Positions 1 through 64,000 of a stretch of DNA of 64,000 bases are shown in pieces. The stretch is taken from the NCBI RefSeq assembly GCF_008727865.1, contig NZ_VTWU01000006.1:248001-312000 (forward strand). The letters are read 5' to 3'. The notes below the pieces were generated by a model. That model saw nothing but the letters and a program-made list of their open reading frames with translations. It was not told the DNA's origin and made no database searches. A program made the translations under genes and the position numbers. Source of the stretch: Hymenobacter busanensis (GTDB taxonomy: Bacteria > Bacteroidota > Bacteroidia > Cytophagales > Hymenobacteraceae). Every line of letters begins with the position of its first letter. Within the stretch, counting starts at the first letter, position 1.

Positions 1-2259
1 GCCGCGCTGGGCTTTTTGCAGCTCGGTGGCCAGCTTGATGCGCTGGGCCTCGCCCCCGCTCAGCTCGGTAGCCGGCTGGCCGAGGCGCAGGTAGCCCAAG
101 CCCACTTCGCGCAGCACCGTGAGGGCGCGCTGCACGGCCGGCTCTTCGTCGAAAAAGGCCCAGGCGTCGTCCACCGTCAGGGCCAGTACCTCGGCAATGT
201 TTTTGTCACGGTAAGTTATTTCGAGGGTTTTGGCGTTGTAGCGGGCGCCGTGGCAGGTGGGGCACGGCGCGTACACGCTGGGCAGGAACAGCAGCTCCAC
301 CATCACGAAGCCTTCGCCCTGGCAATGCTCGCAGCGGCCCTTGGCCACGTTGAAAGAGAATCGGCCGGCGTCGTAGCGGCGCTTGCGGGCGGCGGGCGTG
401 GCGGCAAACAGCTTTCGCACGTGGTCGAAGAGGCCGGTATAGGTGGCCATGTTGGAGCGCGGCGTGCGCCCGATGGGTTTCTGGTCGACGCGTACCAGCC
501 GCTTGATGTGCTCCATGCCGCTCACGATGCGTCCGCCGGTTTCGGGGGCCGCCGTGCGCTCCAGTGGGTCAGTTTCCTCGTCTTCCGGTACCAGCTCGTG
601 CCCCAGGTGTTCGGCCACCAGCTCCACCAGCACTTGGCTTACGAGGCTCGATTTGCCCGAGCCCGACACGCCGGTGACGGTGGTAAACACGCCCAGCGGG
701 AAATCCACGTCGAGGGCCGCAAGGTTGTTGCGCGTTACGCCTTGCAGGCGCAGCCAGCCGCGCGGGGCGCGCGGCTGGCGTGGCGTGGCGTGGCCCGGCT
801 CGGCAAACAGGTAATGCCGCGTCTGCGAGTTGTCGATGTTGGCCAATCCGGCGGGCGGGCCGCTGTAAAGTACTTCGCCGCCTTGCTCACCGGCGGCGGG
901 CCCCACGTCCACCAGCCAGTCGGCCTGGCGCACCACGTCCAAGTTGTGCTCGACCACAAAGAGCGAGTTGCCGGCTTTTTTGAGCGACGCCAGGGCTTTC
1001 AGCAGGGCCTCGGTATCAGAGGGGTGCAAGCCGGCGGAGGGCTCGTCGAGCACATATACCACGCCGAACAGATTGGAATAGAGCTGCGTGGCCAGGCGCA
1101 GGCGCTGCAATTCGCCGGGCGACAGCGTGGGCGTGCTACGCTCCAGCGACAAATACCCCAGCCCCAGATCGAGCAGCACGGCGAGGCGGGCGCACAAGTC
1201 GGCGGCAATGCGCTGGGCTACCACGGCCTGCTCGGGGTGGGCGGCGTCGTGGTGCTTGCGGCCGGGCGCGGTGCCCTCGGCAAAGGGCCGCAGCAGCTGG
1301 GCCACGCGCTTGAGCGGCAGCCGCGACATGTCGGCAATATCGAGCCCGGCGAAAGTAACGGCCAACGACTCGGGCCGCAGGCGTTTGCCGTGGCAGAGCG
1401 GGCATTCGGTGCTCAGCATGTACTGCAGGGCGCGTTTTTTCATCAACGGACTCTGGGTGGTGCCAAACGTGTGCAGCACGTAGCGCTTCACGCCCGTGAA
1501 GGTGCCCATGTAGTTGGGCGGCTCCTTGCGCTTGAGGGCCCGCTGCGTTTCGGCGGGCGAATAGCCGGGGTACACCGGCACCACTGGCTGCTCGTCGGTG
1601 TACAAAATCCAGTCTCGGTCTTTCTGCGGCAACTCCTGCCAAGGCGTGTCCACGTCGAAGCCGAGCGTCACGAGAATGTCGCGCTGGTTTTGGCCGCCCC
1701 AGGCCGGGGGCCACGCCGCAATGGCCCGCTCCCGAATGGTGAGCGTGGGGTTGGGCACCATCGACTGCTCCGTCACGTCGTAGATGCGGCCCAGGCCGTG
1801 GCAGGTGGGGCAGGCGCCTTCGGGCGTGTTGGGCGAAAATCCTTCGGCGTACACAATGCCCTGCCCGGCGGGGTAGTGTCCGGCCCGCGAATAGAGCATG
1901 CGCAGCAGGTTCGAGAGCGTGGTGACCGAGCCCACCGACGAGCGGGTGGTGGGGGTGCCCCGCTGCTGCTGCAAAGCCACGGCCGGCGGCAGCCCGTCGA
2001 TGCGGTCGACGGCGGGCACGCTCATCTGGTGAAACAGCCGCCGCGCGTAGGGCGACACCGATTCCAAATACCGCCGTTGGGCCTCGGCGTAGAGCGTGCC
2101 GAACGCCAACGACGATTTGCCCGAGCCCGACACGCCGGTAAACACCACCAGCGCGTCGCGCGGAATGTCCACGTCGATGTCTTTGAGGTTGTGCTCCCGG
2201 GCGCCGCGCACGTGCACGAAACCGGTGAAATTCTGGGAAGAAGGCGAAGATGTGGGCAT
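1..2259 (-). CDS. uvrA: UvrA2-type excinuclease ABC subunit A (3' end cut by window)
   Basis: ATPase of the UvrA family, which recognises damaged DNA. I translated 753 codons from ATG 2259 to the window edge without a stop. Walker A GVSGSGKSS is at residues 42-50 and a second GVSGSGKSS lies near residue 530. Zinc-binding CPTC starts at C150, CPLC is at 286-289, and CEHC and CPTC pairs follow the second Walker A. LSPGELQRLRLA precedes VLDEPSAGLH, and LSGGEAQRIKLA is close to the edge. Only about 100 residues separate the first Walker lysine from the first zinc cysteines, against roughly 215 in E. coli UvrA. The missing block corresponds to the UvrB-binding domain, so this is the UvrA2 class, linked in other bacteria to DNA-damage or drug tolerance. 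The UvrA call is firm; the UvrA2 subclass is inferred from spacing. No uvrB is visible nearby. Confidence 0.93.
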   Translation of the reverse strand, partial: MPTSSPSSQNFTGFVHVRGAREHNLKDIDVDIPRDALVVFTGVSGSGKSSLAFGTLYAEAQRRYLESVSPYARRLFHQMSVPAVDRIDGLPPAVALQQQRGTPTTRSSVGSVTTLSNLLRMLYSRAGHYPAGQGIVYAEGFSPNTPEGACPTCHGLGRIYDVTEQSMVPNPTLTIRERAIAAWPPAWGGQNQRDILVTLGFDVDTPWQELPQKDRDWILYTDEQPVVPVYPGYSPAETQRALKRKEPPNYMGTFTGVKRYVLHTFGTTQSPLMKKRALQYMLSTECPLCHGKRLRPESLAVTFAGLDIADMSRLPLKRVAQLLRPFAEGTAPGRKHHDAAHPEQAVVAQRIAADLCARLAVLLDLGLGYLSLERSTPTLSPGELQRLRLATQLYSNLFGVVYVLDEPSAGLHPSDTEALLKALASLKKAGNSLFVVEHNLDVVRQADWLVDVGPAAGEQGGEVLYSGPPAGLANIDNSQTRHYLFAEPGHATPRQPRAPRGWLRLQGVTRNNLAALDVDFPLGVFTTVTGVSGSGKSSLVSQVLVELVAEHLGHELVPEDEETDPLERTAAPETGGRIVSGMEHIKRLVRVDQKPIGRTPRSNMATYTGLFDHVRKLFAATPAARKRRYDAGRFSFNVAKGRCEHCQGEGFVMVELLFLPSVYAPCPTCHGARYNAKTLEITYRDKNIAEVLALTVDDAWAFFDEEPAVQRALTVLREVGLGYLRLGQPATELSGGEAQRIKLATELQKAQRG

Positions 2260-2356
2260 AGCAAAACAGCGTCGGAACATCTTGCCATACGAGCCTTGCG
2301 CAGAAGTATCTAACCGCCGCCGCTGCGCTGCGGTGTTACCCCACTTTCTGAAACAG

Positions 2357-2884
2357 TTACAGGGGCTTTTTGAGGACGAGAAGCGTGAGCGGCTGCCGGG
2401 GCTGACCGTGGCTGGGGCCCGTAGGGAAAGGCTGCGTTTCGCCGGTGGGCTGGTACCCTCGGCGGGCGTACCAGCCGAGCAGGTCAGGGCGCTGGGCCAG
2501 CACCGTCATGCGCACGGCGGTGCAGCCGTGGCGGCGGGCATGGTCTTCGGCGGCACTCAGCAGCAAACGGCCAATGCCGCCCGCCTGCCGCGCCGGATCG
2601 ACGGCCAACAGCCCCACATAGAGGTGCGGGCCCTGCACTTCCACGTACACGCTGCCGAGCAGGTGGTGGTTGGCGCTCCGGCAGGTAAGAATGGCCGCCC
2701 CGGGCGTAGCGAGTAGGGCCTGCAGGGCCGCCGGCTCGGTGCGCGGGCCCTTCAGCAGGTGGGCTTCGTGCGTCCAGCCGGGCTGCGTGCCCGTGCCGCG
2801 GTAGGCCTGGTTTACCACCGTTACCAATTCGGGAATATCGGCGGCCGTGGCAGTGCCGAGGGTCCGTGCAGCATCGTCGTTCAT
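2357..2884 (-). CDS. GNAT-family N-acetyltransferase
   Basis: Predicted acetyl-CoA-dependent N-acetyltransferase of 175 residues, the usual size of a single GNAT domain. The fold's order is visible: an N-terminal strand and helix (AADIPELVTVVNQAYRG), a central strand (LLGSVYVEV), then YVGLLAVDPARQAGGIGRLLL, whose QAGGIGRLL matches the acetyl-CoA loop Q/RxxGxG/A. After it come AVRMTVLAQRPDLLGWYARRG and a C-terminal strand. The substrate cannot be told from sequence. It lies between the LRR-kinase gene and uvrA on the same strand, 97 bp before uvrA, so the three may be co-transcribed. ATG 2884 is the only good start. Confidence 0.85.
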   Translation of the reverse strand: MNDDAARTLGTATAADIPELVTVVNQAYRGTGTQPGWTHEAHLLKGPRTEPAALQALLATPGAAILTCRSANHHLLGSVYVEVQGPHLYVGLLAVDPARQAGGIGRLLLSAAEDHARRHGCTAVRMTVLAQRPDLLGWYARRGYQPTGETQPFPTGPSHGQPRQPLTLLVLKKPL

Positions 2885-2909
2885 AAGGGTAAAACTACAG
2901 CTGGCGCAG

Positions 2910-4244
2910 CTAGGCGGGCATGGTCCGCAACTCGTGTAGCTGGCGCTCCACCTTAGCCAACAACGGGCGCGCCGCTACAGTCGGCTGCACGCAACTTGCC
3001 TGCAGTTTCCGGAGCGCCGCAACGGTGGGCTCCGCGGCCGCGGGGGCATCGAGGCGCGCCAGCAACTCTTCGAGCAAATGCCCGAACGCGCACACTTCCA
3101 GCCGCTGCACGTTTTCGGCGGTAGCCAGGTCGGCGGGGTCAAAAAAACCGGCGGCGCCAAAGTCGCTCAACCGGCAACGGCCGTCGGCGGTGGCTAGGAT
3201 GTTGTGGGCGTATAAGTCGCCGTGCAAGATGCCTTGGGCGTGCAGGTGCCGGACGGCCGCCGCAATGCCGTGGGCCAGCCGCAGCATTACCGGCAGCGAA
3301 AAGCGGACCTCGGGCGCGTACACGTCGCGGGTGCAGGTGGCAAAGCTGGGCGGACCGGCCAACACGCGGTATTCCGGGCCCATCAGCTCCAGCACCAACC
3401 CTTCGGCCCCGGTGGGGTGGCCGGTAATCTTGCCGGCCACGGCTATCAGGTGCGGGTGGGCGCCGGCCGCAATGCAGGCCGTCATTTCGCTGTGCGGAAG
3501 TCCGTCGCTGGTTACGGCGCCCTTAAACAGCTTCACGGCTACCTCGGCGGGCGGCGCGCTTCGCTCCCATTGCGCCCGGTAAATGACACCCGATGCGCCT
3601 TCGCCCAACTGCTGCTGCACGGCCAATTCCTGCCATTCTATCCCACCAATGGGGTGGCGGGCCAGCACGTCGGCTTCCAGCCGGTCACAGAAGGGGTTGC
3701 CGGCGTAGGCCAGCCAGGCCAGGCGCGGCAGCGCGAGCAGCCACGCGGGCAGCACCTCGAAGCGGTTGGCGGCAATGCGCAGCAGCTCCAACTGCCCGCA
3801 GCCGGCCATGCTGGCCGGCAGCTCGGTAAGCCGATTGCCGGCCAGCATGAGCTTTTGCAGGTGCTGACAGCGGCCAATTTCGGGCGGCAGGGCGGTCAGC
3901 TGGTTGTCGGTGAGGATGAGCCAGCGCAGCTTGGGCGGCAGCGCGGCGGCGGGCAGCTTGCGAATCTCGTTGGCCTTAAAACCCACCATGCGCAGCTCGG
4001 GGCACTGGCCCACGGCTGCGGGCACGTGGGTGAAGCAGTTGTCGGAGCAGAACAAGATGCGCAACCGGTGCAGGCGGCCCAGGTCGGCGGGCAGGTCGGT
4101 GAGCTGGTTGCCGGAGAGGTTGAGGATTTCCAGGGTATCGGCCAGGTCGAAGATTTCGCGGGGAAACTCGGTGAGGCCGGCGGCCAGGTCGAGGCGCGTG
4201 GTGCCGTGGAGCGCGCCGGCGCGCAGCTGTTCGAGGGTGTGCAT
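2910..4244 (-). CDS. Leucine-rich-repeat protein kinase
   Basis: 444-residue protein with two halves. Residues about 15-185 are tandem leucine-rich repeats of the LxxLxLxxNxLxxLP type (LEILNLSGNQLTDLP, LRWLILTDNQLTALP, LQKLMLAGNRLTELP). Residues about 205-440 are a eukaryotic-like Ser/Thr kinase: glycine loop GEGASG 214-219, VAVK with K238, catalytic loop HGDLYAHN with D343 and N348, and DFG at D361. All catalytic residues are present, so it should be active. There is no signal peptide or membrane segment, so it is probably cytoplasmic, with the repeats presenting substrate or sensing a partner. The frame stays open 75 codons upstream, but that stretch is low-quality sequence reaching into the divergent M3 peptidase region, so ATG 4244 is preferred. 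The target is unknown. Confidence 0.85.
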   Translation of the reverse strand: MHTLEQLRAGALHGTTRLDLAAGLTEFPREIFDLADTLEILNLSGNQLTDLPADLGRLHRLRILFCSDNCFTHVPAAVGQCPELRMVGFKANEIRKLPAAALPPKLRWLILTDNQLTALPPEIGRCQHLQKLMLAGNRLTELPASMAGCGQLELLRIAANRFEVLPAWLLALPRLAWLAYAGNPFCDRLEADVLARHPIGGIEWQELAVQQQLGEGASGVIYRAQWERSAPPAEVAVKLFKGAVTSDGLPHSEMTACIAAGAHPHLIAVAGKITGHPTGAEGLVLELMGPEYRVLAGPPSFATCTRDVYAPEVRFSLPVMLRLAHGIAAAVRHLHAQGILHGDLYAHNILATADGRCRLSDFGAAGFFDPADLATAENVQRLEVCAFGHLLEELLARLDAPAAAEPTVAALRKLQASCVQPTVAARPLLAKVERQLHELRTMPA

Positions 4245-4407
4245 CGGGCAAAGGTCGGCAGTGGGGCCGACGCGCGGAAACCGGAGCCGCTTGGTGGCGC
4301 GGCGTGGCGCACCCGATTCTCGCCCAGCAACTGAGCCGTCGGAGGGCAGCGGTGCCAATTGTGCGCTATCTTCGGCAGCAACCCGTTCCCTTCTCAGCCC
4401 CGTACGC

Positions 4408-6636
4408 ATGTCGCACCCGCGCTTTTTCTCCGGCAAATTTCTGCTGACCCATGCTTTTCTCACCCTCAATCTGGCTTACGTCGTGAGCCCCGCTCCCGGC
4501 CGCGCCCAATCGGCTCCGGCCGTGGCTTCTACCGCTACCAACCCGCTGCTGGCGCCCTGGTCCGGGCCCTACGGCGGCGTACCGGCGTTCGACAAGGTGA
4601 AAGTCGAGCAGTTTAAGCCGGCGCTGGAGGCCGCTATGGCCGAAAACCTGCGCGAAATCGACGCCATTGCCGGCAACCCGCAGCCCGCCACTTTCGCCAA
4701 CACCATTGCCGCCCTGGAGCGGGCCGGCCAGCGGCTCGACGAGGTGCAAACGGTGTACGGCATCTGGTCGGGCACGCTCAGCACGCCCGAGGTGCAGGCC
4801 ATCCAACGCTTAATGGCGCCGCGCCTGGCTGCGTTCAACGACCAGATCAACCAGAACGCGGCCTTGTTTAAGCGCATCGAAGCCGTCTACAATTCGCCCG
4901 ACAAGAAGAAGCTCACGCCCGAGCAGCAGCGCCTCGCGTGGCTGTACTACAACAACTTCGTGCGGGCCGGCGCCAAGCTCGACGCCACGGCCAAAACCCG
5001 CCTCTCGGCTATCAACCAGCAGCTGGCGGGGCTGTTCACGCGCTTCAGCCAGAACGTGCTGGCCGACGAAACCGACTCGGTGCTGGTGCTGAAAACGCCA
5101 GCCGATCTGGCCGGGCTACCGGCTTCGCTGCAGGCCGACGCGGCCGGTGCCGCCACCGCCCGGAAAATCGCGGGCGTGGCGGGCGTCATCACCAACACCC
5201 GCTCCAGCATCGAGCCGTTTCTGACGTACTCCGACCAGCGCAAGCTGCGCGAAAAAGCGTGGCGCATGTTCTACAACCGCGGCGACAACGGCGGCGCCCA
5301 CGACAACAACGCCATCATCAGCGAGATTCTGCAGCTGCGCGCCGAGCGGGCCAAACTGCTGGGCTACGCCACCCACGCCCACTGGCGCCTCGACAACACC
5401 ATGGCTAAAACGCCCGAGGCCGCCATGGCCCTGATGGAGCAGGTGTGGAAGCCGGCCGTGGCCCGTGCCAAGCAGGAAGTGGCCGACATGCAGGCCCTGG
5501 CCCAAAAAGAAGGCGCCGCGTTCAAGATTGCTCCCTGGGACTACCGCTACTACGCCGAGAAAGTGCGCAAGCAGCGCTACGACCTCGACCAGAACGAGGT
5601 GCAGCAGTACCTGCAGCTGGATAAGATGCGCGAAGGCATGTTTTGGGTGGCCGGCGAGCTGTTCAACTTCACCTTCGCGTCCGTAACCAACGTGCCCGTG
5701 TACCACCCCGACGTGAAGGTGTGGGAGGTGAAAGACAAAACCACCGGCAAACACGTGGGCCTGTGGTATTTCGACCCGTATGCCCGGCCCGGCAAACGCT
5801 CGGGCGCCTGGATGAACGCCTACCGCAACCAGCAGCGCCTGGAGGGCAACGTGACGACCATCGTATCGAACAACTCGAACTTTGTGAAGGGCAAAGACGG
5901 CGCGCCGACGCTCATTTCCTGGACCGATGCTTCCACCCTGTTCCACGAGTTCGGGCACGCCCTGCACGGCTTGTCGTCGAGCGTGACGTACCCGTCCCTC
6001 TCGGGTACCAGCGTGGTGCGCGACTACGTAGAGTTTCCCTCGCAGGTGCTCGAAAACTGGCTACCCACCCCCCAGGTGCTGCAGCGCTTCGCCGTGCACT
6101 ACCAAACCGGCAAGCCCATTCCGCAGGCCCTCGTCGACCGCATCGAAAAGGCCTCCACGTTCAACCAGGGCTTCGAAACCACCGAGTTTCTGGCCAGCGC
6201 CCTCGTGGATATGAAGCTGCATTTGGCCGGCGCCCAGAAAATCGACGCCGACAAGTTTGAGCGCGAAACCCTGGCCCAGCTGGGCATGCCCGCCGAAATT
6301 GTGATGCGCCACCGCACGCCGCAGTTCTCGCACGTTTTCGCCTCCGATTCGTATTCGGCCGGCTACTACAGCTACCTGTGGTCGGTGGTGCTGGCCGCCG
6401 ATGCCTTCAGCGCCTTCACCGAAGCCGGCGGCCCCTACGACAAGGCCGTGGGCCAGCGGCTGGTTCAGAACATCTTCTCGGTGGGCAACACCGTGGACCC
6501 CGCCGACGCCTACCGCGCCTTCCGCGGCCGCGACCCGAAAATTGATGCGCTGATGCGCGAGCGGGGCTTCCCGGTACCTACGGCTCAGCCGGCCAAGCAA
6601 CCCGCCGCCCAAAAGCCAGCCAGCAAAAAAAGCTAG
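4408..6636 (+). CDS. dcp: M3-family peptidyl-dipeptidase (Dcp/oligopeptidase type)
   Basis: Zinc metallopeptidase of 742 residues that degrades oligopeptides, matching the usual length of Dcp/PrlC proteins. The zinc motif HEFGHALH begins at H513 (H513, E514, H517), followed by the typical M3 stretch with DYVEFPSQVLENW. Near the C-terminus SDSYSAGYYSYLWS is the family's substrate-binding tyrosine/glycine loop. The N-terminus from ATG 4408 has a hydrophobic stretch (FLLTHAFLTLNLAYVV) ending in RAQS, consistent with a signal peptide and a periplasmic enzyme. The frame is open further upstream, but those codons are antisense to the LRR-kinase gene. The C-terminus ends in an Ala/Lys/Pro tail. A strong terminator follows at 6661. 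Dipeptidyl-carboxypeptidase versus oligopeptidase A specificity is not certain. Confidence 0.93.
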   Translation: MSHPRFFSGKFLLTHAFLTLNLAYVVSPAPGRAQSAPAVASTATNPLLAPWSGPYGGVPAFDKVKVEQFKPALEAAMAENLREIDAIAGNPQPATFANTIAALERAGQRLDEVQTVYGIWSGTLSTPEVQAIQRLMAPRLAAFNDQINQNAALFKRIEAVYNSPDKKKLTPEQQRLAWLYYNNFVRAGAKLDATAKTRLSAINQQLAGLFTRFSQNVLADETDSVLVLKTPADLAGLPASLQADAAGAATARKIAGVAGVITNTRSSIEPFLTYSDQRKLREKAWRMFYNRGDNGGAHDNNAIISEILQLRAERAKLLGYATHAHWRLDNTMAKTPEAAMALMEQVWKPAVARAKQEVADMQALAQKEGAAFKIAPWDYRYYAEKVRKQRYDLDQNEVQQYLQLDKMREGMFWVAGELFNFTFASVTNVPVYHPDVKVWEVKDKTTGKHVGLWYFDPYARPGKRSGAWMNAYRNQQRLEGNVTTIVSNNSNFVKGKDGAPTLISWTDASTLFHEFGHALHGLSSSVTYPSLSGTSVVRDYVEFPSQVLENWLPTPQVLQRFAVHYQTGKPIPQALVDRIEKASTFNQGFETTEFLASALVDMKLHLAGAQKIDADKFERETLAQLGMPAEIVMRHRTPQFSHVFASDSYSAGYYSYLWSVVLAADAFSAFTEAGGPYDKAVGQRLVQNIFSVGNTVDPADAYRAFRGRDPKIDALMRERGFPVPTAQPAKQPAAQKPASKKS

Positions 6637-6660
6637 CGGCTAAATCAAGTGACTTCGTAC

Positions 6661-6695
6661 AAAAAAAGCCCTGGCAGCGTGCCAGGGCTTTTTTT
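6661..6695. terminator. Bidirectional intrinsic terminator
   Basis: Perfect 15-bp inverted repeat: seven A, then GCCCTGGC, loop AGCGT, GCCAGGGC, then seven T. It is read as stem plus U-tract from either side and sits between the convergent M3 peptidase and NCS1 transporter genes, so it should terminate both. Confidence 0.93.
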
Positions 6696-6731
6696 GTTTC
6701 GCGCCGATAAGCAGTTTGCCGGAGCCGGTCG

Positions 6732-8231
<1,500 letters not shown>

Positions 8232-8342
8232 GCGAGGGGGCGTTTGGTGGTTGCCCCGTAAATAAAGCAGTTTGCGCAAGCTTTTCGCGCTCAACGGCTT
8301 CGCTTTCTTGCCTGATCCGGCCGCCCGCCTTAGGCGCTAGCA

Positions 8343-8609
8343 CTAATACAGCGTACCGGCGCTGCCGAAGGGCCCTTTGCCGGGGTAGGGCGTCGGGGCG
8401 GCCGCGCGCAGGGCCCCCGACGCATCTTGGCCCACGCCCGACGTTTCTGCGGCGGAATGGGTTGCATGCCCGGCCTCCCCTTTGCCCTGCACGTCGCGGC
8501 CCAGCCGGATAAGCCGTTTCGCGCCGAAGAAAATCAGCCCAACGACCAGAGCGAGCATCATTACCTCGGCGGCCAACTGACCAAGGGCAAGCAGAAACAA
8601 CGTGTGCAT
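8343..8609 (-). CDS. Small single-span membrane protein, TatA-like layout
   Basis: 88 residues: an N-terminal membrane span (LAAEVMMLALVVGLIFFGAKRL) followed at once by a basic amphipathic stretch (IRLGRDVQGKG) and a Gly/Ala/Pro-rich tail. This resembles twin-arginine translocase TatA/TatE, where a short span ends in FG-x-KKLPEL-ARGLGKG. The conserved FG is present, but the following KKLPEL is altered. I treat it as TatA-like in topology only; it could equally be an unrelated small membrane protein. It lies 111 bp upstream of the NCS1 gene on the same strand. The 227 bp between it and selO hold no gene I can support. Confidence 0.5.
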   Translation of the reverse strand: MHTLFLLALGQLAAEVMMLALVVGLIFFGAKRLIRLGRDVQGKGEAGHATHSAAETSGVGQDASGALRAAAPTPYPGKGPFGSAGTLY

Positions 8610-8836
8610 GAGAGGAAACAGCTACCGAATTGCGCCCAACCCGCGGTGTGGGTACCGCTGAGCGTATGAGCCACGGTAAAGATGATGTGCCCAAGGCTTA
8701 CCGTAGCTACTATTCGACCAGTGCGGTATACTGCTCGACAATAGCCGGTTTTTGCGCCATCAGTATTTTCCCGGCCACAACGCCCTGCGCAAGGCCTGCG
8801 CCCCCGCCGCTTCCAGAACCAAGAAACACGTACCAG

Positions 8837-10432
8837 TTACGAGCTGCACGAAAGCGTAGCGCTGCCTGGTTTTTCGCGGGCCCACTCCGGTCGTTTGGCG
8901 GCCAGCTCGTTGTGCTCGGGCTGTTCGGCAAACGGGGTTTTCAGCACTTCCATCAGCCGGTTCAGTGGGGCCAGGTCACCGGTTTCGGCGGCCTCAATGG
9001 CCTGCTGGGCGAGGTAGTTGCGCAGCACGTATTTGGGGTTGGCGGCCAGCATACTTGCCCGAATGGCCTCCGGGGCGGCCGATTCCTGCCGCAGGCGTTG
9101 GGCGTATTGCCGCAGCCAGGGCAGCAAGGCGGCGGAGTTACTTTCCGGGTAAGCGGCGGCGTTCAGCACTTCCTGGAATACTGTTTCCTCGTTGTGGTCA
9201 ACGGCCAGCAGGGCCGGCGCGGCGTGCGCGAGGCGGCGGAAAAACACCGTCATGTCCACGGCGGCGGCGGCCAGGGCTTCCAGCAGCGTGGCGGCCAATG
9301 CCTGGTCGTCGGCAGTGGCTTGCTCGGTGAGGCCCAGTTTGCGCAACATCAGCTGGTGGCGCGTGGTGTTCAGGGTGGTCACGTACTCGTCGAGGCCTTG
9401 GCGGAGCGCCTGCACATCGGGCACCAGCGGGGTAAGGGCCTGGGCCAGCTGCATCAGGTTCCAGAGGGCCACGCGCGGCTGCTGCCCAAAGGCGTAGCGG
9501 TGGGTAGCGAAGTCGGTGGTGTTGGGCGTCCAGTCGGGCTCGTAGGGCTCCAGCCAGCCGTAGGGGCCGTAGTCGATGGTAAGGCCCAGAATCGACATGT
9601 TGTCGGTGTTCATCACGCCGTGCACAAAGCCCACCGACATCCACTGCGCCACCATGACGGCGGTGCGCCGGCCCACCTCGGCAAACCACCGCAGGTACAC
9701 TTCCGCCGACGGTTCGCCGAGGTCAGGGAAATGGTGGCAAATCACGTAGTCGGCCAAGGCGCGCAGGTTGTCGGTTTCGCCGTGGGCCGCCAGTATCTGG
9801 AAGTTGCCGAAACGCACGAAGGTGGGCGCCACCCGCGCCACAATGGCGCCCGGCTCGGGCTGCGGGTTGCCGTTGTAGAACATGTCGCGCACCACCGTGT
9901 CGCCGGTGGCTACTAGGCTGAGCGCCCGCGTGGTGGGCACGCCCAAGTGGTGCATGGCCTCGGAGCACAGAAACTCCCGCACCGAGGAGCGCAGCACGGC
10001 GCGGCCGTCGGCTCGGCGCGAGTAGGGCGTGGGGCCGGCGCCTTTCAGCTGTATTTCCCAGGTGGTGCCGTCTTGGGCCGTCAGCTCGCCCAACGACATG
10101 GCGCGGCCGTCGCCGAGCTGCCCGGCCCAGTTGCCGAACTGGTGCCCGCCGTAGCGCGCCGCAAAGGGCCGCATGGAATCGACGATGAGGTTGCCGGCCA
10201 GGGCATCGACGGCGGGGCCGCGCTCGGGCGGCTGCTCCAGCCCCAGAAACGCGGCCAGCTCAGCCGACCACGCCAGCAGACGCGGATCGGCCACGGGCGT
10301 GGGTTGCACGGGCGAATAGTGGAAGCCGGGCACCTGGCGCGGCTGCAGGTTTATTTTAGTTTCTCCGCGCAATCCTTCGACGAAGGAATTGCGGAACGCG
10401 GCTTGGTGGAATTGCTGGGCTTTGCTGGGCAT
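8837..10432 (-). CDS. selO: SelO protein adenylyltransferase (UPF0061/YdiU)
   Basis: Pseudokinase-fold enzyme that transfers AMP from ATP to Ser/Thr/Tyr of protein targets, studied in E. coli and mitochondria in connection with redox homeostasis. The 531 residues match the family throughout: RYGGHQFGNWAGQLGDGRA, QLKGAGPTPYSRRADGRAVL (the flipped ATP-binding region), FVHGVMNTDNMSILGLTIDY with the metal-binding NTDN, and DYGPYGWLEPY. It ends in CSS (C529-S530-S531), the bacterial cysteine form of the selenocysteine-Ser-Ser tail in animal SelO. The start is ATG 10432; a TTG two codons upstream is also in frame. It is monocistronic by position. Confidence 0.96.
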   Translation of the reverse strand: MPSKAQQFHQAAFRNSFVEGLRGETKINLQPRQVPGFHYSPVQPTPVADPRLLAWSAELAAFLGLEQPPERGPAVDALAGNLIVDSMRPFAARYGGHQFGNWAGQLGDGRAMSLGELTAQDGTTWEIQLKGAGPTPYSRRADGRAVLRSSVREFLCSEAMHHLGVPTTRALSLVATGDTVVRDMFYNGNPQPEPGAIVARVAPTFVRFGNFQILAAHGETDNLRALADYVICHHFPDLGEPSAEVYLRWFAEVGRRTAVMVAQWMSVGFVHGVMNTDNMSILGLTIDYGPYGWLEPYEPDWTPNTTDFATHRYAFGQQPRVALWNLMQLAQALTPLVPDVQALRQGLDEYVTTLNTTRHQLMLRKLGLTEQATADDQALAATLLEALAAAAVDMTVFFRRLAHAAPALLAVDHNEETVFQEVLNAAAYPESNSAALLPWLRQYAQRLRQESAAPEAIRASMLAANPKYVLRNYLAQQAIEAAETGDLAPLNRLMEVLKTPFAEQPEHNELAAKRPEWAREKPGSATLSCSS

Positions 10433-10751
10433 GGGCAACGGGCGTAGGGCAGCGCCCCCGAGCGGCGGGTAGCGGGCGGCGCAAGTTCGCTAACGCCGCC
10501 CACCCGTGGAAGATTCGGGGGCCGGCCCACCGGACCCGGCAGCCCGCCGAACCCGTTGCGCACCGCGCAGGCAATCTTTTTCCGGAGAAGCATTGCTTAT
10601 TCTGGAAACCTGCGTTTCTTCGCTGCTCACGCCTCTATCCTTATCCGGCCCCGCACCGGCCGGCGTTGCCCTTACCGTACTGCTTAACCCGTTTCCGCTG
10701 CCCGGTTGGGCAGCGTGTGTTTCATCTTTTTCATCACTAGCATGAGCGTAA
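10433..10751. other. Intergenic region, nothing recognised
   Basis: About 320 bp between the selO start and the small T9SS-type ORF. The short ORFs here have no recognisable domain or good start and look like chance frames in GC-rich DNA. It must hold the divergent promoters, but no -33/-7 pair stands out. Confidence 0.5.
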
Positions 10752-10811
10752 AGATTACCCTCCCAGCGCGTAGCACGAAAAACGAATCTCTGGTTTCTTT
10801 GGCTGCTGGCC

Positions 10812-11054
10812 GTGCTCTGGCTCGTTAGCGGAACCGGGCGCCCGGCCCCGGTCCTGACGGTGTACCCCAACCCGGCCAGCGAGGCGGCGGCCTGCACCTT
10901 CCGCCTAATTACCCCCTATGGCCGGGCCGTGCGCACCGGGCGCGGGGTGGCCGCACCCATCAGTCTGGTCGGCGTACCGGCCGGCACCTACCTGCTGGAG
11001 TTGACCGACGCGGCCGGCCACCGGCTCACGCGCCGCGTGCAAGTGAACCCGTAA
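10812..11054 (+). CDS. Miniature T9SS sorting-domain protein
   Basis: An 80-codon frame from GTG 10812 with no ATG. Codons before the GTG are also hydrophobic (WFLWLLAV), so the product looks like a signal sequence joined directly to a type IX C-terminal sorting domain. TVYPNPAS is the classical opening, GVPAGTYLLELTDAAG the middle, and TRRVQVNP the final strand. Normally that domain is the last 70-80 residues of a large secreted protein; here there is no cargo. An ATG at 10742 precedes it in another frame, so a one-base shift may have disconnected the natural start. It may be a remnant of a duplicated neighbour rather than an active gene. The next gene starts 11 bp after its stop and encodes a similar C-terminus. 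Confidence 0.5.
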   Translation: MLWLVSGTGRPAPVLTVYPNPASEAAACTFRLITPYGRAVRTGRGVAAPISLVGVPAGTYLLELTDAAGHRLTRRVQVNP

Positions 11055-11064
11055 GTACAGCACG

Positions 11065-12498
11065 ATGAAACGCATCCTTTGCCTTTTCTGGCTGGTGGTC
11101 GTGCTGGGGCCGCCGGCCATCGCCCAGCTACTCTACCAGCGCGTGTACGGCTCGGCCGGCGACGAAAGCTGGGGCTACCTGACGCCCGTACGCAGCGGCG
11201 GCTATTTGGTCGTGGGCACCCAGCAACGGTTGCCCACGGGACCGGCAGACGAAAAACTCTACTTGGTGCGCACTAACGCGCAAGGCGACACACTCTGGAC
11301 GCGCCGGCACAAGCTGCCGGGCTTTACCGGCATCAACGTGCACGGCATATGCGAAAACGCTGCCGGGCAAGTTCTCATCGCGGCCAGCGGCGGGGACCTC
11401 AACGTCGGATTTCTTGACCAAGCCATGCTAGTGCTGCTAAGCCCGCAGGGCGACACGCTCTGGACACGCAAGACTGGCGGCCCCACAAACGACTTCTATT
11501 CCAGTTTACTGCTGGGCCACGACGGCAACTTTGTGCTCACCGGCACGCTCAACACCTTTCCGCAGTGGCTCAAAGTGAATGCCGCCGGGCAGGTCGTGGC
11601 CCAAACCAACATCATCTATGACGCGGCTGAAACAGGCGGGGTCGGTAGTTTATTCAAGGACAACTCCGGTTTAGGTGGCTATTGGGTGGTCAATTACAAG
11701 GCTGTAACGGGAAGTGCCCGTAAATTTTTGCATTTGACCGAGGCTGGCGTGGTCGATCAAACCAAGCCATTGTATGGCAGCGGTTACGAATTAATTTATG
11801 CTGTAGCGCCACTTCCCAACAACGGCGGCTACCTGATGAGTGTAGAAGGAAAGCTGGCACGCTTCACATCGGCGCTGGATACAGTGTGGACCAAAGACCT
11901 ACGCTACAGCAACGGTGTGGTCAGCGGTTTCGCCAGTGCGCAGCTGGTACAGCCCCTGTCCGATGGGAACTGCGTGCTGGCCGGCCAGTTCTACGACAGC
12001 GGCGGCTACCGCGTGTACCTGGCCAAAGTCAGCCCGGCCGGGCAGGTGCTGCGCGACACGGTGCTCTTCCGTGGCGGCGGCTCGGAAACCGTGCGCGGGC
12101 TGGCCGTCGAGCCCGCCACCGGCCGCTACGTGTTCAGCGGCGAAACCGCCCAGGGTCCGCGTGGCGGCAACGACCTGTTCCTGGGTATCCACGCCCCGTG
12201 GCGCGTGCTGCCCGCCCGCGCCCCGGCCCACTTGTATACGGCCCCGCTGGCGGCCTGGCCCATTCCCGTGGCCAGCGGCCACGATGCGCTGCACCTGCGC
12301 GCGGCCCAGCCGCTCGCTGGCCCGCTCACGCTCTGCGACGCGCTGGGCCGCCAGGTGCGCACCTGGCCCGCCGTCCGCGCCGCCACCGACGCCGCTGGCC
12401 AGGAGGTGTCGCTGGCCGGCGTGCCGGCGGGCCTGTACCTGCTCCACGCCACCGACGCGGCCGGCCGCCGCTACGTGGCCCGCGTGCTGCGCGAGTAA
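11065..12498 (+). CDS. Secreted repeat protein with T9SS type A sorting domain
   Basis: 477 residues. Residues 1-20 (MKRILCLFWLVVVLGPPAIA) are a signal peptide. Residues about 25-370 contain repeated propeller-like blades built around GDTLWTR and GDTLWTRK, separated by GGYLVVG, DGNFVLTGT and GNCVLAGQF strands, as in delta-60-type beta-propeller proteins of Bacteroidota. The last ~80 residues resemble a T9SS sorting domain (RQVRTWPAV, GVPAGLYLLHATDAAG, RYVARVLRE). It is predicted to be exported by Sec, then across the outer membrane by type IX secretion. The central part (11600-11900) is less GC-rich than the ends. The function is unknown; such propellers usually bind other molecules. A hairpin follows at 12530. 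Confidence 0.8.
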   Translation: MKRILCLFWLVVVLGPPAIAQLLYQRVYGSAGDESWGYLTPVRSGGYLVVGTQQRLPTGPADEKLYLVRTNAQGDTLWTRRHKLPGFTGINVHGICENAAGQVLIAASGGDLNVGFLDQAMLVLLSPQGDTLWTRKTGGPTNDFYSSLLLGHDGNFVLTGTLNTFPQWLKVNAAGQVVAQTNIIYDAAETGGVGSLFKDNSGLGGYWVVNYKAVTGSARKFLHLTEAGVVDQTKPLYGSGYELIYAVAPLPNNGGYLMSVEGKLARFTSALDTVWTKDLRYSNGVVSGFASAQLVQPLSDGNCVLAGQFYDSGGYRVYLAKVSPAGQVLRDTVLFRGGGSETVRGLAVEPATGRYVFSGETAQGPRGGNDLFLGIHAPWRVLPARAPAHLYTAPLAAWPIPVASGHDALHLRAAQPLAGPLTLCDALGRQVRTWPAVRAATDAAGQEVSLAGVPAGLYLLHATDAAGRRYVARVLRE

Positions 12499-12529
12499 GC
12501 CCGGCAGCTTTACGTCCGTTGTCCGGTGC

Positions 12530-12564
12530 CAACGCCCGGCCGTGTGCTCTACGGCCGGGCGTTG
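12530..12564 (+). terminator. Hairpin 3' of the T9SS propeller gene
   Basis: Perfect 13-bp arms (CAACGCCCGGCCG and its complement) with a 9-nt loop, 32 bp after the stop at 12498. It lacks a U-tract, so it may protect or process the 3' end rather than terminate transcription alone. Confidence 0.55.
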
Positions 12565-12713
12565 CCGCTTCACCCCGGCCTGAATCAACCCGCGAAACCA
12601 GGCTGGTCTGCCAGCGAAGCCCGAGGTGCCCGGCACCCACAAGCTCGACTATAACATTTACTGAAAACGTCGGGTAAATACTGGCCTCTGTTCAACCAAA
12701 ATCGTTTCCCGCC

Positions 12714-13601
12714 ATGAGCACTTACAATCAGCACCGCGACGACGATGACCGCAACTACCGCGGCCGAAACCAGAACTCGGACTTCCAAAACCGCGACCGG
12801 AACCGCTGGAGCGACGACGACAGCGACTACCGTCGCAGCCAGAACCAGTACGGTAGCAACCGCTACGGCCAAGACGACGAAAGCACCCGCGGCGTGAGCG
12901 GCAACGACGGCTACAGCCGCGGCTCGTCGTCTTCGTCGGACCAGGGGCGCTACGGCCGCTCGTCCTACGGCTCGTCGTCGGGCATGGACAACTACGGCAG
13001 CTCCTCCAGCTACGGCTCTTCCTCGGGCATGGGCCGCGGCTACGACGAAAACCGCTACGGCAGCCAGAGCGGCATGGGCCGCACCAGCTACGGCAGCCAA
13101 TACGACAACGACGACTACAACCGCCGGGGCATGGGCCGCTCGAACCAGGGCAGCATGAACCAATACGATTCTGACCGCAACCGCAGCGGCTCGTCTTACG
13201 GCAGCTCTTCCCACGGCGACTCCGACTACGGCAGCTCGCGCGGCCAGGGCGGCTACAGCAACTCCGGCTACGGCAGCTCCAACTACGGTTCCCAGAACAT
13301 GAGCAGCAGAGGTTCCCAAGGCATGGACCGCGGCCGCTACAACGACCAGGACGATTACAGCCGCGGCTCGTCGATGAGCCAGAACCGGGGCATGAGCGGC
13401 TACGGCAGCAACAGCTACGGCAATTCGCGCTCCGACTACGGCCAGAACAGCTACATGGACAGCGACGAAAACAGCCGCTACCGCACCAACCGCGGCCGCG
13501 AAGACCGCGACCGTGACCAAGGCCACCGCGGCATCATGGACCGCATTGGCGACTGGTTCAGCGGCGACGATGACGACGACCGGAACCGCTACCGGCGCTA
13601 G
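12714..13601 (+). CDS. Low-complexity Gly/Tyr/Ser-rich protein (FUS-like)
   Basis: 295 residues, almost entirely disordered. The core (about residues 55-255) repeats SYGSSSGM, YGSS, NYGS and GYGS units interspersed with Asp/Asn/Arg. It has very few aliphatic residues and no cysteine, signal peptide or membrane span. The N-terminus is polar (HRDDDDRNYRGRNQN). The C-terminus is the only ordered-looking part: IMDRIGDWFSGDDDDDRNRYRR-like, with GDWFSGDD recalling the short SWFGD-type motif of some Hymenobacter proteins; I recall that family only loosely. Tyr-rich [G/S]Y[G/S] repeats with Arg are the composition of FUS-type proteins that undergo phase separation. A cytoplasmic or stress role is inference only. 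A hairpin follows the stop. Confidence 0.75.
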   Translation: MSTYNQHRDDDDRNYRGRNQNSDFQNRDRNRWSDDDSDYRRSQNQYGSNRYGQDDESTRGVSGNDGYSRGSSSSSDQGRYGRSSYGSSSGMDNYGSSSSYGSSSGMGRGYDENRYGSQSGMGRTSYGSQYDNDDYNRRGMGRSNQGSMNQYDSDRNRSGSSYGSSSHGDSDYGSSRGQGGYSNSGYGSSNYGSQNMSSRGSQGMDRGRYNDQDDYSRGSSMSQNRGMSGYGSNSYGNSRSDYGQNSYMDSDENSRYRTNRGREDRDRDQGHRGIMDRIGDWFSGDDDDDRNRYRR

Positions 13602-13631
13602 GCGTCCGCCTTTTTCAACTACATCGAAGTG

Positions 13632-13659
13632 CAACGGCCCGGGGTTTCCCGGGCCGTTG
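13632..13659 (+). terminator. Hairpin 3' of the Gly/Tyr/Ser-rich gene
   Basis: Perfect 12-bp stem CAACGGCCCGGG with a GTTT loop, 30 bp after the stop. No run of T follows, but the stem is very stable. Confidence 0.65.
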
Positions 13660-13817
13660 TAGTTTCGGGCAGCAAAGCCGGGCCGTTGAGGGCTGCCGTG
13701 CCACGCTGACCGAGGCCAAAACCTTTCCATTGCCAGGCCTGTACGCTCCTTTACGTGTTCAACGCTCCACCCTGCCGCCGCGCCTGCTAGCCGGTGGCCG
13801 CCGTTGTTGCCGCTAGT

Positions 13818-16475
13818 ATGCCCGCCACTCCCCTATCTGCTTTACGCGCTGTTTTCCCTCCCGACGACCTGCTGCACGGCCTGCTCGACGCGTCGTTGGT
13901 GGGCACTGGGTTGTACCAGCCGGTTTTTGCCGCCGACGGCAGCGTGGTCGATTTTACCATCCTGCTCTTCAATGCCGAAGCCCAGCGCATTCTGGGGCAG
14001 CCCGAGCGGCCCACGCAAACCTACCTGCAGCTGTTTCCGCACACGCAGGAAACGGGCGTTTTCGACTTCCACCGGCGCGCCTTCGAGAGCGGCATTCCGG
14101 CCCGGCTCGACGTGAATTACCAGGGCGACGGCCTCGACAACTTTTTCCGCCTCTCAGCCCGGCGTGTGGGTCAGGGACTGGTGGTGAGCTTCACCGACAC
14201 CTCCGACCAAACCCGCACCGCCGTAGAGGACGCCCTGCGCGACAGTCAGCGGCGCGAGCAGGCAGCCCGCGCCGACGCCGAGCGGCAGCGCAACCTGCTG
14301 GAAGCGGTTATTCACCAAGCCCCGGTGGCCATTGGGTTCATTACCGGTTCCGAGCAAATCATTACCTCCGTCAACCCCTTGATGGCTACCATCTGGGGCC
14401 GCACGCCCGAGCAGGTGCTGGGCCTGCCGTTGCTGGAAGCGCTGCCCGAACTCCGCGGCCAGGGTTTCGATGCCCTTGTGGACCAGGTGTTGCGCACAGG
14501 AGTGCCACACGTGGGCAGCGAAATGCCGGCGCGGCTGCTGCGCCATGGCCAGCTCGAAACCAACTACTACAACTTTGTTTACCAGCCTTTCTACGACGAA
14601 GCCGGCGCGGTCATCGGCGTGATTGACGTGGCGGTGGAAGTAACCGACCAGGTGCGGGCGCGGCAGCTCGTGGAGGAAAGCCGGCAGGAGCTGCAGGTGC
14701 TTAATATCCAACTGGAGGCCGCCAACGAAGACTTGGCCGCCATCAACGAGGAAATGGAGGCCGCCAACGAAGAAATCCGGGCCAATCACAACGAGTTGCT
14801 CACGGCTCAGCAGGCCCTGCAAGTCCTCAACCACGACCTGGAAGCCCGCGTGGCCGCGGGCACCCGCCAGGCCCAGCAGGCCCAGAAAGAAGCCGAGCAC
14901 CAGCGCGCCCGGCTCGAGCGGTTTTTCATGCAGGCCCCGGCCGCTATCTGCATCCTCGATGGCCCGGAGCTGGTGTTTGAATTAGTGAATCCGGGCTACC
15001 AGCAGCTGTTTCCGGAGCGGCAGCTGCTGGGCAAACGCATTCTGGATGCGCTGCCGGAAATTGCCGGCCACGCCGTGCATGAGACATTCCGGCACGTGTT
15101 TGAAACGGGCAAAACCCACGAAGAGCAAAGCCTGCTGATTCCCTTGGCGCGGCCCGACGACGGGGTGCTGGAAGACCGGTACTTCACCTTCATCCAGCAG
15201 GCCCGCTTCGACGACGAAGGGTGCATCGACGGGGTGCTGGTGTTTGCGTTTGAAGTAACGGAACAGGTACAGGCGCGGCACCGCGCCGAGCAGGCCGGGC
15301 AGGAGTTTCGCACGCTCACCGACGCCATTCCGCACCTGGTGTGGACGGCCACGCCCGGCGGCGAAGTCGATTACTGCAACGACCAATGGTTTGCGTACAC
15401 CGGCAGCACACCGTCGGAAAGCTACGGCCAGGGCTGGGCTTCATTCTACCACTCCTACGACCTGCCGGGGCTGCAACAACATTGGATGCAGGCCGTGGCC
15501 AGCGGCACACCCTATCAAATACAGGCCCGCCTGCGCCGCCACGACGGCATCTACCACTGGTTTATGGTGCGCGTGGTGGCCCTGCGCAACGCGCGCGGCG
15601 CCGTCACGAAGTGGTTTGGCACGTGCACCGACATCCACGAGCAAAAAGGCTTGGCCGAAGCCCTGCAGCTGGCCAGCCGAAAACTGGCCACCACCAACCG
15701 CGACCTGCGCGCAGCCAACGAAAAAGCGCAGCACGCCAACCAGGAGCTGGGCATAACCAACGAGCAGCTCACGCGCATCAACCAAGACCTCGACAATTTC
15801 GTGTACACGGCCTCGCACGACCTCAAGCAGCCGCTGCACAACATGGCGGGGGTGTTTGAGGAACTCAAGCGCACGGCCACGTTCAACGACCCGGAAGCCG
15901 AAAAGCTGGTCAACATGTTCGAGGTGGCGTTGCAGCAAATTCACAGCACCATCCACGGCTTGTCGCAGGTGGTGCAGGTAGAGCGGCTGACGGAGCACTT
16001 GCCCGCGGAGCCCGTAGCCGTGCACGACCTCGCCCAAAACGTCATCCAGAGTATGCAGGCGCAGGCCAGCGCACAGAAAGCCCACTTCGAGCTCGATTTT
16101 TCGGCCGTTCCCACACTGCGTTTCGCCCGCACCAGCCTGCAGAGCATTCTGTACAACCTGCTCAGCAATGCCCTGAAGTATGCCGCGCCCGGGCGTGAGC
16201 CCCGGGTGCGGGTAACCACGGAGCTGGAACCCGACGGGGCGCCCACCCTCGTGGTGCAGGACAACGGCCTGGGCCTGGACCTGGAGCGCTACGGCACCGA
16301 CCTGTTCCAGATGTTCCGGCGCTTTCACACCCACGTGGCCGGCTCGGGCATGGGCCTCTACCTCATCAACCGAATTGTGCAGCAGGCCGGCGGCCGCATC
16401 GACGTTGAGAGCAGCTTGGGCCAGGGCACCACGTTTCGAGTGCGGCTGCCCGCCAATGCGTTGCCCGCTGCTTGA
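13818..16475 (+). CDS. Multi-PAS sensor histidine kinase
   Basis: 885-residue cytoplasmic kinase. It appears to carry four PAS units in order: about 20-130, 165-285, 365-490 and 505-620. The second and third are separated by a long coiled coil built from LEAANEDLAAINEEMEAANEE-type heptads. A second coiled coil (LQLASRKLATTNRDL) leads to the HisKA domain with TASHDLKQPL (phosphorylated H667) and a HATPase domain with NLLSNALKYA (N box), DNGLGLD (G1) and GSGMGLYLI (G2). There is no membrane span and no receiver domain, and no response regulator adjoins it, so its partner is elsewhere. GTG 13794 is an alternative start eight codons upstream. Its stop is 16 bp from that of the convergent DinB-fold gene. 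Confidence 0.9.
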   Translation: MPATPLSALRAVFPPDDLLHGLLDASLVGTGLYQPVFAADGSVVDFTILLFNAEAQRILGQPERPTQTYLQLFPHTQETGVFDFHRRAFESGIPARLDVNYQGDGLDNFFRLSARRVGQGLVVSFTDTSDQTRTAVEDALRDSQRREQAARADAERQRNLLEAVIHQAPVAIGFITGSEQIITSVNPLMATIWGRTPEQVLGLPLLEALPELRGQGFDALVDQVLRTGVPHVGSEMPARLLRHGQLETNYYNFVYQPFYDEAGAVIGVIDVAVEVTDQVRARQLVEESRQELQVLNIQLEAANEDLAAINEEMEAANEEIRANHNELLTAQQALQVLNHDLEARVAAGTRQAQQAQKEAEHQRARLERFFMQAPAAICILDGPELVFELVNPGYQQLFPERQLLGKRILDALPEIAGHAVHETFRHVFETGKTHEEQSLLIPLARPDDGVLEDRYFTFIQQARFDDEGCIDGVLVFAFEVTEQVQARHRAEQAGQEFRTLTDAIPHLVWTATPGGEVDYCNDQWFAYTGSTPSESYGQGWASFYHSYDLPGLQQHWMQAVASGTPYQIQARLRRHDGIYHWFMVRVVALRNARGAVTKWFGTCTDIHEQKGLAEALQLASRKLATTNRDLRAANEKAQHANQELGITNEQLTRINQDLDNFVYTASHDLKQPLHNMAGVFEELKRTATFNDPEAEKLVNMFEVALQQIHSTIHGLSQVVQVERLTEHLPAEPVAVHDLAQNVIQSMQAQASAQKAHFELDFSAVPTLRFARTSLQSILYNLLSNALKYAAPGREPRVRVTTELEPDGAPTLVVQDNGLGLDLERYGTDLFQMFRRFHTHVAGSGMGLYLINRIVQQAGGRIDVESSLGQGTTFRVRLPANALPAA

Positions 16476-16491
16476 GTCGTTGCGGCAAGCC

Positions 16492-17040
16492 TCAGCTGGT
16501 CTGGAGCAACGGCATTACCCGCTCGCGCCAAAGCTGCAAGTGGTGGGCTTCGTGGCCGGCCAGCATGTAGGCCAGGGCGCGCACGCTTACCGGCATGTCG
16601 CTGGCGGTGCCCAAGCGCGCAAACGCCTCCTCTGGCAACGACTCCAGCAAGGCCAGCGTGGCGGCGCGCACGGCATCGTACTCGCGCAGAATATCGGTCA
16701 GCGGCCGCGCATCGGCGCCGGAAAGCGCGGTAAACTGGTCCTGGTCGAAGCCGGGCAAGGCTTGCTGGTCGCCGCGGGCAATGCGCAGCAGGCGGTAGGC
16801 AAAAACGCGTTCGGTGTCGATGATGTGCCCCAGGGTTTCCTTGATGCTCCATTTGCCGGGCGCGTAGCGTAGCAGGGCCTGCTCGTCGGTGAGGTGGCCC
16901 AGCAGCGCGTGTACCGCGGCAGCTTGCTCGCGCAGCTGCTGTACCGGGTCGTGGCCCTCGGGAATCTGCTGAATGTAGCGCAGGTAGTAAGCGCCGTACT
17001 CGTGAGCGGCGGGGCGGGTGGTGCGGAAGTTCGTCGTCAT
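16492..17040 (-). CDS. DinB-fold (DinB/YfiT-type) metal-binding protein
   Basis: 182-residue four-helix-bundle protein of the DinB superfamily, named after B. subtilis DinB and unrelated to DNA polymerase IV. It shows KWSIKETLGHIIDTERVFAYRLL with a first metal-binding His in GHIIDTE, and MLAGHEAHHLQLWRERV with the second histidine pair near the C-terminus. Members are often thiol-S-transferases (bacillithiol or mycothiol type) or of unknown function, so the substrate is open. It lies 53 bp downstream of the DNA polymerase IV gene on the same strand, so they are likely co-transcribed. Confidence 0.85.
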   Translation of the reverse strand: MTTNFRTTRPAAHEYGAYYLRYIQQIPEGHDPVQQLREQAAAVHALLGHLTDEQALLRYAPGKWSIKETLGHIIDTERVFAYRLLRIARGDQQALPGFDQDQFTALSGADARPLTDILREYDAVRAATLALLESLPEEAFARLGTASDMPVSVRALAYMLAGHEAHHLQLWRERVMPLLQTS

Positions 17041-17093
17041 GGGGCGAAACTACGCGTTTCCGACAAGGCCGCAGAGTACCGTTCCCACTGGCA

Positions 17094-18173
17094 TCAGAAC
17101 GGAAACATGAGCTGCTGGCCGGGTGTCGGTTCGCTGCTGTCAAGGTTGGAGAGCGAGGCGCCCAGCAGCCGCACGCCTTTCGGCAGCGGAAACAACGACG
17201 TGAGCAGTTCCACGCTCACCTGCTCCAGCCGGCCCCGGGACGGAATAGGCGCCAGGTAGGTGCGGCTGCGGGTGAGTTGCTGAAAGTCGGCGTACTTCAC
17301 CTTCACCGTAATGGTACGGCCCAGCACCCCGGTGCGCTGGCAATGCGCCCACACGTCGTCGAGGCAGGGCTGCAGACCGTTGATGAGTTCCTCGGGCTCG
17401 GTCAGGTCCTGCTCGAAGGTGGTTTCCGAGCCCACCGATTTGCGTACGCGGTCGGCCTCTACGGGGCGGTGGTCGATGGCGCGGGCAATGGCGTAGTAGT
17501 AGCTGCCGGCCTTGCCGAAGTGCTGCCGCAGCACCTCTTCGGGCAGGGCGCGCAAATCGAGGCCGGTGAAAATGCCCAGCTGGTTCAGGCGCGTCGCCGT
17601 CACGGGCCCGATGCCGTGAAACTCGCCCACGGCCAGCGCCTCCACAAACGCCGGGCCTTCGTGCGGCCGAATCACGAACTGCCCGTTGGGCTTGCGGTAG
17701 TCGGAGGCCAGCTTCGCCAGAAACTTGTTGTACGACACGCCCGCCGAGGCCGTGAGCTGCGTTTGCTCGAAAATGCGCGCCCGAATTTCCTGCGCGATGC
17801 GCGTGGCCGAGGTCATGTGCTTGTGGTTCTCGGTCACGTCGAGGTAGGCCTCGTCGAGCGACAAGGGCTCGATGAGCGACGTGTATTCGGCAAAAATGGC
17901 CCGGATTTGCCGCGACACGTCTTTGTACACCTCGAAGCGCGGCTTCACAAACACCAGCTCGGGGCATTTGCGCTGGGCCACCACCGAGGGCATGGCCGAG
18001 CGCACCCCAAACTGCCGGGCCTCGTAGCTGGCCGCCGCCACCACACCGCGCTGCCGCGAGCCGCCCACCGCCACCGGCCGCCCGCGCAGCTCGGGGTGGT
18101 CACGCTGCTCCACCGACGCGTAAAACGCGTCCATGTCGAGGTGAATGATTTTGCGTTGCGCGGCCGACTCCAC
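17094..18173 (-). CDS. dinB: DNA polymerase IV (Y-family translesion polymerase)
   Basis: Error-prone polymerase that bypasses damaged template, 359 residues as in E. coli DinB. Conserved blocks are IIHLDMDAFYASVEQRD (first catalytic Asp), AAASYEARQFGVRSAM, SLDEAYLDVTEN (catalytic Asp/Glu pair), TASAGVSYNKFLAKLASDYRKPNGQ, and the little-finger domain ending in RLLGASLSNLDS. It ends in QQLMFPF, which fits the beta-clamp-binding peptide Q-x-x-(L/M)-F. The start is GTG 18173: the frame closes upstream and the next ATG lies inside the catalytic motif. I saw no LexA box in the 130 bp upstream. Confidence 0.96.
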   Translation of the reverse strand: MESAAQRKIIHLDMDAFYASVEQRDHPELRGRPVAVGGSRQRGVVAAASYEARQFGVRSAMPSVVAQRKCPELVFVKPRFEVYKDVSRQIRAIFAEYTSLIEPLSLDEAYLDVTENHKHMTSATRIAQEIRARIFEQTQLTASAGVSYNKFLAKLASDYRKPNGQFVIRPHEGPAFVEALAVGEFHGIGPVTATRLNQLGIFTGLDLRALPEEVLRQHFGKAGSYYYAIARAIDHRPVEADRVRKSVGSETTFEQDLTEPEELINGLQPCLDDVWAHCQRTGVLGRTITVKVKYADFQQLTRSRTYLAPIPSRGRLEQVSVELLTSLFPLPKGVRLLGASLSNLDSSEPTPGQQLMFPF

Positions 18174-18303
18174 TGGGTGCTTCTGCTGGGCTCACGAAGG
18201 TACGATGGCCGGAGCGTGGCATCAAGCGCGGGCGAGCAGCCGCGGTGGCAAAACGCACCACGCCCGCGCCTGTTACCCGTTGGCAATACGGGCACGATGC
18301 GCG

Positions 18304-18711
18304 TTAGGAGGCGGCGGGCCGGGCCTGCTGGTGAATTTCGGGAATGCCCAGCCGCTGCACGGTGTCGCCCTCAAAGTCGAACTCGATGAGCACGGCCGGC
18401 TCGTCGCCCTCCACCCAGCCGTCGTGGCCCGGCTCGATGGCCACTACCTGCGGCGCCCGAAACACCTCAACGGCGCCGTCGGCGTACTGAATGTGGAAGC
18501 TGCCGCGGGCCAGAAAGCCTACGTGCGCGTGCATGCACAGCGGGGTGCCCACCACCGGCTGCATGTTCTTCGACCACCGAAAGCCCACGGGATACACCAC
18601 GCGCTTCACCCGGGCTTCGCCGGTGCGCACCACGTCTACCTGCACCCCGCCAATTTCGCGGCGCTGGGCACCGGGCATCGGTGCCAATAATGAATCGTCG
18701 GTTGGGTTCAT
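18304..18711 (-). CDS. Cupin-domain protein
   Basis: 135-residue single-cupin protein. RWSKNMQPVVGTPLCMHAHVGFLARGSFHIQYADG fits cupin motif 1 (G-x5-H-x-H-x3,4-E-x6-G) in degenerate form: HAH is present but the usual Glu is replaced. VVAIEPGHDGWVEGDEPAVLIEF is motif 2 with a His (PGHDGW). The metal-binding set is therefore at least partly kept. No partner gene suggests a substrate. ATG 18711 (MNPTDDS) is preferred over the open frame further upstream. It lies 130 bp upstream of dinB on the same strand. Confidence 0.75.
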   Translation of the reverse strand: MNPTDDSLLAPMPGAQRREIGGVQVDVVRTGEARVKRVVYPVGFRWSKNMQPVVGTPLCMHAHVGFLARGSFHIQYADGAVEVFRAPQVVAIEPGHDGWVEGDEPAVLIEFDFEGDTVQRLGIPEIHQQARPAAS

Positions 18712-18886
18712 GCACCTCTGGTTTACGGGTGGATAAGAGGAATCGGGTTGCTTCGGGCAGCCCAACTGGGGTAAGATAGCAGTTCGGGGTTAATATTCAG
18801 CTCCGGTTTGGCAGGTGCTTTTCCGAACCGCGCGCCGCGCGAAATGCGTAGGTAGCAGGCTCTCTTTATCGGCAGACTTACTTGCA

Positions 18887-20191
18887 ATGACTGAAACCGA
18901 CATCCTGATTATCGGCGCGGGCGCGGCCGGCCTGATGGCTGCCCGTCACCTCAGCCAAGCCGGCCGCCGCGTGCGGGTGCTGGAGGCCCGCCACCGGCTC
19001 GGCGGCCGTATTCACACCTTCACCGATGCCGGATTTCGGCAGCCCACCGAAGCCGGGGCCGAGTTTCTGCACGGCGACGCGCCACTGACCGAGGCCCTGC
19101 TGCGCGAAACCGGCCAGCCCTGGCACGACACCGGCGGCACGAGCTACGAGCTGTTGGCCGGGCAGCTGCGCGAGGCAGAGGAGTTTATGGAAGACCTGCC
19201 GCTGCTGCTCGACAAGCTCCACGCCTTGTCCCACGACATGCCCCTGGCCGAATTTCTGGCAACGCACCTGCCCGAAGACCATTACGCGGCCCTGCGCGAA
19301 CAGGTAACACGCTTCGCCGAAGGCTTCGACGCGGCCGATGCCCAATGCGCCAGCGCCTTCGCCCTACGCGACGAGTGGTCCGAAGGTGGCGCCGAAGACT
19401 CGCCGCGGCCTTTGGGCGGCTACGGCCCGGTGGTAGCGCACCTCGCCAAGCAGTGCGAGGCTGCCGGTGCCACCATTCGGCTGGCGACGGTGGTGGAGGC
19501 CGTGCGTTGGCAGCGCGGGCACGTAGAAATTGCGTGCACCGGCGGCGAAACGTTTCGGGCTGCGCAGGTCTTGGTTACGGTGCCGCTGGGCGTGTTGCAG
19601 GCGCCGGCCGGCAGCCCGGGCGCCGTCCGGTTCGAGCCCGAGCTACCGGAAATGCGCGCGGCCGTGGCCGCTATGGGGTTTGGTCCCGTCATCAAAGTGC
19701 TGCTCGAATTTCAGGCCGATTTCTGGACTGCTGCCGTGCCCGAGGTCAGCCGCCCTATGCCCAACTTGGGCTTCCTGTTTTCCGATGCCGCCGTGCCCAC
19801 CTGGTGGACGCAACTGCCCGACGCCCGCCCCCTGCTCACCGGCTGGCTCGGCGGCCCCGCCGCCGACCGCCTGCGCCACACCCCCGACGCCGACGTATTG
19901 GCGCTGGCCCTCGCCTCGCTCAGCCAGCTGTTTGGCACCGGCGAAGCGTTTTTGCGGGCCCAGCTGCAAGCGCACCGCGTCGTCAATTGGGGCGCCGATG
20001 CGTTTGCGCGTGGGGCCTACGCCTACGCCACCGTGGAAACGCCCGCTGCCCGCCGGGTGCTGGCCCAGCCCATCGAGCACACCCTCTTCTTCGCCGGCGA
20101 AGCCGTGCACGACGGCCCCAACATGGGCACTGTGGAGGCAGCCTTGGCCAGTGGGCTGGCCGCGGCCGAACACATGCTAAGCAACCGTTGA
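18887..20191 (+). CDS. FAD-dependent amine oxidase
   Basis: 434-residue flavoprotein of the monoamine-oxidase family. DILIIGAGAAGLMAARHL (residues 4-21) is the FAD Rossmann motif, VLEARHRLGGRIHT the conserved GG doublet block after it, and EAGAEFLHGD the next FAD contact. VLVTVPLGVLQ is the family motif in the middle, and LFFAGEAVHDGPNMGTVEAAL the C-terminal FAD-contact block. It likely oxidises an amine or amino acid to imine with H2O2 release; the substrate is not predictable. No signal peptide is seen from ATG 18887. An open frame extends 24 codons upstream but is basic and unlike a family N-terminus. Confidence 0.92.
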   Translation: MTETDILIIGAGAAGLMAARHLSQAGRRVRVLEARHRLGGRIHTFTDAGFRQPTEAGAEFLHGDAPLTEALLRETGQPWHDTGGTSYELLAGQLREAEEFMEDLPLLLDKLHALSHDMPLAEFLATHLPEDHYAALREQVTRFAEGFDAADAQCASAFALRDEWSEGGAEDSPRPLGGYGPVVAHLAKQCEAAGATIRLATVVEAVRWQRGHVEIACTGGETFRAAQVLVTVPLGVLQAPAGSPGAVRFEPELPEMRAAVAAMGFGPVIKVLLEFQADFWTAAVPEVSRPMPNLGFLFSDAAVPTWWTQLPDARPLLTGWLGGPAADRLRHTPDADVLALALASLSQLFGTGEAFLRAQLQAHRVVNWGADAFARGAYAYATVETPAARRVLAQPIEHTLFFAGEAVHDGPNMGTVEAALASGLAAAEHMLSNR

Positions 20192-20352
20192 GGACTCCGC
20201 ACCACAAGCCGGTTCTGCATCGGAAACCGGCGGCAGCCCCGCGCCTGCGCCCAAGCACGACCAGAGCCGCCCGAAAAGTGCGCGGCGGGTTTTGTTGCCA
20301 ACGCTAAAGGCCAGACATTTGCCGTCTTGTTTCCTCCCTTTTACCCCCCCTC

Positions 20353-21378
20353 ATGCTGAATTATTGCCGCCGCGTCCGCCGCGGGATTCTGGCGACAGCG
20401 CTGCTGCTCGCTGCTCCGTCGTTGTTGTTTGCCTGGGGCAACTGGGGCCACCAGCGCATCAACCGTGCTGCCGTACTGGCCCTGCCCGCTGCCATGCGCA
20501 CCTTCTTCTACAACCATGTCGATTTCATGGTGACCGAAGCCGTCATTCCCGACTCGCGCAAGTACGTCATCAACGACAAAGCCGAATTCCCGCGCCACTT
20601 CATCGACCTTGAAGACTACGGTACCGGCCCCATCAGCGAGCTGCCCAAAGGCTCCACCGAGGCCTACGCCAAGTACGACGCCGCCTTCCTCGACAAGAGC
20701 GGCCGCCTGCCGTGGTACGTGCAGGACTTGCTGGTGAAGCTGACCACGGCCATGAAAAATCAGCGCAAGGACGAAATCCTCTTCGTTGCGGCCGACCTCG
20801 GCCACTACCTCGGCGACGCCCACCAGCCTCTGCACACATCCTCCAATCACGACGGCCAGCTCACCGGCCAGAAAGGCGTGCACTCCTTCTACGAGTCGCA
20901 GCTGCCCGAGCTGTTTGGCAAGAACTACAACTTCAAGCTGGCCGAGCCCAAACTGATTGCCGACCCGGCCGCCGAAATTTGGCGCATTGTGGCCCAGAGC
21001 CATGCCGCCGCCGATACGCTCTTGGCCATCGAGAAGAAACTAGCCGGCGAAACGCCCGCTGGTCAGCTCTACGAAATGGCCGGCGAGAAGCCCCGCAAAA
21101 ACGTGTTCAACAGCTCGTACCACACCCAGGCGTACTCCTCGGCCTACCACAAGGCCCTCAACAACATGATTGAGCGTCAGATTCGTGGAGCAGCGCAGGA
21201 CGCGGCTAACTTCTGGTACACCGCTTGGGTAAACGCCGGCAAGCCCGACCTCACCAAGCTCGACACCGAGTACACAACCAAGAGCAACGAGAAAAACCTG
21301 AAAGAGGAACTGAAGCTGCTGGAAAAAGGCAAGCTGGTCGATTTCTCCTCGTTCCCGGAGTTTCCGCAGGCGCAGTAA
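20353..21378 (+). CDS. Secreted S1/P1-type nuclease / zinc phospholipase C superfamily enzyme
   Basis: 341 residues with a signal peptide ending LLFA, so the mature protein starts at W28. In this superfamily Trp-1 itself binds zinc. The further ligands line up with P1 nuclease: H33 (position 6), D67, H82 in HFIDLED, H151 and D155 in GHYLGD, H161 in HQPLH, and H177 in GVHSF. The last expected Asp (NLHxxWD) is E181 here, a conservative change. Members cleave single-stranded nucleic acid and 3'-nucleotides, or phospholipids in the phospholipase branch. Sequence alone does not separate the two. It is periplasmic or secreted, a single-gene unit, with a strong terminator 24 bp after the stop. Confidence 0.85.
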   Translation: MLNYCRRVRRGILATALLLAAPSLLFAWGNWGHQRINRAAVLALPAAMRTFFYNHVDFMVTEAVIPDSRKYVINDKAEFPRHFIDLEDYGTGPISELPKGSTEAYAKYDAAFLDKSGRLPWYVQDLLVKLTTAMKNQRKDEILFVAADLGHYLGDAHQPLHTSSNHDGQLTGQKGVHSFYESQLPELFGKNYNFKLAEPKLIADPAAEIWRIVAQSHAAADTLLAIEKKLAGETPAGQLYEMAGEKPRKNVFNSSYHTQAYSSAYHKALNNMIERQIRGAAQDAANFWYTAWVNAGKPDLTKLDTEYTTKSNEKNLKEELKLLEKGKLVDFSSFPEFPQAQ

Positions 21379-21401
21379 CCCGCATACTTTTCCGCTTGTT
21401 G

Positions 21402-21438
21402 ACGAGCCCGCTCTTGGTTAAGAGCGGGCTCGTTTTTT
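21402..21438 (+). terminator. Intrinsic terminator of the S1/P1 nuclease gene
   Basis: Perfect 14-bp stem (ACGAGCCCGCTCTT, loop GGTT, then its complement) followed by a T-run. It ends 15 bp before the convergent HEAT-repeat gene. Confidence 0.95.
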
Positions 21439-21452
21439 CTACGCAGGAAACA

Positions 21453-22100
21453 TCATCGGTTCAGAATTAACTCCTTGTACCGAATGCCCCATTCCCGCAA
21501 ATTAGCATCCTCATGGCGGCTAAACTTCTCAATCAGCGGCAGCAGTCGAAAGTAAATCGGCTCAAAATCTACTTCTTTCAATGTGCCTTGCGGCGTAAGT
21601 CGTAAGGGCGTCAGACCCATTATAGCATGCATTGCGCTGGACTGAACTTGCTCTTCAGGGTCATCTAGGAGTTGGAATAATGCCGACAAACCCTGCTGAG
21701 GCGCTTTATGCATCTGATGGTTCTGGCCAAGCGCGGCAGCTAGAAGCCGTGTCCGCGCGTCCGGCGAAGATGTGGCGGCAATTAGCTGTGGAAAGACCGT
21801 TTCGCCAACAATGTTGAGTGCCCAGGTCGCCCGGTCAATAACGGGGCTGTAGTCGTCCACCAGCCGCGCCATCAGTACCGGCGCCAGCTGTTCGGCATGA
21901 GCCAACAGCTGGGCTTGGTATTTCCATACACAGGCCGACAGCGCCCAGAACCGCACCCGGTCATCGGCATCAGGGATGTGCGACATGAGAAGGTGAAAAA
22001 GCTCCGGCCGGGCGTCGTGCTCGGCCAGAAACCGGGCAGCTTGAATTCGCTTGTCTACATCTGTGCTTTCTAGTTGTTGTTCGATTTCCTTGTTGGTCAT
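21453..22100 (-). CDS. HEAT-repeat-like helical protein
   Basis: 215 residues made of paired helices of the HEAT/ARM kind: VDKRIQAARFLAEHDARPELFHLLMSH, DDRVRFWALSACV, DYSPVIDRATWALNIVG, DARTRLLAAALG, DPEEQVQSSAMHAIMGL and DANLREWGIRY. No catalytic motif, signal peptide or membrane span is seen, so a protein-binding scaffold is likely. ATG 22100 (MTNKEIEQQL) starts a proper helix; the frame is open 19 codons upstream. Base composition is less GC-rich than the neighbours. It lies just downstream of asnA on the same strand, 97 bp after the asnA stop, so it may be transcribed with it. Confidence 0.7.
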   Translation of the reverse strand: MTNKEIEQQLESTDVDKRIQAARFLAEHDARPELFHLLMSHIPDADDRVRFWALSACVWKYQAQLLAHAEQLAPVLMARLVDDYSPVIDRATWALNIVGETVFPQLIAATSSPDARTRLLAAALGQNHQMHKAPQQGLSALFQLLDDPEEQVQSSAMHAIMGLTPLRLTPQGTLKEVDFEPIYFRLLPLIEKFSRHEDANLREWGIRYKELILNR

Positions 22101-22197
22101 GCAGTACTTTTTTGCAACGCTAAGTACTGCATGAAATAACAAGCAACGGGCGGCCATCGAGCTGATGGCCGCCCGTTGCGGTTGCGTTTGTAGCGCC

Positions 22198-23235
22198 CTA
22201 CAGCAATTCCACGCCGGCCGCAGCCAGTTCCGTGCGCACGGCTTCGGGCCAAATGCTCACCTGCACTTCCCCAATGTGCGCTTTGCGCAGCATAAACATG
22301 CACACCCGCGACTGACCAATGCCGCCGCCAATGCTTTTGGTGAGCTGGCCGGTGAGCAGCAGTTGGTGGAAAGCCAGGGTTTTACGGTCGAGGCAGCCGC
22401 GCACTTCCAGCTGGCGCAGCAGGGCCGCTTTGTCCACCCGAATACCCATCGACGACACTTCAAAGGCCGATTGCAGGACCGGATGCCACAGCACGATGTC
22501 GCCGTTCAGGCCGAAGAAACCGTCCTCGGTGCGGGTGCTCCAGTCGTCGTAGTCGGGGGCGCGGCCGTCGTGTATTTCGCCGTGGCTCAGGGGCCCGCCA
22601 ATGCCGACGATGAACACCGCGCCGTACTGCTTGGCGGCTTCGGTTTCGCGCTCCTTCGCCGTGAGCGTGGGGTAGCGCTGCAGCAGCTCTTCGGCGTGAA
22701 TGAACGTGATTTGCTCGGGTAGCACGGGCATAATATCGGGGTACTCTTCGGCCACGCGCAGTTCGGTCGTGCGCAGGGCGTCGTAGATTTTGCCCACGGT
22801 TTCCTTCAGGAACGGAATGGTGCGCTGCTCGGGCAGAATGTGTTTTTCCCAGTCCCACTGGTCCACGTAAATCGAGTGGATTGGCGAATAATCCTCGTCG
22901 GGGCGCAGGGCGCGCATGTCGGTCAGGATGCCGCGGCCGGCCGGAATGCCCAGCTCCATGAGGCGCAGGCGCTTCCATTTGGCCAAGGAATGCACCACCA
23001 CGGCTTGCTGCTCACCCAGAGCCTTAATGGGAAACGCCACGGGCCGCTCCACCCCGTTCAGGTCGTCGTTGATGCCGGTGCCGTCGAGCACGGCAATGGG
23101 CGACGACACTTTGGTGAGTTGCAGCTGCCGCGCCAGTTCGCGGGCAAAGGTGTCTTTCACGAAGCCAATGGCTTCTTCGGTGTGAAGCAGCGCGGCGGCG
23201 CTGGAGGTGTGCACGGAGGCAGTGGCCGTTTCCAT
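22198..23235 (-). CDS. asnA: Aspartate-ammonia ligase (asparagine synthetase A)
   Basis: Makes asparagine from aspartate, ammonia and ATP via aspartyl-AMP. It is structurally related to class II aminoacyl-tRNA synthetases. The 345 residues are close to E. coli AsnA (330). Recognisable blocks include VSSPIAVLDGTGINDDLNGVERPV, VHSLAKWKRLRL, GRGILTDMRALRPDED, IYVDQWDWEK, and the C-terminal SIGGGIGQSRVCMFML (class II motif 3-like ATP site). The start is ATG 23235 (METATASV). Upstream lies an attenuator-like leader: an Asn-rich 34-codon ORF, an antiterminator segment and an intrinsic terminator, described separately. This implies control by asparagine supply through transcription attenuation rather than by an AsnC-type regulator, which is absent from the window. 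Confidence 0.95.
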   Translation of the reverse strand: METATASVHTSSAAALLHTEEAIGFVKDTFARELARQLQLTKVSSPIAVLDGTGINDDLNGVERPVAFPIKALGEQQAVVVHSLAKWKRLRLMELGIPAGRGILTDMRALRPDEDYSPIHSIYVDQWDWEKHILPEQRTIPFLKETVGKIYDALRTTELRVAEEYPDIMPVLPEQITFIHAEELLQRYPTLTAKERETEAAKQYGAVFIVGIGGPLSHGEIHDGRAPDYDDWSTRTEDGFFGLNGDIVLWHPVLQSAFEVSSMGIRVDKAALLRQLEVRGCLDRKTLAFHQLLLTGQLTKSIGGGIGQSRVCMFMLRKAHIGEVQVSIWPEAVRTELAAAGVELL

Positions 23236-23370
23236 AATACAATGGGTATTGATGTGAAAAAGAGACGTGTGGAATTTGGGTTTCCAAAACCCATTGGCAA
23301 GGCTCCGCACGACCGAAAAAACAAGACGTTTTTTCGGTTTTTGAAATCCGGGAAAAGGCCGCGTATGGGC

Positions 23371-23400
23371 AAAAAAAAACCTTCCGAAAAACGGAAGGCT
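23371..23400 (-). terminator. Attenuator terminator in the asnA leader
   Basis: On the minus strand: 7-bp stem CCTTCCG / CGGAAGG with a five-T loop, followed by nine T, a textbook intrinsic terminator. It points towards asnA and lies about 135 nt before its start codon, so transcripts ending here would never reach asnA. Its 5' arm starts 9 nt after the leader-peptide stop codon. It could also end read-through from the nuclease gene upstream, whose stop is at 23645, but the 245-nt distance and the leader ORF favour attenuation. Confidence 0.88.
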
Positions 23401-23475
23401 TTCAAATCAATTATTGATTTTGGGTCTGTCTATGAGACCAATAGCCTTCCATCGTCGGAACAAATTATTGTTCCG
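23393..23475 (-). promoter_or_regulatory. Alternative RNA structures of the asnA attenuator
   Basis: Two competing elements on the minus strand. (1) CGGAACAA-TAAT-TTGTTCCG, 23475-23456, is a perfect 8-bp hairpin containing the AAC-AAT-AAT codons. (2) ATGGAAGGCT at 23452-23443, inside the leader, is complementary over 10 pairs (one G-U) to AGCCTTCCGT at 23400-23391, the 5' arm of the terminator, so it can act as antiterminator. A ribosome stalled at the Asn run would open element 1 and leave element 2 free to pair with the terminator arm. A ribosome stalled at the last two Asn codons would sit against the terminator arm itself. Both would let RNA polymerase continue into asnA. Confidence 0.75.
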
Positions 23476-23511
23476 AATCTGGTTATTGAGGCTGTTGGCG
23501 AAAAGGTTCAT
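23407..23511 (-). CDS. Asparagine-rich leader peptide of asnA
   Basis: 34-codon ORF, ATG 23511 to TGA 23409-23407, too short for most gene callers. Nine of 34 residues are Asn: positions 2, 6, 9, 10, 14, 15, 16, 33 and 34. They include an AAC-AAT-AAT run in the middle and two AAT codons just before the stop. It begins MNLFANSLNNQIRNNN and ends PKINN. No known domain is present. Placement directly before a terminator and upstream of asparagine synthetase matches amino-acid biosynthetic leader peptides such as those of the trp and his operons, where the ribosome stalls at codons for the regulating amino acid. There is no Shine-Dalgarno sequence, which is usual in Bacteroidota. That it is translated is inferred. 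Confidence 0.8.
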   Translation of the reverse strand: MNLFANSLNNQIRNNNLFRRWKAIGLIDRPKINN

Positions 23512-23536
23512 GGCTGCGCTGTTGGGCGTTTGCACC

Positions 23537-23544
23537 GCAACATA
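23537..23544 (-). promoter_or_regulatory. Possible -7 box of the asnA leader promoter
   Basis: TATGTTGC on the minus strand, close to the Bacteroidota -7 consensus TAnnTTTG, with an AT-rich TTTTCG about 18 bp upstream. It would start the transcript about 20 nt before the leader ATG. This is a weak match, listed because the region is AT-rich against its surroundings. Confidence 0.35.
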
Positions 23545-23644
23545 ATGAGGAATTACGGAAGCGAAAATAAAATGGCGAAAAATATTTTCAACTACGGTCT
23601 TTGAGGTGCTTTAATGAAAATTTATTGTGCGAACTATTGGCGGG

Positions 23645-24385
23645 CTAGCTCGCCGCTTCGGTGTCGTCTTCCTGCTCGGGCGGGGTGTGGCCCAGCTCCA
23701 GCACCACGTCGCGCACCGAGGGGTCCAGGTACTCGGGCACCTTTTTGGGGTCGAGCAATTTGAGCAGGCGCAGGTACTTGGCGCGGCCTTCTTCCAGCAT
23801 GGCCGGGGGCACCTCAAACACGAAGAGGTGAAACGGCTCGACTTTCTGCACGCCCACCAGAAGAAACCGCTCGGCGCGCAGGGCATCGGTGTAGAATGCC
23901 GCTTGCCGGTCATAGTCGTAGCCCGAGCACTGAGCCACAAAGTGGTGGTAGTCGCGCGCGACGGTGGTTTTGAAGTCGATGACGGTGTATGGCTCGCCCG
24001 GCACGTCTACCACGAGGTCGGCGCGCAGCTTGCACATGGTGCCGGTAGTGGGCTCCGTAAACACGCAGCTGGGCTCGGCCACGCCCTGCTCCAGCATGGC
24101 GCGCAAATCGTCGCGGATGCGCACGCCTTCCACCAGCCACCACACCAGCGTGTCGTTGACGGCGGGGTAGCTGGGCACGTACTGCTCGGGCTCGAGCAGG
24201 GCCGTATGAAAAGCGGTGCCGAAACTCAAGGCCGAAGAGCCACCGGTTTCGCGGCGGGGCCGCCCGTTGAGCGCGTCGCGCAGCTTCGAGAGGTCAGAAT
24301 TGGCAATGGCGGGCAGGGCGCGGTAGTCGTCGTAGGACAGGCGCAACAGGTCGGGGCGACGAAACGGGGCGGGGGAATCGGACAT
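23645..24385 (-). CDS. RecE-like PD-(D/E)XK exonuclease
   Basis: 246 residues of the phage-type PD-(D/E)XK nuclease group (RecE / exodeoxyribonuclease VIII C-terminal domain). SNSDLSKL-like IANSDLSKLRDALNG and ALSFGTAFHTALLEPEQY form the N-terminal family signature. LRADLVVDV supplies the metal-binding Asp, VIDFKTT the D-x-K catalytic pair, and GYDYDRQAAFYTDAL the conserved Q-x3-Y helix. RecE-type enzymes resect 5' strands of double-stranded DNA for single-strand annealing, normally with a RecT partner, which is not in the window. ATG 24385 is chosen; 28 further upstream codons look non-coding. It is divergent from the dNMP kinase gene 112 bp away, a pairing that suggests phage descent. Confidence 0.75.
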   Translation of the reverse strand: MSDSPAPFRRPDLLRLSYDDYRALPAIANSDLSKLRDALNGRPRRETGGSSALSFGTAFHTALLEPEQYVPSYPAVNDTLVWWLVEGVRIRDDLRAMLEQGVAEPSCVFTEPTTGTMCKLRADLVVDVPGEPYTVIDFKTTVARDYHHFVAQCSGYDYDRQAAFYTDALRAERFLLVGVQKVEPFHLFVFEVPPAMLEEGRAKYLRLLKLLDPKKVPEYLDPSVRDVVLELGHTPPEQEDDTEAAS

Positions 24386-24497
24386 AGGGCTCTGCAATGT
24401 ACTACTGCCAGCGCCGTCGGGTTGTTTCACTTTACGTATGCCGACTGCCGGTTGCGCGCAATTCCGCATTTTTGTGCCCGTTTTCTCGTCTTCCGAT

Positions 24498-25052
24498 ATG
24501 CTTTACCTGATTGGCCTAGCCGGCAAGCGCGGCAGCGGCAAGGATACCGTCGCCCACCTCGTGCAGCAGCTGGAACCCGCCCGCGACTGGCAAATCCGCT
24601 CCTTTGGCGACGCCATCAAGGGCGTGTGCGCGGTGCTGACCGGCGAAACCACGGCCCCCTACTATACCCAGCCGGGTAAGGCCGAGCTGGCGCCCACCTA
24701 CGGCCTCACGCGCGGCGAAATGCTGCAGCAAGTGGGCGCGGCGCTGCGGGCCTGGCGCGGCCCGGTGTGGATTGAAGCCCTGCTGGCCAACCTGCCCGCC
24801 GACCATCCCGTGGTGGTGGCCGACATCCGCTTTCCCGACGAAGCCGACGCGCTGCGGGCCCGTGGCGGCGTCATCTGGCGCGTGGAGGGCGACCCGCTGC
24901 AGCAGCGCGGTGACGGCACCCGCGACGACAATCACCCCAGCGAAACCGCCATGGATGAGTATGCCGCCTACGCCGCCGTGCTGCGCAACGCAGGTTCGTT
25001 GGACGAGTTGCAGAAGCGAGTTGCCGAACTGCTTACTGCTGGGAAATCATGA
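24498..25052 (+). CDS. Deoxynucleoside monophosphate kinase-like P-loop protein
   Basis: 184-residue P-loop kinase. The Walker A stretch GLAGKRGSGKDT (residues 6-17) at the extreme N-terminus, followed by RSFGDAIKGVC and TRGEMLQQVGAALR, is the pattern of phage T4-type dNMP kinases and the AAA_18-like group. VVVADIRFPDEADALRARGG is the strand and helix after the substrate site, and HPSETAMDEY closes the domain. Such enzymes phosphorylate dNMPs for DNA synthesis. They are common in phages and sporadic on bacterial chromosomes. The start is ATG 24498; 20 upstream in-frame codons are unlikely. A long inverted repeat begins exactly at its stop codon. Confidence 0.75.
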   Translation: MLYLIGLAGKRGSGKDTVAHLVQQLEPARDWQIRSFGDAIKGVCAVLTGETTAPYYTQPGKAELAPTYGLTRGEMLQQVGAALRAWRGPVWIEALLANLPADHPVVVADIRFPDEADALRARGGVIWRVEGDPLQQRGDGTRDDNHPSETAMDEYAAYAAVLRNAGSLDELQKRVAELLTAGKS

Positions 25053-25157
25053 AACGTCATGCTGAGCCGTTCGAAGCATCTTTACCGCTTCGTCAGATAG
25101 TAAACTTCTATCCGGTGGAGCAATAGAGATGCTTGGATTGCGCTCAGCATGACGTTT
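25052..25157. repeat. REP-like palindromic element (copy 1)
   Basis: Perfect 16-bp terminal inverted repeats AAACGTCATGCTGAGC (25052-25067) and complement (25142-25157), with a second nested pair GAAGCATCT / AGATGCTT inside. The unit fills the gap between two convergent genes. Its end (CGTCAT-C/G-CTGAGC) recurs in copy 3 at 51208, so it is a dispersed extragenic repeat. It may also act as a transcription barrier for both genes. Confidence 0.75.
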
Positions 25158-25171
25158 ATTGATAGCCTTTG

Positions 25172-28033
25172 TTACTTCCCAAACTGCCGCAAATTGTAGG
25201 TGAAGCTGAGCAGGAAATACTGCGTGAGCACGCGGCTGCGCACGTCTTCGAGGTAGGTATCGGTGATGTTGCGCACCACGCTGCGGTTTTGGCGCAGGAT
25301 ATCGTAGGCTTGCAGCTTCAGCTCACCCTGCTTGTTGGCGAAGAACTGGCGGGCAATGCTGGCGTTCCAGAGCAGCACGCGCTGGTTGTAGCCGGCCGCG
25401 CGGCCGCTGTAGTTGGTCATCCACACATCGGAGGTGAATACCCAGCGGCCGGGCAGTTGGTAATACACATCGGCCGTGAGGGTTTGGGTGAGAAACGAGC
25501 TATTTTGCTGCGGCAGCAGGGAATACGTGGCCCGCTGGTAGGTGACATTGCCGCGTAGGCCAAATTCGAGTTGGTCGTTGAAAGCGGAGTTGAGGCTTAG
25601 CCCCTGGCCGACGCTCCACGAGCGAGACTGGTTGGTAAGCTCGTTTACAAAGCTGTTGTTACGCGTTAAATTTCCGTTAGTAGTCAAGTTTACATTCAGC
25701 TTATGCCAGGACAGTCGCTGGCCCAGCGACACAAAACCGTTGAGCGTGGCGTAGCCATCGGCATTCACGGGGCGGGTGGTTTGCACGCCGCGGGCGCTGA
25801 AACTGGTGGCCGACACGATGCGGTTCTGGACTTGGTTGCCGCCCAGCAGCAGAAACACGCTGCGGTTGTTCACGGCGTTGAACTGGCTGTAGGTGGCCGT
25901 GAGCGAGTGCACGTATTCGGGGCGCAGGTGGGGGTTGCCCAGGCGCACGTTGAGCGGGTTGGTGTTGTCGGCCACGGGCTGTAGCTGGGTGGCGGTGGGT
26001 GCCTGCAGGCGGGTGCGGTAGTTGAAGCGCAGGTTACGGCTGCGGCTGCCGGTCCAGCTGAACATGGCGTTGGGCAGCAGGTTCTGGTAATGCCGCGTGA
26101 GGGCCGTGTCTGCCGACTGGTTGTCGACCCGCAAATCGGCCTGCTGCGCGTCGAGGCCCAGCCCATAGGTGAAGCGCAGGCGGCTGGTTTGCACCGTCAG
26201 GCCCGCGCGGTTGGTCAGAAAGTCGCTGCTGAATCGGTTGCTAAGGGCGTAGTTCGGGAGCGTGTACTGCTGGGTGGCTTCGTCTAAGTCACTCACGCGG
26301 CGGTCGGCGCGGCTGTGGCTGCGGGCCAGGTTGTAGTGCAACTCCAGCTTGCGGCGCAGGCTCAGCGGCTCGGTGTACGAGAGGTTCAGGGCCTGCGTAC
26401 GGGCGGGGTTGTCCTGCGCAATGCGCTGGTCGAGTCGAGTCGTGTTGGGCGCGCCGTCGGGGGCGAAGAAAGTATTGGTGGCCTGGTTGAGGGCGTCGCC
26501 GTCCTGGTTGTTGAGCACCGTGTTCAGGTTGGCCGAAAACGTGCGGCCCTGCTTGGCAAACTTGCGCATCAGCAGCGCGTTGCCGCCGCCCCAAAGCGTG
26601 TTGGCCAGTGCATCGTAGCGGCCTTGGCTTTCGTTGAGTTGCAGCGCCCCCCGACTGGTTTGCTGCTGACTCAGGTTCAGCCCGTCGGAGATGCGCCACC
26701 ACAGGTTCGGCGTGAAGCGCAGCGAGGTCAGCGAATCCACCTGGTAATCGAGGCGGAAGTTGAAGCGCTGCGTGAGCACCCGGCTGCGCGAGTCGGCTAG
26801 CTGCTGGGTGAGCAAGGGCGTACCGGCCTCGCCGGCGGTACCGGTGGCCACGTTTTCGCGCCGAATCTGCTGCTGGTTGGTGAGCGTGGTGCGGCTGGCG
26901 AAGTAGCTGGTGGCCACTTCGGCGCGCTTGCCCCAGGCGTCGCGGTAGTTCAGCCCGCCCGCCACCGATTCGAGGATGCCGATGGGCTGAGTGGTGCCGC
27001 CTGCGCCGCTGTTGCGGTTTCGTTGGCCGCCACCCAGCACCACCGTCGGCCCGCCGCCACTGCCACCGCCGAATCCGCCGGGCAGGTCGCTGCCCATTGT
27101 GCCGGCGCCGGGGCCCGCGCTGGCGTCGCCGGCCGCGGGGCCGCCGTTGTCGCCGAAACCCAGCTGGTTGATGTTGTTGGCCTGCCCGATGGCCGACAGC
27201 TGGCGGCCGTTGTTGAAGCGGTTCAGGCCGAGGCGGGCCTGGTAGCGGCCATCGGTGCCCACGCCCACGCCGTTTTGGCCGAAGTAGCCCTTGCGCTTGT
27301 CGCGCTTGGTCACCAGGTTCAGGGTTTTCTGCTGGTTGCCGTCGTCGATGCCCGAAAAGGCGGCCTGGTCGCTGCGGGCGTTGTAGAGTTGCACCTGGTC
27401 GATGATGTCGGCCGGCAGGTTGCGGGTGGCCATTTTGGGGTCGTCGCCGAAGAAAGGCTTGCCGTCGACGAGCACGCGCTGCACGTCCTGCCCGTGCGCC
27501 TTGATGTTGCCGTCGCGGTCGACTTCTACGCCCGGCAGCTTCTTCAGCAACGACTCCACGGCCGCGTTCGGCTGGGTTTTGAAGGCCTTGGCGCTGAAGG
27601 CCAGCGTGTCGCCGCTCACGCTCACCGGGGCCCGCTCCTGCTGAATCACGACCTCGCCCAGGGTTTGCGACATGGCTTTCAGCCGCAGCGTGCCCGCGTT
27701 CAGCGCCGCGGGGCCTCCGGCGGGCAGGGTTACCGGCGTCAGCTGGCTTTTGTAGCCCAGAAACGTGGTCAGCAGAAAGTAGCGGCCGGGCGCCACGTTG
27801 CGCAGCGCGAAACGCCCGTCGCCGTCGGTGATGGTGAAGCTCAGGTACGACGAGTCGCGCCCGGCCAGCAGCGACACCGACGCCTCCCGCAGCGGCTTGC
27901 CGGTAAGCGAATCGGCCACCAGGCCCTGAATCTGGCCTTTGCCGGTGCTGGCCGCGGCTGACGCAGCCGATTTCTGCGCCAGCGCCGGAGCCCAATAGCT
28001 CAGCCAGCAAACGAGGAGTAAGAAATAGCGCAT
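25172..28033 (-). CDS. TonB-dependent-receptor-like outer-membrane beta-barrel protein
   Basis: 953 residues. The signal peptide (YFLLLVCWLSYWAPALAQ) is followed by a carboxypeptidase-regulatory-like beta-sandwich (about 35-115: GLVADSLTGKPLREASVSLL, SDGDGRFALRNVAPG-like). A plug domain (about 135-235) has LLKKLPGVEVDRDGNIKAHG and RVLVDGKPFFGDDP. The rest is beta-barrel strands ending in QYFLLSFTYNLRQFGK with a terminal aromatic-rich strand. A Gly-rich loop (about 325-380, runs such as GGFGGGSGGG) is inserted early in the barrel. This is the beta-barrel family paired with GLPGLI genes, as here. The substrate is unknown. The start is ATG 28033; the open frame upstream runs through a degenerate repeat. 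Confidence 0.9.
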   Translation of the reverse strand: MRYFLLLVCWLSYWAPALAQKSAASAAASTGKGQIQGLVADSLTGKPLREASVSLLAGRDSSYLSFTITDGDGRFALRNVAPGRYFLLTTFLGYKSQLTPVTLPAGGPAALNAGTLRLKAMSQTLGEVVIQQERAPVSVSGDTLAFSAKAFKTQPNAAVESLLKKLPGVEVDRDGNIKAHGQDVQRVLVDGKPFFGDDPKMATRNLPADIIDQVQLYNARSDQAAFSGIDDGNQQKTLNLVTKRDKRKGYFGQNGVGVGTDGRYQARLGLNRFNNGRQLSAIGQANNINQLGFGDNGGPAAGDASAGPGAGTMGSDLPGGFGGGSGGGPTVVLGGGQRNRNSGAGGTTQPIGILESVAGGLNYRDAWGKRAEVATSYFASRTTLTNQQQIRRENVATGTAGEAGTPLLTQQLADSRSRVLTQRFNFRLDYQVDSLTSLRFTPNLWWRISDGLNLSQQQTSRGALQLNESQGRYDALANTLWGGGNALLMRKFAKQGRTFSANLNTVLNNQDGDALNQATNTFFAPDGAPNTTRLDQRIAQDNPARTQALNLSYTEPLSLRRKLELHYNLARSHSRADRRVSDLDEATQQYTLPNYALSNRFSSDFLTNRAGLTVQTSRLRFTYGLGLDAQQADLRVDNQSADTALTRHYQNLLPNAMFSWTGSRSRNLRFNYRTRLQAPTATQLQPVADNTNPLNVRLGNPHLRPEYVHSLTATYSQFNAVNNRSVFLLLGGNQVQNRIVSATSFSARGVQTTRPVNADGYATLNGFVSLGQRLSWHKLNVNLTTNGNLTRNNSFVNELTNQSRSWSVGQGLSLNSAFNDQLEFGLRGNVTYQRATYSLLPQQNSSFLTQTLTADVYYQLPGRWVFTSDVWMTNYSGRAAGYNQRVLLWNASIARQFFANKQGELKLQAYDILRQNRSVVRNITDTYLEDVRSRVLTQYFLLSFTYNLRQFGK

Positions 28034-28042
28034 GGCGGGTTC

Positions 28043-28165
28043 GAATTCGGAGTGCGGAATGATGAATGCTGACTGCTGGGGTCGGGTGCGCGGCGCTGGA
28101 CGGGCAGAATGCCGAATGCAGCGGGCCGATTGCCCGATTCCGCATTCAGTATTCCCCATTCAGAA
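28043..28165. repeat. Degenerate GAATGC-type intergenic repeat
   Basis: Short variants of one phrase recur within 120 bp: GTGCGGAATGATGAATGC, GCAGAATGCCGAATGC and, in inverted orientation, ATTCCGCATTCAG and CCCCATTCAGAATT. Together they make an imperfect inverted repeat between the GLPGLI and receptor genes. Such GGAATGCGGAATG phrases are common intergenic clutter in cytophagaleans; no function is visible. Confidence 0.5.
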
Positions 28166-28963
28166 TTAGTTGCCGATGGCGCGGTCCATCATTCGTTGGC
28201 GGAAATCGGCGCGGGCTTTGTCGCGCAGGTCGCGCAGTTGCTCGGTGCTTACCAGCTGGGCGCCGGCGTTGGGCCGCACGTCGGCTTCGGCCACGGGCTT
28301 GGTATCGACTTTGGTGGCCCGGAATTGCTCACGTGAGCCTTCCAGGGCCAGCACCACGCCTTTTTCGGGCATCAGCTCCTTCACCGGCGAGTAGGTGAAG
28401 GGCAGTTCGGTGGTGTACCACACGGTGTAGGTTTCCTTCTGGTAGGGCACCGTGGCTTTGCGGCAGGTAAAGCCGGCAATTTTCTTGGTCTGGGTGGTTT
28501 CCTGCCAGCCGGTGGGCTTCACGAAGGGGGCGTCGGTGCGGTAAGTGGTGGTCGTACCGTCGGTTTTCAGGGCTACCACGGTGGCCACGGCGCGCGCCTG
28601 CTGGTCGATGTACACGGCTTCGTCGTAGGGCCGGCCGAGGCTGGTGGTTTGGGGCGCCGAGTTGGGGCCATCGGACTGCACGACGCGCATGGCGTTGTTT
28701 TCGCGCTCTTCCTTGGCGTAGTTGCCGGCGAAGCTGAGCGTCATACCGAAAGTGCGGGTGTCGGGTATGTCGGTGGGAAAATCGGGGCTGCCGGGCTTCA
28801 CCACCTGCCCGTTGATGACGACCCGGGCCTGCGAGAGGTCAACTTTCTGGGCTACTTCGTACTGAATGCGGCCGGAGGTAGGCGCCGTTTGGGCGTGGGC
28901 GGCAATGCTCAGGCCGGTGGCCAGCGTCAGGAGCACGAACAGGAACACGAGGAGGGTTTTCAT
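28166..28963 (-). CDS. GLPGLI family protein
   Basis: 265 residues: signal peptide (LLVFLFVLLTLATGLSIAAHAQ), then a periplasmic domain. GRIQYEVAQKVDL is the usual opening strand, KKIAGFTCRKATVPYQKETYTVWYTTELPFTYSP the conserved core, and the diagnostic GLPGLILE appears here as KGVVLALEG. GLPGLI proteins have no known biochemical function. They occur next to outer-membrane beta-barrel proteins, exactly as here (the receptor gene follows 132 bp downstream on the same strand). The start is ATG 28963. An inverted repeat covers the bases directly upstream, and a four-unit operator lies further out. Confidence 0.88.
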   Translation of the reverse strand: MKTLLVFLFVLLTLATGLSIAAHAQTAPTSGRIQYEVAQKVDLSQARVVINGQVVKPGSPDFPTDIPDTRTFGMTLSFAGNYAKEERENNAMRVVQSDGPNSAPQTTSLGRPYDEAVYIDQQARAVATVVALKTDGTTTTYRTDAPFVKPTGWQETTQTKKIAGFTCRKATVPYQKETYTVWYTTELPFTYSPVKELMPEKGVVLALEGSREQFRATKVDTKPVAEADVRPNAGAQLVSTEQLRDLRDKARADFRQRMMDRAIGN

Positions 28964-28964
28964 G

Positions 28965-28996
28965 GCAAGCGTCGGTTGGGGTTGGTTGACGCTTGC
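28965..28996. promoter_or_regulatory. Inverted repeat at the GLPGLI translation start
   Basis: Perfect 9-bp arms GCAAGCGTC / GACGCTTGC with a 14-nt spacer, beginning one base outside the GLPGLI start codon. In the mRNA it would form a hairpin over the ribosome-binding region. It could also be a DNA operator. Confidence 0.5.
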
Positions 28997-29013
28997 AAAG
29001 CACCGCAAGGCAA

Positions 29014-29050
29014 GTGTAAAGCACTGTTATCTTGTGTTAAAGAGTGTTAA
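29014..29050. promoter_or_regulatory. Four-unit 10-bp-phased direct-repeat operator
   Basis: Four copies of one heptamer spaced exactly 10 bp apart: GTGTAAA at 29014, CTGTTAT at 29024, GTGTTAA at 29034 and GTGTTAA at 29044. Head-to-tail heptamers at 10-11 bp are typical binding sites of OmpR/PhoB-type response regulators. The array lies in the divergent gap between the GLPGLI/receptor genes and the histidine kinase whose downstream partner is an OmpR-type regulator, so regulation by that pair is the obvious guess. Confidence 0.65.
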
Positions 29051-29113
29051 CGGTGCACTTTCGGCGCGCTGGAGGTCGTAAATTCGGCTCGTCAACTTCC
29101 CACTCCCCTGCCC

Positions 29114-30556
29114 ATGAAACGCCGCATCCGCTCTATTTTCTGGCTGATGGCGTTGTGCATTCTGGGCATCAACGGCTTTCAGGCCTACTGGCTCTACAAC
29201 ACCTACCAGCTCAGCACCACGCAGTTTCAGCGCACCGCCCGCGAGGCCCTGCAAAGCGTGGTGCAGCAGTACCAGCTGGCCGCGGCCCGGCAGTTTATTC
29301 GCGGCAGCGGCCCCGAGAAGGTGGTTATTTTCCAGAGTTTTTCGCAGGACGGCGACGCGCTCGACCGCGTTATTGTGCAGAACCACAACGGCGCCAAACC
29401 CGACTCTACCAGGCAGCTGCGGCGTGTGGCCCTGCAACGCGAGCTGCTCACGCGCCTGCCCCAGCGTCGCCCGGCCGACACGCTGGCCCGGCACCTCTCG
29501 CGCCTGCTCATCGGCGACTGGAAAAGCAGCCAGCAGGTGAATTTGCCGCGCCTGCAGCAGGCCTACCGCGCCGAGCTGGATTTGCGCGGCATTCCCACCG
29601 CCTTCGTGCTCGATACGCTGCGCATTCCCATTGCCGAGCGCAGCCGCGCGGCCCTGCTCGAACCGCAGTCGGCCCGGCTGGCGGCCGTGGATTTTCGTAC
29701 CGCGCCGGTGGCGCTGAACCCCATCAACTACCTGTATGTGCAGGCCGGGTTTGCCACACCCGCGTTCTACATTCTGCGCCAGATGGGCGGTTTGCTGGGC
29801 GGTTCGGTGCTGCTGCTGGCCCTCACCACGGGCTGCTTTGTGCTGATGCTGTCCACGATTCTGAAGCAGAAAAAGCTCTCGGAAGTCAAAAACGACTTCA
29901 TCAACAACATGACCCACGAGCTGAAAACGCCGTTGGCTACGGTGTCGGCCGCGGTGGAAGCCATGCAGCATTTTGGCGTGCTGCAGGACGCGCAAAAGAC
30001 CCAGACCTACCTCAGCATTTCGCGCCACGAGCTGCAGCGCCTCTCCGACTTGGTGGAGCGCGTGCTCAACATTGCCGTGGAGGAGCGCCAGACCCTCACG
30101 CTCAATCCCGAGCTGGTGCGCCCCGCCGAGCTGGTAGACGAACTGGTGGCCCGGCACCAGCTGAAAGCCGCCAAGCCGGTGCAGTTCACCGTCGATATTT
30201 CGCCTGCCGACGCCGTGCGCCTCGACCGCACCCACGTCTCGGGCGTCATCAACAACCTCATCGACAACGCCATCAAGTACTCGCGCGAGCAGGTCAGCAT
30301 TGCCATTCGCGGCCGCCGCGAGGCCAGCGGCTGGCGCCTCACCGTGCAGGACGACGGCATCGGCATTCCCAGCAGTTACCAGGAAGCTATTTTCGACCGG
30401 TTTTTCCGCGTGCCCACTGGCAACCTACACCCCGTCAAAGGCTTTGGCCTGGGCCTCTACTACGTGCGCCAAGTGGTGGAGCGCCACGGCGGCACCATCG
30501 ACGTGCGCAGTTCGCCCAACCAAGGCAGCGAGTTTTCGATGTGGCTGCCGGGCTAA
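29114..30556 (+). CDS. Sensor histidine kinase (membrane-bound)
   Basis: 480 residues. The first span is about 9-28 (WLMALCILGINGFQAYWLY), followed by a periplasmic sensor region of about 190 residues. A second span is near 230-252 (LLGGSVLLLALTTGCFVLML). Then come HisKA with MTHELKTPLATV (phosphorylated H268), the HATPase N box NNLIDNAIKYS, DDGIGIP and GFGLGLYYV. It is an orthodox class I kinase, presumably phosphorylating the OmpR-type regulator encoded 123 bp downstream. It diverges from the GLPGLI gene across the four-unit operator. The signal is unknown; given the neighbours it may be an envelope state or the receptor's ligand. Confidence 0.92.
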   Translation: MKRRIRSIFWLMALCILGINGFQAYWLYNTYQLSTTQFQRTAREALQSVVQQYQLAAARQFIRGSGPEKVVIFQSFSQDGDALDRVIVQNHNGAKPDSTRQLRRVALQRELLTRLPQRRPADTLARHLSRLLIGDWKSSQQVNLPRLQQAYRAELDLRGIPTAFVLDTLRIPIAERSRAALLEPQSARLAAVDFRTAPVALNPINYLYVQAGFATPAFYILRQMGGLLGGSVLLLALTTGCFVLMLSTILKQKKLSEVKNDFINNMTHELKTPLATVSAAVEAMQHFGVLQDAQKTQTYLSISRHELQRLSDLVERVLNIAVEERQTLTLNPELVRPAELVDELVARHQLKAAKPVQFTVDISPADAVRLDRTHVSGVINNLIDNAIKYSREQVSIAIRGRREASGWRLTVQDDGIGIPSSYQEAIFDRFFRVPTGNLHPVKGFGLGLYYVRQVVERHGGTIDVRSSPNQGSEFSMWLPG

Positions 30557-30562
30557 ATGATT

Positions 30563-30612
30563 GTCATGCAAAGCCTCCGCCGAACCGAAGGTCGCCTGCG
30601 GCTCTGCATGAC
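30563..30612. repeat. Short REP-like palindrome (copy 2)
   Basis: Arms GTCATGCAAAGCC and GGCTCTGCATGAC (one mismatch) enclose about 24 bp between the kinase and regulator genes. The GTCATGC end resembles copy 1 at 25052. As RNA it could form a hairpin that separates kinase and regulator expression. Confidence 0.6.
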
Positions 30613-30679
30613 GGTCAGGAATAAGCCACCTACCCCGAACTCCCAGCCCCTACCTTCCAATTCTTAGCCTTTCTTCCCC

Positions 30680-31360
30680 ATGCCTACCGTACTCCTCATC
30701 GAAGACGAAGCCGCTTTGGGCATGATTGTGAAGGACAGCCTGGAGGTGCGCGGCTTCACGGTGCAGTACGCCGCCGACGGCGAGGAAGGCCTGCGGCTGT
30801 TTCGCCAGCACTGCCCCGACATTGTGGTGGCCGACGTGATGATGCCTAAGCTCGACGGCTTTTCGCTGGCCGAGCAGATCCGGCGCGAAAACCCGGTCCT
30901 GCCCATTCTGTTCCTCACGGCCCGCTCGCAGCCCGCCGACGTGGTGCGCGGCTTCGAGCTGGGCGGCAACGACTACCTGAAAAAACCCTTCAGCATGGAC
31001 GAGCTGATTGTGCGCATCAAAGCCCAGCTCAACCGCTTCACGCCGCCCGCCGCGCCGGCGCCCAGCGGCCCGCTCCGCATCGGCCGCTACCAGTTCGACC
31101 ACCCCAAGCAAAAGCTTCTCTTTGAGGGCCAGGCCGAGGAACTGACGCACCGCGAGGCCGAGCTGCTCAAGCACCTCTACGACCAGCGCAACCAAGTGCT
31201 GGCCCGCGGCGCCGTGCTGCAGGCCTTGTGGGGCGACGACAACTTTTTCAACGGCCGCAGCCTCGACGTGTTCATCACGCGCCTGCGCCGCTACCTCCGC
31301 CACGACCCACAGGTGCAGATCATGAACGTGCGCGGCATTGGCTACAAGCTCATTGCTTGA
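30680..31360 (+). CDS. OmpR-family response regulator
   Basis: 226 residues. The receiver domain (1-120) has acidic EDE at 8-10, phosphoacceptor D52 in VADVMMPKLDG, and LKKPFS with the conserved Lys. The winged-helix DNA-binding domain (about 130-226) has LTHREAELLKHLYDQRNQVLARGAVLQALWG and SLDVFITRLRRYLR. It is the standard output partner of the kinase 123 bp upstream. By family it binds head-to-tail repeats spaced 10-11 bp, and the array at 29014-29050 fits that. Its own stop is followed by a terminator serving the convergent gene. Confidence 0.94.
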   Translation: MPTVLLIEDEAALGMIVKDSLEVRGFTVQYAADGEEGLRLFRQHCPDIVVADVMMPKLDGFSLAEQIRRENPVLPILFLTARSQPADVVRGFELGGNDYLKKPFSMDELIVRIKAQLNRFTPPAAPAPSGPLRIGRYQFDHPKQKLLFEGQAEELTHREAELLKHLYDQRNQVLARGAVLQALWGDDNFFNGRSLDVFITRLRRYLRHDPQVQIMNVRGIGYKLIA

Positions 31361-31378
31361 TATAGACGCAACAAAAAG

Positions 31379-31416
31379 CCCCCGCACCGGGCGTAGACGC
31401 CAGTTGCGGGGGCTTG
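31379..31416 (-). terminator. Intrinsic terminator of the DUF2383 gene
   Basis: 10-bp stem AGCCCCCGCA / TGCGGGGGCT with an 18-nt loop. On the minus strand it is followed by CTTTTT-type bases (TTTTTG), placing it 20 bp after the stop of the gene at 31436. It could also slow plus-strand transcription from the regulator gene, though no T-run follows on that side. Confidence 0.8.
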
Positions 31417-31435
31417 TGCTGACTCAGGCTAGCCG

Positions 31436-32269
31436 TTACTGCTTGTTCTGCAGCTGCTTGAGCTTGTGGTAGGTTTGCTTCGACTGGGCGTACTGCCGCT
31501 GCACTTCGTTGCGGAGCGCCCCGGTCAGGCTTTGGTCGGCCAGGGCCTCTTCGTAGGCCTTGATGGCCCACTCCTCCCCGTACACGTTGGAGCCGAGCAC
31601 GGCCTTTTCGTCGTAGCCGGTCACGGCCGCTTTGGCTTCCATCCAGCCGCGGTAGACCTTGCCCTTGAGGGTAGTGCCGGTTTCGCGGCTGCCGTCTTTG
31701 TCGCGCAGGTAGGTATTGAGCTTGTTGGCAAACTGCTGGCTTTGGCTAACCAGCTGCTTGTAGTAGCCGCGCAGTTCTGCATCCTGGCTTTCACCGGCAG
31801 CGCGCTGGTACCCTTCCACCCGGTCGTTTACGAAGAGCAGCAGCTCGTGCAGCGTAGCCGCTTCGCCGCTTTTGTTGCGCCGGGCGCTAGCGCCCGACGA
31901 TTTGCCGCTGCGGCTGAGCAAGTACCAGCTGCCGGCAGCCAGTACGGCGCCCCCTACCACTTTCTGGGTGGTGGAAAGCTGGCGCCACCGGTCCGATGCC
32001 TGCCCGGCCAGTCGCTTCACCGGCTCCGGCACTTGGGTGAGGGTATCGGTCAGGCCGCTGTCTTGCAGCCAACGCTGGGCCTGCGACAGCAGCGGCGCGG
32101 CCGCGCCGCCGAACGATTGGGAAGAAGCACCGGCCGATGCTTGGTCGGCTGAGTCGGTGGGCTGGCTGCCCGCAACGGCGCTAGCCGTTTGCGTTGGGTT
32201 GTCGGCATCGGAGAGGGCGTGGGCGGCCGGCGAGTTGGTGCTAACGCGGGGTTTGCTGGGATGGCTCAT
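31436..32269 (-). CDS. DUF2383 (PA2169-type) four-helix-bundle protein with membrane anchor
   Basis: 277 residues. Residues 1-75 are a disordered Ser/Ala/Gln-rich segment. Residues about 100-150 include a hydrophobic stretch (VVGGAVLAAGSWYLLS), probably a membrane anchor. The C-terminal half is the ferritin-like PA2169/DUF2383 domain: ATLHELLLFVNDRVEGYQRAA, DAELRGYYKQLVSQSQQFANKL, TLKGKVYRGWMEAKAAVTG and EEWAIKAYEEAL. The family's role is unknown; members are often stress-associated. The start is ATG 32269 (MSHPSKPR) after an open stretch. No operon partner is evident, as the cupredoxin gene ends 115 bp away. Confidence 0.8.
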   Translation of the reverse strand: MSHPSKPRVSTNSPAAHALSDADNPTQTASAVAGSQPTDSADQASAGASSQSFGGAAAPLLSQAQRWLQDSGLTDTLTQVPEPVKRLAGQASDRWRQLSTTQKVVGGAVLAAGSWYLLSRSGKSSGASARRNKSGEAATLHELLLFVNDRVEGYQRAAGESQDAELRGYYKQLVSQSQQFANKLNTYLRDKDGSRETGTTLKGKVYRGWMEAKAAVTGYDEKAVLGSNVYGEEWAIKAYEEALADQSLTGALRNEVQRQYAQSKQTYHKLKQLQNKQ

Positions 32270-32383
32270 AGTGAAGATCGAAAAAAGTGGACCACAGCCG
32301 AGTGTTTGGCTGGTGGTAACTCTTTCGAGGAACCGGCCCGGAAGGTTACACCCCAGCTTGCCGGCCCCGTCGCAGGGCACCCG

Positions 32384-32761
32384 CTACTTCACCACAAGGC
32401 TACCGCGCAGCATGCCCATTCCGCAGGTGAAATCGAACCGGCCGGGTTGTTGGGGCAGCAGCTCGATTTGGGTTGTTTGGAACGCGGGCAAATCGCGCCG
32501 GACGCCGAAATCAGGCATCAGCAGCTCCTCCGAGCAGCTATTTTCCTCGGCGCGGTAGAAATTGAGCTGCACCGGCTTGCCGCGCTCCACCTCAATTACG
32601 TCGGGCGAATAGCCACCCTTTACGGTAATGGCCACCTCCTGCACGCCGCTCGGGGAAGCGGCTGCCGCAACCGTCTGCCGAGTCGAAAAAAAGAAGTACC
32701 ACAGCACCAACCCGGCCAACGCCAGACCGCCCACCGTCACCAGAATTTCAGCAGCATCCAT
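32384..32761 (-). CDS. Membrane-anchored cupredoxin-domain protein
   Basis: 125 residues: N-terminal membrane span (ILVTVGGLALAGLVLWYFFF), then a cupredoxin-like beta-sandwich, VAITVKGGYSPDVIEVERGKPVQLNFYRAEENSCSEELLMPDFG, ending RFDFTCGMGMLRGSLVVK. C in NSCSEE and C/M in FTCGMGM are candidate copper ligands; the pattern resembles copper-carrier cupredoxins encoded next to copper ATPases. It starts 12 bp after the copA stop, so it is the second gene of a copA operon. A role receiving or buffering periplasmic copper exported by CopA is inferred. The start is ATG 32761; a TTG two codons upstream is also in frame. Confidence 0.82.
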   Translation of the reverse strand: MDAAEILVTVGGLALAGLVLWYFFFSTRQTVAAAASPSGVQEVAITVKGGYSPDVIEVERGKPVQLNFYRAEENSCSEELLMPDFGVRRDLPAFQTTQIELLPQQPGRFDFTCGMGMLRGSLVVK

Positions 32762-32773
32762 CAGCAAAAGCCG

Positions 32774-35041
32774 TTAGTGGTTATCGAAAGCCCGCAAGCG
32801 CAGGGAATTGGTGAGCACCGACACCGAGCTGAGGGCCATGGCGCCCGCTGCCAGCATGGGCGACAGCAACCAGCCCAGCACGGGGTACAGCAGCCCGGCC
32901 GCAATGGGAATGCCCAAGATGTTGTACACGAAGGCAAAAAACAGGTTCTGCTTGATGGTGCGGATGGTTTGGCGCGACAACTCAATGGCCGTGACCACGC
33001 CGTGGAGGTCGGAGCGCATGAGCGTGATGCCGGCGGCCTGCATAGCTACATCGGTGCCCGAGCCGATGGCCAGGCCCACGTCGGCTTGCGCCAGCGCGGG
33101 CGCATCGTTGATGCCGTCGCCGACCATGGCTACGGTGCGGCCTTCGGCCTGCAGCGCTTTCACCGTAGCGGCTTTGTCGGCGGGCAGCACCTCGGCAAAG
33201 TAGCGCCCGATGCCCACCTGCGCCGCTACCTGCGCCGCCGTTTGGGAGTTGTCACCGGTCATCATCACCACTTCTATGCCCAGGGCCTGCAGCTTTTTGA
33301 TGGCGGCGGCAGAGGTGTCGCGCACCGTGTCGGCCACGCCTAGCAGGGCCGCGGCGCGGCCCGCTACGGCCACGTAGAGCACCGTTTTGGCTTGGGCCAG
33401 CAGTTGGTCGGCCAGCGCGGCCAATTCCGCGCTTAGCAGAACGCCTTCGTCGGAGAGCAGGCGGCGGTTGCCGATGAGCACCGCCTGGCCCTCGACGGTA
33501 GCGGCGGCACCTTTGCCTTCTACCGCCCGAAAACCCGTGACAGACATGCTTCCGCCCGCTGATTGCGCTTCGGCGTGGCGCACCACGGCCGCGGCCAAGG
33601 GGTGCTCCGAGTGCCGCTCCACGGCCGCCGCCAGTTGCAGCACGTGAGCGGCGTTCTGGCCGGGCGCCACGAAATCAGTCACGGCCGGCTCGCCCTGGGT
33701 GATGGTGCCGGTTTTGTCGAGCAGCACGGTATCGACTTGGTAAGCCTTTTCCAGCGCCTCGGCGTTGCGGATGAGCACGCCGTGCTCGGCGCCTTTGCCG
33801 GTACTCACCATCATGGCCGTGGGCGTGGCCAGCCCCAGGGCGCAGGGGCAGGCAATGATGAGCACGGCCACAAAATTGACCAATGCCAGCGGCAACCGGG
33901 TGCTTTCGGGCGCCAGATCGAACCACAGCACGAAGGTGAGAATGGCAATAACGACCACCGTGGGCACAAATACGGCGCTGACTTTGTCGGCCAGCCGCTG
34001 AATGGGCGCGCGGCTGCCCTGGGCCTCTTCCACCAGCTTCACAATTTGGGCCAGCAGGGTATCGGCCCCCACCTTGGTCACGCGGAAGCGAAACGAGCCG
34101 GTGGTGTTGAGCGTGGCCCCAAACACGGCGGCGCCCGGCAGCTTTTCCACCGGCAGACTTTCACCCGTGAGCATGGCCTCGTTCACGGACGAGTGGCCTT
34201 CGGTGACCACGCCGTCGGTGGCTACTTTTTCGCCGGGGCGCACCACTACCGTGTCACCCAGCTGCAGCTGCGCCAGCGGAACATCCATTTCTTGCCCACC
34301 GGGGCGCACCACGCGGGCCGTTTTGGCCTGCAGCCCCAGCAGCGACTTCATGGCCGCCGAAGTTTGGGTTTTGGCGCGCAGTTCCAGCACCTTGCCCAGC
34401 AGAATGAGCGCAATGATGGTGGCCGTGGTGTCGTAGTATACCTCGGGCATGATGCCCCGGCGGTGGAAGTAGCCCGGCACCACGGTAGCGGCGAGGCTGT
34501 AGAGAAACGCCGCGCCGGTGCCCACGGCAATGAGCGTGTCCATGTTGGCGGCCCGGTGCCGCAGCCCGTTCCAGGCCGACACGTAGAACTCGCGGCCGCT
34601 GTAGAGCAGCACGGGCAGCGTGAGCAACAGCAGCGCGTAGTTGAGCCACGACACGTTTACGCGCTCCAGCAGCGCGGGCCAGAGCATAAGCATGCTCAGC
34701 GGCATGATGACCAGGGCCAACCCGGCAGCTACTGCGAAGCGGCGCTTGAGTTGCCGGTAGGCCCGGGCCTTCTGCGCATCGAGGTCGGCTTGGCGGTCGG
34801 CGGCGCTGGTGTCGGGGGCGCGCTCGGTTACGCCGTAGCCGGCCTTCACCACGGCTTCTTTTATGGCCGCGGGCGTCACCTGGTCGGGCAGGTACTGCAC
34901 GGTGGCTTTTTCGGTGGCCAGGTTCACCAGCGCATTTTGCACGCCGGGCGTGCGGCTCAACGACCTCTCAACAAACGACGCGCACGACGCGCACGTCATG
35001 CCTTCGATGTCGAGGGTGGTGGTTTCGGGAGTAGCAGACAT
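32774..35041 (-). CDS. copA: Copper-exporting P1B-type ATPase
   Basis: 755-residue Cu(+)-ATPase. A single N-terminal heavy-metal domain has GMTCASC (C17, C20). Eight membrane helices surround transmembrane metal site [10 protein letters not shown]. The actuator TGES is in [11 protein letters not shown], the phosphorylation site is DKTGTIT, the [10 protein letters not shown] motif is P1B-specific, and the hinge is [19 protein letters not shown] with the N/MxxS set indicates Cu(I) export rather than Zn or Co. The start is ATG 35041. It is followed by the cupredoxin gene in the same operon. It is distinct from the second copper ATPase at 52035 (CcoI), which serves oxidase assembly: this one is for detoxification, that one for metallation. 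Confidence 0.95.
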
Positions 35042-35420
35042 TATTAAATCAGCGAATAGAATACCGGAAGGCCGTTTTGCGGGCATTGCACCAATCACAG
35101 AAAGGCTCTACAAAGTAACGCGCACCGGCGGCGGGAGTTGGTACGGAATCCGACCCGCGCACTTGCATAATTTGGCCGACGCCCAAACAAACACCCGTGG
35201 TTTTTCAGCCTGTTTTACAAGCTATTCACGTGCTTCTTCCACCGAAATTCTTTCCGCAACCGATTGCGGAAACCGGGCGCGGGCCAGCGGTTTTGCCGTG
35301 CTTCAGACCCACGCGGAAGACGTATATTCGGCAGCTAAACGCCTGCCAATGGCCCCGCAAGCTGCGTTTGGCGGCTGGTTGAGCGTCCCACCTGGCTTCT
35401 CTACGTTCCTTTCTCCGCCC
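35042..35420. other. Divergent copA/xylB control region
   Basis: About 380 bp with no gene. It must hold promoters for copA (leftward) and xylB (rightward). It contains TAATTTGG near 35168, one base off the -7 consensus, and TATATTCG near 35330. The clearest element is the inverted repeat at 35251, listed separately. No copper-repressor box was recognised. Confidence 0.5.
35251..35272. promoter_or_regulatory. Perfect inverted repeat upstream of xylB
   Basis: TTTCCGCAA-CCGA-TTGCGGAAA: 9-bp perfect arms with a 4-bp spacer, about 150 bp before the xylB start. No T-run follows in either direction, so it is not a terminator. The size and symmetry suit a dimeric repressor, for example a sugar-responsive regulator of the xyl genes. 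The protein that binds it is not encoded here. Confidence 0.55.
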
Positions 35421-36953
35421 ATGACCTACCTCCTTGGCTACGATATCGGCAGCTCGTCGATCAAAGTCGCGCTGCTCGACGCCGATACGGGCCGGTGCCT
35501 GGCCAGCGTCACGTCGCCGCAGCAGGAAATGGAGATTAGTGCGCCGGTGGCGGGCTGGGCCGAGCAGCAGCCGGAACGCTGGTGGCAGGAAGTCGTCAAC
35601 GCTACCCGGCAGCTCCGCCACGAGTACGCCTTCGATGCCGCGCGGGTGGCCGGCATTGGCATCACCTACCAGATGCACGGGCTGGTACTCGTCGACCACG
35701 CCGGCCAGGTGCTGCGCCCGGCCATCATCTGGTGCGACAGCCGCGCCGTGGACCTGGGCAACCAGGCATTCCACGACCTGGGCGAAACCCACTGCCTGCA
35801 GAACTACCTGAACTCGCCCGGCAACTTCACGGCCTCCAAGCTGAAGTGGGTGCAGGAACACGAGCCCGACATCTACGCCCGGGTTCACAAGATTCAGCTG
35901 CCCGGCGACTACATTGCCTTTCGGCTGACGGGCGAGCTGCAAACCACCGTCTCGGGCCTGTCGGAAGGCGTGTTCTGGAACTTCCGCGAGCAAGCCGTGG
36001 CGCAGGATCTGCTCGATTACTACGGCATCAGCCGCGAGCTGCTGCCCGCCGTGGTCGACACCTTTGCCGTGCAGGGCCGGCTGGCGCCCGCACCGGCCCA
36101 GGAGCTGGGCCTGCACGCGGGCACGCCCATCGGCTACCGCGCCGGCGACCAGCCCAACAACGCGTTTTCGCTCAACGTGCTGCAGCCCGGCGAAATTGCT
36201 GCCACGGCCGGCACCTCGGGCGTGGTCTACGGCATCAGCGACGCGCCGACCGCCGACCCACACTCCCGCGTGAATGCCTTTGTGCACGTAAACAGCACGC
36301 CCGAGCAGCCCCGCAACGGCGTGCTGATGTGCATGAACGGCACCGGCATTCTGAACAGCTGGCTGCGCAAAGTGGTGGGCGAGCTGCCCTACGACGAGAT
36401 GAACCAACTGGCCGCACAAGCCCCCATTGGAGCCGCCGGCCTGCAGTTTTTCCCCTTCGGAAACGGCGCCGAGCGCATCCTGGAAAACCAGCCCACCGAC
36501 GCCGAATTGCGCGGGCTCAACTTCAACATTCACGACCGTCGCCACGTGCTGCGGGCCGCGCAGGAAGGCATCGTTTTCGCCCTCGTCTACGGCCTGAACA
36601 TCATGCGGGCCGCGGGCGTGCAGGTGCATACGGTGCGCGCCGGCAACGCCAACATGTTCCTGAGCCCGGTGTTTCGCGAGGCCTTTGTGAACTGCGGCAA
36701 CGTGGCGCTGGAGCTCTACAACACCGACGCGGCCCAGGGCGCGGCCCGCGGCGCCGGCGTGGGCGTGGGCCTCTACGCCTCCCCTGCCGAAGCCTTCGGC
36801 GGCCTGGAGCGCCTGCTGACGCTGGCCCCCACCCCCGATTTGCAGCCGCAATACCAAGCGGCCTACGCCCGCTGGCAGCAGGTACTCACCACCCATATTC
36901 TTCCTCAACCCTCTAGCCTCCCCCAACGCAATGTCGCGCAGCCTGCTTTCTAA
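35421..36953 (+). CDS. xylB: Xylulokinase
   Basis: FGGY-family kinase that phosphorylates D-xylulose to xylulose 5-phosphate. 510 residues. The N-terminal [22 protein letters not shown] is the phosphate-1 motif of the sugar-kinase fold. Further blocks are [27 protein letters not shown] (xylulose-binding MHG) and [23 protein letters not shown] is the phosphate-2 motif and [17 protein letters not shown] the adenosine region. The start is ATG 35421; the longer open frame upstream reads through the divergent promoter. It overlaps xylA by 23 bp, indicating translational coupling in a xylBA-uxuA operon. Confidence 0.94.
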
Positions 36954-38262
36954 AACCGAGTACTTCCAAGGCATCGGCCCCATCCGTTTCGAGGGGCGCG
37001 AGTCGGACAACCCGCTGGCCTTTAAATGGTACGACGAAAACCGCGTGGTAGCCGGCAAAACCATGAAGGAGCACCTGCGCTTTGCCGTGTCGTACTGGCA
37101 CACCTTCACCGGCACCGGCGGCGACCCGTTCGGCCCCGGCACCAAGCAGTTTGCCTGGGACGCGCACCCCGACATTCTGGGGCGGGCCAAAGACAAAATG
37201 GACGCGGCGTTTGAGTTTTTCACCAAGCTCGGCACGCCCTATTACTGCTTTCACGACATCGACCTGGTGGACGAAGGCGCCTCGCTGCGGGAGTACGAAA
37301 GCAACCTGCAAGGCATTGTCGACTATGCCAAAGGCAAGCAGCAGGAATCGGGCGTGAAGCTGCTCTGGGGCACGGCCAACGTGTTTTCGAACCCGCGCTA
37401 CATGAACGGCGCCTCCACCAACCCCGACTTTCAGGTGGTGGCCCACGCCGGTACGCAGGTGCTCAACGCCCTCGACGCGACCATTGCGCTCGGCGGCGAA
37501 AATTACGTGTTCTGGGGCGGCCGCGAGGGCTACATGACGCTGCTCAACACCAACATGAAGCGCGAGCTGGAGCACATGGGCCGCTTCCTGACGATGGCCC
37601 GCGACTACGCCCGCCAGCAGGGTTTCCAGGGCAAGTTCTTTATCGAGCCCAAGCCCGCCGAGCCCACCAAGCATCAGTACGACTTCGACGCGGCCACCGT
37701 CATCGGCTTCCTGAAAGAATACGGGCTGCAAGACGACTTCATGCTGAACCTGGAAGTGAACCACGCTACGCTGGCCGGCCACACCTTCCAGCACGAGCTG
37801 CAGGTGGCCGCCGATGCCAACCTGCTGGGCTCGATGGACGCCAACCGCGGCGACTACCAGAACGGCTGGGACACCGACCAGTTCCCCAACAACCTCAACG
37901 AGCTGACCGAGTGCATGCTCATCATTCTGGAGCACGGCGGCATCCGGCCCGGCGGCATCAACTTCGACGCCAAAACCCGCCGCAACTCCACCGACCTGGA
38001 GGACATCTTCGTGGCCCACATCAGCGGCATGGATGCCTTTGCCCGCGCCCTCGTCACGGCCGACAACATCCTGCAGAAGTCGCCCTACCGCAAGTTCCGC
38101 ACGGAACGTTACGCCTCGTTTGATGCCGGGCACGGCGCGGCCTTCGAGCAAGGCCAGCTGACGCTGGAAGACCTGCGCCGCATTGCCCACGAAAGCGGCG
38201 AACCGGCCCAGCGCAGCGGCAAGCAGGAATGGCTGGAAAGCATCATCAACCAGTACATCTAA
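36931..38262 (+). CDS. xylA: Xylose isomerase
   Basis: Interconverts D-xylose and D-xylulose. 443 residues, the length of the longer (class II) isomerases. [25 protein letters not shown] is the class II N-terminus, [13 protein letters not shown] holds the catalytic His/Asp pair, and [22 protein letters not shown] supplies the conserved [25 protein letters not shown] has the metal-binding Glu and Lys, and [19 protein letters not shown] the second metal site. All catalytic residues appear present. It is cytoplasmic. The start overlaps the end of xylB by 23 bp; uxuA follows 53 bp later. Confidence 0.97.
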
Positions 38263-38315
38263 CCCCGGCCGCGCCGCCCACTCCCCAACCGCCTCCGCCC
38301 TAACCAACCGCAACA

Positions 38316-39494
38316 ATGCCCATCATCCAAAGCTGGCGCTGGTACGGCCCCGCCGACCCGGTCAGCCTCTCGGACATCCGCCAGGCCGGCGCCACCGATG
38401 TAGTAACGGCTCTGCACCACATTCCCAACGGCCAGGTCTGGCCCGTCGAAGAAATTAAGCAGCGCCAGGCCGAAGTGGCCGCCGCCGGCCTGGTGTGGAG
38501 CGTGGTGGAGAGCGTGCCGGTGCACGAGCACATCAAAACGCGCACCGGCGACTTTGCCCGCTACATCGAGAACTACCAGCAGAGCCTGCGCAACCTGGCC
38601 GCCTGCGGCATCCGCACCGTTACCTACAACTTCATGCCGGCGCTCGACTGGACGCGCACCGACCTGAGTTACGAAGTGGAAGACGGCTCCCGTGCCCTGC
38701 GCTTCGAGCGCGCCGCCTTCGTGGCGTTTGATGCGCTGCTGCTGCAGCGCCCGGGAGCCCGCGCGGCGTACTCGGCCGCGGAGCTGGCCACCGCCGAAGC
38801 CCGGCTGGCGGGCATGAGCGAGGCGGAACGGGAGCTGCTGGTGCGCAACCTCATTGCCGGGCTGCCCGGCTCGGAGGAAAGCTTTACCCTCCAGCAGTTT
38901 CAGCAGGCGCTGGATACGTACCACGGCATTGACGCCGCGAAGCTGCGAGAGCATCTGATTCTATTTCTGCGCGAAATTGTGCCGGTGGCCGAGGAAGCGG
39001 GCGTGGTGCTGGCCATTCACCCCGACGACCCGCCCTACCCCATTCTGGGTTTGCCGCGCGTGGTGAGCACCGCCGCCGACGTGCAGGCCCTCTGCGACGC
39101 GGTGCCGTCGCGCAGCAACGGCCTGTGCTTCTGCACCGGCTCGTTCGGCGTGCGGCCCGACAACGACCTGCCGGCCATGGTGCGGCAGTTTGCCGAGCGC
39201 ATCCACTTCATTCACTTGCGCAGCACCCAGCGCAACGCGCAAGGCGACTTCTACGAGGCCAACCACCTGGAAGGCGACGTGGACATGTACGCCGTCATGC
39301 GCGAGCTGATTGGCGTGATGCGCCGGCGCCAAACCAGCCTGCCCATGCGCCCCGACCACGGCCACCAAATGCTCGACGACCTCAAGAAAAAGACCAACCC
39401 CGGCTACTCGGCCATCGGGCGCCTGCGCGGGCTGGCCGAGCTACGCGGCCTGGAAATGGGCATAAGCCGCAGCCTGCCCGAAACCGCGCTGTAG
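38316..39494 (+). CDS. uxuA: Mannonate dehydratase
   Basis: Dehydrates D-mannonate to 2-keto-3-deoxygluconate in glucuronate breakdown. 392 residues, as in E. coli UxuA. The opening [33 protein letters not shown] is highly characteristic. [24 protein letters not shown] (metal-binding His), [24 protein letters not shown] and [12 protein letters not shown] complete the Mn/Fe-binding set. It is co-directional with xylBA 53 bp upstream, so the operon probably handles both xylose and glucuronate, as when degrading glucuronoxylan. The rest of the glucuronate route (uxaC, uxuB) is not in the window. Confidence 0.96.
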
Positions 39495-39521
39495 CGGCGT
39501 GGGCCGACGGGTGCGGGCGGG

Positions 39522-39881
39522 CTAGGCCACCACGGGGAGGGGTTCCTCGGTCGGCCTAGCCGGCACCGCCAGCAAGCCCAGCATGTGGTTTATCGTTTGT
39601 TCGTCATCGGGCAGGCCGGTTTGCCGCCACAGCTCAATGCCCTGGCGCACCAGCACGCAGGCGGGCAGTTGCGTGGCGTGGAAGCTGCGCACCACGTTCG
39701 GGTGCAGGGCTTCGTCGATTTTGAGCACCCGAACGGCGCCGCCGAGGCGGTGCTGCAGCTGGGCCAGCAAAGCGCGGGTGGCGCCCAGCGGCTCTCCCCC
39801 CGGACTGGCAACCGGCAGCAGCACCAGCAGCACGGGCGCGTCGGCGGCCGGAAGCAGAGGTTGTGGTTGCGGGACGGTCAT
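39522..39881 (-). CDS. Thioredoxin-like fold protein lacking the CXXC pair
   Basis: 119 residues with thioredoxin-fold order: strand VLLVLLPVASPGG, helix RALLAQLQHRLGG, strand VRVLKIDEALHPNVVRSFHATQLPACVLVRQGIELWR. The last part is the thioredoxin VD-x-N..LA..F-x-V-x-(S/A)-x-PT region, with LPACV in place of the cis-proline IPT. The position of the redox CxxC holds SPGG, so there is no active-site disulfide. It may be a chaperone-like or degenerate thioredoxin. The start is ATG 39881. It converges on uxuA with 27 bp between the stops. Confidence 0.65.
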   Translation of the reverse strand: MTVPQPQPLLPAADAPVLLVLLPVASPGGEPLGATRALLAQLQHRLGGAVRVLKIDEALHPNVVRSFHATQLPACVLVRQGIELWRQTGLPDDEQTINHMLGLLAVPARPTEEPLPVVA

Positions 39882-39964
39882 GGAAAGCAGGCGATGTTGG
39901 CGAAAACAATATTGCCCGATTTCGGCGCCGCAATCCATGATATTCGTCAGGTAGTGGCTAAACT

Positions 39965-40000
39965 TTGGTCATATCCGACCAATTTGTGACGAATTTCGTC
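39965..40000. promoter_or_regulatory. Two palindromes upstream of the PAS kinase/receiver-CRP pair
   Basis: TTGGTC-ATATCC-GACCAA (39965-39982), perfect 6-bp arms with a 6-bp spacer, the symmetry of CRP-type sites. Six bases on is GACGAA-T-TTCGTC (39988-40000), perfect around one central base. They lie 49-84 bp before the kinase ATG, so autoregulation by the receiver-CRP protein or control by another dimeric regulator is possible. Confidence 0.45.
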
Positions 40001-40048
40001 CCGCAATACGGCTTCTTGCTTCCCACTCAACGGCTGATCTTGCCCGGT

Positions 40049-41659
40049 ATGCCCACCCGCTCCTACGCCGACGCCCTGGTTCACACGCTGTTTCAGCAGG
40101 CCCAAGGCTTTGTGGGCGTTTACGATGCCCAGTTGAGCCGGTTTACCCGCGTCAATGCCAAGGGAGTGCAGCTGCTGGGCTTTGCCACTGAGCAGGCCCT
40201 GCTGGATGCGCCGGCGCTGCCCATTCGCCCGGCCACGCTCGAAAGCTGGGAAACCCTGCTGGAAGCCGCGCAACAGCACCATTACGTGGTCGACGCCCGC
40301 ATCGAGTTGCCGGGGCGCCCCGCCGTAGATGCCCGCCTGGAGCTGACGCACTTTGAGCACGAAGGCCGCTCGCTGTTTTTGGTGGGCCTGCACGAGCAGG
40401 AACAAGGCCGCTTGCAACGGGCCGAACGGGAGCTGGCGCAGAGCGTGGGCCGCTTCGAAGCGGTGGTGGCCAATGCCACCATCGGCATTGTCGTCTGCGA
40501 CCGGCAGGGTGTCATCATATCGGCCAACCGCTTGTCGCAGCAGCTCTTTGGCTACGCCGAAGGCGAGCTGCCGGGCCAGAAGATTGAAGTGCTGGTGCCC
40601 AACGCCGCCGGACGCCGGCACGAGCAGCTGCGCGAATCCTTCAACGCCAACCCCTCGGTGCGGGCCATGGGTGCGCACCGCGCCGGCCTTGAGGCCCTGC
40701 GCAAAGACGGCTCGGTATTCCCCGTGGAAGTGAGCCTGAGCTATTTCTATCTCGACGACGAGCTGTACGTGGTGTCCTACATCCTCGACATCACCTATAA
40801 GAAGGAAGCCGAGCGGGAGCTGATTGCCCAGCGCCAGCGCGTGGAGGGCCTCAATGCCGAGCTGGAGCAGAAAGTAGCCGACCGCACCCACGCCCTGCTC
40901 AGCACGCTGGAGCAGCTGGAGCAGCGCACCGAGGAGCTGGCCAAGGCGCTGGCCGCCGAGCAGGAATTGGGCGAGTTGAAGTCGCGCTTCGTGAGCATGG
41001 CTTCGCACGAGTTTCGCACCCCGCTCACGGCCGTCATGAACTCGGCCACGCTCATCGAGAAATACCCCGGTGCCGACCAGCAGGACAAGCGCGTGAAGCA
41101 CCTGCAGCGCATTCGGGCCTCGGTGAAGCACCTCAACGACATTCTGGAAGAGTTTCTGTCGGTGGGCCGCATCGAGGAAGGCCGCATTGAGGCCCGCCCC
41201 GCCGACCTGGACTTCGGGGCCCTACTGGCCGATACCGTGGCCGACGTGCAGAGCCTGCTGAAACCCGGCCAAATCATTGAGCAACGCACGGAATGCCCCG
41301 CGCCGGTACACCTGGACTCTTCGCTGCTGCGCAAAATTCTGGTCAACCTGCTCTCCAACGCCATCAAGTACTCGGGCGACAACTCGGTGGTAACGGTGCG
41401 CACCGCCTGCACCGGCGGCCACCTCACCCTCACGGTGCAGGACCAGGGCGTGGGCATTTCGCAGGAAGACCAGGAGCACTTGTTCGAGCGGTTTTTCCGC
41501 GCCCGCAACGTCACCAACGTACCCGGCACCGGCCTCGGACTCTACATCATTGCCAAGTACCTGGAGCTGATGAACGGCCGCATCGAGTTGCTGAGCGAGC
41601 TAGGCCAGGGCACCACCGTCACCGTCACCATTCCCTATGAAAACCATCCTGCTGATTGA
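40049..41659 (+). CDS. PAS-domain sensor histidine kinase
   Basis: 536-residue soluble kinase. The first PAS-like unit is residues about 5-120 (FQQAQGFVGVYDAQLSRFTRVNAKG). The second PAS is about 135-255 (FEAVVANATIGIVVCDRQG, ISANRLSQQLFGYAEGEL, RKDGSVFPVEVSLS), followed by a PAC-like strand and a coiled coil. HisKA has SMASHEFRTPLTAV (H320). HATPase has LLSNAIKYSG, DQGVGIS and GTGLGLYI. There is no membrane span and no obvious haem or flavin ligand. The last 23 bp overlap the receiver-CRP gene, so the two are a translationally coupled two-component pair. ATG 40049 is preferred to the TTG 28 codons upstream, which lies inside a palindrome. Confidence 0.92.
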   Translation: MPTRSYADALVHTLFQQAQGFVGVYDAQLSRFTRVNAKGVQLLGFATEQALLDAPALPIRPATLESWETLLEAAQQHHYVVDARIELPGRPAVDARLELTHFEHEGRSLFLVGLHEQEQGRLQRAERELAQSVGRFEAVVANATIGIVVCDRQGVIISANRLSQQLFGYAEGELPGQKIEVLVPNAAGRRHEQLRESFNANPSVRAMGAHRAGLEALRKDGSVFPVEVSLSYFYLDDELYVVSYILDITYKKEAERELIAQRQRVEGLNAELEQKVADRTHALLSTLEQLEQRTEELAKALAAEQELGELKSRFVSMASHEFRTPLTAVMNSATLIEKYPGADQQDKRVKHLQRIRASVKHLNDILEEFLSVGRIEEGRIEARPADLDFGALLADTVADVQSLLKPGQIIEQRTECPAPVHLDSSLLRKILVNLLSNAIKYSGDNSVVTVRTACTGGHLTLTVQDQGVGISQEDQEHLFERFFRARNVTNVPGTGLGLYIIAKYLELMNGRIELLSELGQGTTVTVTIPYENHPAD

Positions 41660-42686
41660 GGACAACGACCTGATTCGGGAAAGCACCGCCGAAATTCTGG
41701 AACTGGCCGGCTACGCCGTGCTGACGGCCGAAAACGGCAAAGTGGGCGTGGAACAGGCCCGCGCCACCCGGCCCGATCTGGTCATCTGCGACATCATGAT
41801 GCCCGTGCTCGACGGCTACGGCGTGCTGCAGATTTTCAGCCAGGACGCACAGCTTTCGGGCATACCGTTCATTTTTCTGACCGCCAAAACCGAGCGCACC
41901 GACATGCGCAAGGGCATGGAACTGGGTGCCGACGACTACCTGACCAAACCCTTCGACGAGAGCGAGCTGCTGAGCGCCATTACGGGCCGCCTCAACCGCT
42001 TCAGCCACCTCAAAGCCGATTACGACCTGCAACGCGAAGGGCTGCACGAGTTTCTGGAAGACGCCCGCGCCGTGGGCAAGCTGGAAAGCCTCTCGACCGA
42101 CCGCAAAGTGCACACCGTGCGCAAAAAGCAGGACATCTACCGCGAAGGCGACGACCCCACGCGGCTGTACTTTGTGAAATCGGGGCGGGTGAAAACGGTG
42201 AAAACCACCGCTGCGGGCAAGGAGCTGATAACCGGGATATATGCCCCCGGCGAGTTTTTCGGGTACATGGCCCTGCTGGAGCACACCCGTCACAACGACT
42301 CCGCCGTCGCCGTCGACGACTCCGAGCTGGTGTACATTCCCAAGGACGACTTTACCCAACTCGTGCTGCGCAACCCCCAAGTCGGCCAGCAGTTTATCCG
42401 GCTGCTGGCCGGGCGCGTGAGCGAGCGGGAACAGCAGCTCGTGGGCATGGCCTACAACTCCATCCGGCGCCGCGTGGCCGATACGCTGCTGCGCCTGCAC
42501 GAGCAGCACGCCGCCGACGCCAGCCCGTTTCAGCTCTCCCGCGACGACATGGCCGCCCTGGTGGGCACCGCGCCGGAGTCGCTGATTCGCACGCTGAGCG
42601 AGTTTCGGCAGGACGGCCTTATTGAGCTGACGGGCAAGGACATTCGGGTGCTGCAGCCCGACAAGCTGCGCCGCGCCAACTGGTAG
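41637..42686 (+). CDS. Receiver domain fused to a CRP/FNR-type regulator
   Basis: 349 residues. Residues 1-120 are a CheY-like receiver: ED at 8-9, phosphoacceptor D52 in ICDIMMPVLDG, LTAK and LTKPF. Residues about 150-265 are a cyclic-nucleotide-binding-like beta-roll (KKQDIYREGDDPTRLYFVKSG, GEFFGYMALL). Residues about 280-345 are a CRP-type winged helix with LSRDDMAALVGTAPESLIRTLSEFRQDGLIEL as helix-turn-helix and wing. The usual cAMP phosphate-binding R/S pair is not obvious, and no N-terminal FNR cysteines exist, so activity is probably set by phosphorylation from the overlapping kinase gene. It stands beside the cbb3 oxidase block and converges on hemF. Palindromes of FNR-type symmetry precede ccoNO and ccoI. 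Confidence 0.9.
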   Translation: MKTILLIEDNDLIRESTAEILELAGYAVLTAENGKVGVEQARATRPDLVICDIMMPVLDGYGVLQIFSQDAQLSGIPFIFLTAKTERTDMRKGMELGADDYLTKPFDESELLSAITGRLNRFSHLKADYDLQREGLHEFLEDARAVGKLESLSTDRKVHTVRKKQDIYREGDDPTRLYFVKSGRVKTVKTTAAGKELITGIYAPGEFFGYMALLEHTRHNDSAVAVDDSELVYIPKDDFTQLVLRNPQVGQQFIRLLAGRVSEREQQLVGMAYNSIRRRVADTLLRLHEQHAADASPFQLSRDDMAALVGTAPESLIRTLSEFRQDGLIELTGKDIRVLQPDKLRRANW

Positions 42687-42694
42687 TAAAACCG

Positions 42695-42741
42695 AACCGC
42701 GGCCGGCGGGTACCCTGCGGGCGTCCTAGCCGGCCGTGGTT
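42695..42741. terminator. Hairpin between convergent regulator and hemF genes
   Basis: 13-bp arms AACCGCGGCCGGC / GCCGGCCGTGGTT (one wobble) with a 21-nt loop. GGCTTTTC follows on the plus side and CGGTTTTAC on the minus side, so it can serve as a weak terminator in both directions. Confidence 0.55.
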
Positions 42742-42760
42742 TGGCTTTTCCGCCTCACAA

Positions 42761-43717
42761 TCAGCCGACCCGTTCCGGCACCGGCTGCTTTTCGGCGGCC
42801 AGCCAGTCGATGCCCTTCCGCAGCCACTGCAAGGTGTGGGCTTCGGCCGAGCCGGGCGCGGGCTGCTGGTTGTAGTGCCACTCGCAGCGCGGCGGCAAAC
42901 TCATCAGGATGCTTTCGGTGCGGCCGCCAGTTTCCAGCCCGAACTTGGTGCCGCGGTCGATGGCCAGGTTGAACTCGGCGTAGCGCCCCCGGCGGATGAG
43001 CTGCCAGTGGGTTTCCGGCTCCCCGTAGGGCAGCGCCGCGTTCTGCCGGAGCAGGTGGGAATAAGTGCGGCCGTATACCTCGCCCACGGCTTGCACGAAA
43101 GCAAACAGCTCTTCGAACGTACCGTCTTGGCCCACGGTGAGGCGGTCGAAGAAGATGCCGCCGACGCCGCGCGTTTCCTGCCGGTGAGGCAGGTAGAAGT
43201 ACTCGTCGGCCCACTGCTTGAAGCGCGGGTAGTACGTGGGGTTGTGCTGCCCACAGACCGCGGCAATCTGCGCGTGAAACCAGCGGGCCTGCGCCTCGTC
43301 CACGTAAATCGGCGTCAGGTCCAGGCCGCCGCCGAACCAGGCTTCGCCGTTGCCGGCCTCGAAGTAGCGCACGTTCATGTGCGAGATGGGCACCCGGGGG
43401 CTGCGCGGGTGCTGCACCACCGACACGCCCGTGGCGAAATAGCGCGGGTCGGGCATGAGCAGGTGCTGCGCCGCCCGTTCGTCCATCTGGCCCCACACGG
43501 CCGAAAAGGCCACGCCGCCTTTCTCCAGAATATTGCCGTCCTGAATCACGCGGGTGCGGCCTCCGCCCCCGCTGTTGTGCGTCCAGGCATCTTCGTGAAA
43601 GGCGGCCCCGCCGTCGGCTGATTCCAGCTGCTGGCACAGCCAATCCTGAAACTGGCGCATCCAGTGTTCGACCTGGGCGCGGCGCGGCGTAGTAGCTGCG
43701 GAAGCAAACGTGTTCAT
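42761..43717 (-). CDS. hemF: Oxygen-dependent coproporphyrinogen III oxidase
   Basis: Decarboxylates coproporphyrinogen III to protoporphyrinogen IX using O2, a late step of haem synthesis. 318 residues, near E. coli HemF (299). Signature blocks are GGGGRTRVIQDGNILEKGGVAFSAVWG-like, HPRSPRVPISHMNVRYFEA (catalytic His region), WFGGGLDLTPIYVDE, FKQWADEYFYLPHRQETRGVGGIFFD and YAEFNLAIDRGTKFGLETGGRTESILMSLPP. The start is ATG 43717. It is the last gene of the minus-strand oxidase block, 44 bp after usp, linking haem supply to the haem-rich cbb3 oxidase. Confidence 0.96.
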   Translation of the reverse strand: MNTFASAATTPRRAQVEHWMRQFQDWLCQQLESADGGAAFHEDAWTHNSGGGGRTRVIQDGNILEKGGVAFSAVWGQMDERAAQHLLMPDPRYFATGVSVVQHPRSPRVPISHMNVRYFEAGNGEAWFGGGLDLTPIYVDEAQARWFHAQIAAVCGQHNPTYYPRFKQWADEYFYLPHRQETRGVGGIFFDRLTVGQDGTFEELFAFVQAVGEVYGRTYSHLLRQNAALPYGEPETHWQLIRRGRYAEFNLAIDRGTKFGLETGGRTESILMSLPPRCEWHYNQQPAPGSAEAHTLQWLRKGIDWLAAEKQPVPERVG

Positions 43718-43761
43718 AAGAGGGTAACTAAGTCGAAGAAAAAAGAACCGGCGTCGCGGCC

Positions 43762-44670
43762 TCAGGCCCAGCGGATGGACCGGTAATCGGGCAGCGCCGC
43801 AACGGGCCGTAGCTCCTCCTGCCGGGCGCACTGCTCACAGCAAGTTGCCGCGGCCGAGCATTCGGTGGGCCGCAGCACCAGCACCGGAATGCGCGTGTGG
43901 TAGGCCTGCGTTTTGGTATAGCTCACGTCGAAAAAACGGCGCAGCGCGGCCGCATCGGTTGGGGCAAAAACCAGCAGTTGGGTCCGCTGTTGGGCGCAAA
44001 ACTCCCCGATGGCTTCGAGCGCGTCGTCGTCGCGCAGCAGCCGGGCGTCGCTGCGCACGTCGGGCAGGTGCTCCTGAATCAGGCGCATGTTTTTCTTGGT
44101 GCTGATGAGCGTCGTCAGCTCCATACGGTGATAGAAATGCACGAGCTGCAAATGCGCCGCCAGGCTGCGGGCCAACTCGCCCACAACGCGCAGGGCGGCA
44201 AAATCAGATCCACTGAAATTGGCCAGAAAAGCCATGCGGCTTGGCAACTGCCGCACGCCCGGCGGCACCACCAGCACCGGACAGCTGGCCAGCTCGGCAA
44301 TGCGCACGGCGTGGTTGCCGTTGGTGGCGGGTTCGCCGCAGTCGGTGTGCTCCAGGTTCATTATCAGCAACTCGGCCGCGTATTCCTCCACCACGCTTTG
44401 CACGTGGTCGTGCAGGCAGCCTGCGCGCACGGCGTAGCGGTAGCAAATGCGGCGGCCGTCTTGGCGCACCAGCTGCACGTAGCGCAGGCGCTCGGCCAGC
44501 GCGGCCAGGCGCTTTCCATACGCCGCCGCCTCGGGTTCCGTCAGGGTTGGGCCGTGGTGGCTGTAGAGCAGCACAACTTCGGCGCCGAGGTGCACGGCCA
44601 GCTTGTTGGCGTACACCACCGTGTGCTCCGCCGCGGCGGTCAGGTCGACGGGAACGAGAATGGTTTTCAT
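43762..44670 (-). CDS. Tandem universal stress protein (UspA family)
   Basis: 302 residues with two Usp-type units. The first (1-145) opens MKTILVPVDLTAAAEHTVVYANKLAVHLGAEVVLLY and ends near VLVVPPG. The second (about 150-280) has MAFLANFSGSDFAALRVVGELARSLAAHLQLVHFY and ends VLVLRP. The G-x2-G-x9-G-(S/T) ATP-binding signature is not intact in either unit, so it is probably a non-ATP-binding type. The C-terminus has CCEQCARQEE with three cysteines, unusual for Usp and a possible metal site. It lies between the SafE-type gene and hemF in the oxidase block. USPs often accompany microaerobic regulons; the specific role is unknown. Confidence 0.88.
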   Translation of the reverse strand: MKTILVPVDLTAAAEHTVVYANKLAVHLGAEVVLLYSHHGPTLTEPEAAAYGKRLAALAERLRYVQLVRQDGRRICYRYAVRAGCLHDHVQSVVEEYAAELLIMNLEHTDCGEPATNGNHAVRIAELASCPVLVVPPGVRQLPSRMAFLANFSGSDFAALRVVGELARSLAAHLQLVHFYHRMELTTLISTKKNMRLIQEHLPDVRSDARLLRDDDALEAIGEFCAQQRTQLLVFAPTDAAALRRFFDVSYTKTQAYHTRIPVLVLRPTECSAAATCCEQCARQEELRPVAALPDYRSIRWA

Positions 44671-44718
44671 GGGAGCGAGCAAGGCGCGAAAGCGGAAGAA
44701 TCGGGAGAAAGCGGCGGC

Positions 44719-45456
44719 TTAGCGGCCGGGCGTGCCGTGGCACATGGTAATGGCGTGGTTGACGGCCTTGCCAACCGGCCCCAGGGTTTGGGCCAGCGCC
44801 GGGCTCAGGTACGGAATGCCGAGCCCGAGTCCGCGCACGATGAATAGCCCGGCCATAACGGCCGCCACCACCGGCACGGCCTGCCGCAGCCGCGTGCGCC
44901 ACCGCAGCGGCACCAGCTGCCCGGTAAGCGAAAGGACCAGCATCAGCGGCAGGGTGCCCAGGCCAAACAGCCCCATATAGCCCGCCGCGCCGCCTACGCT
45001 GCCAGCGCTTAGGGCACCGGCCAGCGCTAGGTATACCAGGCCGCAGGGCAACAGGCCATTGAGCAGCCCAGTGGTGTAGAGGGCCCCCAGGGAGGGCCGC
45101 TGAAAGAACAAGGCCAAGGTTTGCTTGAGGCGGACCAGCACCTTTTCGAGGCCCACGGCGGCCGCGGCCCGGCCGGTGTAGCGCTCCGGCACCACCACCA
45201 GCAACAGAATCAGCACGCCCGAGGCCACGGACAAGCCCTGTTGCAGCCCGGCCACGCGCAACGACTGCCCCAGGAGCCCGGCCGCCGCGCCCAGCGTAGC
45301 GTAGGTACTCACCCGGCCCAGGTTGTAGAGCACCCGGCCCACCACGTAACGCACCCCGCGCGGCCCTGCGCCCGGCAAGGCCAGGGCAATGGCCCCGCAC
45401 ATGCCCACGCAGTGGAAGCTGCCAAGAAGCCCAAAAACGAATCCTGCCCAGAGCAT
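44719..45456 (-). CDS. SafE/DsbD_2-type membrane protein, putative copper/cytochrome maturation factor
   Basis: 245 residues with about six membrane helices. GFVFGLLGSFHCVGMCGAIALALPG at the N-terminus holds the family's H-C-x-G-M-C-G signature (His plus two Cys), and LLNGLLPCGLVYLALAGAL is the second conserved membrane motif with PCG. The family (annotated sulfite exporter TauE/SafE or DsbD_2) is regularly encoded next to ccoG/ccoH in cbb3 clusters, where transport of copper or electrons for oxidase assembly is suspected. It follows fixH by 75 bp on the same strand. ATG 45456 is preferred; a GTG directly before it is in frame. Confidence 0.85.
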   Translation of the reverse strand: MLWAGFVFGLLGSFHCVGMCGAIALALPGAGPRGVRYVVGRVLYNLGRVSTYATLGAAAGLLGQSLRVAGLQQGLSVASGVLILLLVVVPERYTGRAAAAVGLEKVLVRLKQTLALFFQRPSLGALYTTGLLNGLLPCGLVYLALAGALSAGSVGGAAGYMGLFGLGTLPLMLVLSLTGQLVPLRWRTRLRQAVPVVAAVMAGLFIVRGLGLGIPYLSPALAQTLGPVGKAVNHAITMCHGTPGR

Positions 45457-45530
45457 CACACGAGGAAAAAGCGTAGCTGGTTTCGGGCAGCAAGTTGGTC
45501 AGGCCACGCCCTGCTGCGGCATGACGAAAA

Positions 45531-46016
45531 TCAGTTGCCGACGCTGATATTCTTCTCCTGGAAATACGCCTCGCCACCAGCGGTGAAGTCGAGGCGGATG
45601 CGCCAGTAGCCGGGCTTGAGGCGGGCGGTGCTCAGGTGCTGCGCGCCGGTTGCATCAACCTGCAGCGGCACGGTAAAATCGAGGCGCTGATCGGAAGGCC
45701 GGAAGAACTGCACCTTGCCCGTGGGCTGCGGGCTGGTGAGGGCGGCCGGAATCTGCAGCCCCAGGTCGTGGCCGGTTTCGTCGTAGGTGATGGTGACCTG
45801 CGCGGGCAGCGCCTGGGTGCGGGCCGTGGCTTCCATGCGCTGTTGGTGTTGCAGCTCCTGCTCGTAGTAGTCCTTGCTCACGAGGTCGACGCTGCTGCTC
45901 ATGGCCTGCTTGACCATGTAGCCGATGAAGGTGGCGAAAAGCACGAAAACGGCGATGATGGCGTAGGGCCACAGGCTGCGCTGGGGGGCGGGTTTCTGCA
46001 CGGTGAGAGTAGGCAT
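45531..46016 (-). CDS. ccoH: FixH/CcoH family cbb3 oxidase assembly protein
   Basis: 161 residues: one N-terminal membrane span (WPYAIIAVFVLFATFIGYMV) followed by SSSVDLVSKDYYEQELQHQQRM, the diagnostic FixH segment (D-L-V-x-x-x-YY-x-x-E), and a periplasmic beta-sandwich ending YWRIRLDFTAGGEAYFQEKNISV. CcoH is needed for stable assembly of cbb3 oxidase. It lies 23 bp after ccoG and ahead of the SafE-type gene, the usual ccoGHS-like order. Confidence 0.92.
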   Translation of the reverse strand: MPTLTVQKPAPQRSLWPYAIIAVFVLFATFIGYMVKQAMSSSVDLVSKDYYEQELQHQQRMEATARTQALPAQVTITYDETGHDLGLQIPAALTSPQPTGKVQFFRPSDQRLDFTVPLQVDATGAQHLSTARLKPGYWRIRLDFTAGGEAYFQEKNISVGN

Positions 46017-46039
46017 AGCAAGAGAGAAAGAAGCAGCGG

Positions 46040-47455
46040 CTACAGCGAAGGGCCTAGAAACTTGGTTTCTTCTTCCGTAATCAGCCGGCCGCCGCTGTAC
46101 ACGCCAATGCGGATTTTGCTGCTGGTTTTGGTCAGGGCGCTTGTAGGTAGCTCGGCGAAGAACACGCCCTCTACCATGCCCTGGGCCGGCAGCTTCAGGG
46201 TGTTCTGGCTCACCAGCTGCACCGTGCCGTTGGCCGGTTCCAGCACGCGCAGTTCAATGGGCATGGCCCGGTTGGTTTTGTTGATGACGGAGATGTTGTA
46301 GAGGTTCGTCACGCTGCCACGCTCCGTTTTCTGGAACAGCTGGCCGGGCGTGCGAAGCACCGTGGCTTCCACGTTGGAGCGCGTGAGCAGCAGGCCCGCC
46401 ATAACGCCTACCAGCAGCACCAGCACCGCGGTGTAGGCCTTGATGCGGGCCGTCACCCGGAACTTGGTACCGGCCTCGATGTGCGCCTCCGAGTCGTAGC
46501 GGATCAGGCCCTGCGGCTTGTTGATCAGGTCCATGATGGAGTTGCACACGTCGATGCAGGCGGTGCAGTTGATGCACTCCATCTGCTGGGCGCCGTTGCG
46601 GATGTCGATGCCCGTGGGGCACACCTGCACGCACTGTTTGCAGTCGATGCAGTCGCCGGCGGTGCGCTCCTGGTTTTTGCGCAGCTTCTCGCGCGGCTCG
46701 CCGCGGCCGTAGTCGTAGGCCACGGTGATGGTGTTCCTGTCGAGCATCACGCCCTGCAGGCGGCCGTAGGGGCAGGCAATGGTGCACACCTGCTCGCGGA
46801 AGCGGGCAAACACGGCGTAGAACAGCCCCGTGAAAATCACCATCGAGCTGAGCCCGCCCAGGTGCTCCAGCGGCGAGGCGGTAATGATTTTTACCAGCGC
46901 CTCGGTCCCGATGATGTAAGCCAGGAAGGTGTTGGCAATCAGAAACGAGATGAGCAGAAACAGCGCGTGCTTGGTGGTTTTGCGCCAGATCTTGTTCCAG
47001 CTCCAGGCGGCCTTGTCGAGGGCTTTCTGCTGCGGGGCGTCGCCTTCCAGCCAGTACTCGATGCGGCGGAACACCATTTCGAGGAAGATGGTCTGGGGGC
47101 ACACCCAGCCGCAGAAAATCCGGCCGTACACCACCGTGAAGAGGATGATGAACAGCACGAAGGCCATGAAGCCCAGCAGCAGGATGAAGAAGTCCTGGGG
47201 CCAGAAGATTTGCCCCATGATGATGAACTTCCGCTCCACCACGTTGAGCATCAGCACCGGCAGCTCGTGGATGCGCAGCCAGGGGCCGGCGAAGAGCAGC
47301 GCGAGCAAGCCGTAGCTTACCCATTTGCGGGCCGAATAGAGCTTGCCGCTGGGCTTTTTGGGGTAGAGCCACACGCGCTTGCCTTCGGCGTCTATCGTGG
47401 AGATAGAGTCGCGGAAGCTTTCGTCGGTGGCGGATTTGGGGGCGACGGGGTTCAT
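46040..47455 (-). CDS. ccoG: Cytochrome oxidase accessory protein CcoG (FixG-type ferredoxin)
   Basis: 471-residue membrane iron-sulfur protein involved in copper reduction/delivery for cbb3 oxidase. The N-terminal half has about five membrane helices with FCGWVCPQTIFLEMVFR, where a C-x3-C-P motif sits near the membrane. It then has CTIACPYGRLQGVMLD, and two [4Fe-4S] ferredoxin clusters CIDCKQCVQVCP and CINCTACIDVCN near residues 265-310. A C-terminal immunoglobulin-like domain ends LITEEETKFLGPSL. The start is ATG 47455 (MNPVAPKS). The 247 bp before it, down from ccoP, hold a stable hairpin but no gene, so ccoGH may be partly separate from ccoNOQP. Confidence 0.95.
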   Translation of the reverse strand: MNPVAPKSATDESFRDSISTIDAEGKRVWLYPKKPSGKLYSARKWVSYGLLALLFAGPWLRIHELPVLMLNVVERKFIIMGQIFWPQDFFILLLGFMAFVLFIILFTVVYGRIFCGWVCPQTIFLEMVFRRIEYWLEGDAPQQKALDKAAWSWNKIWRKTTKHALFLLISFLIANTFLAYIIGTEALVKIITASPLEHLGGLSSMVIFTGLFYAVFARFREQVCTIACPYGRLQGVMLDRNTITVAYDYGRGEPREKLRKNQERTAGDCIDCKQCVQVCPTGIDIRNGAQQMECINCTACIDVCNSIMDLINKPQGLIRYDSEAHIEAGTKFRVTARIKAYTAVLVLLVGVMAGLLLTRSNVEATVLRTPGQLFQKTERGSVTNLYNISVINKTNRAMPIELRVLEPANGTVQLVSQNTLKLPAQGMVEGVFFAELPTSALTKTSSKIRIGVYSGGRLITEEETKFLGPSL

Positions 47456-47590
47456 CTGGTTCTGGGGGCCTGTGGGCGGCAAATGCGCCCGGCAGGCCGT
47501 TATCGGCTACACTTCCGTCGGCCTGCGGCTGGGCCGGGCGTGGCGGCGGCACGAAGCTCGCGGCCGGAGGTTGCAAGGCTCTTAATGCCC

Positions 47591-47614
47591 GCCGCCAGCG
47601 TCTCCGCTGGCGGC
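47591..47614. terminator. Stable hairpin between ccoP and ccoG
   Basis: Perfect 10-bp stem GCCGCCAGCG with a TCTC loop in the ccoP-ccoG gap. There is no T-run after it on the minus strand, so it more likely marks a processing or partial termination point that would lower ccoG relative to ccoP. Confidence 0.45.
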
Positions 47615-47702
47615 TCGCCCGAACGCGGGCCGTGCTAAACAAAACGTTCGGACAAACGGCGGGGGAAGGAGACCTGCCGCGGGCAAATAATTAGCGACTC
47701 CG

Positions 47703-48611
47703 CTACAGCTTGGCGACGCTCTTGGCGGGGGCCTCCTTCTCGCCTTGCGGCGCCTTGGCATTGGCCGGCTTCGAGCCCTGAATGCTCAAGATGTAGGACG
47801 ACACCTGCAGCATCTGCTTCGAGGAGAGCTTGCCTTTCCAGGCCACCATGCCCTTGCCCTGCACGCCGTACTTCACCGTGTGGTACACCTTGTTCACCTC
47901 GCCGCCGTGCAGCCAGTATTCGTCGGTCAGGTTCGGGCCCACTTTGCCCTCGGCGCTCTGGCCGTGGCAGGCGGCGCAGTTCTGCGCAAAGAGGGTCTTG
48001 CCCGCGTCGATGTCGGCCGGGGCCGTCAGGGGTTGGTAGGTGGTGAGCTTGTTGGGGTCGTCGTTGGCGCCCAATTTGGCAGCCATCAAGGCGGCTTCGG
48101 CCATTTCGCTCTGGTACTCGGCGTCGCTGAGCTTGCCGGTATCCGTCACGTGGAAGTGAATGAAATAGGCCACGCCGAACACGATGGTGAGGTAGAAGCC
48201 GTACTTCCACCACGGCGGCAGGTCGTTGTCGTACTCCGTGATGCCGTCGTAGTCGTGGCCGGCCATGACGTCTTTCTTGTACTCGCCGGTCAGGCCCACG
48301 GTGTCGCCCAGAAACAGGCCCAGGGCGCGGCCGTACCACTGCTCCCGGATGGTCGGGATTTCGTAGACCTTCCAGAGCAGCGGCCGCATTTGCCAGAGCA
48401 GGCCAAACATCAGCAGCAGGATGAACACGATGAGGGCCGACAGGCCGCCCATCAGCCAGAGCATGGCTGTGAGGTCGGCGCCGGTGTCGGCAGCCTGCGT
48501 GGCGGCCTCGGCAGCCGGGGCAGCGGCGGCATCCTGCGCCAGGGCCGATGCGCTGGTCAGCAGCGTGCTCAGGGCCAGGAGTGCGCCGAGGGTAACCTTA
48601 CGCGTTAGCAC
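47703..48611 (-). CDS. ccoP: cbb3 oxidase cytochrome c subunit CcoP (mono-haem)
   Basis: 302 residues. The signal or first hydrophobic segment (VTLGALLALSTLLTSASALA) is followed by a second membrane span (AMLWLMGGLSALIVFILLLMFGLLW). The FixP N-terminal domain has YDGITEYDNDLPPWWKYGFYLTIVFGVAYF. A single cytochrome c domain has CAACHG near residue 210 and an axial-Met region GMVAWKG. Classical proteobacterial CcoP carries two haems; this has one, as seen in Bacteroidota. The start is GTG 48611, decided by a perfect AAGGAGG six bases upstream and by overlap with the end of the ccoQ-like gene. The much longer open frame upstream lacks coding character. Confidence 0.92.
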   Translation of the reverse strand: MLTRKVTLGALLALSTLLTSASALAQDAAAAPAAEAATQAADTGADLTAMLWLMGGLSALIVFILLLMFGLLWQMRPLLWKVYEIPTIREQWYGRALGLFLGDTVGLTGEYKKDVMAGHDYDGITEYDNDLPPWWKYGFYLTIVFGVAYFIHFHVTDTGKLSDAEYQSEMAEAALMAAKLGANDDPNKLTTYQPLTAPADIDAGKTLFAQNCAACHGQSAEGKVGPNLTDEYWLHGGEVNKVYHTVKYGVQGKGMVAWKGKLSSKQMLQVSSYILSIQGSKPANAKAPQGEKEAPAKSVAKL

Positions 48612-48811
48612 AGCGCACCTCCTTCCGTTTGGGCTTGCAGAGCGGCGTGGTCGTCGTCCAGCAGCGGCATTTGCTTCATGGCCTGGATGTGTTGGCGGCT
48701 CACAATGCACACGTACACCAGCAATGAGAGGAAGAAGAGAAAGAAAATGGCGAAGGAGATGAGCGGGTAGATTTCGATGCCCGTGATGTTCTCCAGAACG
48801 TTTTTGTACAT
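48605..48811 (-). CDS. ccoQ: CcoQ-like small membrane subunit
   Basis: 68 residues with one membrane span (LISFAIFFLFFLSLLVYVCIV) and a polar cytoplasmic tail. Its position between ccoNO and ccoP is that of CcoQ, the small non-haem subunit that stabilises cbb3 oxidase. Sequence similarity of CcoQ proteins is weak, so the call rests on topology and position. It overlaps ccoP by 7 bases and lies 90 bp after ccoNO. Confidence 0.75.
   Translation of the reverse strand: MYKNVLENITGIEIYPLISFAIFFLFFLSLLVYVCIVSRQHIQAMKQMPLLDDDHAALQAQTEGGALC
48609..48625 (-). promoter_or_regulatory. Strong Shine-Dalgarno setting the GTG start of ccoP
   Basis: GAAGGAGG ends at 48618, six bases before GTG 48611, inside the last codons of the ccoQ-like gene. 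Shine-Dalgarno sequences are rare in this genome type, so a perfect one on an overlapping GTG start suggests deliberate translational coupling of the two subunits. Confidence 0.8.
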
Positions 48812-48901
48812 GACTGCTCGGTCTTGGGAGGCCGGTGATGGGCTGGGCGCCGGAAGCAGGTGTTTCCAGCTTGTTCAGGGCCCCGCCCGGGGCCACGGTT
48901 A

Positions 48902-51094
48902 TTACTCAGCGGCTACGGCGGCAGCCTGCTCGTCTTTCACTTTGATGTCGGTGCCGAGGCGCTGCAGGTAGGCAATCAGCGCCACGATTTCCTTGTCCGA
49001 CTTCACCTGGATATCTTCTTTGGCCAGGTCGCGGCTGATGCTTTCGGCTTGCTTCCGGGCCTCCGCTACTGCTATTTGATCGAAGCCGGCCGGGTACGGG
49101 GTGCCGAGCTTGCGCAGGGCGTTGATTTTGGCCGGGGTGTCGGAGTAGTCGATGTCGTTTTCGAACAGCCACGGGTAGGGCGGCATTATGGAGCCGGGCG
49201 ACATGCTGGTGGGGTCCAGCATGTGGTTGTAGTGCCAGGAGTGCGGGTATTTCTGGCCCACGCGGTGCAAATCGGGCCCGGTGCGCTTGGAGCCCCACAG
49301 GAAGGGCCGGTCGTACACGAACTCGCCGGCCTTGGAGTACTCCCCGTACCGCTCGGTTTCGGAGCGGAAGGGGCGCACCATCTGGGTGTGGCAGTTCACG
49401 CAGCCTTCGCGGATGTATAGGTCGCGGCCTTCCAGCTCCAGCGAGGTATAGGGCTTCACCGAAGCAATGGTGGGCACGTTCGACCTGATCATGAAGGTCG
49501 GAATCATTTCGACCGCGCCGCCGATGAGGATGGCAATGGTGGCGCCGATGCTCAGTTGCACCGGGCGGCGCTCAATCCAGCGGTGCCAGTGCCCGCCCTC
49601 GTGGCTGTGCTCGTTGTCGATGACGGCCGGGGCGTGGAATTTCTCGTTGGCCAGCAGCGTGCCGGCTTTGGCGGTTTGCCACAGGTTGTACACCATCAGA
49701 AACACGCCGCTCAGGTAGAGCACCCCGCCAATGCCGCGCAGGTAGTACATCGGCACAATCTGCATCACCGTCTCGAGGAAGTTGGCGTACTGCAGCATGC
49801 CCTCGTCGTTGAACTGCTTCCACATCAGGCCCTGGGTGAAGCCGGCCCAGTACATCGGAATGGCGTAGAACAGGATGCCGAGGGTACCCAGCCAGAAGTG
49901 CACGTTTTGCAGCTTGCGCGAGTGAATCGGGGTCTGGTAGAGGCGCGGCCACAACCAGTAGAGCACGGCGAAGGTCAGGAAGCCGTTCCAGCCCAGGGCC
50001 CCCACGTGCACGTGGGCCACAATCCAGTCGGTGAAGTGGGCAATGGCGTTGACGTTCTTCAAGCTCAGCATCGGGCCCTCGAAGGTGGCCATGCCGTAGG
50101 CCGTAATGGCCACCACCATGAACTTTAGGATGGGTTCCTGGCGCACTTTGTCCCAGGCGCCGCGCAGCGTGAGCAGGCCGTTGATCATGCCGCCCCAGGA
50201 GGGAGCAATCAGCATCACGCTAAAGACCACGCCCAGGCTCTGCGCCCAGTCGGGCAGGGCGGTGTAAAGCAAGTGGTGCGGGCCGGCCCAGATGTAGATG
50301 AAAATCAGGGACCAGAAGTGAATGATACTCAGCCGGTACGAGTACACCGGCCGCTCCGCCGCCTTGGGCAGGAAGTAGTACATCAGGCCCAGGTAGGGCG
50401 TGGTGAGGAAGAAGGCCACCGCGTTGTGGCCGTACCACCACTGCACCAGCGCGTCCTGCACCCCGGCGTAGAGCGAGTAGCTCTTCAGGAAGCTCACCGG
50501 AATTTCCATCGAGTTGACGATGTGCAGCACCGCCACCGTCAGGAAGGTGGCAATGTAGAACCAGATGCCCACGTACAGGTGCTTTTCCTTGCGCCGCGCA
50601 ATGGTGCCGAACATGTTCCAGCCGAACACCACCCAGATCAGCGTAATGGCAATATCGATGGGCCATTCCAGCTCGGCGTACTCCTTAGAGGTAGTGAAGC
50701 CCAGCGGCAGGGTAGCCACGGCCGACACGATGATGAGCTGCCAGCCCCAGAAGTGGATTTTGCTGAGCACGTCCGAGAACATGCGCGTCTTGCACAGGCG
50801 CTGCAGCGAGTAGTACACCCCGGTGAAGATGCCGTTGCCGACGAAGGCGAAGATGACCGCGTTGGTGTGCAGCGGGCGGATGCGACCGAACGTGGTGTAG
50901 GGCGTGCCCAGGTTCAACTCGGGCCGGGCCAGCTGAAAGGCCGCAATGACGCCGATGAGCATGCCCGCAATGCCCCAAAACACGGTGGCAACGCCGAAGT
51001 CCCGGACGATTTTGTTGTCGTAAAACGATGCGAGAACGGCCTTGGACAGAGGTTTTTCCTCCCCGGGCAATTTCGCTGGAGCCAGCACAGCCAT
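48902..51094 (-). CDS. ccoNO: Fused cbb3 cytochrome c oxidase subunits I and II (CcoN-CcoO)
   Basis: 730 residues. The first ~475 are CcoN, the haem-copper oxidase catalytic subunit with about twelve helices: RIRPLHTNAVIFAFVGNGIF carries a low-spin haem His, VQWWYGHNAVAFFLTTPYLG the copper-B His and Tyr region, and HFTDWIVAHVHVGALGWNG the helix with haem ligands. The remainder is CcoO: a membrane anchor (LSIGATIAILIGGAVEMIP), the cytochrome c haem site CVNCHTQ, MVRPFRSETERYGEYSKAGEF, and Met ligand region GSIMPPYPWL. Fusion of the two subunits is common in Bacteroidota. It is a high-affinity terminal oxidase for low oxygen. The upstream promoter has the CTGAC-N4-GTCAG palindrome. Confidence 0.96.
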   Translation of the reverse strand: MAVLAPAKLPGEEKPLSKAVLASFYDNKIVRDFGVATVFWGIAGMLIGVIAAFQLARPELNLGTPYTTFGRIRPLHTNAVIFAFVGNGIFTGVYYSLQRLCKTRMFSDVLSKIHFWGWQLIIVSAVATLPLGFTTSKEYAELEWPIDIAITLIWVVFGWNMFGTIARRKEKHLYVGIWFYIATFLTVAVLHIVNSMEIPVSFLKSYSLYAGVQDALVQWWYGHNAVAFFLTTPYLGLMYYFLPKAAERPVYSYRLSIIHFWSLIFIYIWAGPHHLLYTALPDWAQSLGVVFSVMLIAPSWGGMINGLLTLRGAWDKVRQEPILKFMVVAITAYGMATFEGPMLSLKNVNAIAHFTDWIVAHVHVGALGWNGFLTFAVLYWLWPRLYQTPIHSRKLQNVHFWLGTLGILFYAIPMYWAGFTQGLMWKQFNDEGMLQYANFLETVMQIVPMYYLRGIGGVLYLSGVFLMVYNLWQTAKAGTLLANEKFHAPAVIDNEHSHEGGHWHRWIERRPVQLSIGATIAILIGGAVEMIPTFMIRSNVPTIASVKPYTSLELEGRDLYIREGCVNCHTQMVRPFRSETERYGEYSKAGEFVYDRPFLWGSKRTGPDLHRVGQKYPHSWHYNHMLDPTSMSPGSIMPPYPWLFENDIDYSDTPAKINALRKLGTPYPAGFDQIAVAEARKQAESISRDLAKEDIQVKSDKEIVALIAYLQRLGTDIKVKDEQAAAVAAE

Positions 51095-51123
51095 AGCGCG
51101 AAACGGGTTGTTTTGAAGTAGGA

Positions 51124-51167
51124 CAAAACTCCGAATCAGGCCCTTGGCAAAAGATGACGAACGTCAG
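51124..51167 (-). promoter_or_regulatory. Predicted activator-dependent promoter of ccoNO
   Basis: Minus strand: CTGACGTTCGTCAT (51167-51154), one end base short of the perfect palindrome, then 33 bp centre to centre to GAGTTTTG (51131-51124), a -7 box of the TAnnTTTG type. The predicted start of transcription near 51118 gives a leader of about 24 nt and puts the palindrome centre near -43, the place of an FNR/CRP activator. The ccoI promoter at 54508 has the same layout. Confidence 0.7.
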
Positions 51168-51207
51168 TCGCGCCGGCTGATAGATGTCAGATGACAGCCC
51201 TTCAGAA

Positions 51208-51307
51208 CGTCATCCTGAGCGCAGCGAAGGACCTTCTCACCGCAGAACGAGACGTGGTTACGTCGATTGTTCACACGTGATAAGGTCCTTCCTTCGTCAG
51301 GATGACG
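51208..51307. repeat. REP-like palindromic element (copy 3)
   Basis: Inverted repeat with arms CGTCATCCTGAGC...GAAGGACCTT (51208-51235) and AAGGTCCTT...TCAGGATGACG (51282-51307). The outer ends CGTCATCCTGAGC match copy 1 at 25052 except for one base. It fills the gap between DoxX and the ccoNO promoter. Confidence 0.72.
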
Positions 51308-51309
51308 GG

Positions 51310-51744
51310 CTATTTTGCTTTCCGCTGCCGGCTCTGCCACAAGGCCCGCAGCGCGCCGGTGCTCCACAGGGCCCAGGCCACCAGCACGGGCTGAAAAAAC
51401 AGCCGTGCCAGCCGCTTCTGGTCCGTATCGAGGCCAAAGGCGTCGATATGGTGCGTGTATTGGTGCACGTTGCCGGGAAACACGGCTACGTAGAACGCGC
51501 CCAGCGCCAACCCGAGCGGCACCCGCTCGCGTTTCCAGAACAGCAACGACAAGCCCAACCCGATTTCAACCACGCCCGATAGCAGCACCGTGGTGTCTTT
51601 GTCGAAGGGCACGAAGTCGGGCACCTGGGCCTGAAACTGGTGGCGCTGAAACGTGAGGTGGCCGGTGCCGGCCATTACCATAAAGGTGCCCAGGATGCCG
51701 CGGGCGGCATCCTGCAAAGTCGTGGTCTGGGTGTGGTGCAGCAT
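51310..51744 (-). CDS. DoxX-family membrane protein
   Basis: 144 residues with four hydrophobic helices: ILGTFMVMAGTGHLTFQRHQF, VLLSGVVEIGLGLSLLFW, PLGLALGAFYVAVFPGNVHQY and LFFQPVLVAWALWS. This is the DoxX/DoxD-like layout (helix 1 with G-x-x-HL, helix 2 with V-E-I-x-x-G). DoxX proteins are linked to respiratory or thiol redox complexes elsewhere; the role here is unknown. It lies within the oxidase block between ccoS and ccoNO on the same strand, separated from ccoNO by a repeat and the ccoNO promoter. Confidence 0.85.
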   Translation of the reverse strand: MLHHTQTTTLQDAARGILGTFMVMAGTGHLTFQRHQFQAQVPDFVPFDKDTTVLLSGVVEIGLGLSLLFWKRERVPLGLALGAFYVAVFPGNVHQYTHHIDAFGLDTDQKRLARLFFQPVLVAWALWSTGALRALWQSRQRKAK

Positions 51745-51860
51745 AGCAAACGGGCGGGATACAGCCCCGCTGCCTTAGCCTACGAGTCAGGCGGACGATC
51801 GGATAGCCCTGCTTTCCTTTACCGCCCGGCAACCACCTGGCCGGGTGAGGCGGACCGAAA

Positions 51861-52028
51861 TTACGGTGTCTGCTGCTCGGCCGGCCCTTCGTTGTCGTCG
51901 AAGAGCATGCGTACGGCGGGCGTATAGGTGTCGTCGTACTGCCGGCTGCGCACGGCCCACACGAAGGCCAGCAGAAAGAACACCGCCACAATCAGGCTGA
52001 TGGTGATAAGGCCGAAGATGATTTCCAT
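51861..52028 (-). CDS. ccoS: cbb3 oxidase maturation protein CcoS
   Basis: 55-codon gene read directly from the bases, ATG 52028 to TAA 51863-51861. The product begins MEIIFGLITISLIVAVFFLL, a single membrane helix, followed by AFVWAVRSRQYDDTYTPAVR and an acidic DDNEG tail. Small size, one helix, and the segment W-x-V-(R/K)-x(2)-Q-(Y/F)-D-D with an acidic end are the CcoS signature. CcoS is required to insert haem b and copper into CcoN. It starts 6 bp after the ccoI stop, the usual ccoIS arrangement, so the two are co-transcribed. Many gene callers would miss it for length. Confidence 0.9.
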   Translation of the reverse strand: MEIIFGLITISLIVAVFFLLAFVWAVRSRQYDDTYTPAVRMLFDDNEGPAEQQTP

Positions 52029-52034
52029 GATGAA

Positions 52035-54482
52035 TTAAAGTTTGTGCTTGCATGCCGCCAGCCGCACCAGCAGCGTGGCAAAAAGGATGACGCTCAGGGA
52101 GCTGATGGGCATCAGAATGGCCGAAACAATGGGCGAGAACTTGCCCTGCAACGCCAGCCCCAGCCCCACGCCGTTGTACACGAAGGAGAGGACAAACGTC
52201 GCCAGCACCACCTGCAGGCAGTCCTGGGTGAAGCGCAGGAAAGTGCCGAACTGCCCGAAGCTGCCCGCGTCCAGAATGGCGTCGCAGGCGGGAGAGAAGT
52301 TGGTGAGCGTGTCGGTAAGGGCAATGCCGGCGTCGGCTTGCTGCAGGGCGCCCGCGTCGTTGAGCCCGTCGCCCACCATCACTACGGTTTCGCCGCGGCG
52401 CTTCAGCCCGGCGATGTAGTCGAGCTTATCCTGCGGCGACTGGCGGAAGCGCAGCTCGGCTTGCGGCCCGAACAACTCGCGCAGGCGGTCCTGCTCGGTG
52501 TCGTTGTCGCCCGACAGCACGGCGAGGCGGTAGCGGCGGCTCAGCTCACTCAGCACGGCGGGCAGCTCGGGGCGGTACACGTTGCGGAAGATATAGCACC
52601 CCTGCCGCGCGCCCCCGTCCAAGCTCACGTACACCCTGGACTGCAGGTGGTCTGTGGTCGTGGCAGAGCCGGCGGCCCGCAGTTCCGGCTGACCTGCGGC
52701 GGCCACAAACGCAGCCGCGCCCACCTTCACCAGCAGGCCGTCGACCACGCCGCTCAGGCCTTGGCCGGGTACTTCGCGGAAGCCGGTGACCGGCAGCGCC
52801 CCGGCGGGCAGCTCGGCGGCCAGACGCTGGCTCAGCGGGTGCGTGCTCTGGGCCACCACGGCAGCCACGGCCTGCTGCTCGCGCCGCGTGAGCGTGGGGT
52901 CCTGGTATTCCACGGCCGAGCGCTTCACGTCGGTTAGCGTGCCGGTTTTGTCGAACACGATGGTGGTGGCGCGGCCCAGCACTTCGGCCACGGCGGAGTT
53001 CTTCAGGTAGAATTTGTGGCGCCCAAACACCGTCAGGGCGCTGCCCAGCGCGAAGGGCGTGGCCAGTGAGAGGGCGCACGGGCAGGCAATGACGAGCACC
53101 GAGGTAAACGCCCGCCACATCATGGCCTGGTCGCGCGGGAGCCAGTACAGCACGGTGCCGGCGGCCAGCAGCAGCGTGACGGCCACGAAGTAGCGGCCCA
53201 CCTTGTTGGCGTAGCTTTCCAGCGTCTGCTTTTCGGCTTTCTGGAAGGCGGGGTTGTTCCAGAGCTGGGTGAGGTAGCCCTGCGACACTTCGCGCACCAC
53301 TTCCAGCTCCACGGCTTCGCCCAGCTGCCGGCCGCCGGCGTACACCACTTCGCCCGCCACCTTGCCCACCGGCACGCTCTCCCCCGACACGAAGGAATAG
53401 TCGATCTGCCCGGTGCCGCGCATCAGCATCGCGTCGGCGGGCACCACTTCCTGGTTGCGCACCCGAATGCGGTGGCCCACCTTCAGGTCTTTCACTGACA
53501 CCGACTGCTCGCCCTCGGCCGTGAGCAGCGTTACGGCCACCGGGAAGTAAGAGGTGAAGTCCCGGTCGAAGCGCAACGCATCGTAGGTGCGCTGCTGCAC
53601 CCACTTGCCGATCAGCATGAAGAATACCAGGCCGGTGAACGAGTCAAGGTAGCCGGGGCCGCGCTGTAGCAGAATGTCGAACCCGCTCACCAGAAACAGA
53701 GCCGTCAGGCCCAGGCTGATGGGAAAGTCGAGGTTGATGGTGCGCTGGCGCAGCCCGGCCCAGGCCGAGCGGTAGAAGCCGCGGGCACTAAACAGCAGCA
53801 CCGGCAGCGCCAGCACCAGGCTCAGGTAACCGAAAAAGCGGCCGAACTGGGCACCCAGCTGCCCGGTCACGGCCAGGTAATCGGGGAAGGCCAGCAGCAT
53901 CACGTTGCCGAAGCAGAACGCGGCCAGGCCCAGTTGGTAGTACAGCATGCGGCTGCTATGGCGGGGCTGCGCGCCCAGCTCGGCCAGGGTTATCTGCGGT
54001 TCGTAGCCCAGCGAGGCAAGCAGCTGCACCACCTCCTTGAGCGAGGTGTGCGCGGGCTGGTAGCTGATGTTGATTTCCTTGCGCAGGAAATTCACCCGCG
54101 ACTCGCGCACGCCGGGGTTGAGCTGGTAGAGGTGCTCCAACAGGTAAATGCACGAGGCGCAGTGCATCTGCGGCAGGTGCAGGGTGAGGCGGGCCAGCGT
54201 GTCGGAGCGGAAGCTCAGCAGCTGGGCCTGCACGGTTTCGGTGTCGAGGTAGTCGAAGCGGCCGGGCAGCTCCACCGCCTGCACCTTCTGGCCGGGGTGC
54301 TCGTCGAAGGCGTAGTAGCGGCAGAGGTTGTTGGCGTCGAGCAGCTCGTACACGGCTTTGCAGCCCTGGCAGCAGAAAGACAGCTCGGGCCGGACCGCCA
54401 GCCGAATGGGCTGCTCGGGGCAGTCGTCGCCGCAGTGGGCGCAGGCCAGGTGAGAGGGAGCAGGGGCAGTCGTCGGATGCAC
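52035..54482 (-). CDS. ccoI: cbb3-associated copper ATPase CcoI (FixI/CtpA type)
   Basis: 815-residue P1B ATPase that supplies copper for cbb3 oxidase. The N-terminal extension has Cys pairs C14/C17 and CCQGC (C37, C38, C41), typical of FixI-type ATPases. The heavy-metal domain is MHCASC (C108, C111), the transmembrane CPC is CPCALSLATP, the phosphorylation site DKTGTLT, and the hinge GDGLNDAGALQQAD. CPCALS rather than CPCALG and the Cys-rich N-terminus separate it from CopA at 32774. The start is GTG 54482, with no ATG possible in frame. Upstream is the second CTGAC-N4-GTCAG promoter; ccoS follows 6 bp downstream. Confidence 0.94.
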   Translation of the reverse strand: MHPTTAPAPSHLACAHCGDDCPEQPIRLAVRPELSFCCQGCKAVYELLDANNLCRYYAFDEHPGQKVQAVELPGRFDYLDTETVQAQLLSFRSDTLARLTLHLPQMHCASCIYLLEHLYQLNPGVRESRVNFLRKEINISYQPAHTSLKEVVQLLASLGYEPQITLAELGAQPRHSSRMLYYQLGLAAFCFGNVMLLAFPDYLAVTGQLGAQFGRFFGYLSLVLALPVLLFSARGFYRSAWAGLRQRTINLDFPISLGLTALFLVSGFDILLQRGPGYLDSFTGLVFFMLIGKWVQQRTYDALRFDRDFTSYFPVAVTLLTAEGEQSVSVKDLKVGHRIRVRNQEVVPADAMLMRGTGQIDYSFVSGESVPVGKVAGEVVYAGGRQLGEAVELEVVREVSQGYLTQLWNNPAFQKAEKQTLESYANKVGRYFVAVTLLLAAGTVLYWLPRDQAMMWRAFTSVLVIACPCALSLATPFALGSALTVFGRHKFYLKNSAVAEVLGRATTIVFDKTGTLTDVKRSAVEYQDPTLTRREQQAVAAVVAQSTHPLSQRLAAELPAGALPVTGFREVPGQGLSGVVDGLLVKVGAAAFVAAAGQPELRAAGSATTTDHLQSRVYVSLDGGARQGCYIFRNVYRPELPAVLSELSRRYRLAVLSGDNDTEQDRLRELFGPQAELRFRQSPQDKLDYIAGLKRRGETVVMVGDGLNDAGALQQADAGIALTDTLTNFSPACDAILDAGSFGQFGTFLRFTQDCLQVVLATFVLSFVYNGVGLGLALQGKFSPIVSAILMPISSLSVILFATLLVRLAACKHKL

Positions 54483-54507
54483 GCCGGAGGTCGGGTCAGT
54501 GGAAAAG

Positions 54508-54551
54508 CAAATTTCCCCCCGGTGCCCCGGCGAAAAGCTGACGAACGTCAG
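54508..54551 (-). promoter_or_regulatory. Predicted activator-dependent promoter of ccoI
   Basis: Perfect 14-bp palindrome CTGAC-GAAC-GTCAG (54538-54551) lies 33 bp centre to centre from GAAATTTG on the minus strand (54515-54508). The transcript would start near 54504, leaving a 22-nt leader before GTG 54482. Spacing and box match the ccoNO promoter exactly. The palindrome also faces the plus-strand gene at 54650. Confidence 0.7.
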
Positions 54552-54596
54552 GCGCCGGACCTGATCCTCATCAGCGGCGGGGCGTGAACCAAGCCC

Positions 54597-54604
54597 GACT
54601 TTTG
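54597..54604 (+). promoter_or_regulatory. Possible -7 box for the plus-strand membrane protein gene
   Basis: GACTTTTG, same GAnnTTTG form as the ccoNO and ccoI boxes, 46 bp before ATG 54650. The shared palindrome lies 56 bp upstream, about two helical turns further than in the other two promoters. Confidence 0.4.
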
Positions 54605-54649
54605 AGGTGTTGATCCGGCGCCCGGGCCGGCTTCCTCTTATCTTTCGCT

Positions 54650-55138
54650 ATGCGTCCGTCTGCCCCTACCCTCTCGCTGCTGCTGGTGCTGGCCCTGTTT
54701 CTGTGGGCCGGTATGGTGGCGGGCATTTCTTTTCTCGAAGCCCCGCTGAAGTTTACCGCCCCCCACATCACGGTGGTGCTGGGTGTGGGCATTGGGCGCA
54801 TCGTCTTCCACGCCCTCAATAAGGTGGAGCTGGTGCTGAGCGTGGTGGCGCTGCTGTGTGCCGGTTGGTTGCAGGTGCCCGGCCGCGTGTGGGTAGCTCT
54901 TTTTGCGGCCGTGGGCATTCTGCTCGCCCAATCGTTCTGGCTGTTACCCGCCCTCGATGTGCGCGCCGAAGCCTTGCTGGCCGGTTCGCCCAACCCGCCC
55001 AACTCCCAGCATGTCACCTACATTGTGCTGGAAGCCCTGAAGCTGCTGAGCCTGCTGACCGGCGGCGGCATGGCATTCGGGTGGGCCGTGCGCATGGCCC
55101 GCCGCCAAACAGCCCACCGTTTCTCCCAAAACGCGTAG
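54650..55138 (+). CDS. Four-helix membrane protein (DUF4149-like)
   Basis: 162 residues with four hydrophobic helices: LLLVLALFLWAGMVAGISFLEAP, GRIVFHALNKVELVLSVVALLC, RVWVALFAAVGILLAQSFWL and VLEALKLLSLLTGGGMAFGW. The first helix ending in GISFLEAPLKF and the following GIGRIVFHALNKVE recall DUF4149-type proteins (G-x-x-F-x-x-AP, then G-x-x-F-x-x-x-N). No function is known. It is divergent from ccoI across the shared palindrome and is followed 24 bp later by a truncated haemoglobin gene, so a link to oxygen or nitric-oxide physiology is suggested by position. Confidence 0.7.
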   Translation: MRPSAPTLSLLLVLALFLWAGMVAGISFLEAPLKFTAPHITVVLGVGIGRIVFHALNKVELVLSVVALLCAGWLQVPGRVWVALFAAVGILLAQSFWLLPALDVRAEALLAGSPNPPNSQHVTYIVLEALKLLSLLTGGGMAFGWAVRMARRQTAHRFSQNA

Positions 55139-55162
55139 TTCTTCCTTCTTTTTCCGCTGCTG

Positions 55163-55564
55163 ATGTCCGCCCCAACCGCCTCCCCTCGCCCCGACATTGC
55201 CCACGAAGCCGATATCCAAACGTTGGTCGACCGGTTCTACGACAAAGTAAACCAGGATGAGCTGCTGGGACCGATCTTCAATGCCGTGGCGGCCGTGCAC
55301 TGGCCGGCGCACCTGCTCACCATGTACGACTTCTGGAGTTCGGTGTTGTTCGGTACCTCGCGCTACAAAGGCCGCCCCTTCCCCAAGCACCTTGCCCTGC
55401 CCATCAACGGTCCGCACTTTCAGCGCTGGCTGCAGCTGTTTTACGCCACGGTCGATGAAAACTTTGCCGGCCCCAAGGCCGAGGAGGCCAAAGCAAAGGC
55501 GCTCAACATTGCCACTATGTTTGAGTACCGCATGCGGCCCAAAGCCACGCTGTCTATTCTCTAG
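55163..55564 (+). CDS. Group III truncated haemoglobin
   Basis: 133-residue 2-on-2 globin. IQTLVDRFYDKVNQDELLGPIFNAV covers helices A-B, TMYDFWSSVLFG helix E (W58 faces the distal pocket), and YKGRPFPKHLALPINGPHFQRWLQLF the E-F loop and proximal H85 (HFQRW), the group III signature. The C-terminus is EYRMRPK. Group III globins of this kind occur in microaerophiles and may handle NO or oxygen. It is predicted to be co-transcribed with the DUF4149-like gene 24 bp upstream and, through the shared palindrome, possibly co-regulated with the cbb3 oxidase. Confidence 0.92.
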   Translation: MSAPTASPRPDIAHEADIQTLVDRFYDKVNQDELLGPIFNAVAAVHWPAHLLTMYDFWSSVLFGTSRYKGRPFPKHLALPINGPHFQRWLQLFYATVDENFAGPKAEEAKAKALNIATMFEYRMRPKATLSIL

Positions 55565-55582
55565 GCGCCCGTCGCCGACCTC

Positions 55583-55633
55583 GCCCGCCAACTGGTTGAC
55601 AGTGCCTTACTAGCTGTCGGCCGGTTGGCGGGC
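55583..55633. terminator. Long hairpin 3' of the haemoglobin gene
   Basis: GCCCGCCAACTGG and its complement (one wobble) form 13 bp, then a 2x2 internal loop, then GACAG/CTGTC with an 11-nt loop. It starts 18 bp after the stop and has no T-run. It could be a 3'-end-stabilising hairpin or an orphan palindromic repeat. The rest of 55565-55870 shows no gene. Confidence 0.5.
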
Positions 55634-55870
55634 ATGTGCATTCGGCCGATTCCCGCGGGCGCACCTCCGCATGCCGCAGGGCGGCCGTTCGCTTCAGCCC
55701 ACGCTTGGTCACGCAGCCAGCCGGCAACCGCCGAACCGGCCTTTTCCCAAGTGCCCCAAACGCATGTTGCCACCTGGCAGTACCGGTCGCGCCGCAACGC
55801 TACGCTTCCAAGTCGCGTTGCGGTCCTGGTGCAGCGCCGGGCTGCCGATATCTGGACACTACACCTCAAC

Positions 55871-57214
55871 ATGAAGCTGCCTCCCCCTCGTTTCTATACG
55901 GCCGCCGGCACCATTCTCGGCTGGCGAAACGGGGCTGTGGTCGGTGCCAGCGGCATTCGGTATGCCCGCGCAGCCCGCTTTCAGCCGCCCACCGACGAGC
56001 CGGCCTCTGCCACGCCCGTGCAGGCTACGGCGCCCGGTCCGGTTTGCCCACAGGTGGTCGATTCGCTGCTCGGCCAGGCGCTGGGGCCAGTCATGGCCGG
56101 GCGCACGTTCGACGAAGACTGCCTGCGGCTGACCGTTACGGCGCCGGCCGAAGCACAGCCCCAGGAGGGCCTGCCCGTTATTGTGTGGGTGCACGGCGGC
56201 TCCTACGTGAGCGGCGCCGGCGACCTGGCCTTTTACGACCCTGCCCCGCTGATAACCGAGCAGCGGGTGGTAGTGGTGGCCGTCACCTACCGCCTAGGGC
56301 TGTTTGGTTTTTTGGGCCGGGGCGATGCGCCGGCCAACCTGGGCTTGCTCGACCTGCTGGCGGCCCTGCGCTGGGTGCAGCGCAACATCGCCGCGTTTGG
56401 CGGAGACGCGGCTTGCGTAACCCTGCTGGGCCACTCTTCCGGGGGCGATGCAGCCGCGCACCTGCTGGTTGCAGAAGGTGCTACGGGTTTGTTTCGGCGT
56501 GTTATCCTGCACAGTGCCCCGCTGGGTTTAGCTCCCAACCGCGCCCGCATGACGCGGGCCATGGCCGCTGCCGTTGCCAGCATTCCGCCCGGTGCCCCAC
56601 CCGAAGCAGTACTGGCCCGCGAGGCAGCGGCTTGGCGCGCCGCCCGCTGGTCGGGCCTGAAGGCCGGCATGCCCTTCGGCACGCAATACGGTGCCTTTCC
56701 GCTGCCGCCCGAAGATGCCGTAGCCGAGGCTTGGCGGGCGGCCGCTCCCCGCGTAGACGTGCTCATCGGGTCTACCGCCGAGGAGTTGCGCTTTTTCGCC
56801 GTCATCGACCCGAAATTCCGCTGGCTCGCGCGGTTTCCCTGGCTAGGACCTGCCGTTACGCGCCGGTTGGTGGCCGCCGGCTCGCGCCGCATTTACGTCG
56901 ATCCGGCGGCGGCCTTTGCTCGCCGGCACGCCCAGGCCGGGGGTCGGGCATACTTGTTTTCCGTAACATACCGGCCCCGCGGCAGCGTGTTCGGCGCTGC
57001 CCACACCATCGACTTGCCGCTGCTGTTTGGCACGCGCGAAACGTGGTCGGCCGTGCCGCTGCTCGGCAACGCCTCCTGGGCCGAGGTACAGCAAGCCGGG
57101 CAGCAGGTACGGCGCTTGTGGGCCACTTTCGCCCGCACGGGCACTCTGCCCACCCCTGTGGAAGTTCCCCACGTATTGCACGTGACCCAGGTTTGGGAAG
57201 AAAGCCTCGATTGA
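55871..57214 (+). CDS. Carboxylesterase (type B)
   Basis: 447-residue alpha/beta-hydrolase. DEDCLRLTVTAP is the type B opening (E-D-C-L), VIVWVHGGSYVSGAG the oxyanion-hole HGG, and LLGHSSGGDAAAHLL the nucleophile elbow with S189 (usual G-E-S-A-G; here G-H-S-S-G). IGSTAEELRFF is the acidic residue region and FGAAHTIDLPLLFG the catalytic His. It is shorter than eukaryotic members and has no clear signal peptide from ATG 55871; the open frame 82 codons further upstream is not convincing. The ester substrate is unknown. No operon partner is seen. Confidence 0.88.
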   Translation: MKLPPPRFYTAAGTILGWRNGAVVGASGIRYARAARFQPPTDEPASATPVQATAPGPVCPQVVDSLLGQALGPVMAGRTFDEDCLRLTVTAPAEAQPQEGLPVIVWVHGGSYVSGAGDLAFYDPAPLITEQRVVVVAVTYRLGLFGFLGRGDAPANLGLLDLLAALRWVQRNIAAFGGDAACVTLLGHSSGGDAAAHLLVAEGATGLFRRVILHSAPLGLAPNRARMTRAMAAAVASIPPGAPPEAVLAREAAAWRAARWSGLKAGMPFGTQYGAFPLPPEDAVAEAWRAAAPRVDVLIGSTAEELRFFAVIDPKFRWLARFPWLGPAVTRRLVAAGSRRIYVDPAAAFARRHAQAGGRAYLFSVTYRPRGSVFGAAHTIDLPLLFGTRETWSAVPLLGNASWAEVQQAGQQVRRLWATFARTGTLPTPVEVPHVLHVTQVWEESLD

Positions 57215-57574
57215 GAAGTAGGTTCCGTTCCTTTCGCAGTACCCATTCGGCGCTTGAGGTGCAAGGTGCATTTCCCAACGTGCCTGCTAGGTTTCCAGCA
57301 ATATACCCAGCAGCGCTTCCAGTCATTCCACCTAAAGGGCTGCTGCTTTGGGAAGGCATCGGCTGAGGATTCCCCGAGAGGCAGAAATAAACATAGCACT
57401 TTGTATTGCAAAGTCGACTTACAATCACATACTTTGCAACACAAAGTTCTTTCGGAGCAATACCATTGGTAGCCAAGTAAGCATTCGACTGATGCACCGC
57501 GGCTGCACCGCTAAGTAGCACGCTTGCGGCGCTTCAAGGCTCGCTTATGCTTCACTCCTTCCTCCAAACCCAAC
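57215..57574. other. AT-richer control region before the small membrane genes
   Basis: About 360 bp without a convincing gene. It contains the twin palindromes at 57398-57447 and is less GC-rich than its surroundings. The remainder shows nothing recognisable. Confidence 0.5.
57398..57447. promoter_or_regulatory. Twin ACTTTG-N5-CAAAGT palindromes
   Basis: ACTTTG-TATTG-CAAAGT (57398-57414) and ACTTTG-CAACA-CAAAGT (57431-57447), centres 33 bp apart, about three helical turns. The first palindrome holds a possible -33 TTG and the second a possible -7 box, so bound dimers would cover a rightward promoter. This layout suits a small dimeric repressor such as a PadR- or ArsR-type protein; none is encoded here. 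Likely targets are the downstream membrane-protein and ABC-exporter genes. Confidence 0.62.
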
Positions 57575-57876
57575 ATGGCCATGGCCCACACCTCCACTTT
57601 TTCACCGACTGCCTTACCCGCCGTCAGCCGGTTGTTGAGCCTTTTCTTCATGGCTATTGGACGATAAAAATATTCTGGGGAAACGACCCGAATTTCGGAG
57701 CATTAACAATTATTCTTTCGCTCGTCTATTTGCCAGCAATTAATAATCTGATCAAAGCCAAAATAAGTTTTATAATCCATAGCACAGCAAAAATTATTTT
57801 AGGTATACATATTCTGTTTGCTACACTAGGCGTGGGCAAATTATTTAGCAAAATCGATCTGACGGTGGCGATTTAG
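57575..57876 (+). pseudogene. Frameshifted small membrane protein gene, paralogue of the next gene
   Basis: Two frames together make one protein. The first, from ATG 57575, reads MAMAHTSTFSPTALP then RLLSLFFMAIG and stops at 57665. In a neighbouring frame the sequence continues IKIFWGNDPNFGALTIILSLV, LPAINNLIKAKISF and KIILGIHILFATLGVGKL to 57876. The second part aligns with the following gene: SLVYLPAINNLIKAKISF against SLIYLPPTAAILKKKIGF, and KIILGI...TLGV against KIIVGI...TLGV. A shift of one base near 57655-57665 joins the halves. It may be a true pseudogene, a sequencing error, or use of ATG 57547 in the second frame (109 aa with an odd His-rich N-terminus). Confidence 0.55.
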
Positions 57877-57975
57877 TAATGTTTCTTTTGGTGTGGTTGA
57901 AGTCAGGGTAGCTGAATTCACAACCTTCCCATTAGCCCGACTATACGGCAGAGCAACAAAAGCCAAACAAAACTC

Positions 57976-58260
57976 ATGAACAAAGCAGAAGCCAGAATGA
58001 ACATCCCCGACCTGATTGGCTGGGTGTATGGCACGACGGTCGTGGTAATTGGTGTGCTGAATTTAGTGCTGGTGCATCCAGTACCGGGAATTGCCTACTT
58101 GGTTGTTTCCTTGATTTACTTGCCTCCAACAGCAGCCATTCTAAAGAAGAAAATAGGTTTCGCAATCCCCAGAATACTGAAAATTATTGTTGGTATACTT
58201 GTTATTCAATTCACTTTGGGTGTAAGCGACCTGGGAGACATGATTGACAAGGCATTCTGA
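57976..58260 (+). CDS. Small two- to three-helix membrane protein
   Basis: 94 residues with hydrophobic segments GWVYGTTVVVIGVLNLVLV, GIAYLVVSLIYLPPTAAIL and ILKIIVGILVIQFTLGV. It has no recognised domain. It is a paralogue of the frameshifted gene just upstream. The DNA is clearly AT-richer than the rest of the window. It sits between the twin palindromes and the ABC exporter, 54 bp before the ATPase gene, and is probably in the same transcript, though its role is unknown. Confidence 0.6.
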   Translation: MNKAEARMNIPDLIGWVYGTTVVVIGVLNLVLVHPVPGIAYLVVSLIYLPPTAAILKKKIGFAIPRILKIIVGILVIQFTLGVSDLGDMIDKAF

Positions 58261-58314
58261 ATAACAGATTGGGTTCTTTAAAATCTACTCCTCAGCATAC
58301 ATCCTACCCCACTT

Positions 58315-59271
58315 ATGGAACAGCACGAATCCCCCTATTTGGTTGACGCTGCAAGTCAAGTCCAGTTACGTATTTCTAACGTTTCCAAAACCTATCCCAA
58401 CGGCGTGCAGGCCCTGCACGATGTGTCGCTGGACATTCCGCCGGGCATGTACGGGCTGCTGGGCCCGAACGGGGCCGGCAAGTCGACCCTGATGCGCATT
58501 CTGGCCACGCTGCAGGAGCCCGACAGCGGCCAGCTGCGGCTGGGCCACCTCGACGTGGTGCACCAGAAGGACGCGGTGCGCCGGACGCTGGGCTACCTGC
58601 CCCAGGAGTTTGGCCTGTACCCCAAGGCCCGCGCGGAGGAGCTGCTCGACTACTTCGCGGTGCTCAAAGGCCTTACCAACCGGGCCCGGCGCCGGGAAAC
58701 CACCGCGGCCCTGCTCCGGCAAACCAACCTCTGGGACACGCGCCGGCAGCAGCTGGGCGGCTACTCGGGCGGCATGAAGCAGCGCTTCGGCGTGGCCGTG
58801 GCTTTGCTGGGCACCCCGCGGCTGCTCATCGTCGACGAGCCCACGGCGGGCCTGGACCCGGCCGAGCGGGTGCGCTTCCTGAACCTGCTCAGCGAAGTGG
58901 GCGAAACCGGCGTGGTCATCCTCTCCACCCACCTCGTGGCCGACGTGGCGGAGCTCTGCACCCGCATGGCCATCATCGACCGGGGCCGCATTCTGCTCGA
59001 GGCCCGGCCGCTGGAGGCCGTGGCCGCCCTGCACGGCCGCATCTGGCGCCGGCTGACCGATAAACCCGCCCTGCCCGCGCTGGCGCAGCAGCACCGGATC
59101 ATTTCGGCCAAGCGGCTGAGCGGGCGCACCCTGGTGCACGTGTACAGCGAAGAAGCACCCGGCCCCGGGTTTGAGCCGGTGAAGCCCGATCTGGAAGACG
59201 TGTACTTCAGCGCCATGGCCGGGCACTTTGGCCACGCCGTGCCGCACCGCGCTAAGGAAGTAGGGCTATGA
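58315..59271 (+). CDS. ABC exporter ATP-binding protein
   Basis: 318-residue nucleotide-binding subunit. It has GPNGAGKST Walker A at 50-58, the Q loop in LGYLPQEFGLYP, signature YSGGMKQRFGV, Walker B LLIVDEPTAGLDP, and the H loop in VILSTHLVADVAEL. A C-terminal ~100-residue extension, as in ABC-2-type drug/antigen exporters, follows. The overlapping next gene (ATGA overlap at 59268) encodes the permease fused to a peptidase, so the two proteins form one complex in the inner membrane. The first ~15 residues may be dispensable; an internal start cannot be excluded. Confidence 0.93.
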   Translation: MEQHESPYLVDAASQVQLRISNVSKTYPNGVQALHDVSLDIPPGMYGLLGPNGAGKSTLMRILATLQEPDSGQLRLGHLDVVHQKDAVRRTLGYLPQEFGLYPKARAEELLDYFAVLKGLTNRARRRETTAALLRQTNLWDTRRQQLGGYSGGMKQRFGVAVALLGTPRLLIVDEPTAGLDPAERVRFLNLLSEVGETGVVILSTHLVADVAELCTRMAIIDRGRILLEARPLEAVAALHGRIWRRLTDKPALPALAQQHRIISAKRLSGRTLVHVYSEEAPGPGFEPVKPDLEDVYFSAMAGHFGHAVPHRAKEVGL

Positions 59272-62200
59272 GGTTCTGGGCAATATTTCGCTTCGAGTTT
59301 ACTTACCAGGTGCGCCGGCCGTGGCCCTGGCTCTTTGTGGCCGTCCTGCTGCTGCTCGATTTCCTGATGACGCGGGACGGTACCCTTTCCGGGGTACTCT
59401 ACGCCGACTTTTTTCTGAACTCACCCTTTGCCGTGGCCAAAACCACGGTGTTTGGCGGTCTGCTCTGGCTGGTGATGGCCGCGGCCGTTGCCGGCGAAGC
59501 CGCCGCGCGGGATGTGGCCACGCGCATGCATCCGCTCATCTATACTACCTCCGTCAGCAAGGCCGATTACCTGGGGGGACGCTTTCTGGCGGCTCTTGCC
59601 ATCAATGCCTTGCTGCTGCTTGCCGTGCAGGCGGGCATCCTGCTGGGGGTTTACCTGCCCGGCGTGGCTCCCGAGTTGATTGGCCCGTTTCGGCCGGCCG
59701 CTTTTCTCACCTCGTACGCCTTCATTGCCCTTCCGAATGCCTTTGCGGCCACGGCCCTTCAGTTTTTGCTGGCGGCGCGCAGCGGCCGGGCTATGGCCAG
59801 TTACTTCGGCAGCTTTCTAATTGTGTTCATGGGCTTCTTCGTGGCCTCGCTCCTGCTTTACAAACGGGGACTGGGCGCGCTACTCGACCCCATCGGCATC
59901 CGCTTCGTGGTAGAAGATCTGGCGCATTTGTGGACGCCCATTGAGAAAAACCGGCGCCTGTTGGGGTTGGAAGGCCCGCTGCTCATCAACCGTCTGCTAT
60001 GGCTCAGTATCGGGCTGGTTGCTTGCGCGGTTACCTACCTGGGCTTTCGATTTGCGCATCGCACCGACAGCAGCGGATGGCCGGCACGTGCCTGGGCCCG
60101 GCTCAGCCGCACAACTACACCGGCGGCGGGCACTTTTCCGCTCCCGGCTCCCGCGCCGGCCGGCATCGGCGTCGCGGCAAGCGTGCCCGTCCCGGTTCCG
60201 CGGGTTGCCCGCACATTCGGTTTCGCCACCCACACGCGGCAGCTGCTGGCCGTAGCCGCAGATGCTTTTCGTTCCATTGCGGCTAGTTGGGGCGGCCTGG
60301 CTTTGCTGGTCGTCATTCCGCTCCTGACGGTTCCCGTGGTGCTCGACCAAATGTCGGCCAACGACGTGCCGCTGCTGCCCACCACCCCACGCGTCATCAG
60401 CGAGCTGACTGCCTCGCTGTCGGATGAGCTGAGCCGCTGGGTAATCATTCCGTTCCTCATCGTGTACTTCGCTGGCGAGCTGGTGTGGCGGGAGCGGGAT
60501 GCCCGGCTGAGCGAAATTACCGATGCCATGCCGGGGTCGGACTGGCCTCTATTCCTGGGTAAATTCCTGGGGCTGGGCCTTGTACTCGTCGTGTTTCTGG
60601 CGCTGCAAACGGCGGCCGGCATGCTGGCACAGGCCATGCAGGGCTACCAGCGGTTCGAGGTGGGGCTTTACCTGAAAATCCTGTTTGGGCTGCAGCTGAC
60701 CGATTACCTGCTCTTTGCCCTGCTTGCCTTGGCAGTGCACGTGGTGGCAAACCAGAAATACGTGGGGCATCTGGTATCCATTCTCGCCTTCGTGTTCATT
60801 GCCTTGGCGTCCTTGTTCGGCGTCGAGCACAACCTGCTTATCTACGGCGCCAGTCCGGGGTGGTCGTACACGGAAATGCGCGGTTTCGGCGCCTCGCTCG
60901 GGCCGTGGCTGTGGTTTAAGCTCTATTGGGCGGCGTGGGCGCTGCTGCTGGCGGTGGTAGCCCGGCTGTGGTGGGTGCGCGGCCGCCAAAACGCTCTGGG
61001 CGAGCGGCTCCGGCTGGCGCGCAGCCGTTTCGCTGGCTCCACAGCTTGGGTCGCTACGGTTGCGGCGGGGCTGCTGCTGGTGCTTGGCGGCTACATTTTC
61101 TACAACACCAACGTGCTCAACCAGTACCGCAACACCGCCGCAACCAAGGCGCGGGCGGCCCGGTACGAACGGCGCTACGGCCGGTACGCGGCCACTCCGC
61201 AACCGCAGCGCACGGCCACGTCCCTGCACATCGAGGTGTATCCCACGCGGCGGACCGTGCACATCCGGGGCACGTACCGCCTGGTGAACCGCAGCTCCAA
61301 GCCGCTCGACTCGATTCACGTGGCTACTGCTTCGGACGCCGACACGCGGGCCATTGCCTTCGACCGGCCGGCAACCTGTGTACTGACCGACACCGAACTG
61401 GGGCATCGGGTGTACGCGCTCCGGCATCCGCTTCGGCCCGGCGACTCGCTGCAACTTCGTTTTGAGGTGCGGGTTGCGCCCCGGGGCTTCCGCGAAAACG
61501 GCGTCGACGGCTCCGTGGTGGCAAACGGCACCTCCTTCACCAACAGCTGGCTGCCCGCCATCGGCTACCAAACAAGTCGGGAGTTGCTCGGTGCCAGCGA
61601 CCGGCGGGAACATGGCCTCGCCCCGCGCCCGGTAATTGCGTCGCTCTACAACGTGGCCGCACGGCATGAGCGGGGTGGCGGCACCGCCTTCGAGGCGGTG
61701 GTGGGCACCGAGGCGGGGCAGGTGGCGGTGGCGCCGGGCGTGTTGCGCCGCACCTGGACGGCGGGCGGCCGCCGCTACTTCCGGTACGCTTCCGACGGAC
61801 CGATTGGGAGTGAGTGGGCTTTCTTCTCGGCCCGCTACGCGGTGCACGAAGCCAAGTGGAAGAGCCCCGACGGCTCGGGGCACGACGTGGCCATTCGCGT
61901 ATTCCATCACCCAACGCACACGGCCCATCTGGCCCGCATGGTCCGGAGCATTCGGGCTTCGCTGAACTACTACACCCAGCAGTTTGGCCCTTACCGGCAG
62001 CGCCAGCTTACCGTGGTGGAGCGCCCCGGCAACGGCACCGGCATGCACGCTGAAGCCAGCATGCTTTCCTACGGAGAAGGGTTTTCGCACTGGGCCCCGC
62101 AGCAGGCGCCGGGCAGCCTCGATCTGCCCTACGCAGTGGTGGCGCACGAAATGGCCCACCAGTGGACGGTGCCGTACGCCAACGTGGAAGGGGCTCCGGT

Positions 62201-62903
62201 GATGTCCGAAAGCGTGGCTTGGTACTACGCCATGCAGGCCATAGAAGCCGCGCGGGGGCACGAGGAGTTGGAGCGGCTCCGGCACTTTATGCGCCAGCCG
62301 TACCCGTACGCGCCCATCCGCCGGGGCGAACCGCTCCTGCGCGGCCTCGATCCCTACCTGAGCTACCGCCGCGGCCCCTTCGCGCTCTACACTATGAGCC
62401 AGTACATCGGTGTGCCGCGGGTGAATGGCGCGTTGCGGCGCCTGCTCGAAAAGCACCGGTCGCCGGGGGCTCCGCTGGCCACCACGCTTGATTTGTACCG
62501 GGAACTGCAGGCTGCCACGCCAGACTCGCTGCACTACCTGCTGCGCGACCTGTTTGAGGTGAATACCTACTGGGAGCTGAAAACGAAGCAAGCCACGGCC
62601 CAGCAGACCCCAGCCGGCTCCTGGCAGGTTACGCTGCAGGTGCAGGCCCGCAAACTAGTGGCCGACAGTGCGGGCACCGAGCGGGAAGTGCCGATGAATG
62701 ACTGGGTGGAGGTGGGCGTTTTTGCGCCCCGCACCTCAGATGAGGACCTTAGCCAACCCTTGTACCAGCACAAACACCGCATCCGCTCCGGCCCGCAAAC
62801 CCTGGTGGTGACGGTACCTCGCAAGCCCGCCCGCGCCGGCATCGACCCGCAGCTGCTGCTGATTGATTTGAACGGCGCCGACAATGTGGTGAACGTGCGC
62901 TGA
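59268..62903 (+). CDS. ABC-2 permease fused to M1-type aminopeptidase
   Basis: 1211 residues. Residues 1-600 are two permease halves of about six membrane helices each, separated by a Pro/Ala-rich linker (about 280-310). A last membrane helix (about 590-612, VATVAAGLLLVLGGYIFY) leads into a periplasmic region. Residues about 640-1130 resemble M1 aminopeptidases: an N-terminal beta-domain, then VVAHEMAHQW with H960, E961 and H964, and SESVAWYYA with E981 as third zinc ligand. The spacing from second His to Glu is 16 residues, not the canonical 18. There is no clear GAMEN; GTGMHAEASM occupies that place. Such permease-M1 fusions are known in Bacteroidota but their substrate is not. It overlaps the ATPase gene by 4 bp. 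Confidence 0.9.
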   Translation: MRFWAIFRFEFTYQVRRPWPWLFVAVLLLLDFLMTRDGTLSGVLYADFFLNSPFAVAKTTVFGGLLWLVMAAAVAGEAAARDVATRMHPLIYTTSVSKADYLGGRFLAALAINALLLLAVQAGILLGVYLPGVAPELIGPFRPAAFLTSYAFIALPNAFAATALQFLLAARSGRAMASYFGSFLIVFMGFFVASLLLYKRGLGALLDPIGIRFVVEDLAHLWTPIEKNRRLLGLEGPLLINRLLWLSIGLVACAVTYLGFRFAHRTDSSGWPARAWARLSRTTTPAAGTFPLPAPAPAGIGVAASVPVPVPRVARTFGFATHTRQLLAVAADAFRSIAASWGGLALLVVIPLLTVPVVLDQMSANDVPLLPTTPRVISELTASLSDELSRWVIIPFLIVYFAGELVWRERDARLSEITDAMPGSDWPLFLGKFLGLGLVLVVFLALQTAAGMLAQAMQGYQRFEVGLYLKILFGLQLTDYLLFALLALAVHVVANQKYVGHLVSILAFVFIALASLFGVEHNLLIYGASPGWSYTEMRGFGASLGPWLWFKLYWAAWALLLAVVARLWWVRGRQNALGERLRLARSRFAGSTAWVATVAAGLLLVLGGYIFYNTNVLNQYRNTAATKARAARYERRYGRYAATPQPQRTATSLHIEVYPTRRTVHIRGTYRLVNRSSKPLDSIHVATASDADTRAIAFDRPATCVLTDTELGHRVYALRHPLRPGDSLQLRFEVRVAPRGFRENGVDGSVVANGTSFTNSWLPAIGYQTSRELLGASDRREHGLAPRPVIASLYNVAARHERGGGTAFEAVVGTEAGQVAVAPGVLRRTWTAGGRRYFRYASDGPIGSEWAFFSARYAVHEAKWKSPDGSGHDVAIRVFHHPTHTAHLARMVRSIRASLNYYTQQFGPYRQRQLTVVERPGNGTGMHAEASMLSYGEGFSHWAPQQAPGSLDLPYAVVAHEMAHQWTVPYANVEGAPVMSESVAWYYAMQAIEAARGHEELERLRHFMRQPYPYAPIRRGEPLLRGLDPYLSYRRGPFALYTMSQYIGVPRVNGALRRLLEKHRSPGAPLATTLDLYRELQAATPDSLHYLLRDLFEVNTYWELKTKQATAQQTPAGSWQVTLQVQARKLVADSAGTEREVPMNDWVEVGVFAPRTSDEDLSQPLYQHKHRIRSGPQTLVVTVPRKPARAGIDPQLLLIDLNGADNVVNVR

Positions 62904-62941
62904 CGCCCTCGACTGCCGGCTTCGGCGCGGCGCTACGCTCC

Positions 62942-64000
62942 TTACAGGTGACGCAGCTCCACGCGGTCAATTGCCAGGCGGCCGCTGGGGTGCAGGTCGA
63001 GTTGGTAGCGGTTCAGGACCGGCCCTATTTCTTGCACAACGGGCTTGCCGTTTTTCTGCACCACCGGCGCCCCATTCAGCGCGTACTGCAACTGCGTACC
63101 CGTCTTCGTAATTTCCACGTCCACCCATTCGCTGTCGAACTTCGGCCCGGGATGATCTGCTTGCATGCCGTACCACACACCGCTGCCCCGCACGGGAGCA
63201 AACACCCCAAACGTCTCGCCGGTTTGGTAGGCCTCGTCGGCGTACACAAACGTGTAGTACCACGTCTTTTGGCTTTTGAGCTGGGTTCGTTTGCGTAAGT
63301 CCAGCCGCAGGGTGTTGACGCCAAATAGCTTTACGCGCAAGCTGTAATAGTCTTCGTCCATGCCCATGCTGTTGATACGCTGGCGGGGCGCCAGGGCCTT
63401 GAGGCGCAGCTTGAGGCTGAAGTCCTTGGTGAAATCAAACCCGCTGGTGTTGGCAAACGCCCGGCTCTGGCTGACCACCGGCCAAAAGCTGTCGTAGAAC
63501 CCATCCAAACCCGATACTTTGTGGGCCTCGGGCGCCACGCTGTCGGCCAGCACGTAGGTTCCCGGCGCAAACGAGGCCCCCGCCCATGCCTGCCGCTGCG
63601 GGCCGTTGCTGGCGCGGGGAATGTAGCGCAGCAACATTTCCGGGTCGGCGTTGCTGCTGGGTTCGGCCGGCAGGTCGGTTCTGAGCCATTGCCGGGTGTT
63701 GCGAAATTGCCGCCATTGCTTGCTTGGCTCGTCGAATTCTTCCACCAACACTTGCTTGCGCAGGGCGTGGTAGGTGCCGTCGGCAGAAACGAACTTGCTG
63801 ATGCGAGGCGTCAGCGCGTCTACTTCCTTGCGCTGCTTGGCGTAACTGATGAAGTCGTTGACGGTGGACAGCACGGCCTCGGCGCCCAGCGCCAGCGCGC
63901 CCAAATCGGTGAGGCCGCCGTTGAGTTGCAGGCGCAGGAGTTCGGGGCTGGCCAGCAGTTGGGTTTGCACGTCGGGCGGCACCACCGTGAGCAGCTGCGT
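62942..64000 (-). CDS. Unknown protein, 5' end beyond window
   Basis: The frame is open through position 64000, so the true N-terminus lies outside; 352 residues are visible. I do not recognise the family. The first ~60 visible residues are helical (LRLQLNGGLTDLGALALGAEAVLSTVNDF). The C-terminal ~200 look like a beta-sandwich: FDFTKDFSLKLRLKAL, YYSLRVKLFGVNTLRLDL, TWYYTFVYADEAYQ, VWYGMQADHPGPKFDSEWVDVEI, LQYALNGAPVVQKNGKPV and RLAIDRVELRHL. This resembles concanavalin-like folds that report relative accuracy of a small displacement around a ligand; that is speculative. It is convergent with the ABC-M1 gene, 38 bp between the stops. Confidence 0.6.
   Translation of the reverse strand, partial: TQLLTVVPPDVQTQLLASPELLRLQLNGGLTDLGALALGAEAVLSTVNDFISYAKQRKEVDALTPRISKFVSADGTYHALRKQVLVEEFDEPSKQWRQFRNTRQWLRTDLPAEPSSNADPEMLLRYIPRASNGPQRQAWAGASFAPGTYVLADSVAPEAHKVSGLDGFYDSFWPVVSQSRAFANTSGFDFTKDFSLKLRLKALAPRQRINSMGMDEDYYSLRVKLFGVNTLRLDLRKRTQLKSQKTWYYTFVYADEAYQTGETFGVFAPVRGSGVWYGMQADHPGPKFDSEWVDVEITKTGTQLQYALNGAPVVQKNGKPVVQEIGPVLNRYQLDLHPSGRLAIDRVELRHL

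Follow-up and report, generated by a model that had tools for sequence, protein, structure and literature searches.

What is the role of the short, asparagine-rich reading frame that lies upstream of asnA in Hymenobacter busanensis? From 64 kb of DNA of this bacterium (the window) and the corresponding loci of its relatives, we propose, with a probability of roughly 90%, that the leader of asnA acts as an asparagine-specific transcription attenuator of the classical, ribosome-mediated type. The observed basis of this proposal is the set of parts and their coordinates, their conservation, changes on both sides of three helices, and the link with asnA.

The asnA leader and its exclusive helices

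The gene downstream of the leader encodes a 345-residue protein that matches TIGR00669, aspartate–ammonia ligase (E = 1.6e-121; 405.7 bits, with a cut-off of 292.8), and the start of the leader open reading frame (ORF) lies 276 nt from the asnA start on the minus strand. The ORF is as the original prediction described it, with 34 codons translating to MNLFANSLNNQIRNNNLFRRWKAIGLIDRPKINN, followed by a stop, and nine Asn codons (2, 6, 9, 10, 14, 15, 16, 33, and 34). It is the only one with at least six Asn among the 258 ATG-started short ORFs (15–60 aa) of the window; given their Asn rate of 2.1%, a count of nine in 34 codons would arise by chance with P = 3e-8, or 8e-6 over all 258. Its start and stop both precede the terminator in the window, and in some relatives (e.g., L045) it extends beyond the terminator. 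The other predicted elements are present as well: a perfect hairpin over the middle Asn run (P0; CGGAACAA-TAAT-TTGTTCCG), the segment ATGGAAGGCT (23452–23443, minus strand), which is complementary to the 5' arm of the terminator, and the intrinsic terminator ahead of asnA, which reads AGCCTTCCG...CGGAAGG and then nine T. A mechanical terminator scan of 22900–24000 returned no terminators and so missed the attenuator's own; the hairpin and T run rest on sequence and fold. The coordinates are collected in Table 1.

Table 1. Elements of the asnA leader region, by position in the window.
Feature	Position	Strand	Basis or remark
Possible -7 promoter element TATTTTCG	23562..23569	-	58 nt before leader ATG; one mismatch to TANN(T/C)TTG
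Leader peptide ORF, 34 codons	23407..23511	-	Asn-rich ORF at equivalent place in relatives
Region 1 (GCCAACAGCCT), partner 23447-23437 (AGGCTATTGGT)	23489..23499	-	MFE fold, pair counts, and swap test
Hairpin P0 with Asn codons 14-16, nested within 1:2	23456..23475	-	Sequence and fold
Region 2 (GGAAGGCTATTGGT), partner region 1 or region 3	23437..23450	-	Fold, pair counts
Inner antiterminator stem GGTCT/AGACC (23439-23435 with 23427-23423)	23423..23439	-	Swap test
Region 3 (AGCCTTCC), antiterminator 3' side and terminator 5' arm	23393..23400	-	Pair counts
Intrinsic terminator 3:4, nine T	23371..23400	-	Sequence, fold, relatives
A-run and hairpin between terminator and asnA	23310..23341	-	Conservation by eye; single copy in genome
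asnA, aspartate–ammonia ligase	22198..23235	-	TIGR00669 match

Bacteroidota promoters have the consensus TAnnTTTG. The candidate -7 element of the window is accompanied by a TTG at 23591–23589, 19 nt further upstream. Across the 53 leaders described below, TANN(T/C)TTG occurs within -75 to -10 of the leader ATG in 31 (shuffled sequences gave a mean of 3.0 and a maximum of 8); the window, a weak promoter candidate, is outside the 31.

Between the terminator and asnA, the arms of the hairpin that follows the A-run read CCGAAAAAAC/GTTTTTTCGG in the window and CTCCC/GGGAG in many relatives; by eye, across the 41 Hymenobacter-type loci, the letters vary and the hairpin persists. On the opposite strand, this element looks like an intrinsic terminator.

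The 201 nt from 23560 to 23360 fold with -61 kcal/mol, compared with a mean of -39.5 kcal/mol for shuffled sequences (z = -4.63; 0 of 200 as good). In the minimum free energy fold, region 1 pairs with region 2 in a 1:2 protector helix that encloses the Asn hairpin. In the alternative pairing, region 2 contributes GGAAGGCT (23450–23443) to an antiterminator with the 5' arm of the terminator, prolonged by the short inner stem. Antiterminator 2:3 and terminator 3:4 are mutually exclusive because they share region 3, and 1:2, 2:3, and 3:4 together are the classical attenuator set. Asn codons 6, 9, and 10 lie in or beside region 1, and codons 14–16 in the hairpin just before region 2. The original prediction held that the full set of attenuator parts was in place; the parts it named are there, but it named neither the 1:2 helix nor the inner stem, and the middle-Asn hairpin, present as it is, does not by itself compete for region 2, for which the enclosing 1:2 helix is needed.

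Conservation and covariation among relatives

Relatives were gathered by scanning genome contigs with asnA, and the best 80 of 249 were kept as loci. A model of the leader, R1, built from the window and 40 loci first found through their upstream ORFs and terminators, matches upstream of asnA with E below 1e-4 at 54 of the 80 loci; 40 of these match by construction, and the 14 outside model building range from 1.3e-26 (L025) to 4.1e-5 (L078). All 41 loci titled Hymenobacter or Solirubrum match, as do 13 of the 39 others, including records with the titles Draconibacterium, Salinivirgaceae, Flammeovirgaceae, and Bacteroidales; 26 of the 80 asnA loci have no R1 match at this threshold. Of 55 loci tried, 52 were located by pattern (L056, L075, and L076 were not), giving 53 leaders with the window, and alignment A1 comprises 41 sequences, the window and 40 of the 52 pattern-located loci, the rest, mostly near-duplicates, being omitted.

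In A1, helices 1:2 and 3:4 show standard pairs in 92.7% of cells, and nine of their 16 pairs have changed on both sides; none of 500 shuffles scored as high, and slid versions are 34–58% paired. The antiterminator 2:3 is paired in 97.0% of cells, with three of eight pairs changed on both sides and slid versions at 39–67%; 46 of 500 shuffles reach this both-side count and none reaches the covariation score. The outermost 1:2 pair is G-C, A-U, G-U, C-G, or U-A in 36 of the 41 rows. The helices were defined on single sequences, which makes sliding only a mild control, and one that favours 1:2. RNAalifold on A1 predicted only the terminator; the 1:2 helix was therefore defined on the window and L019 before its pairs were counted. 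The register that P0 has in the window does not hold across A1, the relatives using a shifted one; a hairpin of at least five pairs within 32 nt before region 2 was found in 52 of 52 leaders versus 507 of 1,040 shuffled sequences.

A swap test covered 52 leaders; L078 was excluded on account of a region 2 that departs from the pattern. With relatedness not fully removed, own partners in 1:2 pair at -12.77 kcal/mol versus -10.61 kcal/mol for swapped ones (z = -7.9), and three mock pairings gave z-scores of -1.3, -2.0, and -0.7. For the inner stem, own partners also outdo swapped ones (z = -7.0), but the mock control shifted as well (z = -3.7), so this stem is less certain. Region 2 is read in frame 0 in 13 and in frame 1 in 39 of the 52 leaders, and hence is conserved as RNA and not as peptide. 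Aligned with those of relatives, a comparison that the original prediction had recommended, the asnA 5' regions retain the Asn-rich ORF together with antiterminator and terminator while the helices change on both sides; this conservation and the both-side changes in 1:2, 2:3, and 3:4 support its reading of the locus as asparagine-sensing attenuation.

The Asn codons of the leaders are also unusual in kind. AAT makes up 249 of 335 Asn codons in the 42 Hymenobacter-type leaders (window included) versus two of 158 in asnA of the same loci, where codons were counted over about the first kilobase per locus and over the whole gene for the window. The T-ending share of other NNY codons is 274 of 522 in the leaders versus 1,438 of 7,196 in asnA. 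The AAT bias is thus in part a product of the general A/T-richness of the leaders and of the hairpin, and in part specific to Asn codons. AAT is decoded by the same tRNA as AAC through wobble, and a link of the AAT preference with queuosine is speculation.

Could the hairpin be a mere terminator of the upstream gene (24469–23645), and the Asn-rich ORF a by-product of an A/T-rich spacer? That gene lies on the same strand as the leader and ends 134 bp before the leader ATG, AAT is itself A/T-rich, and NNY codons for other residues end in T more often in the leaders than in asnA. Yet the AAT share exceeds the T-ending share of those other NNY codons in the very same leaders, a simple terminator requires neither an antiterminator nor a conserved Asn ORF, and at 53 loci the longest upstream ORFs make up 19 groups without relation to one another (a rough grouping, with either strand allowed) while asnA is constant. 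We regard this explanation as highly improbable.

A proposed model for asparagine-dependent control of asnA

From these features we infer a transcription start, translation of the leader, ribosome stalling, and a response to asparagine, which would act together as follows. RNA polymerase would transcribe the leader with a ribosome following on the 34-codon ORF. When charged Asn-tRNA is plentiful, the ribosome would pass region 2, and either 1:2 would form behind it or region 2 would be covered; region 3 would then pair with region 4, and transcription would end at 23371, behind the T run. If charged Asn-tRNA runs low, the ribosome would stall at codons 6–16 and hold region 1 and P0 open, leaving region 2 free to take region 3 through GGAAGGCT and AGCCTTCC, with the addition of the inner stem GGTCT/AGACC. 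The terminator would thereby be prevented and asnA transcribed. Judged from sequence, asnA is most likely switched on only when asparagine is short.

A folding model, in which transcription is halted at the end of region 3 and the ribosome is masked, was applied to 13 leaders (the window and 12 hand-picked loci). In the window, the probability of the antiterminator, P(2:3), is 0.98–1.00 for a ribosome placed at Asn codons 2–16 and 0.00 for one at the stop. Averaged over the Asn codons, P(2:3) lies above 0.5 in 12 of the 13 leaders (the exception being L011, 0.07); for a ribosome at the stop, it is 0.00 in 12 of the 13 (the exception being L019, 1.00). A second mode, suggested earlier, in which the ribosome would pause at the final two Asn codons and sit against the terminator arm, finds no support: this position gives a P(2:3) of 0.00, and hence no antiterminator, and none of the 52 relatives ends in Asn-Asn, the window standing alone among the 53 leaders.

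The same model also sets bounds on what folding can explain. Truncated RNA free of ribosomes prefers 2:3 in six of the 13 leaders, the window among them (0.87), so that 1:2 need not win without translation. In the window, each ribosome position up to codon 17 favours 2:3, as do codons 29 and 30 (0.94 and 0.96), and codons other than Asn before region 2 behave in the model as the Asn codons do. The model alone therefore does not single out the Asn codons, and specificity must come from where the ribosome actually waits.

Control of asnA by a ligand- or tRNA-binding RNA, with an incidental ORF, would dispense with the waiting ribosome. T-boxes precede asnA in some Firmicutes, according to the original prediction, and asparagine tRNA ligase genes are often the second genes of T-box operons, as passages of one survey (PMC2494555) state; passages of the same survey report no T-boxes in seven Bacteroidetes/Chlorobi genomes. 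Neither the window nor the leaders of 17 relatives gave any Rfam match at gathering score, the T-box covariance model included, and the two matches found in those 17 relatives, TPP and tRNA, are both away from the leaders. The conserved features, moreover, are Asn codons and short exclusive helices, and a T-box or riboswitch seems to us extremely improbable. Equally hard to credit is that the active part is not the attenuator's terminator but the hairpin at 23341–23310, an antisense RNA, or Rho. This A-run hairpin does occupy, by eye, an equivalent position in the window and in the 41 Hymenobacter-type loci, and it looks like an opposite-strand terminator; but an intrinsic terminator with 6–10 T is present at all 41 of these loci, and in L076 and L078 fewer than 60 nt separate the end of the attenuator's terminator from the asnA match, with little room for such a hairpin.

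Distribution, tandem leaders, and related systems

Within the family, the leader is linked with asnA. Among 120 family genomes, asnA was found in 31, R1 with E below 1e-14 in 26, and both in 24, and a strong R1 match thus occurs in 24 of the 31 genomes with asnA versus two of the 89 without (to judge by the listed handles, both counts come from one and the same draw of 120 genomes). The seven asnA-bearing family genomes without R1 (six of genus g174, and G421) had no ORF with more than three Asn in the 520 nt upstream. In the seven leaderless family loci L133, L134, L135, L137, L138, L140, and L150, asnA starts differently by eye (MSQNLYIPKQY, MSNFLFIPAQY, or similar), and the attenuator may therefore accompany a single lineage of asnA.

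The reverse case is seen in G434 and G458, which have R1 and no asnA match, and in which regions 2 and 3 and the terminator are kept along with a leader ORF that, translated by eye, has six Asn. These orphan attenuators (L160 and L161, in G434:C47 and G458:C9) lie at about 313–460. The next long ORF, on the other strand, is amine oxidase-like by eye, and a similar amine oxidase-like ORF lies downstream of asnA in the window (18815–20191, by eye). We read the two leaders as left behind by the loss of asnA, although each may instead be a small RNA of its own.

In a sample of the phylum, asnA was present in 14 of 296 genomes, and none of the eleven outside the family had such a leader, the most Asn being five in 31 codons (L101). 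A scan of 395 phylum genomes with R1 gave 120 with E up to 0.01 but just three below 1e-10 (the own genome, G079, and G173); of 27 weaker loci taken, 25 had a readable match and none resembled an Asn leader, and the count of 120 was set aside as mostly noise or other leaders. For asnB, the most Asn-rich short ORF within 600 nt upstream was considered at 37 loci (eight of the own genus and 29 others), and none was judged an Asn leader; such ORFs had one or two Asn in the own genus and at least four in ten of the 29 others. The sequence was read at seven of the asnB loci; L199 has a 16-codon ORF with five Asn but no visible terminator.

At twelve loci outside Hymenobacter (L043, L046, L053, L054, L056, L057, L058, L062, L067, L070, L075, and L085), a second Asn-rich ORF with its own terminator lies between the first terminator and asnA. 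The first leader of L075 matches R1 only with E = 0.0012 and is thus outside the 54. The second leaders have an Asn run; in most of them Pro codons come next, and these C-rich codons directly after the run look like region 1 of the second leaders. Region 2 of the second leaders pairs with its own region 3 at -12.72 kcal/mol versus -9.61 kcal/mol with those of others, and none of 20,000 permutations was as good, in a test that ignores kinship and in which L054 is weak as located (-4.1). In Hymenobacter, no second Asn leader was seen; at three of the 41 loci, three AAY codons in a row occur in this position, without a recognised ORF and terminator.

What might be gained by reading one amino acid twice? 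We speculate that an older arrangement in Bacteroidota is a two-stage serial attenuator, in which both Asn leaders have an antiterminator of their own, with a steeper or two-threshold response to asparagine, and that through the choice of AAT the switch also senses how well tRNA-Asn decodes (GUU or queuosine wobble), an idea that we consider unlikely. If it were true, asnA would also answer to queuosine status. Because it has the same amino acid twice per leader, the tandem form of the relatives offers a way to examine directly what is gained by serial attenuation, and the use of AAT in leaders versus AAC in asnA makes the role of synonymous codons in attenuator sensitivity testable.

How does the asnA leader compare with known systems? 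The leader-peptide attenuators of the his, trp, thr, and ilv operons in Proteobacteria are the classical examples of ribosome-mediated attenuation. The asnA leader shares with them a short ORF rich in codons for the product amino acid, exclusive 1:2, 2:3, and 3:4 helices, and an intrinsic terminator; it differs in that it would sense asparagine, in its single-gene target, in its occurrence in Bacteroidota, and in having P0 nested in 1:2, kinship of sequence having been compared via Rfam only. Bacteroid-trp RNA is a trp leader of tryptophan genes, whereas the target here is asnA; its model gave no Rfam match at gathering score in the window or in the leaders of 17 relatives. As described in passages of PMC2864571, Bacteroid-trp RNA (RF01692) is, like the asnA leader, a predicted cis-regulatory RNA of Bacteroidota. 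The tandem loci resemble Salmonella mgtCBR, where, according to parts of PMC3641672, two short ORFs per leader are expected to govern both the stem-loops and whether the coding region is transcribed; the mgtCBR target is a virulence and Mg transport operon, whereas the tandem relatives have Asn runs in both ORFs and asnA as the target.

Closer in phylogeny, leader peptides upstream of amino acid operons are described in parts of a study of Flavobacterium psychrophilum, a member of the same phylum, the main text of which does not mention asparagine or asnA (PMC9723704). Leader-peptide-like attenuation is noted in two Bacteroidota (PMC9723704 and PMC7366714, with asnA absent from the main text), and in the passages concerned the mechanism is apparently not worked out. 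Among the papers listed in the literature searches, no title or abstract opening described an Asn leader for asnA; Lopatovskaya 2010, a relevant comparative study, may hold an earlier prediction. Classical attenuation is already known; asparagine specificity for asnA is an apparent addition, and the tandem form would be a variant. With the attenuator proposed here, leader-peptide attenuation would extend to a further amino acid and gene, asparagine and asnA, and its leader is a compact, conserved test object.

Leader-like ORFs of other composition were also seen, each before a terminator-like hairpin. Two weak R1 matches, L122 and L106 (G026:C21 and G368:C190), have Met-rich leader-like peptides (MMPFAKNTFNIAAIRGMMCMMMYFFTKG in L122), and an ORF with CCC (MKNITKNSAVVLANNSCCCTPANMMSSEVFV) in L119 (G042:C19) is a possible Cys attenuator. 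Those of L107, L124, L125, L109, and L120 are rich in Ile and, for L120, in His (GHHHSIRMH); runs of the Ile codon ATT were read by eye in L107, L124, and L125. These Ile- and His-rich ORFs suggest that leader attenuation may be common in Bacteroidota.
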